From the NCBI GenBank assembly GCA_900472605.1, contig UCJD01000007.1, forward strand, positions 124,001 through 188,000: a stretch of DNA of 64,000 nucleotides, given 5' to 3'. The position numbers and the translations under genes are program-made. Source of the DNA: Hyphomicrobiales bacterium (GTDB lineage Bacteria; Pseudomonadota; Alphaproteobacteria; Rhizobiales; Rhizobiaceae). This document shows, in pieces, positions 1 through 64,000 of this stretch. Below the pieces are notes generated by a model. The model ran no database searches and was not told the DNA's origin. It saw only the letters and a program-made list of their open reading frames with translations. How positions within the stretch are numbered: position 1 is the first letter of the stretch; each line of letters opens with the position of its first letter.

Positions 1-1256
1 ATGCCGAAGGATGCGGTGACCTGCAGCTCCTGGCCCGTGCCCTTCACCACGAAAGGTACGCTCTCTATGACGCCGCGCAGGCGCTCAGCCACCGAGGCTG
101 CGATCTCCGGCGACGTATCGGGCATGACGACGACGAACTCCTCGCCACCATAGCGGCAGGCCAGATCGGCACCACGAACCGTCGAGCGAACGCGGCTTGC
201 GAACTCTCTCAGGATATCGTCACCGGCATCATGGCCGTGGGTGTCGTTGATCTGCTTGAAGCGATCGATATCGGCGATCAACACCGACAAGGGACGGCCG
301 CGCGCCATCGAGCGGTTGAAGAGCGTGCTGATGTGATTGTCGAGATAACGGCGATTGCTCAAGCCCGTCAGCGGATCTGTGACCGCGAGCTCGATCGTCT
401 GCTGCACGTTGGCGCGCAGGCGATCATTGTAATTCTTGCGGCGAATCTGCGTCAGGCTGCGCGCCACCAGCTCGTTCGGATCGACGGGGCGGACGATGTA
501 GTCGTTGACGCCCAGATCGAGCGCACGCACCACCATCTCGTCATCGCCCTGCTCGGTGATGATCAAGATCGGGAGAAAACGGTTGCGCTCCAGCGAGCGG
601 AGCTGCGAGCAAAGCCTGAGCGGGTCGTAGTCGTCGATATTGGAATTGACGATCACGAGGTCGAACGGGTTTTCGGATGCCTCGAAGACTGCAGCCTGGG
701 CATCCGAAATGGCAAACACGTTGCCGATCGGCTTCAGCGCCTTGATGATCCGCTCCTGCGAATTGGCGCGGCCGTCGACCAGCATGATCTGGCCGCCCTC
801 CTCGCCGCGCTGGTCGGCGCGCAGCAATTCGTCGATGCCCATCGTGTGCGCCGTCTGGGCGCGGATGCGCAGTTCGTCGCTCAGCGTCTTCAGGCGCAGC
901 AGGCTCTTGACGCGGGCGATCAGCTGGAGATCGTTCACCGGCTTGGTGAGGAAGTCGTCGGCGCCGGCCTTCAGGCCACGCACGCGGTCCGCCGGCTGAT
1001 CGAGCGCGGTTACCATGACGACAGGAATATGGGAGGTCTTGGGGTTGGACTTCAGCCGCTCGCAGACCTCGAAGCCGTCCATGCCCGGCATCATGATATC
1101 GAGCAGAATGAGATCGACCTGGTTGCGATCGCAGATCGCCAGCGCCTGGTAACCGTCGGCCGCCGTCATCACGTCGAAATACTCGGCGATCAGCCGCGCT
1201 TCGAGCAGCTTCACGTTTGCCGGGATATCGTCGACGACGAGGATGCGCGCAGTCAT
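1..1256 (-). CDS. pleD: Response regulator PleD, diguanylate cyclase (3' end outside window)
   Basis: PleD makes cyclic di-GMP from GTP when phosphorylated and controls polar development and motility in alphaproteobacteria. The start ATG is at 1254-1256. The protein has a first receiver domain with acidic pair D9/D10 and phosphoacceptor D53 in LLLDIMMPG, a second degenerate receiver domain (about residues 150-270), then a GGDEF domain with the active-site motif GGEEF. The sequence RGAD lies five residues before GGEEF and fits the RxxD product-inhibition I-site. About 418 codons are present and the C-terminal tail runs off the left edge; the family is about 455 residues. It lies 18 bp downstream of divK on the same strand, the classic divK-pleD operon. 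Identification is firm; only the end is missing. Confidence 0.95.
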   Translation of the reverse strand, partial: MTARILVVDDIPANVKLLEARLIAEYFDVMTAADGYQALAICDRNQVDLILLDIMMPGMDGFEVCERLKSNPKTSHIPVVMVTALDQPADRVRGLKAGADDFLTKPVNDLQLIARVKSLLRLKTLSDELRIRAQTAHTMGIDELLRADQRGEEGGQIMLVDGRANSQERIIKALKPIGNVFAISDAQAAVFEASENPFDLVIVNSNIDDYDPLRLCSQLRSLERNRFLPILIITEQGDDEMVVRALDLGVNDYIVRPVDPNELVARSLTQIRRKNYNDRLRANVQQTIELAVTDPLTGLSNRRYLDNHISTLFNRSMARGRPLSVLIADIDRFKQINDTHGHDAGDDILREFASRVRSTVRGADLACRYGGEEFVVVMPDTSPEIAASVAERLRGVIESVPFVVKGTGQELQVTASFG

Positions 1257-1274
1257 AGGCTTCTTTCCGATCTA

Positions 1275-1646
1275 TCAGGCATCGCCCAGGTAGGTCTTGA
1301 TCGTCTCGATGAATTTCGGAACGGAGATCGGCTTGGAGACATAAGCCTCGCAGCCGCCCTGGCGAATACGTTCTTCATCGCCCTTCATGGCGAAGGCGGT
1401 AACCGCGATGACGGGGATGACGTGAAGCTCATCGTCTTCCTTCAGCCACTTGGTCACCTCAAGGCCTGAAACCTCCGGCAACTGGATATCCATCAGAATC
1501 AGGTCCGGGCGGTGCTTGCGGGCAAGATCCAGCGCTTCCATACCGTTGCGGGTCTGGATCGTCCTGTAACCTGACGCCTCGATGAGGTCGCGAAAGAGCT
1601 TCATGTTGAGCTCATTATCCTCTACGATCATCACTTGTTTGGGCAT
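1275..1646 (-). CDS. divK: Single-domain response regulator DivK
   Basis: DivK is a stand-alone receiver domain that is phosphorylated by DivJ-type and dephosphorylated by PleC-type kinases and relays cell-cycle state to CtrA. The 123-residue protein has E9/D10, phosphoacceptor D53 in LILMDIQLP, the conserved T (VIAVTAFAM) and K (YVSKPI) of receivers, and no output domain. The length matches the family. The frame stays open upstream to 1718, but the family start [11 protein letters not shown] at 1646 is the better choice. It is the first gene of the divK-pleD pair; the promoter must lie in the 132-bp gap before the divergent DUF3572 gene. Confidence 0.95.
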
Positions 1647-1778
1647 GGAACGCGATCCTAAGTCCGTCATGAAAACCGATTTGCGGCCCGGATATGATCC
1701 GGACACACATCGACCCATGAAACCGATTGCGGCACGCTATCGGTATTTAGTTGAAAAATAGGTAATTTACCGCAGGAA

Positions 1779-2087
1779 ATGCAGAGCAACTTCAAGACTT
1801 CAAAGCAACGCGCCGCCGATCCGCAGGAGATCGCAATCGCTGTTATCACCTGGCTGGCGAACGAGCCGGATCTGTTCGGCCGCTTCCTAGCACTGACGGG
1901 GGTCGAGCCGGCGCAGATCAGGAACGCGATCAACGATCCCGGCTTCCTGTCGGCGATGATGGATTTCCTGATGCAGCACGAGCCGACGGCGCTGGCCTTC
2001 TGCCAGGCGACCAACACGCCGCCTGAGACCCTCAACGCCGCGTGGCAGCATTTCTCCCCTGCCGGCCTCGGATCCGGGGAATATTGA
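1779..2087 (+). CDS. DUF3572 family protein
   Basis: This 102-residue protein matches the DUF3572 family, small all-helical soluble proteins common in Rhizobiales and of unknown function. There is no signal peptide or membrane segment. Visible features are an N-terminal polar stretch, the motif WLANEPDLFGRFLALTG (about residues 28-44), and a C-terminal half rich in helix formers. The start ATG at 1779 follows an AGGAA-like ribosome site. The stop TGA at 2085-2087 is two bases from the start of the next gene, so the two are probably co-transcribed. It is divergent from divK. Confidence 0.85.
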   Translation: MQSNFKTSKQRAADPQEIAIAVITWLANEPDLFGRFLALTGVEPAQIRNAINDPGFLSAMMDFLMQHEPTALAFCQATNTPPETLNAAWQHFSPAGLGSGEY

Positions 2088-2089
2088 CG

Positions 2090-2758
2090 ATGAGCGTGGT
2101 CACCGATCCCTCGCAGGTTCGTCTCGGTGATCGTCCGCTGATCGTCTGCGATATCGACGAGGTGGTGCTCGAGTTTCTCTCGCCGCTTGCCCGTTTCCTT
2201 CGCTCGCACGATTACGATCTCCTGCCGCGCTCCTTCCGGCTGCACGGCAATATCGTCTCGGTGCTCGACGGCACGGAGATGGACCGCGAGGCATTCGATC
2301 GCTTTCACGAGATGTTCTTCGAGACCCAGGACCTTTGGCAGGAGCCGGCGGAGCGTGCCGTCGAGACGCTGCATGGGCTGGCTGCCGATGCCGACATCGT
2401 CTTTCTCACGGCCATGCCGCCGCGCCATCACGACGTGCGCCGAAGGCTTCTCGACCGGTTCGATCTGTGCTTCGACATGATCGCCTCCGAACAACCAAAG
2501 GGCCCGATCGTGGCCGCGCTGCACGACCGCCGGGATCTCCCTGTCGCCTTTATCGACGATATCCAACGCAACCTCCTCTCCGTTGCCGACCATGTGCCGG
2601 AGTGCCTGCTGCTCAACATGATGGCGAATGCCGATTTCAAGCCATTCGCACCGCCGCCCACCGGAACAATCCTACAAGCCTCCGACTGGACGCATGCGGC
2701 CGAACTGATGCGGCGGCATTTCTCGACCTCGACGAGGCCGGGCAAAAGCAGCGCATAA
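2090..2758 (+). CDS. HAD superfamily hydrolase
   Basis: A 222-residue haloacid-dehalogenase-type phosphatase of unknown substrate. HAD motif I is DIDEVV near residue 22, motif II is FLTAM with the conserved T, a lysine lies in EQPKGP, and motif IV is the acidic pair in FIDDIQRN. The start ATG at 2090 directly follows the DUF3572 stop, which supports translational coupling. An upstream ATG in the same frame at 2042 lies inside the DUF3572 gene and is less likely. The substrate cannot be told from sequence. The next gene, dinB, has its own SOS promoter, part of which lies just after this stop codon. Confidence 0.85.
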   Translation: MSVVTDPSQVRLGDRPLIVCDIDEVVLEFLSPLARFLRSHDYDLLPRSFRLHGNIVSVLDGTEMDREAFDRFHEMFFETQDLWQEPAERAVETLHGLAADADIVFLTAMPPRHHDVRRRLLDRFDLCFDMIASEQPKGPIVAALHDRRDLPVAFIDDIQRNLLSVADHVPECLLLNMMANADFKPFAPPPTGTILQASDWTHAAELMRRHFSTSTRPGKSSA

Positions 2759-2772
2759 GCGCCGACATCCTC

Positions 2773-2801
2773 TTGAGACTCTCGAACTTAGAGCGTAATG
2801 T
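2773..2801 (+). promoter_or_regulatory. Candidate dinB promoter
   Basis: A sigma-70-like pair, TTGAGA at 2773-2778 and TAATGT at 2796-2801, is separated by exactly 17 bp. Transcription would start near 2808, on the first base of the LexA box. The dinB start codon lies at 2829, leaving a leader of about 20 nt. Confidence 0.6.
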
Positions 2802-2807
2802 CGCGAT

Positions 2808-2822
2808 GTTCAACCTTTGTTC
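2808..2822 (+). promoter_or_regulatory. LexA (SOS) box of dinB
   Basis: The sequence is GTTCAACCTTTGTTC, an exact match to the alphaproteobacterial LexA operator GTTC-N7-GTTC. It starts at the predicted transcription start and ends 6 nt before the dinB ATG, so bound LexA would block initiation or early elongation. Damage-dependent expression of dinB is the expected outcome. Confidence 0.85.
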
Positions 2823-2828
2823 CCATCG

Positions 2829-4118
2829 ATGACCACCAACCCTGCCAAGATGCCCGGCTTCTGTCGCGACTGCCTTGCCGAGCAGAAGGCGGAGGGGCGA
2901 CGCTGTGCCGCCTGCGGCAGCCCTCGCCTCGTGCGCCACGACGAACTCTATGGCCTGACGCTCGCGCATATCGACTGCGATGCCTTCTATGCCTCGGTGG
3001 AGAAGCGCGACAATCCCGAACTCGCGGATAAGCCTGTCATCATCGGCGGCGGCAAACGCGGCGTGGTGTCGACGGCCTGCTATGTGGCGCGGATCTACGG
3101 CGTGCGCTCGGCCATGCCGATGTTCAAGGCGCTCGAGGCCTGCCCGCAGGCTGTGGTGATCCGGCCCGACATGGAGAAATACGTCAAGGTCGGCCGCGAG
3201 GTGCGGGCGATGATGCAGGAGCTGACGCCACTCGTTCAGCCGCTCTCGATCGACGAGGCGTTTCTGGAACTCGGTGGCACCGAGCGGTTGCACAACGACC
3301 CGCCGGCGCGCACGCTTGCGAAACTCGCGCGCCGCATCGAGAAGGAGATCGGCATCACCGTTTCGATCGGGCTGTCCTACTGCAAGTTCCTGGCGAAGGT
3401 GGCCTCCGACCTGCAGAAGCCGCGCGGATTCTCGGTTATCGGCCGCGAAGAGGCGGTTTCGTTTCTGGCGCCGCGTCCGGTGACGACGATCTGGGGCGTG
3501 GGAAAGGCATTCGCCGCCACGCTTGAGGCTGACGGCATCCGCACCGTCGGCCAGTTGCAGACAATGGACGAGACAGACCTGATGCGTCGCTACGGCACCA
3601 TGGGACAACGGCTGTCGCGGCTATCGCGCGGGATCGATGACCGCGACGTGCATCTCAACGATCCCGCCAAGAGCGTTTCGGCCGAGACGACCTTCTTCGA
3701 CGACATTTCACGCTATGACGAGCTCGTTCCCGTGCTGCGCAATCTCTCCGAGAAGGTGGCCTGGCGTCTGAAGAAGGGCGACATCGCCGGCCATACGGTC
3801 GTCTTGAAAATGAAGACGGCGGACTTCAAGTCGCGCACGCGCAACCGCAAGCTGGAGGACCCGACGCAGCTTGCCGACCGCATCTTCCGCACCGGGATAG
3901 AACTGCTGCAGAAAGAGACTGACGGAACCAAGTTCCGATTGATCGGCATCGGCGTGACCGACCTTTGCGACCCCACGCGCGCCGATCCGCCCGACCTGAT
4001 CGACGTGCAATCCGGGCGACGTGCTGCGGCAGAAGCCGCCATGGACAAGCTTCGCGACAAGTTCGGCAAAGGCACGGTCGAGACCGGCTATACGTTCGGA
4101 AACAAGCGCAATCAATAA
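2829..4118 (+). CDS. dinB: DNA polymerase IV (Y family) with N-terminal zinc-binding motif
   Basis: An error-prone translesion polymerase of the DinB family, 429 residues. Catalytic carboxylates are in [14 protein letters not shown] (D49, D51) and SIDEAF (D142/E143). The thumb and little-finger domains follow, and the basic C-terminus lacks an obvious clamp motif such as QLxLF. Before the polymerase core there is an extension of about 40 residues with four cysteines in two pairs, CRDC (12, 15) and CAAC (26, 29), a plausible zinc knuckle. The frame continues up to a TTG at 2817, but that codon lies inside the LexA box and ATG 2829 is preferred; ATG 2850 is a second possibility. The promoter and SOS operator lie immediately upstream. 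Confidence 0.93.
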
Positions 4119-4128
4119 TATGTGAGCC

Positions 4129-4425
4129 TAGAGCCTTTCCTGGTTAGATTGGAGCATTCTGCCGGAGCAGGTTTTCGTCAGGGCAAAGGCGATCGGCGAA
4201 GGGCATACCCCTCGGTACGGTCGAGCCGATCGCCTTTGATCCTGGCGGAAAGATGCCCGGCCCTAGCCGGTTTGCGAAGCAAACCAGCTAGGGTTGGCTG
4301 AAACGGGCCGCCTGATCGTCCGGCAGGCTTGGCCGTATGCGTGGGCTACGACGCGCGCCAGCCGGACGACCATCCGACTCCGTTAAAGCCAACAGAATGC
4401 TTCAATCTAGCCAGGAAAGGCTCTA
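4129..4425. repeat. MITE-like intergenic element with 33-bp terminal inverted repeats
   Basis: The 297-bp unit between dinB and the L,D-transpeptidase gene is bounded by inverted repeats 4129-4161 and 4393-4425 that match at 31 of 33 positions. The outermost dinucleotide on each side is TA, as in TA target duplications of IS630/mariner-type elements, although TA is itself palindromic so this is ambiguous. Inside are nested hairpins: perfect 14-bp arms at 4184-4197 and 4225-4238, 15-bp arms with one mismatch at 4261-4275 and 4279-4293, and 8-bp arms at 4317-4324 and 4361-4368. No reading frame is visible. It has the character of a rhizobial dispersed palindromic repeat; only one copy is in the window. 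Confidence 0.75.
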
Positions 4426-4507
4426 CTCGGCATCACTCATTTCAAATCTTCCTTAAGCTTCGAGCCTTACGATCCAGCACGTAGTATTGCGTATCGGTTG
4501 GGTTCAA

Positions 4508-5743
4508 ATGTTCTCGCGTCTCGTCTTCGGGCTCGGCTTGCTGTCGGCCACCGCCCTCGTGCATCCCGCGTTCGCCACGGACGCGCGGGCGCTACAGATC
4601 TTCGTTTCCAAGAGCAAGCAATCGCTGGCCGTCTATGACGGAACCGACGTCATCGCCACGTCGAAGATATCGAGCGGAAAGTCCGGCCACACCACGCCCA
4701 GCGGCATCTTCTCTGTGATCGAGAAGCAGACCTACCACGAGTCCAACATCTACTCCGGCGCGCCGATGCCGTTCATGCAGCGGCTGACATGGTCCGGCAT
4801 CGCGCTTCACCAGTCGAACTCGGTGCCACGATATCCCGCCTCGCACGGCTGCGTGCGCATGCCCGACGCGTTCGCGAAGCAGCTCTACAAGATGACCGAG
4901 ATGGGTGTGCCTGTCATCATCACCGACGCGCAGCTTGCGCCCGAGCCGGTCGACCATCCGATGCTATTCAGCCCGCACGCGCCGCCACCGGCGCCGCTTC
5001 TGTCCGATGTCGAACTCAGGCCAGCAATCGGGGCGCTGCCGGTGCAGGTGGCGATGAACGAAGTCGCGATGCCGCGGCTGCAGGTGCAGCCGATCGTGGC
5101 GCCAGTCAACGATCAGCCGGTGAAGATCCTGATCACCCGCCGTGCGCAACGCGAGACGATCATCGACCTGCAGACCTATCTCGCCGAGCTCGGATTTGAG
5201 GTTGGCAACGCCGACGGCTATCTCGGGCCAGCAACGGTGCAGGCGATAGGCGAGTTCAAGAAACAGCATCCGCTGAACCCTGACGCCGCCAAGTCACTGA
5301 TCAGTGACGATCTCCTGCGTGCGGTGTATAGCGCCGCCGGCAAGGGCGAGCCGCCGAATGGCGTGATCATGGTGCGGCAGGGATTCCGGTCCGTGTTCGA
5401 GGCGCCGGTGACGATCAGTGAACCGGAACTTGCCCTCGGAACCCATTTCTTCAGCGCGCACCAAGTGAACTTCGACGACGGCACCACCGAGTGGCTGGGC
5501 GTGACGCTGCCCAACACCTTGACCAGCCAGACGATGAAGCGCCTGGGTATCAGCGCCATGGAAAGCTCGATCATCTCGGGCACGCCGATCCTCAACGCTC
5601 TCGGCCGGATCACCATTCCGGATGACACCAGGCAGCGGATCGACTCGATGCTGACGCCGGGTTCGACGATGACGATCTCCGACACCGGCGTCGGTCCGGA
5701 GACCGGTCAGGGCACCGACTTCATCACACTGACGCGCGGCTAG
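4508..5743 (+). CDS. Exported L,D-transpeptidase (YkuD) with peptidoglycan-binding domain
   Basis: A periplasmic enzyme expected to form 3-3 peptidoglycan cross-links or attach proteins to the wall. The 411-residue product has a signal peptide (MFSRLVFGLGLLSATALVHPAFA, cut after about residue 23), a YkuD domain at about 30-145 with H101 and the catalytic signature SHGCVR (C115), a proline-rich linker, a peptidoglycan-binding repeat at about 215-260 (LQTYLAELGF, DGYLGPATVQAI), and a C-terminal part of about 130 residues I cannot assign. The frame opens at TTG 4487, but ATG 4508 gives a clean signal peptide. The ribosome site is weak. Its stop codon overlaps the dnaE stop on the other strand. 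Confidence 0.9.
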   Translation: MFSRLVFGLGLLSATALVHPAFATDARALQIFVSKSKQSLAVYDGTDVIATSKISSGKSGHTTPSGIFSVIEKQTYHESNIYSGAPMPFMQRLTWSGIALHQSNSVPRYPASHGCVRMPDAFAKQLYKMTEMGVPVIITDAQLAPEPVDHPMLFSPHAPPPAPLLSDVELRPAIGALPVQVAMNEVAMPRLQVQPIVAPVNDQPVKILITRRAQRETIIDLQTYLAELGFEVGNADGYLGPATVQAIGEFKKQHPLNPDAAKSLISDDLLRAVYSAAGKGEPPNGVIMVRQGFRSVFEAPVTISEPELALGTHFFSAHQVNFDDGTTEWLGVTLPNTLTSQTMKRLGISAMESSIISGTPILNALGRITIPDDTRQRIDSMLTPGSTMTISDTGVGPETGQGTDFITLTRG

Positions 5744-8700
5744 ACCAGCTCCACATCGATGACGCCGGGCGCCGAGCGCATGGCGGCGGCGATTTCCGGC
5801 GTGATCCTGTATTTCTGCGCCAGTTCCACCTCAATCTCCCGCTTTCCATCCTCCTTGATAACGATGAAGGAGACGAGGCCGTCGCCTCTGGCGTTGAGGT
5901 GGGCGGCGACGGCGCGCAGCGGGCCGGAATCGCGAACATAGACGCGCAGCGCCTTCTGCATCTGCAGCGACTTCTCCTCCAGCGACTGGATCGTCTGGAT
6001 GCGCAGGCCGATGCCCTCCGGTCGCTCCTCGCCGGTGGCGGTAATGACGAAGGATTTTCCCGATTCCAGCATGTCGCGATACTGATTGAGCATCTCCGAG
6101 AAAAGCACCGCTTCGAACTGGCCGGAGGAATCCGAGAAGACGATGATGCCCATCTTGTTGCCGGTGCGCGTCTTGCGCTCCTGCTTGGAGATGACGGTTC
6201 CGGCGAGGCGCGCATTGGTGGCGCCCTGCTTCACGGCTGCTGCGAAATCACCGAATGTCTGGACGCGCATCTTCTCCAGAACGCTACTGTAGCTGTCGAG
6301 CGGATGGGCCGTCAGATAGAAACCGAGGACCTGGAACTCCTTCAGTAGCCGCTCGGAGGGAAGCCAGGGCGAGAAGGCCGGCATCGAGATCTTTTCCGGA
6401 CCCGCTCCTGATGACGCGCCGAAGAACCCCATCTGGCCACTGTTTTTCTCCTGCTGGGCATTCTGGGCGTAGCCCATGATGCGATCGATGCCGCCCGAGA
6501 GCTCTGCGCGATCGAGCTCGAAGCAATCGAAGGCGCCCGCGAAGATCAGGCTTTCCAGCACGCGCCGGTTCACCTGCTTCGGATCGATGCGCAGGCAAAA
6601 ATCCTCAAGGCTTGCGAATGGCGTGTCGCCGCGCACCTCGACGATATGATCGACGGCCGATTCGCCGACGCCCTTCAGCGCCGCCAGCGCATAATAGATG
6701 CGGTTGTCGCCGGTCTGGAAGTGGCGGAACGAGGTCTGCACCGAGGGCGCGATGACCTCGATACCGAGGCGCTTGGAATCCTGGCGGAAGTCGTTGACCT
6801 TCTCTGTGTTCGACATATCGAGCGTCATCGATGCGGCGAGGAACTCGACCGGATAATGCGCCTTCATGTAGGCCGTCTGATAGGAGACGATGGCGTAGGC
6901 GGCCGCGTGCGACTTGTTGAAGCCGTAGTTGGCGAACTTCGCCAGAAGCTCGAAGATGTTGTCGGCCTGCGGCTTCGACACGCCGTTCTTGACGGCGCCG
7001 ACGACAAAGCGCTCGCGCTGCTGGTCCATCTCCGCCTTGATCTTCTTACCCATGGCGCGGCGCAGAAGATCGGCCTCTCCGAGCGAATAGCCCGAGAGCA
7101 CCTGAGCGATCTGCATGACCTGCTCCTGGTAGACGATAACGCCCTGTGTCTCCTTCAAGAGGTAATCGATGGTCGGATGAATCGATTCGAGCTCTTCTTC
7201 GCCGTGCTTGCGGGCGTTGTAGGTCGGGATGTTCTCCATCGGACCCGGGCGATAGAGCGCCACGAGCGCGATGATGTCCTCGATGCAGTCAGGCCGCATG
7301 CCGATCAGCGCCTTGCGCATGCCGGCGCTTTCCACCTGGAACACGCCGACCGTTTCGCCGCGCGAGAGCATCTCATAGGTCAGCTTGTCATCGAGCGGGA
7401 TGGCAGCGAGATCGACCTTGATACCGCGCTTGGCCACGAAATCGACGGCGACCTTCAGCGTCGTCAGCGTCTTCAGGCCGAGGAAGTCGAACTTGACGAG
7501 GCCGGCCTGCTCGACCCACTTCATGTTGAACTGGGTGACCGGCATGTCGGAGCGCGGATCGCGGTACATCGGCACCAGCTTCGATAGCGGGCGGTCGCCG
7601 ATAACGATACCGGCGGCGTGGGTCGATGCGTGGCGGTAGAGACCTTCGATCTTCTGTGCGATGTCGAGCAGGCGGGCGACGACGGGTTCCTTGTCGGCCT
7701 CCTCCTGCAGCTTCGGCTCTTCCTCGATCGCCTTCGACAATGGTGTCGGGTTGGCCGGATTGTTGGGTACCAGCTTGCAGATCTTGTCGACCTGGCCGTA
7801 TGGCATCTCCAGCACGCGGCCGACGTCGCGCAGCGCCGCACGGGCCTGAAGCGAACCGAAGGTGATGATCTGCGCCACCTGCTCGCGGCCGTACTTCTTC
7901 TGCACGTAGCGGATGACCTCTTCGCGGCGATCCTGGCAGAAGTCGATATCGAAGTCGGGCATCGAGACGCGTTCCGGATTGAGGAAGCGCTCGAAGAGCA
8001 GCGAGAAGCGCAGCGGATCGACGTCGGTGATGGTCAGCGCATAGGCGACCAGCGAGCCCGCGCCGGAGCCGCGGCCGGGGCCGACGGGAATATCCTGCAG
8101 CTTCGCCCACTTGATGAAGTCGGCAACGATCAGGAAGTAGCCCGGGAATTTCATGCGCTCGATGACGCTGAGCTCGAATTCCAGGCGGTCGCGGTAATCC
8201 TTTTCCTCATAGCCCGCTGACATGCCGAGCGTCTGCAAGCGCATGTCGAGACCCTCGACAGCCTGGCGGCGGAGCTCCAGCGCCTCTTCGCGCTCCGCCT
8301 CCTCCGGATCCGCCGATGCACCGGTGAAGCGCGGCAGGATCGGTTTGCGTGTCTTCAAGACGAAAGAGCAGCGCCGGGCGATCTCCACCGTATTCTCAAG
8401 CGCCTCCGGCAGATCGGCGAAGAGCTTCACCATCTCGGCGCGGCTCTTCAGATAGTGGTCCGGCGTCAGCCGAAAACGCGTGTCGTCGGAGACAATGGCG
8501 TTGTGCGCCACTGCCATCAGCGCATCGTGCGCGTCATAATCGTCACGGGTCGGGAAGAAGGCCTCGTTGGTCGCGACCAGCGGGATCTCATGCTCATAGG
8601 CAAGGCCGATCACACGCTGCTCGTGGCGCTTGTCGTAGGTGCCCTGCCGCTGAAGCTCCATGTAGAGCCGATCGCCGAACTTGTCCTTCAGAGACAGCAA

Positions 8701-9237
8701 TCGGGCCGTGGCCGGCGCGATGTGGCCCTCTTTCAGCGGCATGTCGATCGGGCCGGTCGATGCGCCTGACAGCGCGATCAGGCCCTCGGTGCCAAGCTCG
8801 TCCAGCCAGGAGGCCTTGATGTGGACCGCCTGCCCAGCGCCCTCGCCGCCGAGATAGGCACGGCTGACGAGATCCACCAGCCGCTCGTAGCCTGCATCGG
8901 TGGCCGACAGCAGCACGATCGACGGCAGTTTCGCCAGTTGCTGCTGGCCGCCGCGGCGCTCGGTCTCCAGCCCGTCCTCCATGTCAATGGAGACCTGGCA
9001 GCCGATGATCGGCTGCAGACCTTCGTCCATCGACTTCTGTGCGAATTCGAGGGCGACGAACAGATTGTTGGTGTCGGTGATGGCGATCGCCGGCTGGCTA
9101 TCGCTGGATGCCTTGTAGAGAATTTTCTTGAGCGGCAGCGCCCCCTCAAGCAGCGAGAAGGCGGAGTGAACACGCAGGTGAACGAAGCCCGGCGTACCGC
9201 CGATGAAGTCGTTCGCGCCGTCTTCCGTGCCCGCCAT
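5740..9237 (-). CDS. dnaE: DNA polymerase III alpha subunit (replicative DnaE1)
   Basis: The catalytic subunit of the chromosomal replicase, 1165 residues. An N-terminal PHP domain (HLRVHSAFSLLEGAL) is followed by the C-family polymerase core with catalytic aspartates in PDFDIDF, the GPGRGSGAGS motif, tandem helix-hairpin-helix, and an OB-fold near the C-terminus. The QMGFF sequence before the OB-fold fits the internal beta-clamp-binding motif of replicative DnaE, and length and domains favour DnaE1 over mutagenic DnaE2. ATG 9237 begins MAGTEDGAND; the frame is open upstream to 9357 but that part is not conserved in style. It converges on the L,D-transpeptidase gene with a 4-bp overlap of the two genes. 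Confidence 0.96.
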   Translation of the reverse strand: MAGTEDGANDFIGGTPGFVHLRVHSAFSLLEGALPLKKILYKASSDSQPAIAITDTNNLFVALEFAQKSMDEGLQPIIGCQVSIDMEDGLETERRGGQQQLAKLPSIVLLSATDAGYERLVDLVSRAYLGGEGAGQAVHIKASWLDELGTEGLIALSGASTGPIDMPLKEGHIAPATARLLSLKDKFGDRLYMELQRQGTYDKRHEQRVIGLAYEHEIPLVATNEAFFPTRDDYDAHDALMAVAHNAIVSDDTRFRLTPDHYLKSRAEMVKLFADLPEALENTVEIARRCSFVLKTRKPILPRFTGASADPEEAEREEALELRRQAVEGLDMRLQTLGMSAGYEEKDYRDRLEFELSVIERMKFPGYFLIVADFIKWAKLQDIPVGPGRGSGAGSLVAYALTITDVDPLRFSLLFERFLNPERVSMPDFDIDFCQDRREEVIRYVQKKYGREQVAQIITFGSLQARAALRDVGRVLEMPYGQVDKICKLVPNNPANPTPLSKAIEEEPKLQEEADKEPVVARLLDIAQKIEGLYRHASTHAAGIVIGDRPLSKLVPMYRDPRSDMPVTQFNMKWVEQAGLVKFDFLGLKTLTTLKVAVDFVAKRGIKVDLAAIPLDDKLTYEMLSRGETVGVFQVESAGMRKALIGMRPDCIEDIIALVALYRPGPMENIPTYNARKHGEEELESIHPTIDYLLKETQGVIVYQEQVMQIAQVLSGYSLGEADLLRRAMGKKIKAEMDQQRERFVVGAVKNGVSKPQADNIFELLAKFANYGFNKSHAAAYAIVSYQTAYMKAHYPVEFLAASMTLDMSNTEKVNDFRQDSKRLGIEVIAPSVQTSFRHFQTGDNRIYYALAALKGVGESAVDHIVEVRGDTPFASLEDFCLRIDPKQVNRRVLESLIFAGAFDCFELDRAELSGGIDRIMGYAQNAQQEKNSGQMGFFGASSGAGPEKISMPAFSPWLPSERLLKEFQVLGFYLTAHPLDSYSSVLEKMRVQTFGDFAAAVKQGATNARLAGTVISKQERKTRTGNKMGIIVFSDSSGQFEAVLFSEMLNQYRDMLESGKSFVITATGEERPEGIGLRIQTIQSLEEKSLQMQKALRVYVRDSGPLRAVAAHLNARGDGLVSFIVIKEDGKREIEVELAQKYRITPEIAAAMRSAPGVIDVELV

Positions 9238-9319
9238 GATATGCCTTTCCGCGCATTCGTATGAATCGGATGCATTGTCGGATTTAGGGAGGACGATGTC
9301 CAGAGAGGCGGGTACCATT

Positions 9320-9344
9320 GGACCGCATGACAGCCATGCGGTCC
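9320..9344 (-). other. Perfect 10-bp hairpin between the small-peptide gene and dnaE
   Basis: Arms GGACCGCATG (9320-9329) and CATGCGGTCC (9335-9344) are fully complementary with a 5-nt loop. It starts 9 nt after the stop of the 28-residue peptide gene and ends 82 nt before dnaE. No T-run follows on the minus strand, so it is not a textbook intrinsic terminator; it may mark a processed or Rho-dependent 3' end of the peptide mRNA or a leader structure of dnaE. Confidence 0.55.
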
Positions 9345-9353
9345 CCGTTATTC

Positions 9354-9440
9354 TCACATTGCCATGCAGATCAAAGAGAAGCTGGCAATGAACATTGCGA
9401 TGGAGGTGAATGCTGCGATATCGCGGATCATATCAGTCAT
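9354..9440 (-). CDS. 28-residue single-pass membrane peptide, predicted SOS-induced
   Basis: ATG at 9438-9440 to TGA at 9354-9356 encodes 28 residues: a short charged head, MTDMIRD, then about 20 hydrophobic residues (AAFTSIAMFIASF and SLICMAM) that would form one membrane helix. A strong ribosome site AGGAGA lies 5 nt before the ATG. Upstream on the same strand are a consensus -35 TTGACA (9491-9496) and a perfect LexA box (9473-9487), 32 nt before the start codon. Size, topology and LexA control resemble the Caulobacter SOS division inhibitor SidA (29 residues, inner membrane), but I see no basis for claiming sequence homology. Function is inferred only. It lies upstream of dnaE on the same strand. 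Confidence 0.7.
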   Translation of the reverse strand: MTDMIRDIAAFTSIAMFIASFSLICMAM

Positions 9441-9472
9441 TTGGCTCTCCTGTGCTCTTATGTTTCCAGTTT

Positions 9473-9487
9473 GTTCCGCTCTTGTTC
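9473..9487 (-). promoter_or_regulatory. LexA (SOS) box between the small-peptide gene and an exported-protein gene
   Basis: GTTCCGCTCTTGTTC on the plus strand is a perfect GTTC-N7-GTTC operator (GAAC-N7-GAAC on the minus strand). On the minus strand it sits just downstream of a perfect -35 hexamer TTGACA (9491-9496) and overlaps the spacer and expected -10 (CAAACT at 17-bp spacing, a weak match). LexA bound here would occlude that promoter. The same site is 55 bp before the plus-strand gene at 9543, so dual control is possible. Confidence 0.8.
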
Positions 9488-9542
9488 TATTGTCAACAGG
9501 ATTCTTTTTCGCTCTCGTCAGAGCGACCCTCCGGAGAAAAGC

Positions 9543-10124
9543 ATGTTTAAATTTGTCTTAATCCTCGCACTCGCGTCCAGCGCCGCCTCAGCCCTGGCCG
9601 AGCAGGTCGACCCGGCCGCGATCATCGCCGGGGCGACAGGTGATTGGAACGGTGACGGCAACAACGATTTGGCCCTGCTGGTCGCACCGCCGGAGCCAGG
9701 AGACGACATCGGGATCTATCTCTATTTGCAGGATAAGAGCCACTCGCTGCAACGCCTCGTCACTGCGGCGCCCGGCAAGATCTGGGGCAATGGCAGCCTA
9801 GACGGCATGTTCGGGCAGGATCCCTCGATCGAGGCTCGGCCGGGCGGGTCGATCGCGGTTTCCTCGCAGAACTCAGCCATCGGCCGCAACCGCTGGGAAC
9901 AGACGCTGACGATCGCCTATCGCGACGAACAGTTCGTCGTCGCCGGCTACACCTACAGCTATTACGACACTCTAGACACCGACGAGAACGGCCAGTGCGA
10001 CTACAATATCCTGACGGGCAAGGTGGTGGCAAAGGGCAAGACGTCGACGATCGATCCGAAGACGATCGCGGTCAGCGATTGGCAGGACGAGGTCGGCCAG
10101 AAGGCGTGCGGGTTTGGCGAGTGA
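9543..10124 (+). CDS. Exported protein of unknown function with a DWNGDGNNDLALL motif
   Basis: A 193-residue protein with a clear signal peptide (MFKFVLILALASSAASALA, cleavage near residue 19). Just after it is GDWNGDGNNDLALL, an FG-GAP/VCBS-like calcium-loop repeat, of which only one copy is obvious; a second acidic loop DTDENGQCD lies near residue 155. No enzymatic motif is visible. ATG 9543 is preceded by GGAGAA. The frame is open upstream to 9318, but that stretch has no coding character and overlaps the antisense small-peptide gene. A LexA box lies 55 bp upstream. Probably periplasmic; function unknown. Confidence 0.8.
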   Translation: MFKFVLILALASSAASALAEQVDPAAIIAGATGDWNGDGNNDLALLVAPPEPGDDIGIYLYLQDKSHSLQRLVTAAPGKIWGNGSLDGMFGQDPSIEARPGGSIAVSSQNSAIGRNRWEQTLTIAYRDEQFVVAGYTYSYYDTLDTDENGQCDYNILTGKVVAKGKTSTIDPKTIAVSDWQDEVGQKACGFGE

Positions 10125-10172
10125 GACGACTGTTGTCGTGGCGGCCGATTATCTCTCGGCCGCCGGTCGGGA

Positions 10173-10856
10173 TCAGAAATCCACGACCTTGCCATCGGCA
10201 ATGGTGACGCGGCGGTCCATGCGGGCCGCAAGCTCGTGGTTGTGGGTGGCGATCAGCGCCGCGAGGCCGGACTGGCGCACCAATGCCTCCAGCGCTTCGA
10301 AGACATAGCTCGCCGTCTCGGGGTCGAGATTTCCTGTCGGTTCGTCGGCGAGCAGAAGGCTCGGCGCATTGGCGACGGCGCGGGCGATCGCGACGCGCTG
10401 CTGTTCACCGCCAGACAATTCGCCGGGGCGATGGGCACCGCGGTGACCGATGCGCATGTAGTCGAGCAACTGCCCTGCGCGCGCCTTTGCCTCGTTGCGC
10501 GGCAGACCCGCGATCATCTGCGGCATCATGATGTTTTCGAGCGCCGAGAATTCTGGAAGCAGGTGATGGAACTGGTAGACGAAGCCGATCTCGCTGCGGC
10601 GGATCGCCGTGCGCTTATCGTCGGAGAGGCCATTGCAGGCATGGCCGCCGATCGTGACTTCGCCGCCATCGGGATGTTCGAGCAGGCCTGCGAGATGCAG
10701 CAGGGTCGACTTTCCCGTGCCCGACGGCGCCACGAGAGCAACGATCTCGCCACTGTTCAGCGTCAGATCGGCCTTCTTCAGGATCGAAAGCTGCGTATCC
10801 CCCTGGCCGTAGTGACGCTCGACGCCGGAAAGCTTGAGAACGGTATTCCGCTTCAT
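10173..10856 (-). CDS. lolD: Lipoprotein-releasing ABC transporter ATP-binding protein LolD
   Basis: The ATPase of the Lol system that extracts outer-membrane lipoproteins from the inner membrane. The 227-residue protein has Walker A GPSGTGKS-like APSGTGKST (about 42-50), Q-loop [15 protein letters not shown], typical of LolD/MacB, the ABC signature LSGGEQQR, Walker [13 protein letters not shown] and the H-loop ATHN. Note A rather than G at the first position of Walker A, which is tolerated. It lies 14 bp after the permease gene on the same strand and is clearly its partner. Confidence 0.93.
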
Positions 10857-10870
10857 GAAATCAGCATTCC

Positions 10871-12178
10871 TTATTCGTAGCGCAGGGCCTGCACGGGATC
10901 GAGCTTAGAAGCGCGCCATGCGGGGAAGATTGTCGCGAAGAAAGACAGCGTCAGCGCCATGACGACGACGGAGACTGTTTCGCCGACCTCCATCTTGGCG
11001 GGCAGCTGGCTGAGGAAATAGAGCTGCGGATCGAACAGCACTGTGCCCGACACCCAGGAGAAGAATTCGCGGATCGTCTCGATGTTGACGCAGACGATGA
11101 CGCCGAGGAGCACGCCGGCGAAGGTGCCGACGAGGCCGATCGCAGCGCCCGTCATGAAGAAGATGCGCATGATCGCACCCGATGTCGCGCCCATGGTTCT
11201 GAGGATCGCGATGTCGCTGCCCTTGTCTTTCACCAGCATGATCAGGCCGGAGATGATGTTGAGCGCCGCGACCAGAACGATCAGCGTCAGGATCATGAAC
11301 ATGACGTTGCGCTCGACCTGAAGGGCAGAGAAGAAGGTCTGGTTGCGCTGGCGCCAGTCGGTGATGGCGATCTGGCGACCGGCGGCCGCTTCCACCTTCG
11401 GGCGCAGCTCGTCGATGTTGTCAGGGTTGTCGACGAAAAGCTCGATCGACTGCACCAGTCCTTCGGCGTTAAAATAGAGCTGGGCTTCCTCGAGCGGCAT
11501 GTAGATGATCGTCGCGTCGTATTCCGACATGCCGATCTCGAAGATGCCCGAGACCTTATAGGACTTGACGCGCGGGTTGACGCCCATCGGCGTCACGTCA
11601 CCTTCCGGCGATATCAGCGTAATGGTGTCGCCCGCCTGCAGGCCGAGCTGGTCGGCCATTCGCGACCCGATCAGGACACCCTGCCCCGCCGCGAACCCGA
11701 CGGCATCGCCGCTCTTGATGTTGTCGGAGACGGTCTTGACCTTGGAAAGATCCTCGGCGCGGATGCCGCGCACCAGCGCGCCTGTTCCGGCGCCGCCCGC
11801 GCCCGAGGCCAGCGTCTGGCCTTCGACCAGCGGAAGCGCCACCTTTATGCCGGGGACGGCGCCGAGCCTGTCGGTCAGCGCCGGGTAGTCGGTGAACGGG
11901 CCATCGACCGGCTGGACGATCATGTGACCGTTGATGCCGAGGATGCGCGAGATCAGCTCGGTTCGGAAACCGTTCATGACAGCCATGACGATGATCAGCG
12001 TCGCGACGCCGAGCATGATGCCAATGAAGGAAAAGCCGGCGATGACCGAGATGAAGGCTTCCTTGCGGCGCGCGCGCAGATAGCGCCACGCCACAAGTCG
12101 CTCGAAAGCGGAAAATGGCCTGCTGGCCGCAGCCGAGCCGGATTTGGAACCCTGCTGGCTCACCGCTGCATCTGCCAT
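10871..12178 (-). CDS. lolC: Lipoprotein-releasing system permease (LolC/LolE family)
   Basis: The membrane subunit partnering LolD, 435 residues. There is an N-terminal transmembrane helix after [15 protein letters not shown], a large periplasmic domain (about residues 65-285), and three C-terminal helices containing the FtsX-like motif ([16 protein letters not shown]) and [17 protein letters not shown] at the end, characteristic of LolC/E/MacB permeases. Alphaproteobacteria usually have one such permease rather than a LolC plus LolE pair, so the exact letter is a convention. It is followed by lolD and preceded by proS, 38 bp away, all on the minus strand. Confidence 0.92.
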
Positions 12179-12216
12179 TTAGCCTCCCGCCTTCTTTTTC
12201 TTAGCCCAAGCTTTAC

Positions 12217-13539
12217 TTAGCCCAGGAGCTTGTTGATTGCCGCGTCGATGGTCATCGTTTCGCGGGCACCGGTCTTGCGGTCCTTGACTTCCACTTCGCC
12301 GTTCGCGACCGCGCGCGGGCCGGCGATGATCTGGACGGGAACGCCGATCAGGTCCGCGGTTGCGAACTTGGTGCCGGCGCGATCGTCCGTGTCGTCATAA
12401 AGAACGTCCACGCCGGCCTTGCTCAGCTCCGCGTAGATCTTCTCGCAGGCCGCGTCGCAAGCGGCGTCGCCGGCCTTCATGTTGATCACGACGACATCGA
12501 ATGGCGCGACAGAGGCCGGCCAGATGATTCCGTTCTCGTCATGCGAGGCCTCGATGATGGCGGGAACAAGGCGTGTCGGGCCGATACCGTAGGATCCCAT
12601 GTGGACCGCGTGTTCCTTGCCGTCGGGGCCCTGCACCTTGGCGCCCATCGGCTCGGAATATTTCGTGCCGAAGTAGAAGATATGGCCGACCTCAATTCCG
12701 CGCGCGGAAAGACGATCGCTCTCGGGAATGGCGTCGAAAGCGGCTTCGTCGTGCATCTCCGACGTGGCGGCGTAAACCGACGTCCACTTCTTGAAGATCG
12801 CGTCCAGACCGGCGACGTCGTCGAAGTTGGTATCGACCGACGGGATATCGAAGTTGACGAAATCCTTGTGGCTATAGACTTCCGATTCACCGGTGTCGGC
12901 GAGGATGATGAACTCGTGGCTGAGATCGCCGCCGATCGGGCCGGTGTCGGCGCGCATGGGAATGGCGCGCAGGCCGAGGCGATCGAAGGTGCGCAGATAC
13001 GCCGCGAACATCTTTTTGTAGGAATGCTCGGCGCCTTCGCGGGTCATGTCGAAGGAATAGGCATCCTTCATCATGAATTCGCGCGAGCGCATGGTGCCGA
13101 AGCGCGGACGGATCTCGTCGCGGAACTTCAGCTGAATGTGATAGAGGTTCAGCGGCAAGTCCTTGTAGGACTTGACGGAAGACCGGAAAATATCGGTGAC
13201 CATTTCCTCGTTGGTCGGGCCGTAGAGCATCGGACGGTCCTGGCGGTCCTTGATGCGCAGCATTTCCTTGCCATAGGCGTCGTAGCGCCCGCTTTCCTGC
13301 CAGAGTTCGGCCGACTGCAGGGTCGGCATCGACAGCTCGATGGCGCCGGAGCGGTTCTGCTCCTCGCGGATGATGTTGTTGACCTTGTCAAGCACGCGCT
13401 TGCCCAGCGGCAGCCAGGAATAGATCCCCTGCGACTGCTGCCGGATCATGCCGGCGCGCAGCATCAACCGGTGGGAGACGATTTCCGCCTCCTTGGGGTT
13501 TTCCTTGAGAATGGGCATGAAGTAGCGAGACAGACGCAT
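12217..13539 (-). CDS. proS: Prolyl-tRNA synthetase, short alphaproteobacterial type
   Basis: A class II aminoacyl-tRNA synthetase that charges tRNA-Pro, 440 residues. Class II motif 2 ([25 protein letters not shown] region) and motif 3 ([10 protein letters not shown]) are present, with an anticodon-binding domain after about residue 340. It lacks the roughly 180-residue editing insertion found in the 570-residue enterobacterial enzyme, as usual in alphaproteobacteria, so Ala-tRNA-Pro must be cleared by a separate protein. ATG 13539 starts MRLSRYFMP; the frame is open to 13590. It is upstream of lolC and lolD on the same strand, probably one operon. Confidence 0.95.
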
Positions 13540-13699
13540 GGCGAATTCCAGAGCTGTTGAGACGCCGCCAGATAGCGGAATCGAAGGCAATCACAATGTT
13601 GGCAGCGTTCATAACCGCTTCGCGGCAGGAAGGAAACCCGCGAGGGGTTTCCACAGGCTTCTCTTAAAGCAAGTTCGAGCCCATAAACCGAAGAAAGCA

Positions 13700-13967
13700 A
13701 GAAAAAGGCGAAATTATAATGACTTGCGCGAAACTCTTATCAACAGAAAAAATTTACTAGAGTGTAGCAAAAATGCAAAAAAATCTGATGACAAAGCACA
13801 ATCTTTGAGCTAGCTTTAGCCCACAAAACAGGCAGGGAGTTCAAATCCCTACCATTTTCGCGGTCAAGTCTTGGGAGGATCAGATCTTAGGCGCGCTTGT
13901 CGCAGCCCCGGTAACGGTTAAGGATCACGCGATACTTAAAACAAGGCTTTTAGCCTTGTTTTTTTTT
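13700..13967 (+). ncRNA. Possible small RNA ending at a strong intrinsic terminator
   Basis: The region has no coding potential, is AT-rich at its start, contains a T-arm-like stem-loop (AGGGA, loop GTTCAAA, TCCCT near 13835-13851), and ends in an intrinsic terminator with a nine-base T-run on the plus strand. No plus-strand gene precedes it (proS is on the minus strand), so the terminator needs a transcript. It is not a tRNA: the stem does not place the invariant T-loop bases correctly and there is no acceptor stem. It has no recognisable tmRNA tag. The 5' end is a guess. Confidence 0.35.
13938..13967 (+). terminator. Intrinsic terminator, strong on the plus strand
   Basis: Arms ACAAGGCT (13941-13948) and AGCCTTGT (13952-13959), extended by A/T pairs to 13938 and 13962, enclose a 3-nt loop and run into consecutive T residues up to 13967. 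Read on the minus strand, only a four-base T stretch is available, so it could also serve the DUF1467 gene less efficiently. Confidence 0.8.
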
Positions 13968-14115
13968 GGCTTTTCGACACCCCGCCCCTCGCTAGAAGAG
14001 CCTGTATTCCGCAACGTAAGCTGCGCATTCCGTTACGGCACCTCCATGCCGCAACTTGATGACATGCGTATGACGTCTCTTCTTTCGCATCTGCCCAATT
14101 GCTGAGCAAACGCTC

Positions 14116-14397
14116 TTAGACGTTCGAGAACGAAGGGCCGATCTGCGGAAGGGCGTCGAAGCCCCAGCCGAAATAGGTCGAAGAAACATACCAGAGGATG
14201 TAGATGACGGCGGAGACCAGCGTCGTGAGCGAGAAGGTGAAGAGCGGCCGAAAACGCGTTGGCGCGCTGTGCACGGTGCCGAGCACGACATCGTCATCCT
14301 CCGCCTGCGTACGCAAGCCGATCGGCAAGACGGCGAAGAGCGTCATCCACCACACGATGAAGTAGACGGCAAAGCCCTGTAGAAATGTCTGCAGCAT
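14116..14397 (-). CDS. DUF1467 family small membrane protein
   Basis: A 93-residue protein of the DUF1467 family, found in alphaproteobacteria with unknown function. Two membrane helices are visible: about residues 5-27 (FAVYFIVWWMTLFAVLPIGL) and 57-80 (TFSLTTLVSAVIYILWYVSS), separated by an acidic loop (QAEDDDVV). ATG 14397 is preceded by GGGAG at a good distance; the frame extends to 14508 without support. It is the last gene of the birA-RNase J-epimerase string, 126 bp after the epimerase gene. Confidence 0.85.
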   Translation of the reverse strand: MLQTFLQGFAVYFIVWWMTLFAVLPIGLRTQAEDDDVVLGTVHSAPTRFRPLFTFSLTTLVSAVIYILWYVSSTYFGWGFDALPQIGPSFSNV

Positions 14398-14523
14398 AAG
14401 ATCTCCCACCCAAGCGGCCTCTACCGCCTGCCCAGTTATAATCCGGAATGAGCTGGAACGGGAAGCGGCTTTACCGTGCTTCTGCGAGATCCGCGGCGTG
14501 TGGGTCACTCCGCCGCAGGCGCG

Positions 14524-14928
14524 TCACAGTTGCTCAAGCTCGATAAGCGTACCGAAGAAATCCTTCGGATGCAGGAAAAGCACCGGCTTGCCGTGGGCGC
14601 CGGTCTTCGGCTCGCCGTTTCCAAGCACCCTCGCGCCTGCAGCAACCAGATGATCGCGCGCCGCGATGATATCGGCTACCTCATAACAGATGTGATGCAT
14701 GCCACCGGACGGGTTCTTCGCGAGGAAGGCCGTTATCGGGGACTGCGGGCCGAGCGGCTCGAGCAGCTCGACCTTGGTGTTCGGCAGTTCGACGAACACG
14801 ACCGTGACGCCATGTTCCGGCAGTGCTTCGGCCGCAGAGACCGTGGCGCCGAGCGTGTCCCGATAGGCGGCCGTGGCGGCCGCGAGATCGGGAACAGCTA
14901 TGGCGACGTGGTTGACGCGGCCGAGCAT
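14524..14928 (-). CDS. mce: Methylmalonyl-CoA epimerase
   Basis: Interconverts (2R)- and (2S)-methylmalonyl-CoA in propionyl-CoA catabolism, upstream of methylmalonyl-CoA mutase. The 134-residue protein is a single vicinal-oxygen-chelate unit pair with metal ligands expected at H7 (NHVAIAV), H in GGMHHICYEV and E in GTLIELEQL, matching the family end to end. It follows the RNase J gene by 4 bp, so it is translationally linked. This rnj-mce-DUF1467 order is typical of Rhizobiales. Confidence 0.93.
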   Translation of the reverse strand: MLGRVNHVAIAVPDLAAATAAYRDTLGATVSAAEALPEHGVTVVFVELPNTKVELLEPLGPQSPITAFLAKNPSGGMHHICYEVADIIAARDHLVAAGARVLGNGEPKTGAHGKPVLFLHPKDFFGTLIELEQL

Positions 14929-14932
14929 CGGA

Positions 14933-16603
14933 TCAGACCTTGGTGACGAACACGGTGACCAGCGGTTTCTTGCCCCAGATCTGGTTGGCTGTCGAGCGAA
15001 CCGCGCGACGCATCGATTCCTGCAGCAGATCCAGATCCTTGCGGCGGGCGCGCGGAATGCTCTCGAAGGCGCTCAGGGCGGCGTCATAGAGCGTATCCTC
15101 GAACTCATCGCCTTCATCGTCATAGATCGGCAGGCCAATCGCCACCATGTCGGGTTCGCCGATGATATCGAAACGGCTGTCGATCACGACATTCAGCGCG
15201 ACATGGCCGACATAGGAAAGCTTCTTGCGGTCGCCTATACCCATCTCGTCGAAATCACCGATCAGCGCGCCGTCCTTGAAGATGCGGCCATGCGGGGCTT
15301 CTCCGACCACTTCGACCGTGCCTGGTGCCAGACGCAGGATGTCACCATTGCGCACGCGCGGCACCGTTGCGATGCCCGACTGGAGGCCTAGCTCCATGTG
15401 GGCGGTCAGATGCGTGGCCTCGCCGTGCACGGGAACGAGCACCTTCGGACGCGTCAGCTCGTACATCTTCTGCAACTCGTTGCGGCGCGGATGTCCGGAT
15501 ACGTGGACGAGTGCCTCGCTGTCGGTGATGATGTGCACACCCTGCTCGACGAGACCGTTCTTGATATCGCCGATCGCCTTCTCGTTGCCGGGGATGGCAC
15601 GCGAGGAAAAGACAACCGTGTCGCCGGCGGCGAGCGCGACATTGCGCATCTCGTCGCGCGACAGCTTGGCGAGTGCGGCGCGCGGTTCGCCTTGGCTACC
15701 AGTCAGGATCACGACGACATTCTCGCGTGGGATATAGCCGTATTCTTCCTCGGCGATGAAGGGCTTGATGCCGTCGAGAAGGCCGAGGTCGCGTGATACG
15801 TTGACCACGCGCTTAAGCGAGCTCCCTAGCAGCAGCACTTCGCGACCGGCGGCTTCGGCCGCTTCCGCGACAGTGCGGATACGGCCGACGTTGGACGAGA
15901 AGGTGGTGACGGCGACGCGGCCCGCGGCATTCTCGATGATCTTGCGCAGACTTGCCGACACGTCCTTTTCCGATGGCGAGACGCCGTCGCGGAGCGCGTT
16001 GGTGGAATCGCACATCAGCGCCAGAACGCCTTCGTCGCCGAGCTGACGGAAACGCGCCTCGTCCGTGAGAGGGCCGAGCGACGGTTCATGATCGATCTTC
16101 CAGTCGCCGGTATGGATCACGTTGCCCAAAGGCGTGCGGATCACCAGCGACATCGGTTCGGGGATCGAGTGGTTGACGGCAACACCCTCGACGCTGAACG
16201 GACCGACGTTGACGACAGTACCTGCGGTGAACGGCGTGATCGGGATTTCGACCATCGTCGATTTCTCGTAGTTCCGCTTGGCCTCAAGAAGCCCCGCCGT
16301 GAAGGCCGAGGCGTAGACCGGCACATTGAGGCCAGGCCACAGGTCGGCGAGCGCCCCGTAGTGATCCTCATGCGCGTGGGTGATGAAGATCGCCTTGAGG
16401 TTCTTGCGTTCCTTGGCGAGGAAGCGGATATCGGGCAGAACGAGATCGACGCCCGGCAGGTCCGGCCCCGGGAAGGTCACGCCGACGTCGACCATGATCC
16501 ACTGGCGATGCTCGGACGGGCCATAGCCGTAAAGGGCGAGATTCATACCGATCTCGCCGACGCCGCCCAAAGGCAGAAATACCAGTTCGTCCTGCTTCGC
16601 CAT
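14933..16603 (-). CDS. rnj: Ribonuclease J
   Basis: A metallo-beta-lactamase-fold RNase with endo- and 5'-3' exonuclease activity; in rhizobia it acts in rRNA 5' maturation and mRNA decay. The 556-residue protein has the zinc-binding signature THAHEDHYGAL (about residue 75), further ligands in HTGDWKIDHEP and VHGEATH, and the beta-CASP segment with SGHPRRNEL. ATG 16603 starts MAKQDELVFLPLGGVGEIGMN; the frame runs on to 16624, overlapping birA by 4 bp, and that extension is less likely. It is between birA and mce in the same operon. Confidence 0.93.
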   Translation of the reverse strand: MAKQDELVFLPLGGVGEIGMNLALYGYGPSEHRQWIMVDVGVTFPGPDLPGVDLVLPDIRFLAKERKNLKAIFITHAHEDHYGALADLWPGLNVPVYASAFTAGLLEAKRNYEKSTMVEIPITPFTAGTVVNVGPFSVEGVAVNHSIPEPMSLVIRTPLGNVIHTGDWKIDHEPSLGPLTDEARFRQLGDEGVLALMCDSTNALRDGVSPSEKDVSASLRKIIENAAGRVAVTTFSSNVGRIRTVAEAAEAAGREVLLLGSSLKRVVNVSRDLGLLDGIKPFIAEEEYGYIPRENVVVILTGSQGEPRAALAKLSRDEMRNVALAAGDTVVFSSRAIPGNEKAIGDIKNGLVEQGVHIITDSEALVHVSGHPRRNELQKMYELTRPKVLVPVHGEATHLTAHMELGLQSGIATVPRVRNGDILRLAPGTVEVVGEAPHGRIFKDGALIGDFDEMGIGDRKKLSYVGHVALNVVIDSRFDIIGEPDMVAIGLPIYDDEGDEFEDTLYDAALSAFESIPRARRKDLDLLQESMRRAVRSTANQIWGKKPLVTVFVTKV

Positions 16604-16620
16604 ATTGTCTGCTTTTCCAA

Positions 16621-17385
16621 TCATCCAAAGAAGACGTCGCCGGCGGCGATCGTCATCATCCTGCCTGCCCCCGTATCGAGCAGCAACAGGCCATTATCAT
16701 CAATTCCAGTGAAGTGGCCGGAAATCGATCGATCCGGCAGGTTCACGGTGATCTTTTCACCGATGCCGCAGGCGACCTCGCGCCAACGCGCGGTGATTTC
16801 GCGAATGCCACGACCGCGATCCCACGCTGATAGCACATCGGCCATGGATGAGAACAGATGCGCGAACAATTCCTGCGGCGAGGCCGCACTTCCCTGCTCG
16901 CGCAGGCAGGTGACAGGATAGAGCGGATTGTCCGGCATGAAGGCGACGTTGATGCCGATGCCGATGACCAGCGCATAGCGGCCATCCGGCAACGCTTCGC
17001 CTTCCATCAGGATACCGCAGGTCTTCTTGCGGCCGATCAGGATGTCGTTCGGCCACTTCACCTCGAGCTTTTCGGCGGCGGGTGGCAGGACCATGCGCAC
17101 CGCCTGATGCACCGCCACGGCAATTGCCAGCGGCAGCGACGAAATGCGCTCCATGGGCGCGGGATCGATCAGCAGGAGGGAAGCGTAAAGATTGCCGGGT
17201 TCGGAGACCCAGGGGCGACCACGGCGGCCGCGCCCGCCGGTCTGCTTGTCAGCGGTCACCCAGAGGAGACCGCCGTCCCCTGCCCGGGCTCGGGCAAGGC
17301 ATTCGCTATTGGTGGACGACGTCTCCGACAGCGCCTCGTGCCTGAAATCGTCGAGCGACATCAGGCGCCGTGCGTAGTCGCTCAT
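16621..17385 (-). CDS. birA: Biotin--[acetyl-CoA-carboxylase] ligase
   Basis: Attaches biotin to the carrier protein of acetyl-CoA carboxylase and other carboxylases. The 254-residue protein has the biotinyl-AMP loop GRGRRGRPW, the KWPNDILIG motif with the catalytic lysine, GIGINV, and a small C-terminal SH3-like domain. It lacks the N-terminal DNA-binding domain of the E. coli regulator-type enzyme, so it is a group I ligase. Its start codon region overlaps the nuoN stop by one base, placing it at the tail of the nuo transcript, a common rhizobial arrangement. Confidence 0.93.
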   Translation of the reverse strand: MSDYARRLMSLDDFRHEALSETSSTNSECLARARAGDGGLLWVTADKQTGGRGRRGRPWVSEPGNLYASLLLIDPAPMERISSLPLAIAVAVHQAVRMVLPPAAEKLEVKWPNDILIGRKKTCGILMEGEALPDGRYALVIGIGINVAFMPDNPLYPVTCLREQGSAASPQELFAHLFSSMADVLSAWDRGRGIREITARWREVACGIGEKITVNLPDRSISGHFTGIDDNGLLLLDTGAGRMMTIAAGDVFFG

Positions 17386-18830
17386 CAGAACAGTGTCGCT
17401 GCGGCAAGTTCAGCCGCGCCGCCGATCGGACCGCCGATGAAGACATAGGCGAGAACCAGAAGGCCGGAGACACCGAAGACGAGGCGCAGCGAACCCGATA
17501 CACGGGCGAACTCGCCGGTCGCTTCATCGAACCACATCAGCTTGATGACGCGCAGGTAGTAGAAGGCGCCAACGACTGAGGAGAGGATACCGATGATGGC
17601 AAGCGCATAGAGCTTGGCCTCGATGGCGGCGACGAAGACGAAATACTTCGCGAAGAAGCCTGCCAGCGGCGGGATGCCGGCGAGCGAGAACATCAGGATC
17701 GTGAAGATGGTCGCCATGAACGGATTGGTGGTCGACAGGCCAGCGAGATCGCTGACGTTTTCGACGACGGTTCCGTCCTTGCGACGCATCGACATGATGA
17801 TGGCAAAGCCGCCGAGCGTCATGATCATGTAGATGACCATGTAGAGCATCACGCCGGAGACACCCGTCTGGTTGCCGGCGGCGAGGCCGACCAGCGCGTA
17901 GCCCATGTGACCGATCGACGAATAGGCCATGAGTCGCTTGATGTTCTTCTGGCCGATCGCAGCGAAGGAGCCGAGCAGCATCGAGGCGATCGAGATGAAC
18001 ACCACCACCTGCTGCCAGTCGGCCATGACCGGCTGGAAGGCGGTGATGACGATGCGGGTCATCATCGCCATGGCGGCAACCTTGGGGGCGCTTGCCAGGA
18101 AGGCGGTGACCGGGGTCGGCGCGCCTTCGTAGACGTCAGGCGTCCACATGTGGAACGGCACGGCCGAGATCTTGAAGGCGATGCCGGCGAGGATGAAGAC
18201 CAGTCCGAAGATCAGGCCGAGCGACCGCGCACCATCGACCATCAGCGCCTGGGCGATGTCGGCGAAGTGGGTGTGGCCGGTGAAGCCGTAGACCAGCGAC
18301 ATGCCGTAGAGCAGCATGCCCGAGGAGAGAGCGCCGAGCACGAAATACTTGAGGCCCGCTTCGGTGGACTTGACGCTGTCGCGATTGATTGCGGCGATAA
18401 CGTAGATCGCCAGCGACTGCAGCTCGAGGCCGAGATAGAGCGAGATCAGGTCGTTGGCCGAGATCATCAGCAGGATGCCGAGCGTGCAGAGCACGATCAG
18501 AACCGGGAACTCGAACTTGTCGAGCTGGTTCTCCTTGGCAAGGCCAAGCGACATGAACAGCGCCACGATCGAGCCGACCAGCGCCGTCACCTTCATGAAG
18601 CGGCCGAAGCCGTCCGAGAGGAAGACGCCGCCATAGGCGAGGCCTTCGCTCGGCACGAAGACGAGCCAGAGGGCCGCGACCGCGAGCAGGATGATCGCGA
18701 GAACGCTGACCATGCGGCCGGAGCGCTCTCCCGAGAAGACGCCGATCATCAGCAGGACCAGAGAGCCGATCGCCAGGATCAGTTCCGGTATCGAAAGATG
18801 CAGGCTTGCGAGTAGTGTTTCAGAGGTCAT
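17385..18830 (-). CDS. nuoN: NADH-quinone oxidoreductase subunit N
   Basis: A proton-pumping antiporter-like subunit of complex I, 481 residues with about 14 transmembrane helices. The conserved glutamate-bearing and lysine-bearing helices of the family are seen in [13 protein letters not shown] and [27 protein letters not shown]. The start ATG at 18830 is 18 bp after the nuoM stop, and the gene abuts birA. It is the last subunit gene of the operon. Confidence 0.96.
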
Positions 18831-18848
18831 ATCACAAAAGTCCCGTCA

Positions 18849-20363
18849 TCATTTCATGGACAGCGCAACATCATGCGCTGCCTGGACTGCGGCCGAATAG
18901 CTATGGATCAGCTGGTCGACGGAAGCTGCGGTCACATCGAAGACCGGAGCCGGGTAGACGCCGAAGAAGATCGTCAGGGCAATCAGCGGGTAAAGGATCA
19001 GCTGCTCACGCGGCGACAGGTCGAGGAGAGCCTTGAGCTTCTCCTTGTCCAGCGTGCCGAAGATCACCCGGCGGTAGAGCCAGAGTGCATAAGCGGCCGA
19101 GAGGATGACGCCGGTGGCGGCAAAAAGCGCGACCCAGGTGTTGACCCGGAAGACACCGATCAGCGTCAGGAATTCACCGATGAAGCCAGACGTGCCGGGC
19201 AGACCGACATTGGCCATGGTGAAGATCATCATCGCCACCGCATACTTCGGCATGTTGTTGACGAGGCCGCCATAGGCCGCGATGTCGCGGGTATGGGTGC
19301 GGTCGTAGACAACGCCGACGCAAAGGAAGAGCGCGCCCGAAACGATGCCGTGCGACAGCATCTGGAAGATCGAACCCTGCAGGCCCTGCTCGTTGGCCGC
19401 GAAGATACCCATCGTCACGTAACCCATGTGGGCGACCGACGAGTAGGCGATCAGCTTCTTGATGTCTTCCTGCATCAGCGCCACCAGCGAGGTGTAGATG
19501 ATGGCAATGACTGATAGTGCGAAGACCATCGGCGCGAAGAAGTCGGAAGCCACGGGGAACATGCCGAGCGAGAAGCGGATCAGGCCGTAGCCACCGAGCT
19601 TCAGCAACACGCCCGCCAGGATGACGGAGCCTGCCGTCGGCGCCTGAACGTGCGCGTCGGGAAGCCAGGTGTGGACGGGCCACATCGGCATCTTCACCGC
19701 AAACGAGGCGAAGAAGGCCAGCCATAGCCATGTCTGCAGCTGCGGCGGGAACTTGTAGGCGAGCAGCGCCGAGATATCGGTCGTGCCGGCCTGCCAGTAC
19801 ATCGCCATGATGGCGAGCAGCATCAGCACCGAGCCGAGCAGCGTGTAGAGGAAGAACTTGTAGCTGGCGTAGACGCGATCCTTGCCACCCCAGACGCCGA
19901 TGATCAGGAACATCGGGATAAGGCCGGCTTCGAAGAACACGTAGAAGAGAACGATGTCGAGCGACACGAAGACGCCGACCATCATCACTTCGAGCACCAG
20001 GAAGGCGATCATGTATTCCTTCAGGCGCTTCTCGACGGCAAACCAGCTGGCGAGCACGCAGAACGGCATGAGGAAGGTCGAGAGGATGACGAACAGCATG
20101 GAGATGCCGTCGACGCCGAGATGATAGCTGATGCCCGTGCCGAGCCAGCCGTGCTTCTCGATCATCTGGAAGCCCGGATTCGCATTGTCGAAACCGATCC
20201 AGATGAAGAGCGACAGCACGAACGTCACGACGGTCGTCAACAGCGTGATGTTGAGCACGTTGCGGCGGCCGTTCGGGCCGTTCTCATTCATCAGAAGCAG
20301 GAGCACCACGCCGACGAACGGCAGGAAGGTGACCGTTGAAAGAATAGGCCAATCGGTCATCAC
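18849..20363 (-). CDS. nuoM: NADH-quinone oxidoreductase subunit M
   Basis: An antiporter-like proton-translocating subunit of complex I, 504 residues and about 14 membrane helices. Diagnostic stretches are [37 protein letters not shown] and [14 protein letters not shown]. Two adjacent ATG codons occur (20363, 20360); either start overlaps the nuoL stop by a few bases, which indicates translational coupling. It sits between nuoL and nuoN. Confidence 0.96.
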
Positions 20364-22354
20364 AGGGCACTCCCGAGCATCATCCAGGTAACGAGCGCTG
20401 CGATGCCGATCAGCATGGCGAACGCGTAGTGATAGAGGTAACCGGTCTGCAGGCGCACGACGCGGTTGGTGACATCGACGACGCGGGCGGCGACGCCGTT
20501 CGGGCCGTAGGTGTCGATGACGCCGACGTCACCCTTCTTCCACAGGAACCGGCCAAGGGCCTTTGCCGAGCGGACGAAGAGGAAGTCGTAGAGCTCGTCG
20601 AAGTACCACTTGTTCAAGAGGAACTGATAGAGCACCCGATGCTGGCGCGCGAGTACGGCCGGCGTCGATGGCGACTTGATGTACATGTACCAGGCGGTGA
20701 CGAAGCCGACGACCATGGCGATGAACGGGCTCAAAGCAACCCAGGTCGGAACGTGATGGAAGTGCTCCAGCAGTTCGTTGTGCTCGGACGTGAAGAGCGC
20801 GCCCTTCCAGAACTCGGCATATTCCTCGCCGTAGAAGTGGCCTTCGAAGAACCAGCCGGCAAACACCGCGCCGAAGGCGAGCAGGTACAGCGGCACCAGC
20901 ATGACCTGCGGCGATTCGTGCACGTGGTGCATGACCTCGTGCGACGCGCGCGGCTTGTTGAAGAAGGTGAGGAACATCAGGCGCCAGGAATAGAAGCTCG
21001 TAAACAGAGCCGCGATGACAAGCATGGCGAAAGCGAAGCCTGCGACCGGCGAATGCGATGCGTAGGTTGCCTCGATGATGACGTCCTTCGAGAAGAAGCC
21101 GGCGAAGCCGAACGGCGTGAGCGGAATGCCGACGCCGGTGATGGCGAGCGTGCCGATCAGCATCATGAAGAACGTGACCTTGATGTGCGGACGCAGACCA
21201 CCCATGTGACGCATGTCCTGCTCACCATCGACTGCATGGATGACCGAGCCGGCGCAAAGGAAGAGCAGTGCCTTGAAGAAGGCGTGCGTGAACAGGTGGA
21301 AGATGGCGGCGCCGTAGGCACCGACGCCGAGCGCCACGAACATGTAGCCGAGCTGCGAGCAGGTCGAGTAGGCGATGACGCGCTTGATGTCGTTCTGTAC
21401 GAGACCGACAGTCGCCGCAAAGAAGGCGGTGATCGCGCCGATGATGGTGACGACGGTCAGCGCATCGGGAGACAGTTCGAACAGAGGCGACATGCGGGCA
21501 ACGAGGAAGACGCCTGCGGTCACCATGGTTGCGGCGTGAATGAGTGCCGAAACAGGGGTCGGGCCTTCCATGGCATCCGGCAGCCAGGTGTGCAGCAGGA
21601 ACTGCGCCGACTTACCCATTGCGCCCATGAAGAGCAGCAGGCAGGCGCCGGTCAGCGCGTGTGCCTTGTCGAGGTGCATGCCGAAGAGGTTAAGTACGAC
21701 TTCGTGGCCTTCCCCGCCTTCATGCGCGAAGCTCGCGGCATTGGCGAAGATGGTGTCGAAGTTGATGGCACCGAAGAGAACGAAGACGCTACCGATACCG
21801 AGGATGAAGCCGAAGTCGCCGACGCGGTTGACGATGAAGGCCTTCATGGCAGCGGCGTTGGCCGTCGGCTTCTTGAACCAGAAGCCGATCAGCAGGTAGG
21901 ACGCCAGACCCACGCCTTCCCAGCCGAAGAACATTTGGGCCAGGTTGTCGGAGGTGATCAGCATCAACATCGCGAAGGTGAAGAGAGACAGGTAGGCGAA
22001 GAAGCGCGGGCGATGCGGGTCATGATGCATGTACCCGATCGAATAGAGATGGACGAGCGTCGACACCGAGTTGACGACGATCAGCATGACCGAGGTCAGC
22101 GTGTCGATGCGCAGCGCCCAGGAGACATCGATGCCGCCGGACTGAATCCAGCGCAGGACCTCGACCTTGATCGGGCCGCCTTCGACATGGCCCATGCCGA
22201 CGGTGATGAAGACGTACCACGACAGGATCGCCGTGATGATCATCAGCCCGGTTGTCACATATTCCGACGCCTTGGCGCCGATCGCGCGGCCGAAAAGGCC
22301 GGCGATGATCGCGCCAATCAAGGGAAGAAAGACGATAGCCTTATATAAAAACAT
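20360..22354 (-). CDS. nuoL: NADH-quinone oxidoreductase subunit L
   Basis: The distal antiporter-like subunit of complex I, 664 residues, with about 16 membrane helices including the long lateral C-terminal helix region. Diagnostic motifs are [47 protein letters not shown] and [12 protein letters not shown]. It follows nuoK by 7 bp and overlaps nuoM. Confidence 0.97.
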
Positions 22355-22361
22355 AGCCTTA

Positions 22362-22670
22362 TCAGCCCTTCATCATATTGACGTCTTCCACGGCGATGGA
22401 GCCGCGGTTTCGGTAGAAGACGACGAGAATTGCGAGACCGATAGCCGCTTCAGCAGCAGCGACGGTCAGAATGAACAAAGCGAAGACTTGGCCGGCGATG
22501 TCGTTGAGGAACGACGAGAAGGCGACCATGTTGATGTTGACGGCGAGCAATATGAGCTCGATCGACATCAGGATGACGATGATGTTCTTCCGGTTGAGGA
22601 AGATACCGAAGACGCCGAGCGTGAAGAGGATGGCGCTGACCGTCAGGTAATGGGAAAGTCCGATGACCAT
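22362..22670 (-). CDS. nuoK: NADH-quinone oxidoreductase subunit K
   Basis: A small membrane subunit of complex I, 102 residues and three helices. The conserved glutamates lie in [13 protein letters not shown] and [13 protein letters not shown]. Size and sequence match the family completely. It lies 29 bp after nuoJ and 7 bp before nuoL. Confidence 0.97.
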
Positions 22671-22699
22671 TGTGTTGTTTCCTTAAGCTCGCGCCTGCC

Positions 22700-23314
22700 T
22701 CAAAGACCCTGACCCGGCTTCACCGAGATCACCTCGACGGCGGTCTTCGGGTTGCGGGCAACCTGGTCTGCAATGTTCTGACGCTTGACCGTCGTGCGGT
22801 GCTTCAGCGTCAGCACGATCGCGCCGATCATGGCCACCAGCAGCACGAGAGCGGCGATTTCGAAGAAGAAGACGTAATTGGTGTAAAGCACGTCGCCGAG
22901 GGCGGCGGTGTTGGTGCGCTCGGTAATCGCCGGGATCGGCATGGCGACCGTCTTGGCGATCTCCGGCGAAATCACGCTGCCGCCGACCACGACGATCAGC
23001 TCGGCCGCGAGGATCACCCCGATCAGCGCGCCGATCGGCGCATATTCCAGCACGCCCGAGCGCAGCTCCGTGAAGTCGATGTCGAGCATCATGACCACGA
23101 AGAGGAAGAGAACCGCCACGGCGCCGACATAAACGACGAGCAGGATCATCGCCAGGAATTCAGCCCCGAGCAGCAGGAACAGGCCGGCCGCGTTGAAGAA
23201 TACCAGGATCAGGAACAGAACCGAGTGAACCGGGTTCTTCGACCAGATGACCATGAACGCCGACGCTATCGCGATAAAGGCGAAAATATAGAAAAATAGA
23301 GCCTGCAGACCCAT
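22700..23314 (-). CDS. nuoJ: NADH-quinone oxidoreductase subunit J
   Basis: A membrane subunit of complex I, 204 residues with five helices; the conserved helix AEFLAMILLVVYVGAVAVLFLFVVMML forms the pi-bulge helix region. A polar C-terminal tail of about 40 residues follows the last helix. It is separated from nuoI by 138 bp, the widest gap among the subunit genes apart from those filled by accessory genes, and that gap contains a hairpin. Confidence 0.96.
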   Translation of the reverse strand: MGLQALFFYIFAFIAIASAFMVIWSKNPVHSVLFLILVFFNAAGLFLLLGAEFLAMILLVVYVGAVAVLFLFVVMMLDIDFTELRSGVLEYAPIGALIGVILAAELIVVVGGSVISPEIAKTVAMPIPAITERTNTAALGDVLYTNYVFFFEIAALVLLVAMIGAIVLTLKHRTTVKRQNIADQVARNPKTAVEVISVKPGQGL

Positions 23315-23369
23315 GTTCGTGCCTTCTTCATCTTCCCACGGGCTGCCGGGTACTCCCCCCGCCCGATGA

Positions 23370-23396
23370 AGCTTCGCTCACGTTTGCCGCGAAGCT
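23370..23396 (-). other. Intercistronic hairpin between nuoI and nuoJ
   Basis: Perfect 8-bp arms AGCTTCGC (23370-23377) and GCGAAGCT (23389-23396) with an 11-nt loop. No T-run follows, so it is unlikely to terminate; it may stabilise or mark processing of the long nuo mRNA. Confidence 0.4.
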
Positions 23397-23452
23397 CTGG
23401 TGCATGTTGACTGGGCGACGCTCTCAAGCACCGCCCGGCATTTCAATTTCAA

Positions 23453-23944
23453 TCAACGGTAAGGCGCGTCGAGCGCAAGATTGCGAGCGATTTCACGCTC
23501 CCAACGGTCACCGTTCTCCAGAAGCCGCGCCTTGTCGAAGTAGAGTTCTTCGCGGGTTTCCGTCGCAAATTCGAAGTTCGGGCCCTCGACGATCGCATCG
23601 ACAGGGCAAGCCTCCTGGCAGAAGCCGCAATAGATGCACTTCACCATGTCGATATCGTAACGAACCGTGCGGCGGGTGCCATCGTTGCGGCGCGGGCCGG
23701 CTTCGATGGTGATCGCCTGAGCAGGACAGATGGCCTCACACAGCTTGCAGGCGATGCAGCGCTCTTCGCCGTTCGGATAACGGCGCAGCGCATGTTCGCC
23801 GCGGAAGCGCGGGCTGACCGGTCCCTTTTCGAACGGGTAGTTGACCGTTGCCTTCTGCTTGAAAATATAACGGAACGTCAGCCAGAAAGCGCTGATGAAC
23901 TCCCTGAGGAACAACGAACTGACAGCGTTGGACAAGCCTGCCAT
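23453..23944 (-). CDS. nuoI: NADH-quinone oxidoreductase subunit I (two 4Fe-4S clusters)
   Basis: A peripheral-arm ferredoxin-like subunit of complex I holding clusters N6a and N6b, 163 residues. Two complete cluster motifs are seen, [12 protein letters not shown] and [12 protein letters not shown], each with four cysteines. The frame opens at TTG 23950, but ATG 23944 lies 6 nt after GGAGG and begins MAGLSNAV as expected. It is between nuoH and nuoJ. Confidence 0.96.
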
Positions 23945-23984
23945 CTTCAACCTCCAATATTGCTTGAAACGAGGGTCGTCATGA

Positions 23985-25025
23985 TCACGAACCCATCAGC
24001 TTCAACACGAATGCAACAATGATGACCATGGCCAGCGACAGCGGAAGGAAAACCTTCCAGCCGAGACGCATCAGCTGGTCGTAGCGGTAGCGCGGCACGA
24101 ATGCCTTGACCATCGCGAACATGAAGAACACCAGGCACGACTTCAGCATGAACCAGATGATGCCGGGGACCCAATTCAGGAACCAGACGTCAACCGGCGG
24201 CAGCCAGCCTCCCAGGAACAGGATCGTCGTCAGCGAGCACATCAGGACGATGGCCGCGTATTCGCCGAGCATGAACATCATGTAGAGGGCAGAACCGTAC
24301 TCGACCATGAAGCCTGCGACGAGTTCGGATTCAGCTTCCGGAAGGTCGAAGGGCGGACGGTTGGTTTCAGCCAGTGCCGAGATGAAGAAGATGATGAACA
24401 TCGGGAACAGCGCCAGCCAATGCCAGTCCAGGAAGGACGACGGCAGGCCGATGCGTGTGCCGATACCGCTCTGCTGCGCATGAACGATATCCGTCAGGTT
24501 CAGCGATCCCACGCAGAGCAGGACGGTGACGATGACGAAGCCGATCGAGACTTCGTAGGACACCATCTGTGCGGCCGAGCGAAGCGCGCCGAGGAACGGA
24601 TACTTCGAGTTCGAAGCCCAGCCGCCCATGATGACGCCGTAGACTTCAAGCGACGAGATCGCGAAGATGTAGAGAATGCCGACATTGATGTTGGCGATGA
24701 CCCAGCCATCGGCGAACGGCACGACGGCCCAGGTCGATAGCGCCAGGAGCACGGTGACCAGCGGCGCCAGCAGGAAGACGGCCTTGTCGGCTCCAGCCGG
24801 AATGATCGGCTCCTTGAAGACGAACTTCAAAAGGTCGGCGAAGGACTGGAAAAGGCCGAACGGACCCACCACATTCGGTCCACGACGCAGCTGTACGGCC
24901 GCCCAGATCTTGCGGTCGGCCAACAGGATGTAGGCGATGAAGACGAGGAGGCAGACGAGGACGAGAAGCGACTGACCGACCATAAGAAGGCCTGGCCAGA
25001 CATATGTTGAAAGAAACGATTCCAT
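23985..25025 (-). CDS. nuoH: NADH-quinone oxidoreductase subunit H
   Basis: The membrane subunit that forms most of the quinone-binding cavity of complex I, 346 residues and eight or nine helices. Signature sequences are [39 protein letters not shown] and [19 protein letters not shown]. It lies 12 bp after nuoG and 40 bp before nuoI. Confidence 0.97.
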
Positions 25026-25037
25026 AGTCCCCTGCCC

Positions 25038-27119
25038 TTACTCTGCCGCGACTTTGAAGTTGTTGCGGGCCAATGCCGAGCACTCGGCCATGACAGCCGA
25101 CGCGCGCGCGATTGGGTTCGTCAAATAGAAATCCTTGACCGGCGAAGCGAAGCCGGACTTGTTCATCTTGCCGGCCTTCTTGGCGACGGCGGCAATCTTG
25201 GCGCTGTCGCTTTCGGCGATCTCATCGGCGGCCGCGAAGTGCGGGAACGCCTGGTAGAGCTTGCCGCGCAGCTGGCTCAGCGAGTCGAACGGCAGCTTCT
25301 TGCCGAGTACATCCGACAGAGCGCGAATGATCGCCCAGTCCTCGCGGGCATCGCCCGGTGCGAAGCCGGCGCGGTTGCCGATCTGGACGCGACCTTCGGT
25401 GTTGACCCAGGTGCCCGACTTTTCGGTGTAGGCTGCGGCCGGCAGGATGACGTCGGCGTTCTGAGCACCCTGGTCGCCATGCGAGCCGATGTAAACGGTG
25501 AACTTCGCCTTCTTGGCGTCGAAGTTCATTTCGTCGGCGCCGAGCAGGAAGAGAACGTCCATCGAGGTCAGCATCTCTGCGGCATTGACGCCCTTGGCGC
25601 CCGGCACGAAGCCGAGGTCGAGGCCGCCGACGCGGGCAGCTGCCGTGTGCAGGACGGCAAAGCCGTTCCAGCCGTCGACAACAGCGCCGACTGTGCCTGC
25701 AAGCTTTGCGGCACTGGCAAGAACGCCGGCGCCGTCAGCGCGCGACAGAGCGCCCTGGCCGATGATAATCAGCGGCTTCTTGGCGTCGGTGAGAACCTTG
25801 GCGAAGCTGTGCGTGCCGTCGACCAGATCCTTCAGCGTATCGGGGCCGGAGCCGAGATATTCATAATCGTAGCGCAGTTCGCCGGCTTCGCCGATCACGC
25901 CGATCGGGAAGTTGCCGCGGCGCCAGCGCTTGCGGATGCGGGCGTTGAGCACGGCTGCCTCGAAGCGCGGGTTGGCGCCGATTATGAGCAGAGCGTCGGC
26001 CTGTTCGATGCCTTCGATCGTCGGGTTGAAGATGTAGCTTGCACGGCCGAGCGACGGATCGAGTGCCGTCCCATCCTGGCGACAGTCGAGGTTCTCGGAA
26101 CCGAGCGACTTTACCAGTTCGGACAGTGCGTACATTTCCTCGACGGAAGCGAGGTCACCGGCGATGGCGCCGATCTTCTCGCCCGTGGTCGAAGCGACCG
26201 CCGACTTGATGGCGGCGAACGCATCCGGCCAGCTTGCGACCTGCAGGCGGCCATCCTTGCGGACGTAAGGCTTGTCGAGGCGCTGCGTCTTCAGGCCGTC
26301 CCAAATGAAGCGGCTCTTGTCGGAGATCCACTCTTCATTGATCTGGTCGTTGACGCGCGGCATGACGCGCATGACTTCGCGGCCACGGGTGTCGACGCGG
26401 ATCGCCGAGCCGAGCGCGTCCATGACGTCGATCGTTTCGGTCTTGTTCAGTTCCCACGGACGTGCCGTGAAGGCGAAAGGCTTGGAGGTCAGCGCACCGA
26501 CCGGGCAAAGGTCAACGACGTTGCCCTGCAGCTCGGAGGTCATCGCCTGCTCGAGATAGGTGGTGATCTCGGCGTCTTCGCCACGACCGATCAGGCCAAG
26601 CTCGGCAATGCCGGCAACCTCGGTGGTGAAGCGGACGCAGCGCGTGCAGTGGATGCAGCGGTTCATGACCGTCTTGACGAGCGGTCCGATGTACTTGTCC
26701 TCGACGGCGCGCTTGTCTTCCTGATAGCGCGAGCCGGCGATGCCGAAGGCCATGGCCTGGTCCTGCAGGTCGCACTCGCCGCCCTGGTCGCAGATCGGGC
26801 AATCCAGCGGATGGTTGATCAGCAGGAATTCCATCACGCCTTCGCGGGCCTTCTTGACCATCGGCGTGTTGGTGAAAACTTCCGGAAGCTCGCCGTTCGG
26901 GCCGCCGCGGATATCGCGCACGCCCATGGCGCAGGATGCCTGCGGCTTCGGCGGGCCACCCTTGACCTCGACGAGGCACATGCGGCAGTTGCCGGCAACC
27001 GAAAGGCGTTCGTGGAAGCAGAAGCGCGGAACTTCAGCACCGGCTTCTTCACACGCCTGGATGAGGGTGTAATGATCCGGGACTTCGATCTCGTTTCCGT
27101 CAATCTTCAGTTTTGCCAT
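25038..27119 (-). CDS. nuoG: NADH-quinone oxidoreductase subunit G
   Basis: The large iron-sulfur subunit of the NADH-oxidising arm, 693 residues. An N-terminal 2Fe-2S domain (CFHERLSVAGNCRMC), a His-Cys3 cluster segment with H and CxxCxxC-type residues (HPLDCPICDQGGECDLQD), then a 4Fe-4S region (CIHCTRCVRF), followed by a molybdopterin-oxidoreductase-like domain that carries no cofactor. GTG 27125 is also in frame, but ATG 27119 (MAKLKIDGNEIEVP) is standard. It is separated from the preceding helix-hairpin-helix gene by 226 bp of apparently non-coding sequence. Confidence 0.96.
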   Translation of the reverse strand: MAKLKIDGNEIEVPDHYTLIQACEEAGAEVPRFCFHERLSVAGNCRMCLVEVKGGPPKPQASCAMGVRDIRGGPNGELPEVFTNTPMVKKAREGVMEFLLINHPLDCPICDQGGECDLQDQAMAFGIAGSRYQEDKRAVEDKYIGPLVKTVMNRCIHCTRCVRFTTEVAGIAELGLIGRGEDAEITTYLEQAMTSELQGNVVDLCPVGALTSKPFAFTARPWELNKTETIDVMDALGSAIRVDTRGREVMRVMPRVNDQINEEWISDKSRFIWDGLKTQRLDKPYVRKDGRLQVASWPDAFAAIKSAVASTTGEKIGAIAGDLASVEEMYALSELVKSLGSENLDCRQDGTALDPSLGRASYIFNPTIEGIEQADALLIIGANPRFEAAVLNARIRKRWRRGNFPIGVIGEAGELRYDYEYLGSGPDTLKDLVDGTHSFAKVLTDAKKPLIIIGQGALSRADGAGVLASAAKLAGTVGAVVDGWNGFAVLHTAAARVGGLDLGFVPGAKGVNAAEMLTSMDVLFLLGADEMNFDAKKAKFTVYIGSHGDQGAQNADVILPAAAYTEKSGTWVNTEGRVQIGNRAGFAPGDAREDWAIIRALSDVLGKKLPFDSLSQLRGKLYQAFPHFAAADEIAESDSAKIAAVAKKAGKMNKSGFASPVKDFYLTNPIARASAVMAECSALARNNFKVAAE

Positions 27120-27345
27120 CGTCACTCAGTCCTGTTTTCCGTTTACCGGATGCCGGCAAACAAACCTATTCTGCAACGTTTCCCTGCCCGGCCGGATATC
27201 GATCCTGCTGGCGCCGGTGTCGTCCCAATTTTCGTCTCCGCTTCCCGTGGCTCGGGAACCGGTCTCCGACATCCGCAGCATTGGGACCCTCCCCGCGCCG
27301 CTCAGTCCTGTCTGTCTTCCAGCCGCCGTGCGCGACCGGACCTCA

Positions 27346-27972
27346 TCACGTCCGCTTGCGGCCCTTCGCCGTCAGCGCCTTGGCCTCAGCCACCCAGCCA
27401 TCGCGGGCGATGCGGCCGTCGAAACCAAGCTCCTGATCGACACGGGCAATATCCGCATCCGACCAGGCGGCAATCTCTGCAAGCGTGCGAATGCCCCTTG
27501 CGTTCAACACCTGCTCCAGCTTCGGGCCGATGCCGGAGATCTGCTTGAGATCATCGACCTTGCGGGCGCGCGTCGCCGGCTTTGCAGCCGCTGCAGCCTT
27601 TGTCTTCACAACCGGCGTAGCGGATAGCTCCACCTTGCCGGACGCTTTCTTTTCCGATGCCTGCCGAATATTCTCCGGCTTGACGTCTACCTTAGGCTTC
27701 ACCTCGTCCGGCGGCGTCTCGTCGAGCGCTGCCGCCAGCTTGTTCGATGCTTCCATCGCGCCCTGAAGGGCTCCGAAGAAGGCGCCGGCCATCTGGGTGG
27801 AGAAGCCGAAGCCGATCGCGGTCACTGCCGCCATCGCCGCGGCCGGGTTGACCATCAGCGGCGCCAGCGGATGAGCGCGGGCATTTTCCATCATCTCGGC
27901 GGCAAGACGGCCGAAGTCGGCCGAGACATCGGCGACCCCTTCCCTGTTCTTGCCGTCGGATGCGTTGGTCAT
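27346..27972 (-). CDS. Helix-hairpin-helix accessory protein inside the nuo operon
   Basis: A 208-residue protein of unknown function between nuoF and nuoG. The middle is helical (VNPAAAMAAVTAIGFGFSTQ) and then charged and Ala/Lys-rich. The C-terminal 70 residues begin DLKQISGIGPKLEQVLNARG, a helix-hairpin-helix-like fold, and continue with FDGRIARDGWVAEAKAL. The same domain closes the NuoE protein in this window (DLKLISGVGPKIEGTLHELG), so the two are paralogous tails. ATG 27972 is 4 bp after the nuoF stop; the frame opens earlier at 28002 inside nuoF. It probably associates with complex I, but that is inference. Confidence 0.8.
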   Translation of the reverse strand: MTNASDGKNREGVADVSADFGRLAAEMMENARAHPLAPLMVNPAAAMAAVTAIGFGFSTQMAGAFFGALQGAMEASNKLAAALDETPPDEVKPKVDVKPENIRQASEKKASGKVELSATPVVKTKAAAAAKPATRARKVDDLKQISGIGPKLEQVLNARGIRTLAEIAAWSDADIARVDQELGFDGRIARDGWVAEAKALTAKGRKRT

Positions 27973-27976
27973 CGTC

Positions 27977-29281
27977 TTACTCGGCTGCCTCGAGAACCGC
28001 ACCGTGATCCATGGCGCTCGCCGTATACTGGTCGATGCGTGCTTCGATCTCGTGACGGAAGTTACGGATCAGACCCTGCACCGGCCATGCGGCGGCATCG
28101 CCGAGCGCGCAGATGGTATGGCCTTCGATCTGCTTGGTGACCGCGAACAGCATGTCGATTTCGCGCTTCTGGGCATTGCCCTTGGCCATGCGCTCCATGA
28201 CGCGCCACATCCAGCCGGTGCCTTCGCGGCACGGCGTGCACTGGCCGCAGCTCTCATGCTTGAAGAAGGCCGAGATGCGAGCGATCGCCTTGATGACGTC
28301 GGTGGACTTGTCCATGACGATCGAAGCGGCCGTGCCGAAGGACGAGCCGACAGAACGCAGACCGTCGAAGTCCATCGGTACGTCGATCATGTCCTTGGCG
28401 GGAACGATCGGGCACGATGCACCGCCCGGGATGACCGCGAGAAGGTTGTCCCAGCCGCCGCGGATACCGCCGGCATGCTTGTCGACGAGCTCACGGAAGG
28501 TGATGCCCATTTCCTCTTCGACGGTGCACGGCTTGTTGACGTGACCGGAGAGCATGAACAGCTTGGTGCCGACGTTGTTCGGACGGCCGAGTGCCGAGAA
28601 CCAGCCGGCGCCGCGGCGCAGGATGGTCGGGGCAACGGCGATCGACTCGACGTTGTTGACCGTCGTCGGGCAGCCGTAGAGGCCCATGTTGGCCGGGAAT
28701 GGCGGCTTCAGGCGCGGCTGGCCCTTCTTGCCTTCCAGGCTTTCGAGCAAAGCGGTTTCTTCGCCGCAGATGTATGCGCCGGCGCCGTGGTGGACGAAGA
28801 TGTCCATCGGGTAGCCGAGCTTGTTGTTCTTGCCGAGCAAGCCGAAATCGTAGCACTCGTCGATCGCCGCCTGCAGCGCCTCGCGCTCGCGGATGTATTC
28901 GCCGCGGACGTAGATATAGGCGGTGTTGGCACCCATGGCGAAGCTGGCGATAACGCAGCCTTCGATCAGCGTGTGCGGATCGTGACGCATGATGTCACGG
29001 TCCTTGCAGGTGCCCGGCTCGGATTCGTCGGCGTTGACCACAAGATAATGCGGACGGCCGTCGTTTTCCTTCGGCATGAAGGACCACTTGAGACCGGTCG
29101 GGAAGCCTGCGCCGCCACGGCCGCGAAGACCGGAGGCCTTCATCTCGTTGATGATCCAGTCGCGACCCTTTTCGAGGATCTGCTTGGTGCCGTCCCAGTG
29201 GCCGCGGCTCATCGCGCCTTTCAGGGACTTGTCCTTGAGGCCGTAGATATTGGTAAAGATGCGATCTTTATCTTGTAACAT
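27977..29281 (-). CDS. nuoF: NADH-quinone oxidoreductase subunit F (NADH and FMN binding)
   Basis: Binds NADH, FMN and the N3 4Fe-4S cluster, 434 residues. Nucleotide-binding motif [18 protein letters not shown]-contact [13 protein letters not shown], and cluster ligands [12 protein letters not shown] with a distal cysteine in [10 protein letters not shown]. It lies 10 bp after nuoE and 4 bp before the helix-hairpin-helix gene. Confidence 0.97.
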
Positions 29282-29291
29282 GCTCTACCCC

Positions 29292-30422
29292 TTACCGCGG
29301 CTTCTTGCCGAAGACTTTAATGTATTCGGCTTCGCCGCCCTTGGCGAGCGCCTTGGCCTGCTTGACCCAGTCGTCACGGTCGATGCGGCCCTTGAAATTC
29401 AGGTAGCCATCGACCCATTCGCGCTCAGCCTTCTTCCAGCCCGCGACCTGCGCGAAGGTGAAGATACCGAGTTCGTGCAGCGTGCCCTCGATCTTCGGGC
29501 CAACGCCAGAGATCAGCTTCAGGTCGTCTGGCGTCGCGGGCTTTTCGATGCCGGCTGGACGGTTCTTGTCCTCAAGCGACGGCTTTGCCGTTGCCGGGAC
29601 CGGTGCGGCGACTCCCGGCTGTTCTTCAACGGCCTTGGCGTTCTTGGCGGCGGCCTTCGGCGCCGTGACCGGCGTCTTCAGGGCCGCGTTGGTTTCGGCA
29701 TCCGTGCTTTTGGGGCGGGCTGCCTCGGAGGGAGGAACGGGTGCGGCATCGACCTTGGCGGTCGCGGCTTCCGTCTCGACCTTCTTGGCCGACGACTTCT
29801 TCGCCTTGGGATCCTCGCTCGTCAGCGACGTCGGACCACCTTCGGGAGACGAGAAATGACGGTCGATCTGCGGGCCGGGCGTGATGCTTGCGCCGTTGCC
29901 GGCATCGAACGTGTCGATGATTTCCGAAAGACGTTCCGGCGTCAGGTCTTCATAGGTGTCCTTGCCGATCATGACCATGGGCGCGTTGACGCAAGCCCCG
30001 AGACATTCGACTTCCTCCCAGGACAGCGTGCCCTCGGCGTTGCGCTCGAACGGATGGTGATGGATCTTGCTTTTGCAGACCGACATCAGGCCTTCAGAAC
30101 CGCGCAGCATGCAGGGCGTGGTGCCGCACACCTGGATGTGGGCGCGCGTGCCGACCGGGCCGAGCTGGAACTGCGTATAGAAGGTCGCGACCTCGAGAAC
30201 GCGGATATAGGCCATGTCGAGCATGTTGGCGATCTTTTCGATCGCCGCCCGCGTGACCCAACCGTCCTGTTCCTGCGCGCGCATCAGCAGCGGGATAACC
30301 GCGGACTGCTGACGGCCCACGGGATATTTCTGGATCGTCTTATCCGCCCAGACCGCGTTCTCGTCATTGAAGGCGAACGCGGCGGGCTGGAATTGATCTT
30401 CGGCTAGTCGACGAACGGACAT
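29292..30422 (-). CDS. nuoE: NADH-quinone oxidoreductase subunit E with long C-terminal extension
   Basis: A thioredoxin-fold subunit carrying the N1a 2Fe-2S cluster. Residues 1-190 are canonical NuoE: ligands in CGTTPCMLRGSE and CLGACVNAP. Residues about 190-300 are a low-complexity Ala/Lys/Pro linker, and the last 75 residues form a helix-hairpin-helix-like domain (DLKLISGVGPKIEGTLHELG) that repeats the end of the protein encoded at 27346-27972. At 376 residues it is about double the E. coli subunit (166). Such extended NuoE proteins are known in Rhizobiales; the role of the tail is not established. Confidence 0.95.
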   Translation of the reverse strand: MSVRRLAEDQFQPAAFAFNDENAVWADKTIQKYPVGRQQSAVIPLLMRAQEQDGWVTRAAIEKIANMLDMAYIRVLEVATFYTQFQLGPVGTRAHIQVCGTTPCMLRGSEGLMSVCKSKIHHHPFERNAEGTLSWEEVECLGACVNAPMVMIGKDTYEDLTPERLSEIIDTFDAGNGASITPGPQIDRHFSSPEGGPTSLTSEDPKAKKSSAKKVETEAATAKVDAAPVPPSEAARPKSTDAETNAALKTPVTAPKAAAKNAKAVEEQPGVAAPVPATAKPSLEDKNRPAGIEKPATPDDLKLISGVGPKIEGTLHELGIFTFAQVAGWKKAEREWVDGYLNFKGRIDRDDWVKQAKALAKGGEAEYIKVFGKKPR

Positions 30423-30438
30423 TCTTCCTCACGCCTTG

Positions 30439-30714
30439 TCAGTTTAGGGCGCCACACTGCGATGATGTCAGAGACTTCATCTCGCAAGCGTAGGCCGACT
30501 GGTCTTTCTGCAGGAACACAACGAAGAACTTGCCACCGTTGGGGACTGCAGCCTTGATTTGATAGCCCTTGGACAAAAGCTCGCCCATGGACGCCTTGTT
30601 TGCCGGCGGCGCCACGTCGTCCTGGCCCAGTTTGGGGCCAAGCCCGCCGGCTTCCTGGGCGAATGCCGAGGAAGCGGACAGTAGAACGGCAGCGGCGAGC
30701 AGCGGCAGCTTCAT
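30439..30714 (-). CDS. Small exported protein inside the nuo operon
   Basis: A 91-residue protein with a signal peptide ([19 protein letters not shown], cut before QEAGG), leaving about 70 periplasmic residues with two cysteines (CEMKSLTSSQC) that could form a disulfide. No family recognised. The start ATG overlaps the last base of the nuoD stop, and nuoE starts 16 bp further on, so it is co-translated with cytoplasmic-arm subunits although it should be secreted. Function unknown. Confidence 0.8.
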   Translation of the reverse strand: MKLPLLAAAVLLSASSAFAQEAGGLGPKLGQDDVAPPANKASMGELLSKGYQIKAAVPNGGKFFVVFLQKDQSAYACEMKSLTSSQCGALN

Positions 30715-31904
30715 TAACGGTCAACCTCGCCGAACACGATGTCGAGCGAGCCGAGAACGGCGGTCACGTCGGCGAGCATGTGGCCCTTGCAGAGGAAGTC
30801 CATCGCCTGAAGGTGGGCATAGCCCGGGGCGCGGATCTTGCAACGGTACGGCTTGTTACTGCCGTCGGCGACGACGTAGACGCCGAATTCGCCCTTCGGC
30901 GCCTCGACGGCCGCGTACACTTCGCCGGCCGGCACGTGGTAACCTTCGGTGTAGAGCTTGAAGTGGTGGATCAGCGCTTCCATCGAGCGCTTCATCTCGC
31001 CACGCTTCGGCGGAACGACCTTGCCGTCAAGTGCGGAGACCGGACCGACCTTGGCATCGCCGAGCAGGCGGTTGACGCACTGCTTCATGATGCGGACGGA
31101 CTGGCGCATCTCGATCATGCGGATCAAATAGCGATCGTAGCAGTCGCCGTTCTTGCCGATGGCGATGTCGAATTCGAGGTCGTTGTAGCACTCGTAGGGC
31201 TGCGAACGGCGCAGATCCCATGCAGCGCCCGAGCCACGCACCATGACGCCCGAGAAACCCCAGGACCAGGCATCCGCAAGCGACACGACGCCGATATCGA
31301 CGTTACGCTGCTTGAAGATGCGGTTGTCAGTCAGAAGGCCTTCGATATCGTCGAGAACCTTGAGGAAGGGATCGCACCACTTGCCGATATCCTCGACCAG
31401 TTCCTGCGGAATATCCTGGTGGACACCACCAGGACGGAAATAGGCCGAGTGCATGCGGGCGCCACAAGCGCGCTCGTAGAACACCATGAGCTTTTCGCGC
31501 TCTTCGAAGCCCCAGACCGGCGGCGTCATCGCGCCGACGTCCATGGCTTGCGTCGTCACGTTCATGATGTGCGACAGAATTCGGCCAATTTCCGAGTACA
31601 GAACACGGATGAGCTGACCGCGAATCGGAATTTCGAGCTTCAGCATCTTTTCGACGGCGAGCGCGAAAGCGTGTTCCTGGTTCATCGGCGCGACGTAGTC
31701 GAGACGGTCGAAATAGGGCACGGCCTGAAGATAGGTCTTCGATTCGATCAGCTTCTCGGTGCCGCGGTGCAGGAGGCCGATATGCGGATCGACGCGCTCG
31801 ATGATTTCGCCATCGAGTTCGAGCACGAGACGCAGAACGCCGTGCGCGGACGGGTGTTCCGGTCCGAAGTTGATCGTAAAGTTGCGAACGTTATGTTCAG
31901 TCAT
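30714..31904 (-). CDS. nuoD: NADH-quinone oxidoreductase subunit D (49-kDa)
   Basis: Forms the quinone-reduction site together with NuoB, 396 residues. Hallmarks are [48 protein letters not shown] and [11 protein letters not shown]-like [14 protein letters not shown] 31904 gives the family start [10 protein letters not shown]; the frame opens at 31934. Between nuoC and this gene is a 71-bp spacer. Confidence 0.96.
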
Positions 31905-31975
31905 AGCGACGCGCTCCGCGCTGGCAATTGGCATGAGACGGCGAACAGAGAGACTTCAGGACAAGGAGTCTCATA

Positions 31976-32578
31976 TCAATTCGCGGCCTTCTCGTCTCCC
32001 GGAAGTACGTAGTCGGTGCCTTCCCAAGGGGACGTAAAGTCGAAATTGCGGAATTCCTGCTTGAGTTCGACCGGCTCGTACACGACGCGCTTTGCGGCAT
32101 CGTCGTAACGCACCTCGACGTAACCCGTCGTCGGGAAATCCTTGCGCAGCGGGTGACCTTCGAAACCATAGTCCGTCAGCAGACGGCGAAGGTCGGCATG
32201 GCCGGAGAACGGAATGCCGTACATGTCCCAGGCTTCACGCTCGAACCACTCGGCACCCATGTAGACGGACGTCGCCGAGGGAACGGACACGCCATCGGCA
32301 ACGGCGAGCTTGACGCGAATGCGCAGGTTCTTGGTCGGCGACAGCAGGTGATAGACGACGTCGAAGCGCTTTTCGCGCTGCGGCCAGTCGACACCGCAGA
32401 TGTCGATCATGCTGATGAACCCGCAGCGCGGATCGTCGCGCAGGAAGGTCAGCAGCGCCAGAATCGCTTCCGGCGTGGTGGTCACATTCAGTTCGCCGTA
32501 TGCGATCGATGCATCGGCAATCAGATCGCCACGCATCTCGCGGAGATACGACGACAGTTCGCTCAAGGCTTCACTCAT
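31976..32578 (-). CDS. nuoC: NADH-quinone oxidoreductase subunit C (30-kDa)
   Basis: A connecting subunit of the hydrophilic arm, 200 residues. The conserved C-terminal signature is [37 protein letters not shown]. It is encoded as a separate gene, not fused to nuoD as in E. coli. It lies 15 bp after nuoB. Confidence 0.96.
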
Positions 32579-32593
32579 GACAGTCCTCCGCCC

Positions 32594-33178
32594 TTAGCGC
32601 TCAATCGTTCCGGTGCGCCGTATCTTCTTCTGCAGAAGCAAGACCCCGTAGAGCAGCGCTTCTGCCGTGGGGGGACAGCCCGGCACGTAGATGTCGACAG
32701 GAACGACACGATCGCAGCCACGCACGACCGAGTAGGAATAATGATAGTAGCCACCGCCGTTTGCGCAGGAGCCCATGGAAATGACGTAACGCGGCTCCGG
32801 CATCTGGTCGTAGACCTTGCGGAGCGCCGGCGCCATCTTGTTGGTCAGCGTACCAGCGACGATCATGACGTCCGACTGGCGCGGCGAGGCACGCGGCGCA
32901 ACACCGAAGCGCTCCATGTCGTAACGTGGACCGGAGACCTGCATCAGGCCTTCGACGGCGCAGCAGGCAAGGCCGAACTGCATCCACATCAGCGAGCCGG
33001 TGCGCGCCCAGGTGATCAGATCGCGAGTGGATGTGACCAGGAAGCCCTTGTCGGCCAACTCGTCATTGATCTCGCCGAAGAACGCACTGTCGCTACCAAC
33101 AGGCTTGCCCGTTGCCGGGTCGATGATGCCTTTGGGATGCGGCGCGACGAGCGCCTTGTCGCTTGGGGCTACTCCCAT
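32594..33178 (-). CDS. nuoB: NADH-quinone oxidoreductase subunit B (N2 cluster)
   Basis: Carries cluster N2, the last electron carrier before quinone, 194 residues. Ligand cysteines are the tandem pair in [10 protein letters not shown], one in [14 protein letters not shown] and one in [14 protein letters not shown]. The start used begins MGVAPSDK; a GTG 21 bases upstream is in frame but not supported. The beginning overlaps the nuoA end by about 10 bases. Confidence 0.95.
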
Positions 33179-33534
33179 TCCAGGGCTCCCTTTTTCCACT
33201 CATAAATAAAGCCGATGGTCAGCACGAGAAGGAAGACCATCATGGACCAGAAACCGAACCAGCCGATCGCGCCGAAGGAAACGGCCCACGGGAACAGGAA
33301 GGCGACTTCGAGGTCGAAGATGATGAAGAGAATCGACACCAGGTAGAAGCGGATATCGAATTTCATGCGGGCGTCGTCGAACGCGTTGAAGCCGCATTCG
33401 AAAGCCGAAAGCTTTTCCGCATCAGGCGCCTTGTAGGCAACGGCGAACGGCGCAATGAGCAGCGACAAGCCGATTACAAGGGCGATAGCAATGAAAATGG
33501 CGATCGGAATATAGGAACTGAGAAGTCCAGTCAT
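33169..33534 (-). CDS. nuoA: NADH-quinone oxidoreductase subunit A
   Basis: A three-helix membrane subunit of complex I, 121 residues. The conserved loop [43 protein letters not shown] region identifies it; its cysteine lies in FECGF. ATG 33534 ([10 protein letters not shown]) is preceded by AGGGA; an ATG 9 bases upstream (33543) is the alternative. It is the first gene of the nuo operon, so the operon promoter should lie in the gene-free stretch upstream. Confidence 0.95.
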
Positions 33535-34623
33535 CAGGTTCATCCCTGCTTGCCGCCTGCGCCGGGAGGCGCGGCCTGGGCATTTGCCCGGCAAGCGAAC
33601 GTGCGTTGCAACAAGCCGTGGTTAGCGCAGCCACAGCCAATGCGCAAGAGTTTTAGCGTGTCAATTCCAATTGCACACGTGCGACATTATTAGCCATGCA
33701 CATTGTTTTTGCGACAAATCAACGCACGGCGCGCGATCTTGCATGCCAGCCCACCAGATATTGCATGACTGGACGGTATTGATGAGTGGAAAACGCAGGA
33801 TTTAAGCGCATCAAACCGGAAACCCAGGCTGTCTAAAAGCTTGAGAAGCAAAAGATAGTTGCTCAGCACATCAGCCAGGCCCAGGCAAGGCACGAGGAAC
33901 CGGCGATTGGCTATCTATCTGATGTGTAATCATTATTTTTCCGAAAAAGCAGGCCGGCGCGAGCGAAGCGCCGCGCCTGGGCACGTTACAATGAGGAAAA
34001 ATCGGTGATTTTGCGGTGACTAAGTGCGCACTTCCTCACCTAAAGCCGGTGAGCAGCTCGCAAGCTGCGGCATCGGCGGCGATTCGATTGAAAAACTGCG
34101 CCAATCGGGTCGCTATGTCGCAGGCCAAACGGCTAAATAAACGGCATTTCGACCAGCGATGTCACGCGCCTCCAAGTCTAGAAACGAACCGCGCAGGGTG
34201 GCCGGGCGGCTGCGCGACGGCCACGTCAGCAATGCATTCGCGACCTGCCATTTCGGACATGCGCGAAGGCTACTTAAAGCCAGGAGTTGCACGGCGCCGC
34301 CTCGTTGAGGAGGAGGACTCCGATTATTTCTTATTAGAAGCAGACAACTCAGTGACGGCAACGACAGGCGTTTTATCGGGTTTCGAGAACGCGTCAGATC
34401 TATTGAACGTCGAGAGAGTTACTGGTGCGCCTGTAGCGCGTGGGACGACAATTGGCTGGCCATACGGCGGCGCCAACTCTCTTGGCAACGATAGCGCCAA
34501 AGAGTAGCCACAGCGAAACGCGCTGGACGACAAGAGCGATGCCCGCGACATGGGTCGCACAGACAGAAAGGCGCAAGCGCACCTTCTAGGTGATGTATAT
34601 TCTGGAGACATTCTGGAAGAGAA
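33535..34623. other. Gene-poor kilobase between nuoA and the tRNA-Asp genes
   Basis: Open frames occur (for example 34016-34507 plus, 34324-34611 minus) but none has a ribosome site, a recognisable domain or codon bias like the neighbours. The nuo operon promoter must lie near the nuoA end; a TTGACA is present at 33659-33664 (minus) but its -10 partner at 17 bp (ATTGGC) is poor. A GC-rich palindromic stretch lies near 33950-33985. The rest could be decayed sequence. I see no integrase, tRNA fragment or insertion sequence. Confidence 0.5.
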
Positions 34624-34700
34624 TGGCGCGAGTGACGGGGCTCGAACCCGCGACCTCCGGCGTGACAGGCCGGCACTCTAACCGACTGAGCTACACCCGC
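34624..34700 (-). tRNA. tRNA-Asp (anticodon GTC), copy 2
   Basis: A 77-nt tRNA with encoded CCA (34624-34626), acceptor GCGGGTG paired with CACTCGC, anticodon loop CTGTCAC giving GTC, and T-loop TTCGAGC. It is identical over the mature sequence to the copy at 34753-34829 and separated from it by 52 bp, so both are probably cut from one transcript. Confidence 0.95.
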
Positions 34701-34752
34701 GCATTTTCAGACTGCGTCGTTCCGGACCATGCTTTTCAGCACTTACATGAAA

Positions 34753-34829
34753 TGGCGCGAGTGACGGGGCTCGAACCCGCGACCTCCGGCGTGACAGGCC
34801 GGCACTCTAACCGACTGAGCTACACCCGC
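34753..34829 (-). tRNA. tRNA-Asp (anticodon GTC), copy 1
   Basis: A 77-nt tRNA with encoded CCA, same sequence as its downstream twin. It is promoter-proximal: a consensus-like promoter lies at 34897-34925 on the minus strand. Confidence 0.95.
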
Positions 34830-34896
34830 ATTCATTTCAAGCAATCCGGATGCTTTCGCGTCCGTGTCAAAGCAGCTTGCCGCTTCGATGAGCGGC

Positions 34897-34925
34897 TAAC
34901 TACGGGGTTCGCATTTGAGTGTCAA
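34897..34925 (-). promoter_or_regulatory. Promoter of the tandem tRNA-Asp genes
   Basis: On the minus strand, TTGACA (34925-34920) and TAGTTA (34902-34897) are separated by exactly 17 bp. Transcription would start about 60 nt before the first tRNA-Asp. Confidence 0.65.
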
Positions 34926-35164
34926 GCAGGTTTGGAGACAAAACGATGACAGCCTGCGATTTGTTTGTGGGTGAATGAAATCGCATCGAAAATCGCCCAC
35001 ATATAGGGACGCCTTCAAGCGCTGCCGCTCGATATATCCGTCAGCGACCCATCCTATCACTGCCCTCCCTTGTCGATTTTTGTTTTCCACAGCCGCAAGC
35101 ACAGGGAAACCAGCGCATTGGCGGATGTAGATCGAAAAAAATCAAAAAATCTTCACAAACGCTC

Positions 35165-35193
35165 TTGCGGTTTGTCCGCGATCCGCATAGATC
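35165..35193 (+). promoter_or_regulatory. Candidate tRNA-Val promoter
   Basis: TTGCGG (35165-35170) and TAGATC (35188-35193) with 17-bp spacing, about 38 bp before the tRNA. The hexamers are moderate matches. Confidence 0.4.
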
Positions 35194-35231
35194 ACGGCCA
35201 TCGACGCGGCGGACACGATCCGCACCGCGGA

Positions 35232-35307
35232 GGGCGATTAGCTCAGTTGGTAGAGCGCCTCGTTTACACCGAGGATGTCGGGAGTTCGAGTCTCTCATCG
35301 CCCACCA
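35232..35307 (+). tRNA. tRNA-Val (anticodon TAC)
   Basis: A 76-nt cloverleaf: acceptor GGGCGAT/ATCGCCC, D-arm GCTCAGTTGGTAGAGC, anticodon stem CCTCG/CGAGG around TTTACAC (TAC), T-arm GGGAG/CTCTC with loop TTCGAGT, discriminator A and encoded CCA at 35305-35307. Confidence 0.96.
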
Positions 35308-35438
35308 TTCCCTTTTCCCCTTTATGTGAATGACCGGCTGGCAGCTTTGATTTTGCTGCAGTTGCTAATCCTGTTTCCGGCGATTAGGTTCCGGCCAAAT
35401 CGAACGGCACCTCTCGTGCTTCAGGCGGAGATAGAATC

Positions 35439-36044
35439 ATGAAAACACGCGAAGATCGCCAGGCACAGCGGGCGGCCATGCCGCGCACGCAGCTCAGCGC
35501 CCACCACATGGAGAACGCGCGCCTGCTGCCCGATCGCGGTGAATTGCTCTATCGTATTCCCAACGGTGGTGTGGGTGTCGAGATCGGCGCAGCCTTCGGG
35601 GAGTATACAGCGGAGATTCTCGAAAAGAATCGCCCGGCACAGCTTTATCTCATCGATCCCTGGAGCATGGACCGCTACAGCTCGGGCCTCGACCAGATCC
35701 ACACGCAGTTCGGCAAGCAGATCGAAAGCGGGCAGCTGCACTTGATGCAGGGCACCTCACTGGAAAAGCTCGCGGAGTTCGAGGACGATTTTCTCGACTG
35801 GGCCTATATCGACACCGATCATTCGTTCGAACTGACCTGGCAGGAGCTTTTGCTGTGCGACCGCAAGGTCAAGCGGACCGGCCGCATCGCCGGCCACGAC
35901 TTCTGCACCGGCAATACGGTGAAGCCGATCGTCTATGGCGTCGTCGAGGCCGTCACCAAGTTCTGCAAGGATTATGGCTGGCAGTTCGAATTCCTGACCG
36001 TGGAATCGCACGCGCATTTCTCGTTCTGCCTGAAGCGACTCTGA
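35439..36044 (+). CDS. Class I SAM-dependent methyltransferase (Methyltransf_24 type)
   Basis: A 201-residue soluble protein. The SAM-binding motif I is GVEIGAAFGEYTAEIL (about residues 44-59), followed by LYLIDPW and the acidic motif DWAYIDTDHSFE (about 120-131), both typical of the Methyltransf_24 family. The substrate is not evident. It stands alone, with tRNA-Val upstream and an exported DUF3833 protein downstream. Confidence 0.85.
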   Translation: MKTREDRQAQRAAMPRTQLSAHHMENARLLPDRGELLYRIPNGGVGVEIGAAFGEYTAEILEKNRPAQLYLIDPWSMDRYSSGLDQIHTQFGKQIESGQLHLMQGTSLEKLAEFEDDFLDWAYIDTDHSFELTWQELLLCDRKVKRTGRIAGHDFCTGNTVKPIVYGVVEAVTKFCKDYGWQFEFLTVESHAHFSFCLKRL

Positions 36045-36133
36045 GTCGCCCGGCGATCGTCGGTAATGATCTGTTCCCTTCGCGCCAGCGTAAGCGCTGA
36101 CAGGCCGATTTACGGCCAGCGAAGGGATCTATC

Positions 36134-36640
36134 ATGCGTAACGCGCCTCTTCTTGCCTCCTTCCTGATTCTGGCGTGCCTGCCCGCAACCGGCGCCGCCG
36201 CCCGTGACTTTCGACTGGAGGACTTCTTCGCGGGCAAGAGCATTGCTGTTGGCCGGTTCCAGGCGATCAACGGTGTCGATCGCAGCTTCAAGGTCAAATT
36301 GACCGGTCGCTGGAACGGCAAAATTCTGACGCTTCGCGAAGATTTCGCCTATGCCGATGGCCAGCGCGATCGGAAGACCTGGCGCTTCGCCAAGACCGCA
36401 CCTGGCGCCTATGCGGGAACCCGCGAGGATGTAATCGGAGAGGCGATGGTCAGGATCGACGGCAATGTGGCGCGCTACAGCTATCTGGTCGATATCGATC
36501 CAACCGCCAAAAGGAATATCGTGCGGTTCCACGACACTTTGCGGCTGATGCCGGACGGGACGTTGCTCAACATAGCGTGGGTGAGCAAATTCGGATTTCC
36601 GGTGGCAAAGGTGCGGGTCGACTTTACCCGACAGCGGTAG
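36134..36640 (+). CDS. Exported DUF3833 family protein
   Basis: A 168-residue protein with an N-terminal signal peptide (MRNAPLLASFLILACLPATGAAA) and a DUF3833-like body: DFFAGKSIAVGRFQAINGVDRSF, LREDFAYADGQRDRKTWRF and NIVRFHDTLRLMPDGTLLN. In the family this is a secreted or lipid-anchored lipocalin-like protein; here the cysteine at position 15 (ILACLPAT) might be a lipobox-like site but the context is weak. Function unknown. Confidence 0.8.
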   Translation: MRNAPLLASFLILACLPATGAAARDFRLEDFFAGKSIAVGRFQAINGVDRSFKVKLTGRWNGKILTLREDFAYADGQRDRKTWRFAKTAPGAYAGTREDVIGEAMVRIDGNVARYSYLVDIDPTAKRNIVRFHDTLRLMPDGTLLNIAWVSKFGFPVAKVRVDFTRQR

Positions 36641-36738
36641 CGACACGCGACGGCCCTGCCCTATCTCTTCCTCAGGACGCTTGTCGCCGCTTTTATCCGC
36701 TGCTAGTGCCGTGGGCGACAATCACGAGGAGGATTTTT

Positions 36739-37725
36739 ATGAAGCAGCATTCTTTCGGCCACCTGCCCCATACAGTGAGCAATATCGGTTTTGGCGCATG
36801 GCAGATCGGCGGCGCCTGGGGCGACGTCAGCGAGGCCGACGGTCGCGCCGCGCTCAATGCGGCGCTCGATGCCGGGATAACATTCATCGACACCGCCGAC
36901 GTCTATGGCGACGGCCGCTCGGAGAAAATCATCGCCGACGTGCTTGAGAGCCGCGGCGGTGAGCGCCCTATGGTTGCCACCAAGGCGGGTCGGCGACTCA
37001 ATCCGCATGTGGCTGATGGTTACACCAAAGCCAATCTCGAGGGCTTTATCGACCGCAGCTTGAAGAACCTCAGGGTCGACAGCCTCGACCTCGTGCAGCT
37101 GCACTGCCCGCCGACGGACGTGCTTTACCGGCCGGAAGTGTTCGAGGGACTGAACGAACTGCAGAAATCCGGCAAGATTCGCGGCTATGGCGTCAGCGTC
37201 GAGAAAGTCGAGGAAGCGCTGAAGGCGATCGAATTTCCCGGCGTGGTCAGCATCCAGATCATCTACAATCTCTTCCGCCAGCGCCCAAGCCATCTGTTCT
37301 TCCAGGAGGCGCGACAGAAGAACATCGCCGTGATCGCCCGCGTGCCGCTGGCAAGCGGCCTGCTCTCGGGCAAGATCAGCCGCGAGACGACGTTTGCGAG
37401 CGACGATCATCGCAATTTCAACCGCCACGGCGAAGCGTTCGACGTCGGCGAGACTTTCGCGGGCGTTCCGTTCGAAGTCGGCCTGCAGGCGGTCGAAGAG
37501 GTTCGCAAGCTTGTTCCCGAGGGCGCCACCATGGCGGCGTTTGCGCTGCGGTGGATCCTGATGAACGATGCCGTCACGGTGGTCATTCCCGGCGCCCGCA
37601 ACGCCGAGCAGGCGAAGGGCAATGCGGCGGCGGCCAGCCTGGCGCCGCTGACGCATGAGGTGATGGCAGCGAGCCACGAGATCTACGACCGGCTGATCGC
37701 GCCGCATGTGCACCAGCGCTGGTAA
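36739..37725 (+). CDS. Aldo/keto reductase
   Basis: An NAD(P)H-dependent oxidoreductase of the aldo/keto reductase superfamily, 328 residues. The catalytic tetrad is visible: D and Y in FIDTADVYGDG, K in MVATKAG, H in LVQLHCPP. The cofactor-binding end is RWILMNDAVTVVIPGARNAEQ. A strong ribosome site GAGGAGG precedes ATG 36739. The substrate cannot be predicted. It converges on the pyrophosphatase gene across a shared hairpin. Confidence 0.9.
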   Translation: MKQHSFGHLPHTVSNIGFGAWQIGGAWGDVSEADGRAALNAALDAGITFIDTADVYGDGRSEKIIADVLESRGGERPMVATKAGRRLNPHVADGYTKANLEGFIDRSLKNLRVDSLDLVQLHCPPTDVLYRPEVFEGLNELQKSGKIRGYGVSVEKVEEALKAIEFPGVVSIQIIYNLFRQRPSHLFFQEARQKNIAVIARVPLASGLLSGKISRETTFASDDHRNFNRHGEAFDVGETFAGVPFEVGLQAVEEVRKLVPEGATMAAFALRWILMNDAVTVVIPGARNAEQAKGNAAAASLAPLTHEVMAASHEIYDRLIAPHVHQRW

Positions 37726-37748
37726 CAGCCGGATCTCATCTAAAAACA

Positions 37749-37778
37749 GAAATGGCCGGGCATCGACCCGGCCATTTC
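37749..37778 (-). terminator. Intrinsic terminator of ppa
   Basis: Perfect 12-bp arms (37749-37760 and 37767-37778) with a 6-nt loop, followed on the minus strand by TGTTTTTA. It lies 22 bp after the ppa stop. It may also slow transcription leaving the aldo/keto reductase gene, but no T-run follows on the plus strand. Confidence 0.8.
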
Positions 37779-37799
37779 CGCATCTGGGCCGTGCCCGGA

Positions 37800-38402
37800 T
37801 TACTTCTTTTCAGCGTAAGCCTTGATGGCGGCGGCGACTTCGGCCTGCGCCTTTTCGGCGTTCTCGAAGCCGTTCAGCTCGACAACCTTGCGCTTGGCCG
37901 GAAGCTGCTTGTAGACGCGGAAGAAGGCCTGCAGACGCTCTTGCTCGATCTCCGGAAGATCGCTGATTTCCTTGATCTTGTCGTAGCTAGGATCGATGTC
38001 GCTGGCCGGAACGGCAACGATCTTGTCGTCCTTTTCGCCACCGTCGATCATGTTCAGCACGCCGATGGCACGAACCTTGATGATCGCGCCCGGAACGACC
38101 GGTTCGCGGGTGTAGACGAGCGCGTCGAGCGGATCGCCGTCACCGCCGAGCGAGCTGGTGATGGAGCCGTAGTTGGCAGGATAGATGACCGGCATCGACT
38201 GGAAGCGGTCCACGACGATGTGGCCGGTCTTGGCGTCGATTTCGTACTTGGTGAAGCTTCCCTGCGGAATCTCGATCGCCGTGAAGAACTCCTTGCTGTC
38301 ATCCTTCGGCTGCGGATAGTCGAGATAGGAAACATAGTCCGAAGCGGCAGCGACGCCGGCCGTGAGAAGAACGGCGGCGGCCGCGGAAATAATGGTCTTC
38401 AT
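37800..38402 (-). CDS. ppa: Exported family I inorganic pyrophosphatase
   Basis: Hydrolyses pyrophosphate to phosphate. The 200-residue protein contains the family I signature DGDPLDALV, upstream K in SFTKYEID, and DRF and YPANYG motifs around the active site. Unlike the usual cytoplasmic enzyme (about 175 residues), it begins with a classical signal peptide MKTIISAAAAVLLTAGVAAA with a cleavage site before SDYVSY, so it should work in the periplasm. ATG 38402 is preferred over 38417. The housekeeping cytoplasmic copy should be elsewhere in the genome. Confidence 0.9.
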   Translation of the reverse strand: MKTIISAAAAVLLTAGVAAASDYVSYLDYPQPKDDSKEFFTAIEIPQGSFTKYEIDAKTGHIVVDRFQSMPVIYPANYGSITSSLGGDGDPLDALVYTREPVVPGAIIKVRAIGVLNMIDGGEKDDKIVAVPASDIDPSYDKIKEISDLPEIEQERLQAFFRVYKQLPAKRKVVELNGFENAEKAQAEVAAAIKAYAEKK

Positions 38403-38533
38403 AAGAGATACCCCCAATTGGCATTGCGAAGAAACGCCCTCCGCCTATGGGGTTTGCATTACAGCGATGTGACATGTGCCGGGCGCTCGGAACCATCCAC
38501 ATGACAATCGCGTGAACGCCCGTAGCAACGCTC

Positions 38534-39445
38534 TTATGCGGCTGCGCGCTCGCGCTTCATCTCATGGCGCATGATGAACAGCGAGGCGCAAAGGATCAGG
38601 CCGGCGCCGAGCCACAGGTAGCCCGCCGGCGCATAGCCGAAGACCAGCCAGCCGGCGAGCACGTTGAGCGGCAGCTTCAGATCGTCGAAGGGCTGGACAT
38701 AGGCGGCATCAGCGGCACTGTAGGCCAGCGTCAGAAGATACTGGGCGATCGCCGTCAGCAGGCCGGCCGTGGCAAGCAGCATCAACACCGTGCCCGTCGG
38801 CATCGCGAAGCCGGCTGCAAGGGCGAGGCCGCCGTTGACGGGTGTGAGGAGCACAAGCAGCCAGACCGTGATCGTCTCCGGCTTCTCGATCCCGGTCAGG
38901 CTCTTGGTTATCAATGACGACGCGCCCCATAGCAGCGCCGACAGGATCGGCAACAACGCGGACCAGCTGAAGCTGTCCGACCATGGTTGCAGAATGATCA
39001 TCGCGCCGGCGAAGCCACAGGCCGTGGCACCCCAGCGGGCCGCACCGACCTGCTCGCCCAAGAACAGGCGTGCGCCGAGGATGATGAAAAAGGGCGAGGT
39101 CATGACCAGCGCGATCGCCTGCCAGATCGGCACGCTTGCAAGACCTGCGACCCAGGTCTGGACGCCGAGGGCGGCGAGAATGACGCGAATGACGTGGCGC
39201 CGGGGATACTGGGTGCGCATTGCGCCAAGGCCGGTCTTCCAGAGGAAGGGCAACGAGAAGACGAGCGCGAAGGCGTATTGCCAGAAAGCGACCGAGGCAG
39301 AGGGAACGGCCAGGGTCATCGTCAGCCATTGGGTGACGACATTTAGAATGGCAAAGGCGATCCCCGCAAGCACCATCCAGCTTGCGCCGGCAAGCGCACG
39401 CGATGCGGATATGGAAATCTGAGTAGTCTGATTCATGTCATTCAT
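38534..39445 (-). CDS. ribN: Riboflavin transporter RibN (EamA superfamily)
   Basis: A ten-helix drug/metabolite-type transporter of 303 residues with two EamA repeats (about 20-150 and 165-295). The substrate assignment rests on context: an FMN riboswitch lies directly upstream on the same strand, and RibN, first described in Rhizobium leguminosarum, is an EamA-family riboflavin importer with this arrangement. Two start codons are possible, 39445 and 39436 (MNQTTQ). No good ribosome site is visible before either, which fits riboswitch control of translation. Not clustered with biosynthesis genes. Confidence 0.85.
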   Translation of the reverse strand: MNDMNQTTQISISASRALAGASWMVLAGIAFAILNVVTQWLTMTLAVPSASVAFWQYAFALVFSLPFLWKTGLGAMRTQYPRRHVIRVILAALGVQTWVAGLASVPIWQAIALVMTSPFFIILGARLFLGEQVGAARWGATACGFAGAMIILQPWSDSFSWSALLPILSALLWGASSLITKSLTGIEKPETITVWLLVLLTPVNGGLALAAGFAMPTGTVLMLLATAGLLTAIAQYLLTLAYSAADAAYVQPFDDLKLPLNVLAGWLVFGYAPAGYLWLGAGLILCASLFIMRHEMKRERAAA

Positions 39446-39481
39446 CCGAACAAAAGGACCAACACAAATCAGGACGCATGA

Positions 39482-39519
39482 ACGCGGGTGCCGACGCGGC
39501 GGACCACCCCGCCCCGCGT
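39482..39519 (-). promoter_or_regulatory. Expression-platform hairpin of the ribN riboswitch
   Basis: On the minus strand, ACGCGGG and CCCGCGT (plus coordinates 39513-39519 and 39482-39488) can pair around a GC-rich loop between the aptamer and ribN. No T-run follows directly, so control may be at translation or by a weak terminator. Confidence 0.5.
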
Positions 39520-39528
39520 ACCCTGCTC

Positions 39529-39670
39529 ATTCTCTTTCATCCGGACTATGACCGTCGGCTCCGGAATTCAACCGAATCTGCTGACCCTTTCCACTTGGAG
39601 TGAAAAGGCGCTCGCGGGCTCAAACTTGCGCTCTTACCGCCGGTGGGGAATTGCGCCCCGCCCTGAGAAT
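39529..39670 (-). promoter_or_regulatory. FMN riboswitch (RFN element)
   Basis: The minus strand carries conserved blocks of the FMN aptamer in the right order: closing stem ATTCTC/GAGAAT (39665-39670 with 39529-39534), CAGGGCGGGGCGCAATTCCC, ACCGGCGGTAAG, AGCCCGCGAGC, GTCAGCAGATTCGGTTGAA, TTCCGGAGCCGAC and CATAGTCCGGATGAAAGAGA. It binds FMN and would repress the downstream ribN gene. Confidence 0.95.
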
Positions 39671-39721
39671 GATCCATGCGTAGTTCAAACCGGCGATCGC
39701 GGCAAGGCTCGGAAATGCGAA

Positions 39722-39747
39722 AAGGGTCCGGCTTTCGCCGAACCCTT
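39722..39747 (-). terminator. Intrinsic terminator after hup
   Basis: On the minus strand AAGGGTTCGGC, loop GAAA, GCCGGACCCTT (one mismatch in 11), followed by TTCGCATTT. It lies 49 bp after the HU stop and separates HU from the riboswitch-ribN unit. Confidence 0.7.
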
Positions 39748-39796
39748 CGAATACTTGCGCTGCCGGTCTCGTCGTCCGGCGACGAAGCAAATCCAA

Positions 39797-40072
39797 TCAG
39801 CCGTTGACGGCTTCCTTCAGGCCCTTGCCGGGCGTGAACTTCGGCACGTTACGAGCCGGAATGTCGACTTCAGCGCCGGTCGACGGATTGCGGCCCTTGG
39901 TGGCAGCGCGATGGGAAACGGTGAAGCTACCGAAACCAGCGAGGCGAACGTCGCCCTTGCCCTTGAGTTCAGCCTGGACAACTTCGAAAACAGCATCGAC
40001 GGCCGAAGCGGCATCGGTCTTCGAGAGTCCTGCCTTTTCGGCAACTGCGGACACGAGTTCATTCTTGTTCAT
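39797..40072 (-). CDS. hup: DNA-binding protein HU
   Basis: A histone-like nucleoid protein, 91 residues, acting as a dimer that bends DNA. The signature GFGSFTVSHRAATKGRNPSTG and the proline-bearing arm region (DIPARNVPKFTPGKGLKEAV) are complete. ATG 40072 (MNKNELVSAVAEKAG) is preceded by GGGGTGG; the frame opens earlier at 40204 over the lon terminator, which is not coding. It follows lon, as in many proteobacteria. Confidence 0.97.
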   Translation of the reverse strand: MNKNELVSAVAEKAGLSKTDAASAVDAVFEVVQAELKGKGDVRLAGFGSFTVSHRAATKGRNPSTGAEVDIPARNVPKFTPGKGLKEAVNG

Positions 40073-40203
40073 GTTTCCACCCCTTTCAAATGGTTCGAAA
40101 CGACTCAAATCTATAGCCGGGCACGGAATATGGTGCATCAGGCCCGCCGCACCCCAAAGAGCCTGCAAATAAAGGAAAAGCAAGCGTCTCCGCGCGGTTT
40201 TCA

Positions 40204-40235
40204 CAAAAAAAGGCTGGCAAAAATGCCAGCCTTTT
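40204..40235 (-). terminator. Intrinsic terminator after lon
   Basis: Arms AAAAGGCTGGCA and TGCCAGCCTTTT (40208-40219, 40224-40235) with a 4-nt loop, followed on the minus strand by a run of T residues. It lies 42 bp after the lon stop and before the HU promoter. Confidence 0.88.
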
Positions 40236-40277
40236 CAGGGTTTTTAAGCAATAGGGCACGAATGTGGCAAACAAGGC

Positions 40278-42692
40278 TCAATGAGCGATTGATGTGCCAC
40301 TTTCGTCGATACCCTCGACCGTTGCGATAACCGGCGTTTCCACCGTGCCATCCCACTCGATCGCTTCCGGTCTGCGGACCAGAGCATGCTTGATCACCTC
40401 GCCCATGCGGGACACAGGGATGATCTCCATATTGTTCTTCACGTTATCCGGAATCTCCGCCAAATCCTTGGCGTTTTCTTCCGGGATCAGAACCGTCTTG
40501 ATGCCGCCGCGTAGTGCGGCGAGCAGCTTTTCCTTCAATCCGCCGATCGGCAGGACGCGACCACGAAGCGTGATCTCGCCCGTCATCGCCACGTCCTTGC
40601 GGACCGGGATGCCGGTCATGATCGAGACGATCGCCGTCGCCATGCCGACGCCGGCCGACGGACCATCCTTCGGCGTAGCGCCTTCCGGCACGTGGACGTG
40701 AATGTCCGACTTGTCGAAGCGCGGCGGCTCGATGCCGAAATCGACAGCACGCGAACGGACATAGGATGCCGCCGCCGAAATCGATTCCTTCATCACGTCC
40801 TTCAGGTTGCCGGTAACGGTCATCCGACCCTTGCCCGGCATCATGACGCCTTCGATCGTCAGCAGTTCGCCACCGACCTCGGTCCAGGCCAGACCGGTGA
40901 CGACACCGACCTGATCTTCGCCTTCGGCTTCGCCGTGACGGAAGCGCGGAACACCGAGGTAATCCGAAATGTTGGCAGCAGTGACCGCCACCGACTTCGT
41001 CTTGCCCTTGATGATCTCCGTGACCGCCTTGCGGGCGAGCTTCATCAGTTCACGTTCGAAGCTACGGACACCGGCTTCGCGGGTGTACTGCTGGCTGATC
41101 GCCATCAGGGCGTCGTCGCTGACCGAGAATTCATTCGGCTGCAACGCATGTTCCTTGATGGCCTTCGGCAGCAGGTGCCGCTTGGCGATCTCGCGCTTCT
41201 CGTCCTCGGTGTAGCCGGCGATACGGATGACTTCCATGCGGTCCATCAAGGGTGCCGGAATGTTCAGCGTGTTCGCCGTCGTGATGAACATCACGTCCGA
41301 CAGATCGTATTCGACCTCAAGATAGTGGTCCATGAAGGTCGAGTTCTGTGCCGGATCCAGCACCTCGAGCAGAGCCGACGACGGGTCGCCGCGGAAGTCC
41401 TGGCCCATCTTGTCGATTTCATCGAGCAGGAAGAGCGGGTTGGACTTCTTCGCCTTCTTCATCGACTGGATGACCTTGCCGGGCATCGAACCGATGTAGG
41501 TGCGGCGGTGACCGCGGATTTCGGCTTCGTCACGAACGCCACCGAGCGCCATGCGGACATACTCACGGCCGGTCGCCTTGGCGATCGACTGGGCGAGTGA
41601 GGTCTTGCCGACACCAGGAGGGCCGACGAGGCACAGGATCGGGCCCTTGATCTTGGTCGCACGGGCCTGGACCGCGAGATACTCGACGATACGCTCCTTG
41701 ACCTTGTCGAGACCGAAGTGATCGGCTTCGAGGATCTTTTCGGCGTTGTTGAGATCCGTCTTGATCTTCGACTTCTTCGACCACGGAATACCGAGCAGCC
41801 AATCGAGATAGTTGCGCACGACCGTGGCTTCCGCCGACATCGGGCTCATCTGACGCAGCTTCTTCAGCTCGGCATCGGCCTTCTCGCGACCTTCCTTGGA
41901 GAGCTTGGTCTTGGAGATGCGCTCTTCCAGTTCGGCCATCTCGTCGCGGCCTTCCTCGCCGTCGCCGAGCTCCTTCTGGATCGCCTTCATCTGCTCATTC
42001 AGGTAGTATTCGCGCTGGGTCTTCTCCATCTGGCGCTTGACGCGCGAGCGGATGCGCTTCTCGACCTGAAGGACCGAGATTTCACCTTCCATGAAGCCGA
42101 GCGCCTTTTCGAGGCGAGCCTTGACGCTGGTGGTTTCCAGCATCTCCTGCTTCTCGGTTATCTTGATCGACAGGTGCGAGGCGACCGTATCGGCTAGCTT
42201 CGAGTAATCGTCGATCTGGCTGGCGGCGCCAACGACCTCGGGCGAAATCTTCTTGTTGAGCTTCACATAGCTCTCGAATTCGGACACGACCGAGCGGCTC
42301 AGCGCTTCCAGTTCGACCGGATCGTCGTGCGGCTCTTCGAGCACGTGACCGAGGGCTTCATAGAAATCCTCGCGGTCGGTGTAAGCGTCGATTTCGGCAC
42401 GCGCGCGGCCTTCGACAAGAACCTTGACGGTCCCGTCGGGAAGCTTCAGCAGCTGCAGAACATTGGCGACGGTGCCGACATTGTGGATGGCGGACGGTTC
42501 GGGATCATCGTCGCTGGCATTGATCTGCGTGACGAGCATGATCTGCTTGTCCGAGCCCATGACTTCTTCGAGCGCGCGGATCGATTTCTCGCGGCCCACG
42601 AAGAGAGGTACGATCATGTGCGGAAAGACCACGATGTCGCGCAGGGGCAATACTGGATAAGCGGTGCTCGCAACTGACGTTTTCTTCGTCAT
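40278..42692 (-). CDS. lon: ATP-dependent protease Lon
   Basis: A cytoplasmic AAA+ serine protease degrading misfolded and regulatory proteins, 804 residues. There is an N-terminal LON substrate domain ([23 protein letters not shown]), a coiled middle part, Walker [13 protein letters not shown] (about residue 355), Walker [11 protein letters not shown], and the protease domain with catalytic serine in [14 protein letters not shown] and lysine in [10 protein letters not shown]. It starts after GAAAGGAAA and ends before its own terminator. It is next to clpX and clpP, forming a proteolysis block. Confidence 0.97.
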
Positions 42693-43053
42693 TTTATTTC
42701 CTTTCCATCGTCCCGTTGCCGGGCTCTTCTGGCGCGACCGTTTGGGACCGGCCGCACTCTCACTTGGATTAACAAGTGGAGGTTCTGACTATGCTTTTCA
42801 AGCTGCCACATGGCCCGTGTCCGCTTGGACATGACAGCTATGCTACAACGGAACACCTTACTATGTCGCGCCTAGCTGGACCGGCGCTGACCATTTCCGA
42901 ACCGGCTAAAATACAACGCCGAAACACACCAACGGAATCATTGCATAATTGCCAAGGGCGGATGAATTCGCAACGGCAACGACGGTGGTTTCGGGCGTCA
43001 TCAGCAAGTTTTATCGGCATTTGCAGGTGCCGTGAACGGTTTTTCAAATAGAA
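42693..43053. other. Intergenic region between clpX and lon
   Basis: No credible gene. It holds the lon leader and promoter (minus strand) and a small perfect inverted repeat CACTTG-GATTAA-CAAGTG at 42761-42778, about 70 bp before lon, which could be an operator. A plus-strand frame of 91 codons (42776-43051) has no ribosome site or recognisable product. Confidence 0.5.
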
Positions 43054-43079
43054 AGGGGCCTGCCAACGGCAAGCCCCTA
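43054..43079 (-). terminator. Intrinsic terminator after clpX
   Basis: AGGGGC-TTGCC and GGCAG-GCCCCT on the minus strand pair with one mismatch and a 3-nt loop, then TTTCTATTT. It lies about 30 bp after the clpX stop. Confidence 0.7.
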
Positions 43080-43107
43080 AAATTCACGGTTCGTATCGCG
43101 CTGATAC

Positions 43108-44385
43108 TTAGGCCGAGGCGTTGGCCTTTTCTTCCTGTCGATCCGCGTAGATGTAGAGCGGACGCGAGGAGCCGCGGACGACTTCGTCGGAGATGACGAC
43201 TTCGCGTACGCCTTCGAGCGTCGGTAGTTCGAACATCGTGTCGAGCAGGATCTTTTCCATGATCGAACGAAGGCCGCGGGCACCGGTCTTGCGGGTGATC
43301 GCCTTGCGGGCGATTTCGCGAAGGGCGTCCTCGTGGAAGGTCAACTCGACGTCTTCCATCTCGAACAGGCGCTGGTACTGCTTGACGAGCGCGTTCTTCG
43401 GCTCCGACAGGATCTGGATCAGGGCGTCCGCATCGAGATCTTCGAGCGTCGCCAGAACCGGCAGACGACCGATGAACTCGGGGATCAGGCCGAACTTGAC
43501 GAGATCTTCCGGCTCGAGTTCGCGCAGCACTTCGCCGACGCGACGGTCATCAGGAGCGGCAACGCTTGCACCGAAGCCGATCGAGGTCTTTTCGCCACGC
43601 GCCGAGATGATCTTGTCGAGACCGGCGAAGGCGCCACCGCAGATGAACAGGATGTTCGTGGTGTCGACCTGCAGGAATTCCTGCTGCGGATGCTTGCGGC
43701 CGCCCTGCGGAGGAACGGAAGCAACCGTGCCTTCCATGATCTTCAGAAGCGCCTGCTGCACGCCCTCGCCCGACACGTCGCGGGTGATGGACGGGTTGTC
43801 GGACTTGCGCGAGATCTTGTCGACTTCGTCGATGTAGACGATGCCGCGCTGCGCGCGCTCGACGTTGTAATCGGCCGACTGCAGAAGCTTCAGGATGATG
43901 TTTTCGACGTCTTCACCGACATAGCCGGCTTCGGTCAGCGTCGTGGCATCGGCCATCGTGAAGGGAACGTCGATGATGCGGGCGAGCGTCTGGGCAAGAT
44001 AGGTCTTGCCGCAACCGGTCGGGCCGACCAGCATGATGTTCGACTTCGCAAGCTCGATTTCGCCGTTCTTCGTGGCGTGCGCGAGACGCTTGTAATGGTT
44101 GTGAACGGCAACGGACAGGATCTTTTTCGCCTGACGCTGGCCGATGACGTATTCGTCGAGGACCTTGATGATGTCCTGGGGCGTGGGAACGCCATCACGG
44201 GACTTGACCATCGAGGATTTATTTTCCTCGCGGATGATATCCATGCACAATTCGACGCATTCATCGCAGATGAAAACTGTCGGTCCGGCAATCAACTTGC
44301 GGACTTCGTGCTGGCTCTTTCCGCAGAAGGAGCAGTACAGGGTGTTCTTAGAGTCGCCGCCGTTGCTGCCGCTGACTTTGCTCAT
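43108..44385 (-). CDS. clpX: ATP-dependent Clp protease ATP-binding subunit ClpX
   Basis: The unfoldase partner of ClpP, 425 residues; in alphaproteobacteria it degrades CtrA and other cell-cycle proteins. The N-terminal zinc domain has CSFCGKSQ and CDECVELC (four cysteines), Walker [13 protein letters not shown], Walker [11 protein letters not shown], and pore and sensor motifs in order. Length and sequence are standard. It lies 283 bp downstream of clpP, with its own leader. Confidence 0.97.
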
Positions 44386-44548
44386 ATCACTTTCCTTCCA
44401 GCACGCCGCATTTCAAGGTGAAAGTGCGGTCAACTCATTGGCCTGCCCCGACTTGGAGCTACAGCCGGCCAAGGCCGTCAAGGGGTACGAACCGGGTCCA
44501 GACTAGGCCGTCTTGGCCCCGGCGGCAACGAACTCCCCTTCGAAGCCA

Positions 44549-44580
44549 AATGCTATGTCATAAAAATTCAACATAGCATT
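44549..44580. repeat. Perfect inverted repeat between clpP and clpX
   Basis: AATGCTATGT (44549-44558) and ACATAGCATT (44571-44580) are perfectly complementary with a 12-nt AT-rich spacer. No T-run follows on the minus strand. It lies 88 bp after clpP and 163 bp before clpX; it could be an operator or a transcript hairpin. Confidence 0.5.
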
Positions 44581-44668
44581 AATACTTGAGAATGGTTCAC
44601 CCGCCACTCGGTTTATTCCCTAGTTCGATCACAAATGAGATAGAACTGTGGCGGGGAAAACACCATCC

Positions 44669-45307
44669 CTAGTTCTGACTAGGCGTATCGCCTTCGATCT
44701 CGACACGAGACGTCAGGACCTTGTCGATCACGCCCCAGTCCTTGGCTTCCGCCGCGTCCATGAAATGGTCACGGTCGAGCGTCTTTTCAACTTCCTCGTA
44801 GGTGCGGCCCGTGTGCTTGACGTACACTTCGTTCAGGCGGCGCTTCATTTTGAGAATGTCGCGTGCGTGACGTTCGATGTCCGAAGCCTGGCCCGAGAAT
44901 CCGCCCGACGGCTGGTGAACCATGATGCGCGAGTTCGGCGTGGCGAAGCGCATGTCCTTGTCGCCGGCTGCGAGAAGCAGCGAGCCCATGGATGCGGCCT
45001 GGCCGATGCACAGCGTCGATACGGCAGGCTTGATGAACTGCATCGTATCATAGATCGCCATGCCCGCGGTGACGACGCCGCCCGGCGAATTGATGTAGAG
45101 CGCGATTTCCTTCTTGGGGTTCTCGGCTTCGAGGAAAAGCAGCTGGGCGCAGACGAGCGTCGCCATGTGATCCTCGACCGGACCCGTAAGGAAAATGATG
45201 CGTTCCTTGAGCAGGCGCGAATAAATGTCGTAGGAGCGTTCACCGCGATTGGTCTGTTCCACAACCATCGGCACGAGGGCCATAGCGGTATCGACTGGGT
45301 TTCTCAT
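44669..45307 (-). CDS. clpP: ATP-dependent Clp protease proteolytic subunit ClpP
   Basis: A serine peptidase forming a double heptamer ring, 212 residues. Catalytic serine is in [11 protein letters not shown] and histidine in [10 protein letters not shown], with the aspartate in the C-terminal handle region. It starts [22 protein letters not shown], with a short propeptide likely removed. ATG 45307 is preceded by AAGGA. It is the upstream partner of clpX. Confidence 0.97.
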
Positions 45308-45357
45308 GTGCGTCCTTTGTCAACGTCTTTCCGGCCCGACGCCGGGAATCAAAGAAA

Positions 45358-45549
45358 ATGCCTTATCCCTACATAGAACTTCCCTACCCTTCTCTTCAAG
45401 ACGCGCCTTGGGATAACGTTAAGACGGAGGGAAACCATGCCTGTTTTGATGAGCCTTCTGTAGGGAGATTCTTCGAAACCGTCATTAACGGCGCGCGGCC
45501 ATACTCCCGGCTCACAGATTTTCTCTTCGGCAAGATGAAGAAATTCTGA
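45358..45549 (+). CDS. Doubtful 63-residue open frame upstream of the diguanylate cyclase
   Basis: An ATG-initiated frame starting MPYPYIELPYP and ending DFLFGKMKKF. The second half has codon third positions like a real gene, the first half does not, and no ribosome site precedes the start. Within it, a strong ribosome site GGAGGGAAACC precedes an 8-codon frame in another phase. It is divergent from clpP. I do not recognise the product and it may not be a gene. Confidence 0.25.
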   Translation: MPYPYIELPYPSLQDAPWDNVKTEGNHACFDEPSVGRFFETVINGARPYSRLTDFLFGKMKKF

Positions 45550-45692
45550 ATTCGCCCAGCATGGAGCGCCGGTCATTTACCTCGTGGAAAGCCTATCGCC
45601 AGATAACAGACAGCGCCTGCGGGCTGCCGCTCCGCGATTAAGAAAGTCGCCAGCTTATTTAGCGAGGATGCGGCCATACAAGGGGTATTGCC

Positions 45693-46946
45693 GTGTTCAA
45701 TGTTACGACGGGACTGGCCATTTGGTGCTCCGAGGCTATGACGCTCGCGCTGGTCGCGTTCATTGCCTGGCGCCACAATGTCCGAGATAAAACTTATTTC
45801 TATTGGGGCTGGGGATTCATGCTCAGCGGCATCGGATTTGCACTGGTCGCATTGCGCGGCCACGTTCCGAGCTATCTGTCCGTAGAGGCGGGCAATACGA
45901 TCGCGCTCCTCGGCCAGAGCGCCTGGGTGGCGGGATATCTGGCGCTTGACCGGCGCAAGATCGAATGGTGGGTGCTCTTGCCGCCGGTCGTCTGGCTGGC
46001 AGGTGTGTTCCTACCGTGGGTGCACGACGATTACCCGAACCGGGTCGCCCTCTACAATCTCGCTTCGGCAACGGGCGCAACGGCGCTGACCATGGCCGTC
46101 AGCTCGCCCGGCCTTAATCGAGAGTCGGCGCGCGCCAAGCTCGCAGTCATGTTCATTCTGCAGGCCTGCGTCTGCTTCACGGCCGCCGGCGCCATCGCGG
46201 TGCTGTCGCCCGGTGACATCGAAGCAGCCAACATCGCGGGCCTGGCGGCAATGGGTACCGCGCTGATGCTGACACTCGCCTGCGCGCTGACCGTTCGCCT
46301 CATCATGGAGCGCTCGGAGCAGAAATTGCGTATTCTCAGCCTCACAGACACGCTGACCGGTGTCCTCAATCGCCGCGGCCTGTTTGCGCAGTTCACGCGC
46401 ATCCAGACGAAGGCGTTCGACGAAAACCGGCAAGTCGCCGTTCTTCTGTTCGATCTCGACAATTTCAAGCGGATCAACGATCGCTTCGGCCATCAGGGCG
46501 GCGACGCCGTGCTGACGGTCTTTGCCCGCATGGCGCAGCAATTCACCCCTGCAGGCGTGTTCGGCCGCATGGGCGGCGAGGAGTTCGCGGCCTTCGCGAG
46601 CGTTTCCGACCAGACAGAGGCCGAAGCGCTGGCCGAAACCATTCGGACCGAGTTCTGCCGAGTGCCCGTCAGCACCGGCGACGCCATCATTCCGGCCACC
46701 GTCAGCATCGGCGTGGCCCTTGCCTCGCCGATAGAGGCCAATATGGACAAGCTTGTATCGGCAGCGGACCGCGCGCTCTACGCAGCGAAGGCCGCCGGTC
46801 GCAACTGCACCGTGACCTTCGGCGAGGTCGAGGCGGCAGCGCCCCCACCGCCGGAAGAAAAACCGGATCACACGACAGGCGAGCTCGTGCCGACGCTCGA
46901 CGACCAGATCCATGCGCTGCGTCGGGTCGGTTCACTTGGACGCTGA
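45693..46946 (+). CDS. Membrane-bound diguanylate cyclase
   Basis: A predicted inner-membrane enzyme making cyclic di-GMP, 417 residues. Seven hydrophobic helices span about residues 5-215, followed by a short coiled linker and a GGDEF domain (about 225-380) with LTGVLNRRGL, LFDLDNFKRIND and active-site GGEEF. The RxxD inhibition site expected five residues before GGEEF is replaced by TPAG, so product feedback is probably absent, in contrast to PleD in this window. The tail is proline-rich and acidic. The start is a GTG at 45693 with AAGGGG upstream. The ligand sensed by the membrane part is unknown. Confidence 0.88.
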   Translation: MFNVTTGLAIWCSEAMTLALVAFIAWRHNVRDKTYFYWGWGFMLSGIGFALVALRGHVPSYLSVEAGNTIALLGQSAWVAGYLALDRRKIEWWVLLPPVVWLAGVFLPWVHDDYPNRVALYNLASATGATALTMAVSSPGLNRESARAKLAVMFILQACVCFTAAGAIAVLSPGDIEAANIAGLAAMGTALMLTLACALTVRLIMERSEQKLRILSLTDTLTGVLNRRGLFAQFTRIQTKAFDENRQVAVLLFDLDNFKRINDRFGHQGGDAVLTVFARMAQQFTPAGVFGRMGGEEFAAFASVSDQTEAEALAETIRTEFCRVPVSTGDAIIPATVSIGVALASPIEANMDKLVSAADRALYAAKAAGRNCTVTFGEVEAAAPPPPEEKPDHTTGELVPTLDDQIHALRRVGSLGR

Positions 46947-47016
46947 CAATAGGTTGTGCTGTGCTCATAGGTTGTCCTCTCTTTTCGAGAGCGGGCAAAT
47001 CCGCTAAGCCACGGGC

Positions 47017-48270
47017 ATGATCACATTGCCTTACATGTCCATTGATCCCGCCGCGCGCCGCGTCTCCATCGATGCGCGCAGCCCCTTGTTCTACAGCAAT
47101 CCCAATGCCGCCTATGCGGCATTGCATACCCACTGTCCCACATTTTACTGGGAAGAGCAGAAGCAGTGGTTCTTCACCTCTTATGACCACGTAAACGGGC
47201 TTTTGCGCGACCGCCGCTTCGGCCGGCAGATCCTTCATATCGCCAGCCGCGAGGAGCTGGGGCTTCCCGAGCCCGACCAGCACGTCGTCAATTTCGATCT
47301 CGCCGAACGCTATTCCCTGCTCGAGCTCGAGCCACCGGAGCACACGCGCCTGCGCACGCTCGTCAACCGCGCCTTCGTTTCGCGTCACGTCGAGAAAATG
47401 AAGCCGGAGCTCGAGGAGCTCGCCAACCGGCTGATCGACCAGTTCGGGCACAAGGGTGAGGTCGAGTTGCTCTCCGCCTTCGCCGACATCATCCCGGTCA
47501 CGATGATCGCGCGCATGATCGGCATCCCAGAGGAGATGGGGCCGCAGCTCCTGAAGTGGTCGCATGCCTATATCCGCATGTATCTCTTCGGCCGCACCCG
47601 CGCGGACGAGGATGGCGCCGAGAAGGCCGCGAAGGAATTCGCCGATTATGTGAAAACCGTGATCGCCGAGCGCCGCGCCAATCCGCGCGACGATCTCTTG
47701 ACGCATATGATCCACACCGAACACAAGGGCCAGTATCTGACCGAGGACGAACTCGTCTCGACGACGATCGTGCTGCTCAATGCCGGGCATGAGGCGACGG
47801 TGCATCAGATCGGCAATTCGGTGCGGATGATCCTCGACAGCGGCTTTGCGCCGGCCGAATTGTTCAAGGACGAGCAAACGACGGAGCGGACCGTCGAGGA
47901 ATCGCTGCGCATCTGTGCGCCGGTCCACATCTTCCAGCGCTGGGCGCTGGAGCCGGCCGAGATCGACGGCATATCGTTCAAGCGCGGCGACAAGGTGAGC
48001 CTGATCCTGGCCGCGGCCAATCTCGATCCGCTGAAGTTCACCGATCCGCTGACCTTCAAGCCGGATCGCCGCGAGGCGGCCAACCTCTCCTTCGGTGCCG
48101 GGATCCATTTCTGCATTGGCGCGCCGCTGGCGCGGCTGGAGCTCAACGTGGTCCTGCCGATCCTGTTCGAGCGCCTGCCCGGCCTAAAGTTGGCCAAGAC
48201 GCCCGAAGTAAAGGACGTCTACCATTTCCATGGGCTAGACCGGCTCGATCTCAGCTGGCCCTCTCGCTGA
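47017..48270 (+). CDS. Cytochrome P450
   Basis: A soluble bacterial class I P450 of 417 residues. The heme-ligand loop FGAGIHFCIGAPLAR carries the axial cysteine near residue 368, the K-helix motif is ESLR, and the I-helix proton-relay motif is NAGHEAT. No ferredoxin or reductase gene is adjacent, so redox partners must come from elsewhere. The substrate is unknown. ATG 47017 is used; an in-frame ATG six codons later (MSIDPAARR) is an alternative. Confidence 0.93.
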   Translation: MITLPYMSIDPAARRVSIDARSPLFYSNPNAAYAALHTHCPTFYWEEQKQWFFTSYDHVNGLLRDRRFGRQILHIASREELGLPEPDQHVVNFDLAERYSLLELEPPEHTRLRTLVNRAFVSRHVEKMKPELEELANRLIDQFGHKGEVELLSAFADIIPVTMIARMIGIPEEMGPQLLKWSHAYIRMYLFGRTRADEDGAEKAAKEFADYVKTVIAERRANPRDDLLTHMIHTEHKGQYLTEDELVSTTIVLLNAGHEATVHQIGNSVRMILDSGFAPAELFKDEQTTERTVEESLRICAPVHIFQRWALEPAEIDGISFKRGDKVSLILAAANLDPLKFTDPLTFKPDRREAANLSFGAGIHFCIGAPLARLELNVVLPILFERLPGLKLAKTPEVKDVYHFHGLDRLDLSWPSR

Positions 48271-48290
48271 GAAGCGGCCAAACAAAACGA

Positions 48291-48314
48291 CCGCGCTCCC
48301 TTTCGGGAGCGCGG
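48291..48314 (-). terminator. Intrinsic terminator after dctA
   Basis: Perfect 10-bp arms CCGCGCTCCC and GGGAGCGCGG with a 4-nt loop lie between the convergent P450 and dctA genes. Read on the minus strand the stem is followed by TCGTTTTGTTT. It could act in both directions. Confidence 0.8.
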
Positions 48315-48375
48315 CCATCCGCCTTGGGAGGCACAGCTGCCTGTTAACGGCAGGCTGTTCTTTGGTTTGTTTGCC

Positions 48376-49710
48376 TTATTCGGCAGCCTGCAGCGTCGGC
48401 ACCGGCTGGTCGAGCTCTTCGGGAAGCTGGCCGGCCATAGCGGCGGCGAACTTTTCCTGGTCGAGTTCATTTTCCCAGCGGGCAACCACGACGGTGGCGA
48501 CAGCGTTGCCGACCAGATTGGTCAGAGCCCGGCATTCCGACATGAAGCGGTCGATGCCGAGGATCAGCGCCATGCCGGCGACCGGAACCGAAGGCACGAC
48601 CGACAGGGTCGCGGCAAGCGTGATGAAGCCGGCGCCGGTGATGCCGGCGGCACCCTTGGACGACAGCATCGCAACGAGAAGCAGCAGGATCTGGTCGCCG
48701 AGCGACAGATCGATGCCGGTTGCCTGGGCGATGAAGAGTGCTGCCAGCGTCATGTAGATGTTGGTGCCGTCGAGATTGAAGGAATAGCCGGTCGGGATGA
48801 CCAGGCCGACGACCGAACGCTTGCAGCCGGCGCGTTCCATCTTCTGCATCAGACCCGGCAGAGCCGCTTCCGACGAGGACGTGCCGAGGACGAGCAGCAG
48901 CTCTTCCTTGATGTAGCGGATCAGCGACAGGATCGAGAAACCGTTATATTTCGCAACCGCACCCAGTACGACCAGAACGAAGAGAAGGGCCGTGATGTAG
49001 AAGGTGAGGATGAGGTAGGCGAGATTGGCGACCGAGCCGATACCGTACTTACCGATGGTAAACGCCATGGCGCCGAAGGCACCGATCGGGGCAGCCTTCA
49101 TCAAGATGGCGACGAGGCGGAAGACCGGGGCGGTGAGCGCGGTCAGGAAATCCGTAACCGGCTTGCCCTTCTCGCCGACCATGCCGAGCGCGATACCGAA
49201 CAGCACCGAGAAGAACAGAACCTGCAGGATGTCGCCCTGCGCGAACGCGCCGACGATGGTTTCCGGGATGATGTTCATCAGGAAGCCGGTGATCGTGGTT
49301 TCATGCGCCTTGGTGGCGTAGGTCGAAACAGCCTTGCCATCGAGCGTCGCCGGATCGATGTTCATGCCTGAACCCGGATGCAGCAGGTTGCCGACGATGA
49401 GGCCGACGATCAGCGCCAGCGTCGAGAAGACGATGAAATAGAGCATCGCCTTGCCGGCGACCCGGCCGACCTTCTTCAGGTCGGACATGCCAGCGATGCC
49501 GGTGGCGACCGTGAGGAAGATGACCGGCGCGATGATCATCTTGACGAGGCGGATGAAGGCATCGCCGAGCGGCTTCAGGCTGGCGCCGAAGTCCGGCCAG
49601 AAATGGCCGATCAGCATGCCGGCGATGATGGCGACGACGACCTGGAAATAGAGATGCCGATAGAACGGCATCTTGGTCCGCGGCTCGGCGGCTGGAATTG
49701 CAACACCCAT
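48376..49710 (-). CDS. dctA: C4-dicarboxylate:cation symporter DctA
   Basis: Imports succinate, fumarate and malate, the carbon source of bacteroids in rhizobia. The 444-residue protein has about eight helices plus two re-entrant loops with the DAACS signatures [18 protein letters not shown] and [16 protein letters not shown], and the C-terminal [13 protein letters not shown] and [16 protein letters not shown] 49710 ([10 protein letters not shown]) follows GGAGG by 5 nt; frames opening at 49722 and 49767 lack such a site. A consensus sigma-54 promoter lies 89 bp upstream and dctB-dctD are divergent. Confidence 0.96.
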
Positions 49711-49798
49711 AGTGTCCTCCATAAAGCCCCCAAACCTGACCGGCCTCCCGGGGCAACTGCGTTTCAATCAACAGCCTTCCGGCTATTCGCAGCTACTT

Positions 49799-49814
49799 TG
49801 CAATGACCGTGCCA
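49799..49814 (-). promoter_or_regulatory. Sigma-54 promoter of dctA
   Basis: On the minus strand the sequence is TGGCACGGTCATTGCA, an exact fit to the -24/-12 consensus TGGCACG-N4-TTGCA. Activation by phosphorylated DctD is expected. The transcription start would be near 49788, giving a leader of about 77 nt. Confidence 0.92.
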
Positions 49815-49885
49815 GTTTCCGCCCGCCGCAATATCGCCATGATTCAAAACAGTTTTCTTGTCACGCCAAGCACCATCCGATCCAG

Positions 49886-49907
49886 ATTGAGCGAATTATC
49901 GCACAAT
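49886..49907. promoter_or_regulatory. Candidate DctD upstream activator site 1
   Basis: An inverted repeat ATTGAGCGA-ATTA-TCGCACAAT (8 of 9 positions pair) lies about 75-95 bp upstream of the sigma-54 promoter. Position and symmetry fit an enhancer site for DctD, but the assignment is by context. Confidence 0.5.
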
Positions 49908-49920
49908 TTCATTTGACGAA

Positions 49921-49938
49921 TGTGCGCAAATCCGCACA
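49921..49938. promoter_or_regulatory. Candidate DctD upstream activator site 2
   Basis: A perfect inverted repeat TGTGCG-CAAATC-CGCACA, 14 bp from site 1 and 9 bp before the dctB start codon. Its closeness to dctB suggests it could also adjust dctBD expression. Confidence 0.5.
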
Positions 49939-49947
49939 GTTAGCATC

Positions 49948-51810
49948 ATGCCAAGCACGCCGAGCATTCCGGGGTTTGAGACCGTTGACGATGTCGATCG
50001 CAGAACGCGGCGCGGCTGGATCCTGTTTGTCGCCCTCTCTGCTGCCCTGCTTGCCGCCGCGCTGATTGGTGCGGCACTCTACGGTCGCAGTTCGTCGATC
50101 AACGCGCTCGCGGCCCAAAGCCAGACCGATGCCAGCCTGAAGGTGGCGCTGCTGACGGCAGTGCTTGAGCGTCCCCGCGCGCTGCCATTGCTGCTCGCCG
50201 AGGACCAGCAGGTCCTGAATGCCCTCTCCTCCATAAGCGTCAACGATATCGACATATTGAACCGCAAGCTGGAACGCCTAGTGACGGGCACGCAGGCCGC
50301 CGTCCTCTATGTCATCGGTACGGATGGCCTTGCCATCGCGTCCAGCAACTGGCGCGAGCCGATCAGCTTCGTCGGCAACGACTATACGTTCCGCGACTAT
50401 TTCAAGCGGGCGATGCAGCAGGGAACGGCCGAGCATTTCGCGCTCGGCAGCGTCAGCAAGCGCCCGGGGCTCTACATCTCGCGACGGGTCGGCAGCGCCG
50501 ACGCGCCGCTCGGCGTCGTGGTGGTGAAGCTTGAATTCGATCAGCTCGAGACAGACTGGCGCGACACGCGCCGGCCGGTCTACGTGACCGACGAGCACGG
50601 CGTCGTGCTGATCACCAGCATCCCGTCCTGGCGCTTCATGACGGCGGTGGCAGTGCCGCAGCAGGAGCTCGCCGCCATTCGCGACAGCCTCCAATTCGGT
50701 GATGCGCCGCTGACGCCACTTCCCGTCATGCGGCCCGATATCATCGACCCAAGGACATCGCTTGTTTCCGCGATCCTTCCCGGCAGCAGTGCTGCTGAAT
50801 ATCTGCGCCTCTACGCCGCCGTACCGACAACCCCTTGGCGGCTGGAGTATCTGGTGCCGACGGAAGCAGCCGTCGCCTCGTCCGTGCGGGAAATGCGACT
50901 GCTCTCGCTCGCCGTGCTGGTGCCCATCCTCGCGGTCGCGGCGTTCCTGCTAAGGCGCAGGCAAAGTGCAGCCATGCGCATTGCCGTCGAACTGTCGATG
51001 CGCGAGGAACTCGAGCGGCGGGTCGTCGCCCGCACCGAGGACCTCAGTCGCGCGCGCGACCGCCTGCAGGAAGAGATCGCCGATCACAGGAACACCGAAT
51101 CAAGATTGCAGGTCGTGCAGCAGGAGCTGGTTCAGGCAAACAGGCTTGCCATTCTCGGCCAGGTCGCGGCCGGCGTCGCGCATGAGATCAACCAACCGGT
51201 CGCGACCATCCGCGCCTATGCTGATAATGCGCGCGTCTTTCTCGACCGCAAGCAGGCCGAGCCGGTGAAGGAGAACCTCGGCGCCATCGCTGATCTCACC
51301 GAGCGGATCGGCTCGATCACCGAAGAGCTGAAGGCTTTCGCGCGCAAGGGGCGTACGGCACCGGAGCCGGTGGAGCTGCGGGATGTGATCGAGGGCGCCG
51401 TGGTGCTGCTCAAGAGCCGTTTTGCCGGACAACTGCAGGCACTGAGCATCAAGCTGCCGCCCCCGGGATTGCAGGTTCTCGGCAATCGGGTTCGGCTTGA
51501 GCAGATCCTGATCAACCTGTTTCAGAACGCGCTGGAGGCGCTGGAGGGGCGCAGCGATGCGCGGGTGGAAATCTCCGCCGTCGCGACGGACGAGGACGTC
51601 GCGGTGATCGTCGCCGACAACGGCCCTGGCATACCCGCTGCCATCCTCGCCTCGTTGTTCACGCCCTTCAACACTTCCAAGGAGAAGGGGCTCGGCCTCG
51701 GTCTGGTGATCTCGAAGGACATCGTCGCCGACTATGGCGGCCGCATCGAGGTCTCGAGCAGCGACCAGGGCACCAGTTTCATTGTGCATCTCGTGAGAGC
51801 AAAGCCATGA
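49948..51810 (+). CDS. dctB: C4-dicarboxylate sensor kinase DctB
   Basis: A membrane histidine kinase that senses dicarboxylates together with DctA, 620 residues. One helix near residues 24-46, a periplasmic double-PAS (dCache-like) sensor of about 260 residues, a second helix (about 316-335: [18 protein letters not shown]), a coiled coil ([16 protein letters not shown]), the H-box [20 protein letters not shown] with the phospho-accepting histidine, and N/G boxes ([29 protein letters not shown]). The end overlaps the start of dctD by 4 bp. Confidence 0.95.
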
Positions 51811-53174
51811 CCGACGCCGCATCCATCTTCCTCGTCGACGACGACAAGGATCTCCTGCGCGCCACCAAGCAGACGCTGGAACTGGCGGGCTTTTTGGTGT
51901 CCGCCTTTTCTTCGGCCGTCGATGCACTGGCGGCGCTGACACCGGATTTTCCAGGGATCATCGTCTCCGATATCCGCATGCCGCAGATCGACGGCCTGCA
52001 GTTGTTCGACCGTGTGCAGCGGCAAGACCAGGATCTTCCCGTCATCCTCGTCACCGGCCATGGCGATATTCCGATGGCGGTGAAGGCGATCCAGCAGGGT
52101 GTGTATGATTTCATCAGCAAGCCCTTCCCCGCCGACCGTCTGGTGCAGAGCGTGCGCCGGGCGGTGGAGAAGCGGCGTCTGGTGCTGGAGAACCGTGCCC
52201 TGCGCAAGGCGAGCGAGCAGGTGCGCGACGACCTGCCGCTGATCGGCCAGACGCCGGCGATGGAGCGGCTACGCCATACGCTGCGGCAGATCGCCGATAC
52301 GGATGTCGATGTGCTGGTGACCGGGGAGACCGGCAGCGGCAAGGAAGTCGTGGCCAGCCTGCTGCACCAATGGGGGCGACGCAACGCCGGGAATTTCGTG
52401 GCGCTCAACTGCGGCGCCCTGCCGGAGACCGTGATCGAGAGCGAGCTCTTCGGCCACGAGCCCGGCGCCTTCACCGGCGCGCAGAAGAAGCGTGTCGGCC
52501 GCATCGAGCATGCGAGCGGCGGCACGTTGTTCCTCGACGAGATCGAGAGCATGGCGCCGTCGACGCAGGTGCAGATGCTGCGCGTGCTTGAAATGCGCGA
52601 GGTGACGCCGCTCGGGACCAACGAGGTGCGGCCGGTCGACCTGCGCGTGGTCGCCGCCGCCAAGGTCGATCTTGGCGACCCCCGGCAGCGCGGCGATTTT
52701 CGCGAGGACCTGTATTACCGGCTGAACGTGGTGACGATCTCGATCCCCCCACTCAGGGAACGGCGCGACGACATTCCGCTGCTCTTCGGTTATTTCGCCG
52801 AAAGGGCGGCCAAGCGCTTCAGGCGCGACATGCCGGTTGCGTCTTCCGCCGTGCACCGGCATCTGAAGGATCACGACTGGCCCGGCAACGTCCGCGAACT
52901 CTCGCATTTCGCAGAGCGTTTCGTGCTTGGGGTCGAGCAGTTCGCGGGCAGCGCATCCGACCCGAAGCCTGCCGATCTCAGCGAGGGATTGCCCCTGCCC
53001 GATCGACTGGACCGCTACGAAGCGAGCATCATCCGCGACGTGCTGGACGCCAATGACGGCGATGTACGCCGGACGATCGCGGAACTTGGGATCCCGCGAA
53101 AGACCTTCTACGACAAGCTGCAACGCCACGGCATCGTGCGTGCCGACTTCGCGCCGAGCGACGAGCGCGGCTAG
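51807..53174 (+). CDS. dctD: C4-dicarboxylate response regulator DctD (sigma-54 activator)
   Basis: Activates the sigma-54 promoter of dctA when phosphorylated by DctB, 455 residues. A receiver domain with phosphoacceptor D55 (IIVSDIRMP), an AAA+ domain with Walker A GETGSGKE, the sigma-54-contact motif GAFTGA, Walker [11 protein letters not shown], and a C-terminal Fis-type helix-turn-helix ([23 protein letters not shown]). Coupled to dctB by ATGA overlap. Its stop overlaps that of the convergent SDR gene. Confidence 0.96.
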
Positions 53175-53977
53175 CCCGCGTTTGCGACATCGTAGCGCGG
53201 TGCGGGCTTGTTGTGCGAGAGGTTGGGTCCAAGCGCCAGACGCGCTGCCGTCGCGGCATCAAGGTCGCCGCTATCGGGCAAGGACGGGATGGTGACCAGT
53301 TCGCCCTGATCGAAGCCCGCAAGCGCCGCGTCCACCATGTCGTTGACATCCATCACCATCGATGGCGGCATCTGGTCGAAGGAGCGGCCGACGCGCTCGA
53401 AGATTTCCGTGCGGGTCAGGCCGGGCATGACCGCCTGAACCTTGACGCCCTTTTCCCCGACTTCCGAATGGATGGCCTGGGTAAGATTGAGGACGAACGC
53501 CTTGGTGGCGCTGTAGGTGCCGTTGAAGCGCTCCGGAATATAGGCAACCACCGATGCGATGTTGATGATGGCGCCCCTGCCCCGCGCCCCAAAGGCCTGC
53601 GCGGCGGCAACGGCCAGCCGGTTGGCGGCGACGACATTCAGCTCGATCATCGTCTCAAGATAATCGATGTCATCCTCCACAAGCGTACCCTTGGGGCCGA
53701 TGCCGGCGTTGTTGACGAGGAGGCTGATATCGGCGTCTTCGCGCAAGCGCTTCTCGACAATCTTGACATCGGACCGATCGGTGAGGTCGGCCGGCAGAAC
53801 GCTCACCTTTACGCCGGTTTCGCCGGCCAACCTGTCGGCCAGCGCCTGCAGGCGCGCCGCATCGCGGGCGACGAGCACGAGATCATAGCCGCGCTTGGCG
53901 AGACGATCGGCATAGGTGGCGCCGATGCCGGACGAGGCGCCGGTGACGATTGCCGTTCCGAGAGATGCGTTGGACAT
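53171..53977 (-). CDS. Short-chain dehydrogenase/reductase
   Basis: An NAD(P)-dependent oxidoreductase of the classical SDR family, 268 residues. Cofactor motif TGASSGIG (about 11-18), NNAG (about 90), catalytic S, and YSATK with active tyrosine and lysine (about 158-162). ATG 53977 ([11 protein letters not shown]) is chosen; the frame opens at 54016. It is divergent from a MarR regulator with a palindromic operator between them, so it is the likely regulated target. Substrate unknown. Confidence 0.9.
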
Positions 53978-54040
53978 TGCAGCATTCCTTCCTTGCTTGA
54001 ACACACCCCGTTTCACGTCATAGGGCGCGTTGAAATTTAC

Positions 54041-54052
54041 TGGTATATACCA
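54041..54052. promoter_or_regulatory. Palindromic operator candidate between SDR and marR genes
   Basis: TGGTATATACCA is a perfect 12-bp palindrome in the 185-bp divergent intergenic region, in an AT-rich context that could overlap both promoters. MarR proteins bind such short palindromes and usually repress the neighbour and themselves. Confidence 0.6.
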
Positions 54053-54162
54053 CTATATTTAGGCAACGGATCGGCGTTCGCAAGAGCCCTGGAAAAAGAT
54101 GTGTCGTTTAGCGGTTGACGGATCGCCACCAATCGGAAGACATCACCGATGGAGAACATGCG

Positions 54163-54642
54163 ATGGCAGAGAGCAACACCCCTGACGGGGCATGGAATTA
54201 TTGCAGCAACAGCGCGCTCAAGCGCGCCTCACGGCAACTGGGCCAGCTTTACGAAGACGTGCTGGCGCCGAGCGGCTTGAAGATAACGCAATACACTCTG
54301 CTGACGCAGATCAAGCTCGGCCGCGAAACGCCGCTGAAGATGCTAGCGGAGGCGATGGTGATGGATCTCTCCGCGCTCGGCCACACGCTGAAGCCGCTGC
54401 AACGCGACGGGCTCGTCGAACTGGTTGCCGACGATCACGACCGGCGTGTGAAGCGCGTGCGGCTGACGCAAAAGGGCGACAAGCTGTGGACCGACACGAA
54501 CGGCCTGTGGCGCGAGGCACAGGCACGTTTCGATGCCGCGTTCGGCAAGGATGCGTCCGAAAACCTGCGGCGAACGATGGACCTTATCGCATCACCGGGC
54601 TTTGCCGCGGCTTTTTCCGGTGCCGGACAGGATCAGGACTGA
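54163..54642 (+). CDS. MarR family transcriptional regulator
   Basis: A winged-helix dimeric regulator of 159 residues. The fold is clear: ITQYTLLTQIKLGRETPLKMLAEAMVMDLSALGHTLKPLQRDGLVE is the helix-turn-helix and DDHDRRVKRVRLTQKGDKL the wing. A cysteine near the N-terminus (WNYCSNSALKRASRQL) might serve as a redox sensor as in some MarR/OhrR proteins, which is speculative. ATG 54163 follows GGAGAA at 6 nt; the frame opens at 54115. Confidence 0.9.
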   Translation: MAESNTPDGAWNYCSNSALKRASRQLGQLYEDVLAPSGLKITQYTLLTQIKLGRETPLKMLAEAMVMDLSALGHTLKPLQRDGLVELVADDHDRRVKRVRLTQKGDKLWTDTNGLWREAQARFDAAFGKDASENLRRTMDLIASPGFAAAFSGAGQDQD

Positions 54643-54681
54643 CGATCGCAGCAAGAATGTGCCTATGCGGCGACAGCGTCA

Positions 54682-55026
54682 TCAGAGCCTGATGACGTAG
54701 TCCTTGCGAGTCGTTTCAATGACTTCCCAGGTTCCCTTGAAGCCAGGTCTCAGGATCATCCGGTCGCCGGCGCGCAGGTGGACGGGCTCGCCACCGTCTT
54801 CGGTGACGACCGAGTGGCCTGACAGTACGTTGAAATACTCCCACTCGTCATAGACGATGCGCCACTTGCCCGGCGTCGCCTCCCAGATGCCGGCATAGAG
54901 ACCGCCATCGGCCTCCTCCAGGTTCCATGTCCGGAACTGCGGATCGCCCGCGATCAACCGATCCTCAGCCGGGGCGCCGACTTCAGGTTCGACGCCCGTG
55001 ATATCGAGTTGGAGCTGCTTTGCCAT
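54682..55026 (-). CDS. Cupin domain-containing protein (Cupin_3 type)
   Basis: A 114-residue single-cupin protein of the DUF861 type. The barrel motifs are visible as WRIVYDEWEYFNVLSGHSVVTEDG and DRMILRPGFKGTWEVIE, with W and aromatic residues in place of the usual histidine ligands, as often in this family. Function is unknown. ATG 55026 is used. It is followed by an NYN-domain gene on the same strand, 53 bp upstream in the direction of transcription. Confidence 0.85.
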   Translation of the reverse strand: MAKQLQLDITGVEPEVGAPAEDRLIAGDPQFRTWNLEEADGGLYAGIWEATPGKWRIVYDEWEYFNVLSGHSVVTEDGGEPVHLRAGDRMILRPGFKGTWEVIETTRKDYVIRL

Positions 55027-55079
55027 AAGCTTTCTGTCTTTCACTTTGCCACTGAGCGCTCATCTGCGCCTCACGGGCA

Positions 55080-55823
55080 TCATTTCTTTTGCGTAGCAGG
55101 GTCCTGATTGGCGACTTTCCGCCGGATTCGAAGAGTCGCCCCTGCCCCTTCAACCTCGAACTGCCCCGTCTTCTTCACCAGATCACTCAGCTTTCGATAT
55201 CCATAGGTCCGAGGATCAAAATCCGATGAGAGGTTGGAGAGTTGCGTGCCAACTGCCCCCAAAGCAACCCAACCATCTTCTCCCGCGTGCTGAGACAGAA
55301 CCTTCCTGATCAACGGCACGACGGCACTCGGCGGCTGGAGAGGCACAGCGGCCTCCTCACCCACGTCCCCTTTCGGCATGGAGATGAGATTTTCCGTGTA
55401 GATGAAGCGCCTGCAGGCCTGGCGAAAACTCTCAGGCGTCTTCTGTTCGCCGAAACCGTAGACGTCAGTGCCATGCTCTCGAATTCGGGCAGCCAACCTC
55501 GTGAAGTCACTGTCAGATGACACGAGGCAGAAGCCGTCAAATCGCCCGCTGTGCAGAAGGTCCATGGCGTCGATCACCAAGGCGATATCGGAAGAGTTCT
55601 TACCCGTCGTGTAAGCGAACTGCTGCTGCGGGATGATCGCATGCTTTGCGAGCACATCCGCCCATGGCTTCAAGCGAGGCCCTGAAAAATCGCCGTAGAT
55701 GCGCCTTGCGCTCGCCTCGCCGATCTTTGCGATTTCCTCGAACAAGCCGTCCGCGATCTTGGCGGATGTATTGTCCGCGTCGATCAGAACGGCGAGCCGT
55801 GCCAGACGATTTTCCAGAGCCAA
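55080..55823 (-). CDS. NYN-domain putative ribonuclease with OST-HTH/LOTUS domain
   Basis: A 247-residue protein of the LabA/DUF88 type. The NYN (PIN-like) nuclease domain occupies residues about 8-150, with acidic residues in LIDADNTSAK, DIALVIDAMDLL and LVSSDSDFTRLAARIRE. An OST-HTH/LOTUS RNA-binding domain follows at about 165-235 (LIRKVLSQHAGEDGWVALGAVG, YGYRKLSDLVKKTGQFEVE). The pairing suggests an RNA-directed nuclease. Physiological role unknown. Confidence 0.88.
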   Translation of the reverse strand: MALENRLARLAVLIDADNTSAKIADGLFEEIAKIGEASARRIYGDFSGPRLKPWADVLAKHAIIPQQQFAYTTGKNSSDIALVIDAMDLLHSGRFDGFCLVSSDSDFTRLAARIREHGTDVYGFGEQKTPESFRQACRRFIYTENLISMPKGDVGEEAAVPLQPPSAVVPLIRKVLSQHAGEDGWVALGAVGTQLSNLSSDFDPRTYGYRKLSDLVKKTGQFEVEGAGATLRIRRKVANQDPATQKK

Positions 55824-55879
55824 ATCCCGATCATCCCTTCACAGCGTTAACATCGCATCCGCGCACGACGCTACGGCGC

Positions 55880-57163
55880 TCACACCTTCGCCAGCGACTG
55901 TTCGAGATCGGCGATGATGTCCTTGACATCCTCGATACCAATAGACAGGCGGACGACATCCGGGCCGGCGCCGGCAGCTGTCTTCTGCTCGTCGGTCAGC
56001 TGGCGGTGGGTGGTGGAGGCCGGGTGGATGACCAGCGAGCGGGTGTCGCCGATATTGGCGAGGTGGGAAAAGAGCTGTAGGCCTTCCACCAGCGACTTGC
56101 CGGCCTCATAGCCGCCCTTGACGCCGAAGGTGAAGACGGACCCCGCCCCTTTCGGCGAATAGCGTTGCTGCAGCGCGTGGTTCGGATCGTCCTCAAGCCC
56201 GGCGTAATTCACCCAGGCGATCTTGCTGTGCGCCTTCAGCCACTTGGCGACGGTGGCAGCGTTTTCGCTGTGGCGCTGCATGCGCAGCGGCAGCGTCTCG
56301 ATACCCGTGAGGATCAGGAACGCGTTGAACGGCGAGATCGCCGGGCCTAGGTCGCGCAGGCCGAGAACGCGGCAGGCGATGGCGAAAGCGAAATTGCCGA
56401 AGGTCGAATGCAGGACCACGCCGTTATATTCCGGCCTCGGGCTTGAGAGCATCGGGTAGTTGCCGGATTTCGACCAGTCGAAGGTGCCGCCGTCGACGAT
56501 GATGCCGCCCATGGAATTGCCGTGGCCGCCGAGGAACTTGGTCAGCGAGTGCACGACGATATCGGCGCCATGCTCGATCGGCCGGATGAGGTACGGGCTG
56601 GCCATGGTGTTATCGACGATCAGCGGCAGGCCATGCTTATGGGCGACGTCCGCGATTGCCGCGATATCGACGAAGGTGCCGCCGGGATTGGCGAGGCTTT
56701 CGATGAAGATCGCCCGGGTGTTTTCGTCGATCTGGCTTTCGAAGCTCGCCGGATCGGCGGAATCACCCCAGCGCACCTGCCAGCCGAAATTATCGAAGGC
56801 GTGGCCGAACTGATTGATGGAGCCGCCATAAAGGCGCTTGGCGGCGACGAAGTTTTCGCCTGGGCGCAGCAGCGTATGGAACACGATCATCTGCGCGGCA
56901 TGGCCGGAAGCGACAGCGAGCGCCGCCGTGCCGCCCTCAAGGGCGGCGACACGCTCTTCGAGCACGGCCTGCGTCGGGTTCATGATGCGGGTGTAGATAT
57001 TGCCGAATTCCTGCAAGCCGAAGAGTGCTGCAGCGTGATCGGCATCGTTGAAGACGTAAGCTGTCGTCTGGTAGATCGGCGTGGCGCGGGCGCCTGTTGC
57101 CGGATCGGGCTTTGCGCCTGCGTGCACGGCCAACGTATTGAAACCCGGATCATTCGCGGTCAT
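55880..57163 (-). CDS. metY: O-acetylhomoserine aminocarboxypropyltransferase / sulfhydrylase
   Basis: A PLP enzyme that makes homocysteine (or methionine) from O-acetylhomoserine and sulfide (or methanethiol), 427 residues. The Cys/Met-metabolism signature is present with the PLP lysine in VVHSLTKFLGGHGNSMGG and the motif YTRIMNPTQAVLEERVAALEGG. Length is typical for MetY. No SAM riboswitch is apparent in the 126 bp upstream. ATG 57163 is preceded by GGGAGGA. It is next to a CoA-binding protein gene on the same strand. Confidence 0.93.
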   Translation of the reverse strand: MTANDPGFNTLAVHAGAKPDPATGARATPIYQTTAYVFNDADHAAALFGLQEFGNIYTRIMNPTQAVLEERVAALEGGTAALAVASGHAAQMIVFHTLLRPGENFVAAKRLYGGSINQFGHAFDNFGWQVRWGDSADPASFESQIDENTRAIFIESLANPGGTFVDIAAIADVAHKHGLPLIVDNTMASPYLIRPIEHGADIVVHSLTKFLGGHGNSMGGIIVDGGTFDWSKSGNYPMLSSPRPEYNGVVLHSTFGNFAFAIACRVLGLRDLGPAISPFNAFLILTGIETLPLRMQRHSENAATVAKWLKAHSKIAWVNYAGLEDDPNHALQQRYSPKGAGSVFTFGVKGGYEAGKSLVEGLQLFSHLANIGDTRSLVIHPASTTHRQLTDEQKTAAGAGPDVVRLSIGIEDVKDIIADLEQSLAKV

Positions 57164-57289
57164 GAAGTCCTCCCGTTGTGATTCGACTTTGCTGCTTCAA
57201 CTTCGATGGGCGGAGCATAGCGAACGATCTGTAAAAGTTAATCGCCATCCATTTCAACCGAGACGCGTTTGGCGAAAAATTTGCCCTGA

Positions 57290-57718
57290 TCAGCCGATGA
57301 GGCGTGGGTACTCGATTGCCGGGCAGCGGTCCATCACCACCTTGATACCAGCCGCCTCGGCTTTGGCGGCAGCAGCATCGTCGCGGACACCAAGCTGCGC
57401 CCAGATCACTTTTGGCCGCGGGTTCATCGCCAGCGCCTCGTCCACGACCTCGGACAAATAGTTCGAGGCGCGGAAGACATCGACCATGTCGACCGGCACA
57501 GTCACGTCAGAGAGATGGCCGAAGACCTCCTGCCCCTGGATGCGCTTGCCGACCTGGCCGGGATTGACGGGCACGACCTCGTAGCCGCGCGACAAAAGAT
57601 AACCCATGACGCCATTGCTCGGCCTTGCCGGATTGGGCGACGCGCCGGTGAGCGCTATCGTCTTCACAGACCGGAGGATATCGAGGATGTATTCGTCGCT
57701 ATAATGATCGTGATCCAT
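57290..57718 (-). CDS. CoA-binding domain protein (YccU-like)
   Basis: A 142-residue Rossmann-fold protein of the CoA_binding_2 family, related to the nucleotide-binding part of succinyl-CoA synthetase. Key motifs are IALTGASPNPARPSNGVMGYLL and WAQLGVRDDAAAAKAEAAGI. The frame is open to 58240, but the upstream half overlaps another gene on the other strand and lacks coding character; ATG 57718 (MDHDHYSDEY) is correct. It is often found beside metY and may be co-transcribed. Confidence 0.88.
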   Translation of the reverse strand: MDHDHYSDEYILDILRSVKTIALTGASPNPARPSNGVMGYLLSRGYEVVPVNPGQVGKRIQGQEVFGHLSDVTVPVDMVDVFRASNYLSEVVDEALAMNPRPKVIWAQLGVRDDAAAAKAEAAGIKVVMDRCPAIEYPRLIG

Positions 57719-57802
57719 CTTGCCTTGTCTCCAACTGAATGACACCGGTGGGGCGTTTGCTATATATAATAGGTGCGCCAGATGCCGAAGGAGGAGATTG
57801 CC

Positions 57803-58132
57803 GTGAGAAAAGTGTTTGTGTTCATCGCCGCGCTGCTCGCCGCCACACCGGCTCTGGCGATATCGCGCTACAATTCGCAGACTATCAGTTGCGATCGGGC
57901 GCGCGCCGCGATCCATAACGAGGGAGCGGTCATCTTGCGCTATCCCTCCACCCGCGTTCGCGGCATGACGCTCTACGACAGATATGTGCGCAACAGCCGG
58001 ATGTGCGACGCCAACGAATATGCCGAATGGACCACGGTTCCGACGAAGGACAACGCTAAATGCCGGGTTCTGAACTGCCAGAATATCGACAACCTGGACG
58101 GGATGCTCTTCATTCCGGATAACTCGCTCTGA
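57803..58132 (+). CDS. Small exported protein of unknown function
   Basis: A 109-residue protein with signal peptide MRKVFVFIAALLAATPALA followed by about 90 residues with four or more cysteines (ISCDRARAAI, RMCDANEY, KCRVLNC), suggesting disulfides in the periplasm. The start is GTG at 57803, 6 nt after a perfect AAGGAGGAG site; earlier in-frame ATG codons lack one. No family name can be given, although similar small secreted proteins are frequent in Rhizobium. Confidence 0.8.
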   Translation: MRKVFVFIAALLAATPALAISRYNSQTISCDRARAAIHNEGAVILRYPSTRVRGMTLYDRYVRNSRMCDANEYAEWTTVPTKDNAKCRVLNCQNIDNLDGMLFIPDNSL

Positions 58133-58534
58133 TATCCGAAATTTCGGTTGAGCGCGTGCCCACACGACGGGCATAAAACCCACCAAATTTAACTGGCAGA
58201 TCGCGCCATCGCGCGGCAATTTGTGATCTATTTGCATCACCCAACCGGGTTAACGCACTCCGCACGGCTGATGTTCACTGTATATCCCGTTTATGTCCTC
58301 ATCCGTTCATGCTCATTTTAGAAACACCTCATAGTTGAATGAGGAAAAAGTGTTTGAAACTTCTGGCGTACGTATCACAATGACCGATTGGCGATATGAT
58401 CGTCCGAAGGTTGCATAATCGATTAAGCAGAGACCCAACTGCATAGCTCGATCTCCATGGTCGCTGTTGCATTTTCCTGATGACGGCGTAACAAGCTTTA
58501 TCCCTTCCTTTCGCCACACCATCAGGTAGTTATT
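58133..58534. other. Intergenic region without a gene
   Basis: A perfect palindrome CCGAAATTTCGG lies at 58137-58148, right after the exported-protein stop. Otherwise I see nothing that can be named; the promoter for the EamA transporter must be here. Confidence 0.5.
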
Positions 58535-59371
58535 TTGTCTCTCACCGTCATCCTGCTGGTCCTGTTCGGCGCGCTTCTTCACGCGACCTGGAATGCCTTG
58601 ATCAAGGCGGGGACGGACAAGGCGCTGGATGCCAGCCTGATCTCGGCGGGTGGGGCGATCGCGGCTCTTCCGTTTCTGCCGCTGCTTCCGTTCCCCAATG
58701 TTGAAGCCCTGCCCTATATCGGCGCCTCGGCGATTTTGCAGTTCGCCTATTTCCAGCTGGTTGCGGGCGCCTATCGGGCCGGCGATATCGGCCTCGTCTA
58801 TCCGCTGATGCGCGGCTGCGCGCCGCTCTTGGTCGCAGCAACGAGCGGCTTCGTTCTCGGCGAAAGCCTGTCGGGTGGCGCGCTGATCGGCACGATCACC
58901 ATCTGTGCAGGCATCCTGACGCTGGCCTTCGAGGCCAAGCGCGGCAGCGGCCACGCCATTCGTCTGGCGCTCGCCAATGCCGTGGTCATCGCCACCTACA
59001 CCTATGTCGACGGCATCGGGGCGCGGATATCGGGCAATGCCATATCCTATACGCTATGGATGTCGCTGTTGCCGCCGGTGCTGCTCATCAGCTGGGCGAT
59101 CTCGCGACGCGGCCTCTATGCCGTTGCCATGCATGTGAAGGTGAACTGGTGGCGGGGGCTGATCGGCGGCACCGGATCGATCGCATCCTATGGGCTGGCG
59201 CTATGGGCCATGACCAAGGCGCCCGTCGCAACCGTTGCCGCGCTGCGCGAAACGTCGATCCTGTTCGCGCTCATCATCTCCGTGGTGTTCCTGAAGGAGA
59301 AAGCCAGCCCATGGCGCTATCTCGCCGGCGCGATCATCGCGCTTGGCGGGCTATTGCTGAAGCTGGCATAA
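58535..59371 (+). CDS. EamA family transporter
   Basis: A drug/metabolite transporter of 278 residues with ten predicted helices and two EamA repeats. It begins with a TTG codon at 58535 (MSLTVILLVLFGALLHATWN), preceded by AGGTAG. Substrate unknown; it is not close in sequence to the RibN protein of this window, and no riboswitch precedes it. It converges on the crotonase gene. Confidence 0.85.
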   Translation: MSLTVILLVLFGALLHATWNALIKAGTDKALDASLISAGGAIAALPFLPLLPFPNVEALPYIGASAILQFAYFQLVAGAYRAGDIGLVYPLMRGCAPLLVAATSGFVLGESLSGGALIGTITICAGILTLAFEAKRGSGHAIRLALANAVVIATYTYVDGIGARISGNAISYTLWMSLLPPVLLISWAISRRGLYAVAMHVKVNWWRGLIGGTGSIASYGLALWAMTKAPVATVAALRETSILFALIISVVFLKEKASPWRYLAGAIIALGGLLLKLA

Positions 59372-59392
59372 CGGGCACTAACTCCCCCGGGC

Positions 59393-60223
59393 TCAGTCCC
59401 CAGACCAATCCGGCATCCTGTTTTCAAGGAAAGCCCCGATCCCCTCTTCCGCATCCTCGGTCATCATGCTGTCCACCATGACTTCGGCGGCATAGCCGTA
59501 GGCTTCCTCGACCGGCATTTCGACCTGGCGATAGAAGGCTTCCTTACCGATCCTCACCGCCATGGGCGATTTGCTTGCAATCACCGACGCGTATTTGGTG
59601 ACGACCTGCTGCAGATATTGTTTCGGCACGATGCGATTGACCAGGCCGAAATCCTTGGCGGTCGAGGCGTCGATCGTTTCTCCGGTCAGCAGCATCTCCA
59701 TCGCCTGCTTGCGATGCGCGGAGCGTGTCAGCGCCACCATCGGCGTCGCGCAGAAAAGCCCTATGTTGACGCCCGGCGTGCAGAAGGTCGCGGTATCCGT
59801 GCAGATCGCGAGATCGCAGGAGGCGACCAGCTGGCACCCGGCGGCGGTCGCGAGGCCGTCGATCTCAGCGATGACGGGCTTCGGCAGCTTGGTGATCTCC
59901 AGCATCAGGTCGGCCGCGAGCGCGAAGGTCTCTTCGAAGAAAGCCTCGCCGTCGTCGGGGTCGGCGCGATGCTCGGTCAACTCCTTGAGATCATGGCCGG
60001 CCGAGAAGATATCGCCTGTCGATGCGATGATCACCACACGCACGTCGTCGTCCTCGTCCGCATTCTGCAGCTCGCCCATCAATGTCTCCATCATGGCGAG
60101 CGACAGGTGATTGGCGGGAGGATTGTTCAGCGTCAGGCGCAGGACGCCATCGGAAAACTGGCGCAGCACGAGCGAACCGCTGGCTTTATTGGCATCGGTG
60201 CGGAACGATAGAACTTCGGCCAT
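59393..60223 (-). CDS. Crotonase-family protein (enoyl-CoA hydratase-like, ECHDC3 type)
   Basis: A 276-residue crotonase-fold protein. The oxyanion-hole region (SAGHDLKEL) and AEIDGLATAAGCQLVASCDLAI are present. At the two positions that hold catalytic glutamates in true hydratases it has Q (GCQLV for GCELA) and G (TPGVNIG for QPEINLG), so water addition is unlikely and the annotation as hydratase is doubtful; ECHDC3-like proteins share these changes. ATG 60223 follows GGGAG. Role unknown. Confidence 0.85.
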   Translation of the reverse strand: MAEVLSFRTDANKASGSLVLRQFSDGVLRLTLNNPPANHLSLAMMETLMGELQNADEDDDVRVVIIASTGDIFSAGHDLKELTEHRADPDDGEAFFEETFALAADLMLEITKLPKPVIAEIDGLATAAGCQLVASCDLAICTDTATFCTPGVNIGLFCATPMVALTRSAHRKQAMEMLLTGETIDASTAKDFGLVNRIVPKQYLQQVVTKYASVIASKSPMAVRIGKEAFYRQVEMPVEEAYGYAAEVMVDSMMTEDAEEGIGAFLENRMPDWSGD

Positions 60224-60413
60224 GATCAAACTCCCTGCATGTCGATTTCGTGCTACCAGTCCTGCCACAAAAGGCCAGTCATTTCGAGCAGAAGCGATGC
60301 CGTGGGCGCCAAAGCGCTGCGATCGCTATGCCGAAAATTGAGGTATCAAAATACCACATCTTTAACGCATTGATTTTATTGAATTGTTTTTACAGGCGCT
60401 GCCCACGGCGATA

Positions 60414-60442
60414 TTGACGCTGCCGGCACCAACCTCTATACA
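60414..60442 (+). promoter_or_regulatory. Promoter of the rplM-rpsI operon
   Basis: TTGACG (60414-60419) and TATACA (60437-60442) are separated by 17 bp, a strong sigma-70 promoter. The start would be near 60449, leaving a leader of about 115 nt before rplM that may carry autogenous control. Confidence 0.75.
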
Positions 60443-60564
60443 CACCGCCAGAACGCAGCCTTTCCCGGCTGCTTTCTTTTTGGTGCGCCTTCGGGCTCCC
60501 AAATCAAGCAACAAGAAACGCCCTTTCGCCTTCGGGCCAAGGGATCCAAAAGAGAGTAACTACT

Positions 60565-61029
60565 ATGGCAACCTTCTCCCAGAAGCCTGCAGAGGTAGAG
60601 AAGAAGTGGGTCATCATCGACGCCGAAGGGCTTGTCGTTGGTCGTCTCGCTTCTGTTATCGCCATGCGTCTGCGCGGCAAGCACAAGGCTACCTTTACGC
60701 CTCACGTTGACGACGGCGACAACGTCATCGTCATCAATGCCGACAAGGTCGTATTCACCGGCAAGAAGTATTCCGACAAGGTTTACTACTGGCACACCGG
60801 TTTTGCCGGCGGCATCAAGGAGCGTACCGCTCGCCAGATCATGGAAGGCCGCTTCCCGGAGCGCGTTCTTGAAAAGGCAGTTGAGCGTATGGTTCCGCGT
60901 GGCCCGCTCGGCCGTCGCCAGATGAAGAACCTGCGCGTTTACGCTGGTTCCAACCATCCTCATGAAGCTCAGCAGCCCGTCGCTCTCGACGTCGCCTCGC
61001 TGAACAAGAAGAACGTAAGGAGCGCCTAA
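60565..61029 (+). CDS. rplM: 50S ribosomal protein L13
   Basis: An early-assembling large-subunit protein, 154 residues. Signature regions are [28 protein letters not shown] and [21 protein letters not shown]. It is the first gene of the universal rplM-rpsI pair, with optimal codon usage distinct from its neighbours. Confidence 0.98.
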
Positions 61030-61031
61030 GA

Positions 61032-61499
61032 ATGGCTGACCTCTCCTCCCTGAAGGATCTCGGCACGGCTACCGAAGCTTCGGCTCCGGCACACGTCCGT
61101 AAGGTCGATTCGCTTGGCCGCTCCTACGCGACCGGCAAGCGCAAGAACGCCGTTGCTCGTGTATGGGTCAAGCCGGGCTCCGGCAAGATCGTCATCAACG
61201 GCAAGGAATTCACGGAATACTTCGCACGTCCGGTTCTGCAGATGATTCTGCGTCAGCCGATCGTCGCTGCTGCCCGTGACGGCCAGTTCGACATCATCGC
61301 AACGGTTGCAGGCGGCGGTCTTTCCGGCCAGGCCGGCGCCGTTCGTCACGGCGTCTCCAAGGCACTCACCTACTTCGAACCGGGCCTGCGCTCGGTCCTG
61401 AAGAAGGGTGGCTTCCTGACCCGCGACAGCCGCGTCGTCGAGCGTAAGAAGTACGGTAAGGCCAAGGCCCGCCGTTCGTTCCAGTTCTCCAAGCGTTAA
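61032..61499 (+). CDS. rpsI: 30S ribosomal protein S9
   Basis: A small-subunit head protein of 155 residues whose C-terminal tail reaches the P-site. Signature [19 protein letters not shown] and the basic end [13 protein letters not shown] are complete. It follows rplM by 2 bp and precedes a strong terminator. Confidence 0.98.
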
Positions 61500-61522
61500 T
61501 CGCTTCGGACTTCGGAATGTGG

Positions 61523-61550
61523 AAAGGTCGGGCATTGCCCGGCCTTTTTT
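61523..61550 (+). terminator. Intrinsic terminator after rpsI
   Basis: Arms AAAGGTCGGGC and GCCCGGCCTTT (one G-T pair) with loop ATT, running into TTTTTT on the plus strand, 23 bp after the rpsI stop. Confidence 0.92.
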
Positions 61551-61566
61551 CGTTTTGGCTGATGCT

Positions 61567-61598
61567 TTGACAAACCCCTGCCGTGAATTATAATTCAC
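61567..61598 (+). promoter_or_regulatory. Consensus promoter and palindromic operator of the toxin-antitoxin pair
   Basis: TTGACA (61567-61572) and TATAAT (61589-61594) with 16-bp spacing are both perfect hexamers. The perfect 16-bp palindrome GTGAATTATAATTCAC (61583-61598) covers the -10, an ideal binding site for autorepression by the antitoxin. The transcription start would fall at about 61601, on the toxin start codon. Confidence 0.85.
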
Positions 61599-61600
61599 AC

Positions 61601-61891
61601 ATGATGGAAGTACGCCAAACACCTTTATTCGCCAGGTGGCTTGGCGACCTCCGGGATGGCAGGGCTCGCCTGCGTATCGCTGCGCGCATTCGCAGGATGG
61701 AGCTCGGAAATCCGGGCGATGTGAAATCGGTTGGCGAGAGTGTGAGCGAGATGCGCATTTCGTACGGACCGGGCTATCGCATCTATTTCATCCGAACTGC
61801 GGACACGATCACCATCCTGTTGTGCGGTGGAGATAAGTCCTCACAAAGCCGCGATATCGCTCTGGCGAAGCAAATGGCAAAGGAGATCTGA
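61601..61891 (+). CDS. Type II toxin, RelE/ParE superfamily (HigB-like addiction killer)
   Basis: A 96-residue basic toxin of the phage-derived Gp49-like/HigB group, expected to cleave ribosome-bound mRNA. Characteristic parts are FARWLGDLRDGRARLRIAARI and the C-terminal core YGPGYRIYFIRTADTITILLCGGDKSSQ. Toxin-first order with the antitoxin 2 bp downstream is the HigBA arrangement. ATG 61601 or 61604 is the start; with the -10 at 61589-61594 the mRNA would be leaderless or nearly so, and no ribosome site is present. A GTG in frame at 61583 lies inside the operator. Confidence 0.88.
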   Translation: MMEVRQTPLFARWLGDLRDGRARLRIAARIRRMELGNPGDVKSVGESVSEMRISYGPGYRIYFIRTADTITILLCGGDKSSQSRDIALAKQMAKEI

Positions 61892-61893
61892 AC

Positions 61894-62190
61894 ATGCCTC
61901 TCGAAACCACACGCTTCGACATTCAGGATCACCTGAGAACGGCGGAGGACCGACTTCTTTATCTCGAGGCGGCATTCGACGATGGCGATCCTGCCCTTAT
62001 CGCGCACGCGCTAGGCGATGTCGCGCGGACAGTCGGAATGACCTCCATTGCCAAAGAGGCAGGAGTCACGCGGGAAGCGCTCTACAAGGCGCTCAGCGAA
62101 ACAGGCGACCCGCGGCTGTCCACATTCTTCGGTGTCATCAAGGCGCTTGGCCTCAAGATTTCCATCGAAACGGACCAAAACGCCGCTTGA
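61894..62190 (+). CDS. Antitoxin, HigA-like helix-turn-helix protein
   Basis: A 98-residue addiction-module antidote protein. The helix-turn-helix is GMTSIAKEAGVTREALYKALSETGDPRLSTFFGVIKALGL (about residues 47-87), the pattern of the putative addiction-module antidote family. It neutralises the toxin encoded just upstream and should repress the shared promoter via the palindrome over the -10. Translation is coupled to the toxin by a 2-bp gap. Confidence 0.9.
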   Translation: MPLETTRFDIQDHLRTAEDRLLYLEAAFDDGDPALIAHALGDVARTVGMTSIAKEAGVTREALYKALSETGDPRLSTFFGVIKALGLKISIETDQNAA

Positions 62191-62208
62191 ATTTCATTAG
62201 AGGCACGG

Positions 62209-62226
62209 AGGCCCGAGACCGGGCCT
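62209..62226 (+). terminator. Weak terminator after the antitoxin gene
   Basis: AGGCCCG and CGGGCCT pair perfectly around a 4-nt loop, followed by TTGATTT. It lies 18 bp after the antitoxin stop and separates it from agmatinase. Confidence 0.6.
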
Positions 62227-62263
62227 TTGATTTCCTCCTAGCTTCCAACCAAAGGACAGTCAC

Positions 62264-63223
62264 TTGGCCAACAAGTCGATCGATCATGCCTTTACGGCAA
62301 CGAGCCTCACCTCGTCGGCAACGGACCCGACGTTTGCAGGTGCGCTGTCCTTCATGCGCCGGCGCTTCACCAAGGATCTGGCCGGCGCCGACGTGGTGGT
62401 GTGGGGTGTTCCGTTCGATGCCGCGACCTCCAACCGGCCGGGTACGCGTTTCGGGCCGCAGGCGATCCGTCGGGCTTCGGCGATCTTCGACAACGACCCG
62501 CAATATCCCTTCAATCGCGATCTGTTCGCGGACATGGCCGTGATCGACTACGGCGATTGCCTGCTCGACTACGGCAACCACCAGGAGACACCAGCCGCGA
62601 TCGAGCGGCAGGCGAAGGCGATCGTCGATGCCGGCGCATTCATGCTGACGCTTGGCGGCGACCACTATGTGACCTGGCCGATCCTCAAGGCGCATGCGGC
62701 CAAGCACGGACCGCTGGCACTGGTGCAGTTCGATGCGCATCAGGATACGTGGTTCGACGACCACAAGCGGATCGACCATGGCTCCTTCGTGGCGCGCGCG
62801 GTCCGCGACGGCATCATCGATCCCGATCGGTCGATCCAGATCGGTATCCGCACGCACGCTCCCGACGATTTCGGCATCAGCATCCTCTACGGCCATCAGG
62901 TGGAAGAGATGAGCGCTGCCGAGATCGCCTCGACGATCATCTCGCACACCAAGGGCGCCCCCGCCTACCTCACCTTCGATATCGATTGCCTGGATCCGGC
63001 CTATGCGCCCGGCACCGGCACGCCGGTTTCCGGCGGCCCTTCCAGCGCCAAGATCCTCTCCGTGCTGCAGCGGCTGCATCAGCTCGACATTCGCGGCGCC
63101 GACGTCGTCGAGGTGTCGCCGGCCTACGACCATGCCGACATCACCGCCATTGCGGGGGCGACGGTCGCGATGTATATGCTGGGCCTGCACGCCGAACGAC
63201 GCGCAACAGCGTCACACGGCTGA
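62264..63223 (+). CDS. speB: Agmatinase (ureohydrolase)
   Basis: Hydrolyses agmatine to putrescine and urea with a dinuclear manganese centre, 319 residues. All ligand motifs are seen: GGDHYVTWP, FDAHQDTW and FDIDCLDPAYAPGTGTP. Fine specificity (agmatine versus other guanidino compounds) cannot be fixed from sequence. The start is TTG 62264 behind AAAGGA. It is upstream of argC on the same strand. Confidence 0.88.
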   Translation: MANKSIDHAFTATSLTSSATDPTFAGALSFMRRRFTKDLAGADVVVWGVPFDAATSNRPGTRFGPQAIRRASAIFDNDPQYPFNRDLFADMAVIDYGDCLLDYGNHQETPAAIERQAKAIVDAGAFMLTLGGDHYVTWPILKAHAAKHGPLALVQFDAHQDTWFDDHKRIDHGSFVARAVRDGIIDPDRSIQIGIRTHAPDDFGISILYGHQVEEMSAAEIASTIISHTKGAPAYLTFDIDCLDPAYAPGTGTPVSGGPSSAKILSVLQRLHQLDIRGADVVEVSPAYDHADITAIAGATVAMYMLGLHAERRATASHG

Positions 63224-63286
63224 CTCATCCATCTTACAAAATGATTCCGGACTTCTTTCTAACCTATTGAAAGTGTGAGCAAGACA

Positions 63287-64000
63287 ATGGCACCGAAGAT
63301 CTTCATCGATGGCGAACACGGCACGACGGGCTTGCAGATCCGCACGCGCATGGCCGGCCGCCGCGATGTCGAGCTTCTGTCCATTCCGGAAGCGGAGCGC
63401 CGCAATGCCGCGATCCGCGAGGACATGCTTAATAGCGCCGACATCGCCATCCTCTGCCTTCCCGACGATGCGTCGAAGGAAGCCGTGCAGATGGTCTCGG
63501 CCAACAACAATGTTCGCGTCATCGACACCTCGACCGCCTACCGCGTCGACCCTTCCTGGGCCTACGGCTTCGCCGAGATGGACAAGGAGCAGGCTGGCAA
63601 GATCAGTTCGGCGCGCTTCGTCGCCAATCCCGGTTGCTACCCGACCGGCGCCATCGGCCTGATGCGGCCGCTGCGTGCCGCAGGCATTCTCTCCGACGGC
63701 TACCCTGTCACCGTCAATGCTGTCTCCGGCTATACCGGCGGCGGCAAGCAGATGATCGCGCAGATGGAAGACCAGAGCCGTGATGACGCGATCAGCGCGC
63801 CGCACTTCCTCTATGGCCTTACGCTGACGCATAAGCATGTGCCCGAAATGACGATCCACGGCCTGCTCGACCGCGCGCCGATCTTCGCGCCATCGGTCGG
63901 CAAGTTCGCGCAGGGCATGATCGTGCAGGTTCCGCTGCATCTCGACATGCTGGCACCGGGTGCCTCGCTCGAGAGCATTCATGCGGCGCTGACGGCGCAT
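63287..64000 (+). CDS. argC: N-acetyl-gamma-glutamyl-phosphate reductase (3' end outside window)
   Basis: The third step of arginine biosynthesis, reducing N-acetylglutamyl phosphate to the semialdehyde with NADPH. The first 238 residues are present (family about 310 for this short type 2 form). The catalytic cysteine is C117 in [10 protein letters not shown], with the N-terminal [14 protein letters not shown] cofactor loop and a catalytic-histidine candidate in [12 protein letters not shown] 63287 starts the gene, 63 bp after speB. Confidence 0.94.

Follow-up and report, generated by a model that had tools for sequence, protein, structure and literature searches.

SidA of Caulobacter is described as a 29-residue, SOS-induced peptide of the inner membrane that interacts with FtsW and is proposed to hold FtsW/FtsI/FtsN inactive (PMC4211646). 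Its gene carries the locus name CCNA_02004 (PMC10769358), and dnaE of Caulobacter is CC1926 (PMC1839093). Small division inhibitors that are likewise induced by damage include DidA of Caulobacter, YneA of Bacillus, and SosA of Staphylococcus (PMC4211646, PMC13396833, PMC6851548)—DidA, unlike SidA, is reported to be SOS-independent, and yneA and sidA have been termed unrelated genes (PMC4211646). TisB of E. coli is also SOS-induced, and is described as depolarising the inner membrane (PMC8145889). In Sinorhizobium meliloti 2011, ribosome profiling has revealed a novel translated small frame, sORF25, within the 5'-UTR of dnaE1 (PMC10117765). Across the titles and abstract openings that our literature search covered, there was no SidA homologue outside the relatives of Caulobacter, no SOS peptide upstream of a rhizobial dnaE1, and no named rhizobial SOS division inhibitor.

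Architecture of the Locus

The locus described here lies on the minus strand of the window, by which we mean the whole stretch of 64,000 nucleotides that was analysed. Its features are given below in window coordinates, with the basis of each call in brackets.

9354..9440, minus strand: sidA-like open reading frame of 28 residues plus stop, MTDMIRDIAAFTSIAMFIASFSLICMAM (sequence, conservation, pN/pS)
9446..9451, minus strand: ribosome-binding site AGGAGA, with the ATG 5 nt further on (sequence, conservation)
9491..9496, minus strand: -35 hexamer TTGACA (sequence; family columns aligned on the box)
9473..9487, minus strand: predicted LexA box GAAC-AAGAGCG-GAAC, GAACAAGAGCGGAAC (sequence; family conservation)
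9468..9473, minus strand: poor -10 hexamer CAAACT, 17 nt past the -35; family consensus CAAAAT (sequence, column consensus)
9462..9465, minus strand: AAAC resembling a third half-site, one 11-nt step beyond the LexA box ([AG]AAC-like columns 22-25)
9320..9344, no strand assigned: perfect 10-bp hairpin, past the peptide gene and ahead of dnaE1 (sequence)
9274..9302, minus strand: promoter-like TGGACA-17-GACAAT in the same gap (promoter scan)
5740..9237, minus strand: dnaE1, replicative DNA polymerase III alpha subunit (TIGR00594, 1187 bits)

A sequence-only reading of this DNA had proposed a 28-codon minus-strand frame with AGGAGA at 5 nt, a charged N-terminus followed by one hydrophobic stretch, a perfect TTGACA and a perfect GTTC-N7-GTTC in the promoter, and a position upstream of dnaE, all of which are borne out. 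The frame occupies 9354-9440; the N-terminus carries the charged residues D3, R6, and D7, and the peptide is hydrophobic, by eye, from about residue 8 through the C-terminus. On the plus strand GAACAAGAGCGGAAC reads GTTC-N7-GTTC, and it falls between TTGACA and the expected -10 site, an anatomy that would fit LexA repression by occlusion together with a membrane-embedded helix. The promoter of the peptide gene was absent from the output of a strict sigma-70 scan. The dnaE1 ATG is at 9237, leaving 116 nt between the frame and dnaE1.

Within this gap, the hairpin at 9320-9344 has a T-run on its plus-strand side only; it recurs in 8 of 16 other loci inspected, the eight being loci of the genus; L022, L024, and L028 have different sequence in its place. 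Sequences like TGGACA-17-GACAAT are seen by eye in other loci of the genus. As the promoter-like site (9302-9274) lies between the frame and dnaE1, dnaE1 may have a promoter of its own as well, with 9274-9302 as the possible candidate.

Conservation in the Genus and Family

The GAAC-N7-GAAC pattern occurs 3 times in the window against 2.03 expected, and 160 times genome-wide against 149 for the reversed pattern; box frequency alone is thus at chance level in both, and was rejected as evidence. The placement and conservation of the box, described below, are far beyond chance. The genome's own lexA has GAACACATATGGAAC about 50 nt upstream of its start, and GAAC-N7-GAAC is therefore a form of the box that the organism likely uses. 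The sequence-only reading had assigned the DNA to Rhizobium; in a plasmid collection, the nearest records listed are of Shinella and Sinorhizobium, at about 80% identity, with five Rhizobium records in the tally.

Of 36 further genomes in the window's genus, 33 contain a match to a 200-bp region around the peptide gene; 24 genomes from other families were also searched, and no convincing match was seen. Thirty loci from the genus search were read, the window's included: the peptide is present in all, both GAAC half-sites are fixed, and the 7-nt spacer is variable. With a profile of 11 genus peptides, matches were obtained in 189 of 297 family genomes at E<=1, a set whose weak end includes chance matches. 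The family loci include 110 matches in 109 genomes of this profile search, with near-duplicates skipped; the 140 loci in all came to 137 distinct ones once three duplicates (L031-L033) were removed, and in 129 of these the frame is followed by dnaE1 in the same orientation. The remaining 8 of 137 have no dnaE1 in the fetched stretch, and so fall outside the 129. Three of them (L106, L111, and L124) have no box either. The other five (L114, L118, L119, L129, and L133, all of the window's family) have the peptide and LexA box, with no dnaE1 within about 800 nt on either side; a longer gap or a relocated dnaE1 is possible there.

The box, which played no part in the search, is perfect within 90 nt upstream of the frame in 117 of 129 family loci (mean 1.2 and maximum 4 in 20 rounds of dinucleotide shuffles), and is present with at most one mismatch in 128 (shuffles: mean 14.8, maximum 21), the exception being L140, which has dnaE1. 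From the end of the box to the start codon there are 31-38 nt in 104 of the 117 perfect-box loci, and when 113 loci are aligned with the box as anchor, each column of the TTGAC ahead of it is conserved at 84-95%. The peptide, as called, has exactly 28 residues in 122 of the 129 loci and 25 or 32 in the other seven, a conservation that is partly conditioned, since loci were picked by peptide-profile score. The first aligned residue of dnaE1 follows 85 to 659 nt downstream. The sequence-only reading had suggested comparing the frame and its LexA box among relatives, and the window's family indeed keeps both ahead of dnaE1.

It had also raised the balance of synonymous and nonsynonymous change, and the two rates are not equal: pN/pS in the peptide frame is 0.17 over the 378 pairs formed by 28 distinct sequences from 32 loci of the genus. 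In the same set the two remaining sense frames give 1.68 and 2.87, and the three antisense frames 1.26, 0.35, and 4.22. Selection acts on the amino acids of the peptide frame.

The third half-site, 7 nt beyond the LexA box, has columns A68 A88 A92 C91, and is a full GAAC in S. meliloti (L299, 1175-1178), L036, and L037. This pattern suggests two overlapping putative LexA sites in register.

SidA and Its Locus in Caulobacter

Four named Caulobacter genomes have a 29-codon frame and GAAC repeats in the region before dnaE1; the 29-residue peptide scores 74 bits against NCBIfam NF033228 (cut-off 35), a model with matches over the cut-off in 50 of 80 genomes of the family to which that Caulobacter genome belongs. 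We take sidA to be CC1927. We read 34 SidA loci—the 4 named Caulobacter and the best 30 of the family, from 33 genomes, since L250 repeats L247—and all 34 encode 29 residues with dnaE1 next, 19-277 nt separating the SidA stop from the first aligned dnaE1 residue. Because SidA stands directly before dnaE1 in 34 of 34 loci, SidA and the window peptide occupy the same place. A perfect box is found within 110 nt upstream in 27 of the 34, and a box with at most one mismatch in 34; perfect boxes end 13-49 nt upstream of the start, so that the spacing is more variable than in the window's family.

The window peptide resembles SidA in having one hydrophobic helix and nearly the same length (28 against 29 residues), in the position of its gene directly before dnaE1, and in the GAAC-N7-GAAC box upstream, a predicted LexA site. 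The two families also have a common motif, ungapped from Met1: [RK]6-[DE]7-x-x-[AS]10-[FL]11-x-S13-[IV]14-x-x-F17-[VI]18. Every one of these positions is kept in 27/27 SidA peptides; among the 92 distinct peptides of the window's family, [DE]7, [AS]10, and [FL]11 are each kept in 92/92, F17 in 91/92, S13 in 90/92, [RK]6 in 86/92, [VI]18 in 83/92, and [IV]14 in 69/92.

Profile comparisons support this register in both directions. A SidA HMM gives the 92 family peptides a mean of 8.7 bits, against 0.7 for shuffles in which the N-terminus and helix were kept apart, and for 83 of the 92 the real peptide outscored 95 or more of the 100 shuffles made from it. In the reverse test, the family HMM gives SidA peptides 14.95, against 2.26 for shuffles, with 27 of 27 above; no column-permuted family out of 300 matched the real scores in either direction. 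Aligning the 92 family peptides with the 27 SidA peptides in hhalign places columns 1-18 onto 1-18 without gaps, at probability 78.8 and E 1.7e-5 (one template). None of 200 permuted SidA profiles scored as high, the nearest reaching 20.67 against the real 21.42.

The window peptide alone is a weaker case. It has no match to NF033228 or any other NCBIfam model at E<=1, and its Pfam search was empty; against the SidA HMM it scores 5.0 bits, a value also attained by 59 of 1000 shuffles and, among the 2732 other hydrophobic 28-mers in the window, by 45; its identity to SidA is 6/28. In a 240-genome sample of the class, NF033228 matched at E<=1 in 93 genomes and was over its cut-off in none, which is no proof of absence because the sample holds at least one Caulobacter-family genome below the cut-off (G417, whose place duplicates that of G690); the weak match in the window's genome lies away from the peptide locus. 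The window peptide is unlike SidA in its C-terminal half and in escaping detection by NF033228. Sequence homology to SidA is thus found at the level of the family and is weak for the window sequence by itself. Because of family-level similarity, locus, and regulation, rather than the window sequence itself, the window peptide is probably a homologue of SidA that has diverged, at a sidA-dnaE1 locus of old standing. The sequence-only reading had named it a SidA-like candidate and a functional analogue. The likeness is supported, whereas the label is better replaced by "homologue at the same locus", because SidA also precedes dnaE1 under boxes of the same kind and shares the motif in register from Met1.

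Distribution in the Order and Class

A survey of dnaE1 upstream regions found a perfect box, an RBS-like word, and a hydrophobic small frame together at 16 of the 29 loci sampled from the order and at 7 of the 67 from other orders; the loci were the best-scoring dnaE matches or were hand-picked from larger genomes, and these fractions are not population rates. One locus of the order sample, L236, belongs to the window's own family and has nothing there; with it set aside, the other families give 16 of 28. L213, from the window's genus, is among the 97 regions and was left out of the survey. Block shuffles of the survey regions gave 0 in 30 rounds.

Scores attained by at most 5 of 300 shuffles are reached by 13 of the 16 order-level peptides when they are compared with the family profile, and by 3 of the 16 when they are compared with the SidA profile. 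For the peptides of other orders the corresponding figures are 1 of 7 and 0 of 7. The weak direct likeness of the order-level peptides to SidA lowers confidence in the SidA reading, and for the surveyed peptides of other orders we make no claim of homology. In two loci of other orders (L185 and L204), different-looking peptides of the MDWVKDAAGLAALVGLWGAFAAWAEIIGSVVGS type stand in the same place, before dnaE1 and behind GAAC-N7-GAAC.

We tentatively consider a broader picture, to which we give somewhat less than even odds: sidA-dnaE1 could be an old alphaproteobacterial checkpoint module, comprising an SOS promoter, a fast-evolving membrane peptide that stops division, and possible read-through into dnaE1, with diverged or replaced peptides at a fixed site, both in the relatives of Caulobacter and the window's family and in further families of its order and a number of other orders.

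The Counterpart in Sinorhizobium meliloti

In S. meliloti Ak57, the homologue MADFVRDLAAFASMSLFIVSISVIALGL ends 150 nt upstream of dnaE and is preceded by CTTGAC and the LexA box GAACGGAAATAGAACAAAAAGGGAAC; the site has no annotated feature in what is an incomplete gene table. The Ak57 record concerned, CP090106.1 (L299), is labelled pSymB, is 3.72 Mb long, and bears dnaE; it has the look of the chromosome, labelled as a plasmid.

The published sORF25, located in the dnaE1 5'-UTR, is probably the S. meliloti version of the window's peptide frame. The publication states that 5'-UTR sORFs, with sORF25 named, could serve as uORFs; its main text gives no function and has no match to LexA or SOS (PMC10117765). 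The window frame thus differs from sORF25 as published by its predicted LexA/SOS link. The suggestion, from the sequence alone, that the peptide might be undescribed accordingly fails as regards the translation of a small frame within the dnaE1 5'-UTR of S. meliloti, which is in print (PMC10117765), and holds for the function and the LexA/SOS link as far as that source goes.

Proposed Mechanism and Alternative Readings

Computation has established the conserved frame, box, and synteny, selection on the amino acids, and family-level similarity to SidA in register. To these we add a mechanism in which LexA binding, induction, membrane insertion, the FtsW target, and the division block are what we infer. 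LexA on GAAC-N7-GAAC, between the -35 and -10, would keep the promoter off; upon DNA damage, RecA-stimulated LexA cleavage would free it; the 28-residue peptide would then be made and insert into the inner membrane as a single helix; and, like SidA, it would keep the FtsW/FtsI/FtsN septum-synthesis complex inactive until the damage is repaired. We put the probability of this whole explanation—a diverged sidA homologue, repressed by LexA, freed by damage, and holding FtsW/FtsI/FtsN inactive—at roughly 0.75.

The FtsW substitutions F145L and A246T are reported to suppress both SidA and DidA, and A31K to suppress SidA (PMC4211646). FtsW is found over cut-off in the window's genome, and is identical at F145 and A246, with M at residue 31 (numbering of Caulobacter sp. 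Root343). This combination would be compatible with a shared target whose contact has co-diverged; F145 and A246 may instead be conserved for general reasons. The replacement of A31, the SidA-specific suppressor site, by M counts against the SidA reading, as does the poor -10.

There is a first alternative, which we regard as unlikely: an SOS membrane peptide at the sidA locus could have another target, either a different divisome protein or an enzyme of polar growth. Bacteria of the window's kind grow from one pole. Divergence of the C-terminal half and of FtsW residue 31 would be expected on this account, and so would the strong divergence of same-locus peptides elsewhere in the order and class; however, the first 18 columns are common with SidA, and FtsW retains F145 and A246, perhaps for general reasons.

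The peptide could also be a toxin of the TisB kind, LexA-controlled and depolarising the inner membrane, favouring dormancy over a specific block of septation. TisB is 29 residues long, and with IstR forms a type I toxin-antitoxin system in which the antitoxin is an antisense RNA. In gross make-up the window peptide is the same, being small and hydrophobic with SOS control and an inner-membrane location that are predicted here (compare PMC8145889). The locus, register, and motif held in common with SidA nevertheless make this reading distinctly improbable. A search of 9100-9700 against Rfam gave no match, to an antisense RNA family or any other, which is a weak point, as a novel antisense RNA would escape.

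A leader frame that regulates dnaE1 in cis, its peptide inert, would account for a frame 116 nt before dnaE1, and would be in line with the uORF role suggested for 5'-UTR sORFs including sORF25 (PMC10117765). We judge it highly improbable, given that the distance to dnaE1 varies from 85 to 659 nt in the 129 loci, that the hairpin is missing from some loci inspected, that a promoter-like site intervenes before dnaE1, that selection acts on the amino acids of the frame, and that SidA is an inhibitor that binds protein. Finally, a chance frame beside a chance box would explain why the box alone occurs at chance frequency, but frame, length, box, spacing, and synteny are all conserved, which contradicts this reading and leaves it next to no weight.

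Implications

For the window's family, which includes nitrogen-fixing symbionts, the locus offers one specific 28-residue candidate for an SOS division inhibitor; the differentiated forms of such symbionts stop dividing. If the diverged-SidA reading is confirmed, a LexA box and a tiny hydrophobic frame before dnaE1 would become a rule for finding such genes where sequence search fails, and SidA, which curated models now see in the relatives of Caulobacter, would be a widespread checkpoint.
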